This document shows, one piece after another, positions 1 to 6,591 of a stretch of 6,591 nucleotides of DNA. Position numbers and translations under genes: made by a program. The stretch's first letter is position 1, and each line of letters opens with the position of its first letter. Under the pieces are notes generated by a model. It was not told the DNA's origin. It saw only the letters and a list, made by a program, of their open reading frames with translations, and did no database searches. The stretch spans positions 1-6,591 of the forward strand of contig CAMLOC010000213.1 of assembly GCA_946481465.1 (NCBI GenBank). The letters run 5' to 3'. Origin of the DNA: an uncultured Shinella sp. GTDB taxonomy: Bacteria > Pseudomonadota > Alphaproteobacteria > Rhizobiales > Rhizobiaceae.

Positions 1-597
1 GGTCGTGTTGACGAACAGCCCCGCGCCCGTCGACACTTCCGGCAGGGCCGCCATGGCATGGGCGTGGACCTTCGGCCCGAACCGGTCGGCAAGCTCCTGC
101 GCCCGTCCGAGCGTGCGGTTGACGACGTGGATTTCCGAAACGCCGCGGTCGCGCACCGCCTGGATGATCGCCCGGCTGGCGCCGCCCGCCCCGAGGATGA
201 CGGCGCGGTCCGTCCTGCTCCAGCCCGGTGCCGCGGCATCGAGATTGGCGAGGAAGCCGAAGCCATCCGTATTGGTCGCATGCAGCCGGCCCTCTTCCAG
301 CCAGAGCGTGTTCGCAGCACCGAGTTCTTCGCTCAGCGCATCCGGCCGGTCGGCAAGCGCGAAGGCCGTCTCCTTGTGCGGGATGGTGACATTGCCGCCG
401 ACAAAGCCGGATTCACCGCTCTTCAATCTCGAAACGAAGCCGGCGAACTCTTCGGGGGCCACCTCCTGCCGCGTATAGGATCCCCGCAATCCAAGCGTTT
501 CCAGCCAATGGCCATGGATCAGCGGCGAGCGCGAATGCTTGACCGGGTAGCCCGTCACGAAGGCGTGGCGAACGGATGTTTCACGTGAATCATGCAT
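1..597 (-). CDS. aroE: Shikimate dehydrogenase (NADP+), partial, C-terminus beyond left edge
   Basis: Catalyses the NADPH-dependent reduction of 3-dehydroshikimate to shikimate in the cytoplasmic aromatic amino acid pathway. I translated 199 residues from the ATG at 597-595. The family is usually about 270-290 residues, so roughly the last third is missing. Visible motifs: shikimate-binding SRSPLIHG at residues 22-29; NVTIPHK at 69-75 with catalytic Lys75; NTDG at 109-112 with catalytic Asp111; the Rossmann NADP-binding loop GAGGASRA at 136-143; and the NRT..R NADP-phosphate motif at 160-165. The sequence stops within FVNTT, just before the usual GM motif. The start codon lies inside the end of maf: start and stop share ATGCATGA (8-base overlap), with no clear Shine-Dalgarno sequence, so translational coupling to maf is likely. 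Last visible gene of the leftward operon. The family call is secure; the start is supported by the frame and by the conserved N-terminal FVTGYPV. Confidence 0.96.
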
Positions 598-1186
598 CGA
601 TGGCACCGAGATCGCGAAGTTTAGCCAGCAAGGGAAGAAGCGGCAGGCCGAGAATGGTGAAGTAGTCGCCGTCGATCCGCTCGAAGAGCTGCACCCCCTC
701 GCCCTCGAGCTGATAGGCGCCGACGCTTGCCAGCACCCGCGTGCCGACCCGCGCCAGATGGCGATCGATGAAGGCATCCGACAAGGGACGCATCGTCAGA
801 TGCGCGATGGAAACGTGGCTCCACACTGTCTCGCCGTCCCGCACGAGGGCGACGCCGCAGTTCAGGGAATGGGTGCGGCCGGACATGGCCTGGAGATGGG
901 CCTTGGCTTCCGCCATGTCGGCCGGCTTGTGGAACACCCGCCCGTCCAGGGAAAGCGTCTGGTCGGAACCGATGACGAGCGCGCCGGGACGGCGCCGCGC
1001 GACATCCAGCGCCTTTTCGATTGCCAGCGTCTCGGCAACCTGCTGCGGCGTCGGCTTGCGGGCGGCAAGCGCCACCTCGACCGCGCGCTCGTCGATGGCG
1101 GCTGCCTCGGTTTCAAAGGCGAGGCCGGCATTCTCCATCAGCATGCGGCGGAAGGGACTTTGCGAGGCAAGGATCAGCGGTGTCAT
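590..1186 (-). CDS. maf: Maf-family nucleotide pyrophosphatase, YceF-like (probable m7GTP pyrophosphatase)
   Basis: Maf proteins hydrolyse non-canonical or modified nucleoside triphosphates to monophosphate and pyrophosphate, removing them from the cytoplasmic pool. The 198 residues are the normal family length. Visible motifs: N-terminal substrate loop [11 protein letters not shown] at residues 7-17; GSDQ at 73-76 with the catalytic Asp75; HKP with Lys87; SGR at 102-104; EGEGVQLFE at 161-169; and LGLPL at 179-183. The GSDQ form and the EGxGxxLFE motif resemble E. coli YceF (m7GTP-preferring) rather than YhdE (dTTP/UTP), which has ADT at this place; the substrate is inferred from that only. 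A GGAG Shine-Dalgarno lies 6 bases before the ATG. The gene follows the PPDK regulator by 24 bases and its stop overlaps the aroE start, so it is the middle gene of a three-gene operon. Confidence 0.93.
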
Positions 1187-1210
1187 GACTATCTCCGTTC
1201 GTGCCCCGGG

Positions 1211-2032
1211 TTAGCGAAGCTTCGGGCGAAGAGCAACGATGGCGGCGGCCGTTTCCTCGATCGAACGCCGGGTGACGTCGATGATCGGCCAGTTGTTGCG
1301 CGCGCAGATGGCGCGGGCATATTTCAGCTCCTCGGAAATCTGCGCCCGGTCTATATAGTCATCGCCGCGAAAATCCTGCGTCTGGCCGAGCACGCGGTTC
1401 TGCCGCACCTGGGCAATGCGGTCCGTCGTGGCGATCAGCCCGACGATCAGCGGCTTTGCGGCCGCCGACAGCCGCTCCGGCAGGGGCACGCCGAGCACGA
1501 TCGGCACATTGGCGGTCTTGATGCCGCGATTGGCGAGATAGATGCTCGTCGGCGTCTTCGACGTGCGGCTGATGCCGACGAGGATGACGTCCGCCTCGTC
1601 GAGATCGGCCGGTAACTGCCCGTCGTCATGATCCATCGTGAAGTTCAGCGCGTCGATGCGCGCGAAATAATCCGCGTTCATCACATGCTGCGCGCCCACC
1701 CGCCGGCGCGAGGGGGCGCCGAGATAGGACTGGAAGAGGTCGATGACCGGTTCGAGCACGGAGACGCAGGGCACGCCCATCTCCCGGCAGCGCTGGTCGA
1801 TGATCTGCGAAAGCTCCCGGTCGACGATCGTATAGAGCACGATGCCCGGCGCGCCGTCGATGGCGTCGAGCACCGGCATGAGCTGCTTGCGGTTGCGGAT
1901 CAGCGGATAGACATGTTCCAGCGCCTGCGAAGACTGGAACTGCGCCGCTGCCGCCCGTCCCGCCGCGATCAGCGTCTCGCCGGTCGAGTCCGATATCAGG
2001 TGCAGATGGAAGTAGTTTTTGCTGCTTTCCAC
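1211..2032 (-). CDS. Pyruvate, phosphate dikinase regulatory protein (bifunctional kinase/pyrophosphorylase, DUF299)
   Basis: Members of this family inactivate pyruvate,phosphate dikinase (or PEP synthetase) by ADP-dependent phosphorylation of an active-site threonine and reactivate it by phosphate-dependent dephosphorylation, thereby setting flux between pyruvate and PEP. The 273 residues match the family length. Visible: SDSTGET at residues 14-20 and the P-loop-like nucleotide-binding stretch GISRTSKT at 153-160, followed by [10 protein letters not shown], the hallmark of the family. Rhizobia generally carry PPDK, so PPDK is the likelier target, but the target gene is not in this window. 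The start is GTG (2032-2030), with GGAGG 5 bases upstream; the next residues ([11 protein letters not shown]) are the usual family N-terminus. First gene of the leftward operon with maf and aroE, reading away from the putative origin. The homologous gene borders the origin in Caulobacter. Confidence 0.95.
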
Positions 2033-2072
2033 AATATCCTCCGCCCCCTGTTGATGAACCGGGAGAGCATGG

Positions 2073-2101
2073 AGCTAAGAACGGCAGGGGTCCGGAGGCA
2101 A
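2073..2101 (-). promoter_or_regulatory. Candidate sigma-70-type promoter for the DUF299-maf-aroE operon
   Basis: Reading the minus strand, TTGCCT (2101-2096) is followed after 17 bases by TTAGCT (2078-2073). This would give a leader of about 35 bases before the GTG at 2032. The -35 element is fair and the -10 element poor. It overlaps a weak DnaA-like site at 2101-2109, so DnaA could affect it. Pattern match only. Confidence 0.28.
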
Positions 2102-2117
2102 GGGGATAACCGGCATT

Positions 2118-2126
2118 TTGTCCACA
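2118..2126 (+). promoter_or_regulatory. DnaA box, one mismatch (TTGTCCACA)
   Basis: Differs from the consensus TTATCCACA only at position 3. It lies 34 bases before the perfect box and in the opposite orientation to it. Part of the putative oriC. Confidence 0.65.
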
Positions 2127-2160
2127 ATCGGCGGGAGATCGCAAAGCGATTCACCGCGCA

Positions 2161-2169
2161 TGTGGATAA
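2161..2169 (-). promoter_or_regulatory. DnaA box, perfect consensus (TTATCCACA on minus strand)
   Basis: The plus strand reads TGTGGATAA, the exact reverse complement of the consensus DnaA box. A GANTC site (GACTC, 2170-2174) follows directly, so DnaA binding and adenine methylation by a CcrM-type enzyme could influence each other here. Strongest single motif supporting the origin call. Confidence 0.8.
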
Positions 2170-2207
2170 GACTCATGACATGGCAAAGTGTCGCGTTTCT
2201 TCACAGG

Positions 2208-2216
2208 TCATCCACA
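2208..2216 (+). promoter_or_regulatory. DnaA box, one mismatch (TCATCCACA)
   Basis: Differs from TTATCCACA only at position 2. A weaker site, TTCTTCACA (2197-2205), precedes it exactly 11 bases upstream in the same orientation; both are followed by GG. The two sites would face the same side of the helix. Confidence 0.6.
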
Positions 2217-2239
2217 GGAAGGCTCTTTGCCGGTCGCCA

Positions 2240-2269
2240 GGAATCGCCTTGATTCAAAAAGGCGATTCC
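2240..2269. repeat. Perfect 11-bp inverted repeat with 8-base loop inside putative oriC
   Basis: The left arm GGAATCGCCTT (2240-2250) and right arm AAGGCGATTCC (2259-2269) are exact reverse complements, separated by GATTCAAA. Each arm holds one GANTC site and the loop holds a third (2241-2245, 2251-2255, 2264-2268). No convincing T-run follows on either strand (GGTTTT on the plus side only), so it is a poor intrinsic terminator and more likely a site for a dimeric protein or a structure that extrudes on melting. Function not known to me. Confidence 0.75.
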
Positions 2270-2355
2270 GGTTTTCCGCAATCTACGCGAAAAATCTGCC
2301 GGCACATGGCGTCTTTTCCGGCCTGTCGGCGGCGGGACCAGATCCCTGTGGAGAG

Positions 2356-2422
2356 GATTTAATCCTTGATAGTCACCGACTCTAAGAAATAGAAACCTTT
2401 TCAAAGAGATTATTTCATGATT
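2356..2422. other. AT-rich stretch, candidate DNA unwinding element of oriC
   Basis: Base composition falls sharply against the GC-rich surroundings; the core 2381-2422 has 10 G/C out of 42. It lies beside the DnaA boxes and ends just before the hemE Shine-Dalgarno sequence. Such a segment next to DnaA boxes is typical of the site where the origin first melts. It contains the only TTAA (2359-2362) of the intergenic region. Confidence 0.55.
2366..2395 (+). promoter_or_regulatory. Candidate hemE promoter within the AT-rich part of oriC
   Basis: TTGATA (2366-2371, five of six to TTGACA) is followed after 18 bases by TAGAAA (2390-2395, four of six to TATAAT). Transcription would start near 2402, giving a short leader before the GTG at 2437. 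AT-rich DNA easily yields chance matches, so this is weak; in Caulobacter a hemE promoter within the origin is known. Confidence 0.3.
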
Positions 2423-2436
2423 GGGAGAACCCCGCG

Positions 2437-3471
2437 GTGTCTGCGAAAAGCCGGAAGATCGTCGAAGTCCTGAACGGGAAAACGGTCTCCCCCCCTCCCC
2501 TCTGGCTGATGCGCCAGGCCGGACGTTACCTGCCGGAGTACCGGCAGACGCGTGCGGCGGCGGGAAGTTTCCTCGATCTCTGTTATTCGCCGGAACTGGC
2601 GACGGAAGTGACACTCCAGCCGATCCGCCGCTACGGCTTCGACGCGGCGATCCTGTTTTCCGATATTCTCGTCATTCCCGATGCCCTGAAGCGCAATGTC
2701 CGCTTCGAGGAGGGCCATGGGCCGCGCCTCGATCCGATCGACGCCGACGGCATCCTTGCCCTGAAGGGGAATGGGGTCGCAGAGCACCTCAAGCCGGTCA
2801 TAGAGGCCGTCGGCCGCATCCGGGGTGTCCTGCCCGGGGAAACGGCGCTGCTCGGCTTCTGCGGCGCGCCCTGGACCGTCGCCACCTACATGATCGCCGG
2901 CCATGGAACGCCCGACCAGGCCCCTGCGCGCCTTTTCGCCTACCGGGAGCCGCGCGCCTTCTCGCACCTCCTCGATCTTCTCGCCGACCTTTCGGCCGAT
3001 TATCTCGTCGCACAGATCGATGCCGGTGCCGATGCGGTGCAGATCTTCGATTCCTGGGCCGGCGTGCTCGGCGAGCGCGAATTTGCCGATTTTGCCGTCC
3101 GTCCGGTGCGCCGGATCATCGCCTCGGTGAAAGCCCGCCGCCCGCAGGCGAAGGTCATCGCCTTCGCCAAGGGCGCGGGCCTGCTATTGAAAACCTACCG
3201 GCAGCAGACCGGCGCCGATGCGATCGGCCTCGATTGGTCCGTGCCGCTCTCCTTTGCGGCCGAGCTGCAGAAGGAGGGTCCCGTTCAGGGCAATCTCGAT
3301 CCGATGCGGGTCGTTGCCGGCGGCGCAGCACTCGACGACGGCATCGACGCCATCCTGCAGGCGCTCGGCAATGGACCGCTGATCTTCAATCTCGGCCACG
3401 GCATCACGCCGCAGGCCGATCCGGACACCGTCGCGCGGCTCGTGGCGCGCGTGCGCGGAGAGGCGCGGTGA
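2437..3471 (+). CDS. hemE: Uroporphyrinogen decarboxylase
   Basis: Removes the four acetate carboxyl groups of uroporphyrinogen III to give coproporphyrinogen III, in the cytoplasmic tetrapyrrole pathway; no cofactor is needed. The 344 residues match the family. Visible: the first signature [12 protein letters not shown] at residues 25-36, holding the substrate-carboxylate arginines; [11 protein letters not shown] at 68-78, with Asp76 as the expected catalytic aspartate; the second signature [13 protein letters not shown] at 140-152, with the conserved Tyr151; and a C-terminal FNLGHGI with the conserved histidine. The start is GTG, with GGGAG (2423-2427) 9 bases upstream; the next residues (RKIVEVLNG) are the normal rhizobial N-terminus. 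It begins directly beside the AT-rich part of the putative origin, reading away from it, and its stop codon overlaps the start of hemJ (GTGA). It would be among the first genes duplicated in each replication round. Confidence 0.97.
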
Positions 3472-4007
3472 GCGAGAAACAGGCGGGCGAGCGCGCCGGA
3501 CGCCGCGCGCGGCTGCGCGCCGCGGTGGCGCTCGCCGTCTTCGCGCTGCTCGCCCTCCTTCTCGTCCTCCATCCGCCCGAGGACCTCTATCTCTGGATCA
3601 AGGCACTGCACATCATCGCCGTCATCTCCTGGATGGCGGGGCTGCTCTACCTGCCGCGGCTTTTCGTCTACCACACGGATGCCCCGCCCGGCTCGGCGGA
3701 GGCCGCGCTGTTCAAGGTCATGGAGCAGCGGCTCTTCCGGGTGATCATGCAGCCGGCGATGGGTCTTTCCTGGCTGCTCGGCCTCTATCTCGCCTGGTCC
3801 GTCTATGGGTTCCAGGGCGGCTGGTTGCACGCCAAGCTTCTTTTCGTGGTCCTCCTGTCGGGCGTGCACCAGTTCTACGGCCGCGCCGTGAAGGCCTTTG
3901 CGGAGGATCGCAACACCAGGACGGGCCGCCAATGGCGCATCTGGAACGAGGCGCCGGCGCTGCTGATGGTCCTCATCGTCATCCTGGTTGTCGTCAAGCC
4001 GTTCTGA
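3468..4007 (+). CDS. hemJ: Protoporphyrinogen IX oxidase HemJ (membrane protein)
   Basis: HemJ oxidises protoporphyrinogen IX to protoporphyrin IX in the inner membrane and replaces HemY or HemG in most alphaproteobacteria. The GTG at 3468 overlaps the hemE stop (shared GTGA), giving 179 residues. An arginine-rich N-terminus (residues 9-17) is followed by hydrophobic segments at about 18-34, 41-62, 92-113, 120-138 and 162-178. Conserved family features are [27 protein letters not shown] at 43-69 (His48 is the likely heme or substrate ligand, Arg64 also conserved), [11 protein letters not shown] near 95-105, and WLHAKL with His121 and Lys123. Co-translation with hemE couples two heme steps; hemH, which sits nearby in some alphaproteobacteria, is not in this window. 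The same reading frame stays open back to 2421, antiphase to hemE, but those upstream residues are not HemJ-like, so the GTG is the supported start. Confidence 0.92.
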
Positions 4008-4043
4008 TCGGTGCGACAAAACGGATGAAATTCCGATGCCCCC

Positions 4044-4072
4044 TTGCGGGCCAGCGCCGGAACCGCTATTTT
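4044..4072 (+). promoter_or_regulatory. Candidate sigma-70 promoter for rho
   Basis: TTGCGG (4044-4049) and TATTTT (4067-4072) are separated by 17 bases, a good match to the housekeeping promoter of alphaproteobacteria, where TTG of the -35 element matters most. It lies between the hemJ stop and rho. Transcription from near 4079 would give rho a leader of roughly 114 bases, room for the Rho-dependent attenuation known for E. coli rho. Autoregulation here is inference. Confidence 0.45.
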
Positions 4073-4169
4073 CCGCGCATCTCATCTTTCGTGGCATGTG
4101 TATTCGTTCAGTGAACTGCACCCGATCCCCCGCAGTTCGGCCTTGACCCGCACGCCTTTTCCCATCCCG

Positions 4170-4192
4170 ATGACACGCAGCATGGACCATTC

Positions 4193-4205
<13 letters not shown>
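4170..4205 (+). other. Tiny open frame (11 codons) overlapping the rho start, possible leader peptide
   Basis: ATG at 4170 opens a frame of 11 codons ([11 protein letters not shown]) that ends with TGA at 4203-4205, after the rho start at 4193 and in another frame. E. coli rho is preceded by a short leader peptide gene, rhoL. There is no convincing ribosome binding site, and a frame this short arises easily by chance; translation is speculative. Confidence 0.15.
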
Positions 4206-5458
<1,253 letters not shown>

Positions 5459-5485
5459 GCGGCACGCGCCGCCGAGCCGAACACC

Positions 5486-5519
5486 ATGGTCCCGTCGCAA
5501 GGCGGGGCCATTTTCGTTT
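5486..5519 (+). terminator. Intrinsic (Rho-independent) terminator of rho
   Basis: An 11-bp stem (5486-5496 with 5501-5511, two G-U pairs in RNA) closed by a GCAA tetraloop of the stable GNRA type, followed by the T-rich run TTTTCGTTT (5511-5519). It begins 28 bases after the rho stop codon and ends 65 bases before mnmE. Few transcripts should pass from rho into mnmE. Confidence 0.88.
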
Positions 5520-5584
5520 GAGACGAACGGAATCGATTCTTCTCCGAAACGGATTGATCGATTCGCACCCGGAATAACGAGGCC

Positions 5585-6591
5585 ATGCGTTCCACGGATA
5601 CGATCTTTGCCCTGTCGAGCGGCGGCCTGCCCTCCGGCGTGGCGGTGATAAGGCTGAGCGGGCCGGGCAGCGCGCAGGCGGTTCGCACGTTGTGCGGCGT
5701 TCAACCGGCGCCGCGCCGCGCTTCTCTCCAATCGATTCGAAATCGGAACGGTGAGACGCTCGACAAGGGTCTCATCCTGTTCTTCCCCGGGCCGAACTCG
5801 TTTACCGGAGAAGACTGTGCCGAATTTCAGATCCACGGTGGTCGCGCGACGGTGAAGGCCGTTCTGGCGGAGCTGGCCGGCATGGCGGGATTGCGCGCGG
5901 CGGAGGCCGGCGAATTCTCCCGACGGGCTTTCCTGAACGGGCGCATGGATCTGGTGGAGGTCGAAGGTCTTGCCGATCTGATCGTCGCCGAAACCGAGAT
6001 GCAGCGCCGCCTGGCGGCGGAACAGTCATCCGGTGGTCTGTCGACGCTTTACGATTCGTGGGCGAAACGACTGACCCATGCGCGCGCGATGATCGAAGCC
6101 GAACTGGATTTCGCCGACGAGGACGATGTTCCGGGTTCGGTGGCGGATACGATCTGGCAGGATATGCGCGGCCTTGAGCAAGACATCCTTAACCATCTTT
6201 CCGGCGCACGCGCGGGGGAGATCGTCCGGGATGGTCTCAAGGTCGTGATCGCCGGCCCGCCGAATGCCGGCAAGTCGAGCCTGCTGAACCACCTTGCCAG
6301 GCGGGACGTCGCCATCGTCACCGAAATCCCCGGAACGACGCGCGATGTTCTGCATGTCGATCTGGATCTCGACGGTTTTGCCGTCAGGCTCTATGATACG
6401 GCCGGCCTGCGCGAAACCGACGATATCGTTGAGCGGGAGGGAATTCGCCGGACCCACCGATCGCTGGCAGAGGCTCATCTGGTGCTCCTGCTGTCCGCGA
6501 GCGACAATCCGGACTGGGCCGGCCTCTTGCCGGACTATGATGGCCCGGTCGTCCGGGTCCGAACCAAGGCGGATATGCGGGACGCCTCCTG
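5585..6591 (+). CDS. mnmE: tRNA modification GTPase MnmE (TrmE), partial, C-terminus beyond right edge
   Basis: With MnmG (GidA), MnmE installs the carboxymethylaminomethyl group at uridine 34 of tRNAs that read split codon boxes. I translated 335 residues from ATG 5585; family members have about 430-455, so the end of the G domain and the C-terminal helical domain with its FCIGK-type motif are outside. Visible: N-terminal tetrahydrofolate-binding domain at 1 to about 118 ([20 protein letters not shown] at 8-27; [14 protein letters not shown]); helical region from about 119; and G domain with G1 GPPNAGKS at 224-231, G2 PGTTRD at 249-254 and G3 DTAG at 271-274. The G4 position reads TKAD (327-330) where NKxD is typical. 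The Shine-Dalgarno is odd: GAGG (5579-5582) sits only 2 bases from the ATG. No clear promoter was found between the rho terminator and this start. Genes gidA, gidB and parAB would be expected next. Confidence 0.96.

Follow-up and report, generated by a model that had tools for sequence, protein, structure and literature searches.

Introduction

The chromosomal origin of Sinorhizobium meliloti is said, after the 2006 work of Sibley, MacLellan and Finan, to lie beside hemE and to depend on DnaA boxes. It is the closest characterised case for the locus described here. Elsewhere, the gene pair hemE/COG1806 flanks the origins of both Caulobacter and Rickettsia (PMC1914354).

The window analysed here, a stretch of 6,591 nucleotides from an uncultured Shinella sp., holds a gap of this kind between hemE and the COG1806 gene ppsR (Table 1). 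An earlier note on the sequence had proposed a chromosomal origin in this gap, between hemE and the DUF299 gene, and the proposal is supported by the flanking genes, the DnaA boxes, an AT-rich strip, and the skew and parS sites of relatives. Judged from sequence, the gap is almost certainly oriC, the DnaA-dependent origin from which the main chromosome of a Shinella-like bacterium is copied. Such an origin is to be expected here and is an ordinary example of an already known type. What the analysis yields is a testable map of such an origin, consisting of a fixed anchor box, box slots displaced by 9-11 bp from one lineage to another, a strip beside hemE that hardly varies and bears a CcrM site, and parS-like sites at fixed positions.

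Table 1 Features of the candidate origin and its surroundings (positions in the window)
Feature	Position	Strand	Remarks
oriC candidate, ppsR-hemE gap	2033-2436		404 bp; divergent ppsR/hemE kept in 71/80 fetched relatives
ppsR (DUF299/COG1806, Kinase-PPPase)	1211-2032	minus	left boundary; GTG start; PF03618, E 4e-90
hemE (uroporphyrinogen decarboxylase)	2437-3471	plus	right boundary; GTG start; PF01208, E 1e-108
parS-like site TGTTTCACGTGAATCA	577-592	plus	near aroE start; 1 mismatch; shuffle mean 0.01
Weak DnaA box TCATCAACA	2049-2057	minus	several relatives read TTATCAACA (1 mismatch)
DnaA box TTGTCCACA, anchor box	2118-2126	plus	1 mismatch
DnaA box TTATCCACA	2161-2169	minus	perfect
DnaA box TCATCCACA	2208-2216	plus	1 mismatch
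IHF-like site TATCAAGGATTAA	2359-2371	minus	1 mismatch to the IHF consensus
Conserved strip AC.GANTCT.AGAA..AGAA, proposed core of DNA-unwinding element	2375-2394	plus	most conserved part of the gap
GACTC, CcrM site within the conserved strip	2378-2382		GANTC there in 67/71 gaps
AT-richest 40 bp of the window, proposed opening place	2383-2422		78% A+T
Five other GANTC sites	2148, 2170, 2241, 2251, 2264		total in the window's gap, 6

The gap and its relatives

Relatives were chosen by likeness of HemE. Of 80 loci fetched, 71 carry divergent ppsR and hemE, while the nine with no ppsR match beside hemE were excluded from the counts. The 71 gaps referred to throughout are those of 70 relatives plus the window, a limit of 560 bp having excluded Mesorhizobium sp. 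STM 4661 (L044), whose 754-bp gap carries two strip-like stretches separated by 17 bp. Given this choice, and the close kinship of many of the relatives, the 71 gaps are not independent cases. Gap length is 391-406 bp in 59 of them. The nearest HemE relatives, at 89-91% identity, are all Shinella: S. kummerowiae, Shinella sp. H4-D48 and S. pollutisoli.

A few of the fetched loci merit separate mention. For instance, four from Aurantimonas/Aureimonas (L040, L041, L054 and L069) have no ppsR match, and a GACTC..AGAAT strip still lies upstream of hemE; among the four, a DnaA box with at most one mismatch occurs within 700 bp before hemE only in L041 and L069, and in L041 a box-like TGATCCACC abuts the strip. 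Two further loci, L058 and L061, have neither a DnaA box (at most one mismatch) nor GANTC in the 700 bp upstream of hemE, and here hemE may have moved away from the origin. Finally, a contig titled Bacillus subtilis SK6B4 (L039) carries a Rhizobiales-type ppsR-hemE origin, with a HemE 67% identical to that of the window, and is probably a mislabelled or contaminated assembly.

Within the window, Pfam matches identify aroE (partial), maf and ppsR on the minus strand to the left of the gap, and hemE, a UPF0093 gene (hemJ), rho and mnmE (partial) on the plus strand to its right. That all genes read away from the gap, as the earlier note had it, is true of every recognised gene (three minus on the left, four plus on the right). 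The gap has a G+C content of 52.7%, versus 64.5% in the remainder of the window (A+T 47.3% versus 35.5%). The flanks, the box cluster and the AT-rich strip, together with their retention among relatives, are seen directly in the sequences. The parts previously listed for the gap stood as far as the boxes and the AT-rich segment are concerned, the window's AT-richest 40 bp beginning at 2383; the list had overlooked the parS-like site at 577-592 and the strip on the hemE side. An Rfam search returned no match at curated thresholds. In Shinella H4-D48 the sole DnaA-family match lies about 245 kb from the gap, and the origin of that genome would therefore not be adjacent to dnaA.

A fixed anchor box and shifting slots

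One perfect and two single-mismatch DnaA boxes had been claimed for the gap, and all three were found exactly at 2118, 2161 and 2208. The weaker boxes claimed alongside them are also present, as matches in the gap or at its edge that begin at 2025, 2049, 2101, 2197, 2272 and 2347. The window holds 15 box matches with at most two mismatches versus a shuffle mean of 6.12, and a count of 15 was reached in none of 200 shuffles. Across the 71 gaps, boxes with at most one mismatch reach a density of 6.68 per kb versus 0.14 per kb in the flanks—a 48-fold difference—with three gaps holding no such box. For comparison, samples of the Shinella H4-D48 chromosome that overlap slightly and total about 940 kb contain 69 boxes at the same threshold, or 0.073 per kb; within these samples, three boxes per 400 bp occur only at the gap, and two boxes at two other places.

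With a few strays, the boxes of the 71 gaps sort into paired slots; the two members of a pair stand 9-11 bp apart, roughly the length of one helical turn. The anchor is the most regular, a plus-strand box beginning at gap offset 83-86 in 64 of the 71 gaps. The slot of the 2161 box (minus, offset 124-128) is filled in 19/71 gaps and its alternative at 136-138, about 10 bp further on, in nine; the slot of the 2208 box (plus, offset 171-176) is filled 27 times in the 71 gaps, and the alternative at 162-164, about 11 bp nearer, 10 times. A minus box with at most one mismatch also sits at offset 16 in 12/71 gaps, the paired slots in this case being 16-17 or 25-27. As to conservation by column, the 95% level is reached by five of nine columns in the anchor box, by none of nine in either the 2161 or the 2208 box, and by four of the ten columns of 2048-2057 at the weak box. 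Helical phasing of all boxes was considered and rejected, the test being incoherent (best value 0.756 for plus boxes at a period of 10.75, and 0.611 for minus boxes at 10.0).

It had also been suggested that the layout of boxes may be specific to this lineage. This is refuted by the recurrence of all three slots in 10 of the 70 relatives: three Shinella, R. esperanzae, a Sinorhizobium, Brucella pituitosa, two Ochrobactrum, the mistitled L039 contig and an Aurantimonadaceae MAG.

A conserved strip beside hemE

By column conservation, the best-kept part of the gap is the AT-rich strip, not the DnaA boxes. Twelve of its 20 columns (2375-2394) are conserved at 95% or above, versus 11 of 384 elsewhere in the gap, five of which belong to the anchor box. 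The adenines at 2385, 2388, 2391 and 2394 are found in 71, 70, 71 and 71 of the 71 rows, respectively. The strip lies 43-62 bp ahead of the hemE start codon, with some 160 bp between it and the last good box, and the AT-richest 40-mer begins at most 90 bp from hemE in 56/71 gaps.

The Rhizobiaceae form of the strip, GANTCTWAGAAATAGAA, was sought in 151 genomes of the family; 29 of them carry it as a single copy, and none as two; many of the other 122 may carry the GAATCAGAA form seen in Mesorhizobium. Eight of the 29 loci show the order ppsR-strip-hemE when read in one orientation, and in the other 21 the strip is adjoined by hemE without exception (21/21), with ppsR beyond in 19/21. When up to two mismatches are allowed, one extra place appears elsewhere in H4-D48, as it does in R. 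leguminosarum. Beyond the Rhizobiales, we drew on 115 genomes of the class, of which 87 had a HemE match, and took loci from the best 30 of the 87, one of these being a Shinella. In the 29 non-Shinella loci (11 with ppsR at the gap) the strip profile scored at most 0.7, where the chance level, taken as the best score in 800 kb of Shinella, is 8.5.

The IHF-like site at 2359-2371 is retained in closer relatives only. By raw counts, minus-strand IHF-like sites in the 71 gaps concentrate around offsets 190-209 and 320. At 2240-2269 the window has a perfect 11-bp hairpin, GGAATCGCCTT-GATTCAAA-AAGGCGATTCC, which holds three GANTC sites. A conserved hairpin was rejected as a candidate element: the longest perfect stems of 31 relatives measure 4-9 bp and lie mostly elsewhere. 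Single-strand folding beats shuffles (z -3.9; 0/100), a signal to which we give no weight because this hairpin contributes to it and relatives are without it.

The proximity of the strip to the hemE start codon raises the prospect that, within a genuine oriC, it serves as a promoter or regulator site for hemE and not as an unwinding element. A CTTGAT at 2365-2370 does resemble a -35 element in Rhizobiaceae, and transcription of hemE is described as important for Caulobacter replication (PMC8959179). Yet CTTGAT is absent from Mesorhizobium, Brucella and others, whereas AGAA..AGAA persists, and the strip runs straight into the window's AT-richest 40 bp. A search of 1950-2550 with the E. coli consensus alone also gave no sigma-70-like promoter. 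We regard a purely promoter or regulator role as unlikely, although worth keeping in view, and prefer to see the strip as the putative core of the unwinding element; a hemE promoter and an unwinding element may also overlap there.

How the origin would open

At the 13-mers of E. coli, DnaA holds the T-rich strand. In this origin, DnaA would fill the boxes of the ppsR-side half (2049-2216), and a bend, possibly via IHF, would carry the resulting complex to the strip on the hemE side. The helix would come apart at about 2378-2422, with DnaA keeping hold of the bottom strand, which is T-rich there, as in E. coli. Relative to the plus-strand boxes this T-rich bottom strand gives the same polarity as E. 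coli oriC. Forks would then travel outwards in either direction, in the same sense as transcription of the genes alongside, and parS sites such as 577-592 would be bound by ParB. As to the place and polarity of opening (about 2378-2422, bottom strand), we lean towards this proposal with modest confidence.

Alternatively, the strip of this oriC might be a Bacillus-type basal unwinding system, in which a DnaA box is followed by a short spacer and DnaA-trios, the A-centred triplets lying on the strand opposite the box (PMC8287927; PMC8235120). From 2384, at least four consecutive N-A-N triplets are found in 70/71 gaps, versus 0.6% of all gap positions, and the other strand of the strip, TTT CTA TTT CTT, fits the trio form 5'-YTD-3' (PMC8235120). 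However, this polarity calls for a box no more than 16 bp away towards hemE (PMC8287927), and over the 25 bp on that side the best box has 3-5 mismatches in 71/71 gaps (mean 4.38, shuffled 4.05). A degenerate box close by on the ppsR side has at most two mismatches in 12/71 gaps, where 6.8% is expected, but would share its strand with the N-A-N triplets, contrary to the trio rule; in H. pylori, reversal of trio polarity abolished opening (PMC8235120). Where such a box ends at 2377, it has four mismatches in the window and at most two in 7/71 gaps. A trio system at the strip is accordingly very unlikely in our estimation, and we retain delivery of DnaA from the ppsR-side boxes as the favoured proposal.

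Strand asymmetry and parS sites

Skew and the genome-wide clustering of parS were examined in complete relatives, Shinella H4-D48 and R. leguminosarum, which stand in for the window's own replicon. The H4-D48 chromosome has 3,477,580 bp, with the gap at 31,981-32,386. Over 40 even samples of it, cumulative GC skew has its maximum in the 1.74-Mb sample and its lowest value in the first. In a joined stretch of 570 kb around the gap, of which 5,581 bases are unknown, the GC minimum fell at 35.4 kb, 3 kb from the gap, on a cumulative curve that is nearly flat over about 60 kb. In this relative the GC-skew minimum agrees with the gap as to region, and less so as to sharpness. T-A skew is lowest at 19.7 kb and the sum of GC and T-A skew at 0.5 kb, and the switch of the strand-biased octamer GGGNAGGG comes at 86.8 kb; strand measures other than GC skew are 12-54 kb off the gap. 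For R. leguminosarum, sampled at 20 places and with its gap at about 4.509 Mb, the octamer switch falls between the 4.165 and 4.41 Mb samples, at least some 80 kb before the gap is reached and resting on two counts there. GC skew is below zero along much of either arm, and the agreement with the gap as origin is only rough. In essence, skew locates the region to tens of kb and alone would not single out the gap.

The parS-like site at 577-592 is one mismatch away from the ParB-site (parS) consensus. All seven parS-like places (at most two mismatches) in the whole genome of H4-D48 lie within -49 to +19 kb of the gap, and all five in R. leguminosarum, at 4.462-4.511 Mb, within 47 kb of it; 680 kb of control stretches contained none. 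A parS-like site is present in 53 of 65 loci of at least 9 kb. Among the 30 closest loci that reach this length (L001-L029 without L015, plus L031 and L080), 28 have one placed 1.46-1.51 kb to the left of the gap.

The view that the boxes are instead transcription-factor sites for DnaA at a divergent promoter, with the origin elsewhere, draws on a known second activity of DnaA (PMC8203912) and would suit a divergent intergenic region, but is opposed by the skew, the parS cluster, a box cluster unique in the sequence sampled, and the occurrence of known origins between this same gene pair, and we consider it extremely improbable.

A CcrM site at a fixed place

The variable base of the GANTC in the strip is C in 64 rows, G in six and T in one, and a second CcrM site lies 8 bp further in 34/71 gaps, for example in Mesorhizobium and Brucella. 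The density of such sites is another matter. The gaps hold 10.34 GANTC per kb, the flanks 2.33 per kb and 69 hemJ-rho gaps 4.80 per kb; the 39 rho-mnmE gaps that could be delimited (window counterpart, 5459-5584) hold 12.68 per kb, above the origin gaps. Because these control gaps are richer, GANTC density is not special, and enrichment was dropped as a mark of the origin; only the fixed position counts. GANTC sites within an origin are not new, several in the Caulobacter origin having already been published (PMC3973325). For a fixed CcrM site in the strip, our search found no description in the literature that it covered, most subscription papers lying outside it.

It is conceivable, if rather unlikely, that origins of Rhizobiales open at an element of 20 bp that joins a CcrM site to the unwinding strip, and that full or hemi-methylation of this site sets the time of opening by DnaA. 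Such an element would be, with equal reserve, an independently arisen parallel, based on CcrM, to the 13-mers with GATC sites in E. coli. Timing of this kind, if true, would help to explain how initiation is restrained at origins without CtrA sites. A strong role for CcrM is disfavoured by the normal DNA content of Caulobacter cells that lack CcrM, in a study whose authors consider the enzyme not needed for initiation control (PMC3973325). In Agrobacterium, the CcrM effects reported concern ori2 (PMC11514494).

Comparison with known origins

Among unwinding mechanisms, the basal system of B. subtilis and H. pylori shares with the strip a run of at least four triplets with a fixed central A; unlike that system, the strip has a polarity opposite to the boxes present, and no box at the required place. 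The E. coli unwinding element is like the strip in being AT-rich, in carrying adenine-methylation sites and in having its A-rich strand on the strand of box R1. The methylation sites of the strip are GANTC, however, and it stands about 160 bp from the last good box, whereas the E. coli 13-mers carry GATC and lie close to a box. When the Rhizobiales strip profile was run over 20 kb around E. coli oriC, the 13-mer region was among three tied best matches (17.2), on the R1 strand, and the score of this 75-base element was equalled by 11 of 1000 shuffles. The likeness is weak and suggestive only, having been sought after it was noticed.

Among whole origins, Cori of Caulobacter crescentus resembles the window's gap in its hemE/COG1806 flanks, DnaA boxes and AT-rich region, and has an IHF site (PMC1914354), to which the IHF-like site at 2359-2371 may correspond. 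Its boxes are of the TGATCCACA type (PMC4285127), unlike those of the window, and it carries five CtrA sites (PMC1914354), whereas the window's gap has none of the form TTAA-N7-TTAA. Across the 71 gaps there are five such full sites in total, spread over four gaps with one or two each; CtrA gating of the Caulobacter type was rejected on this scarcity and on the absence of full sites from the window's gap. Brucella CtrA is likewise reported as not binding the origin (PMC2877005). The S. meliloti origin has no CtrA sites and is unbound by CtrA (PMC4433202), in keeping with a gap in the window that is likewise without a full CtrA site. The fetched locus nearest to it, that of Sinorhizobium sp. 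6-70 (L025), has the same three box slots as the window.
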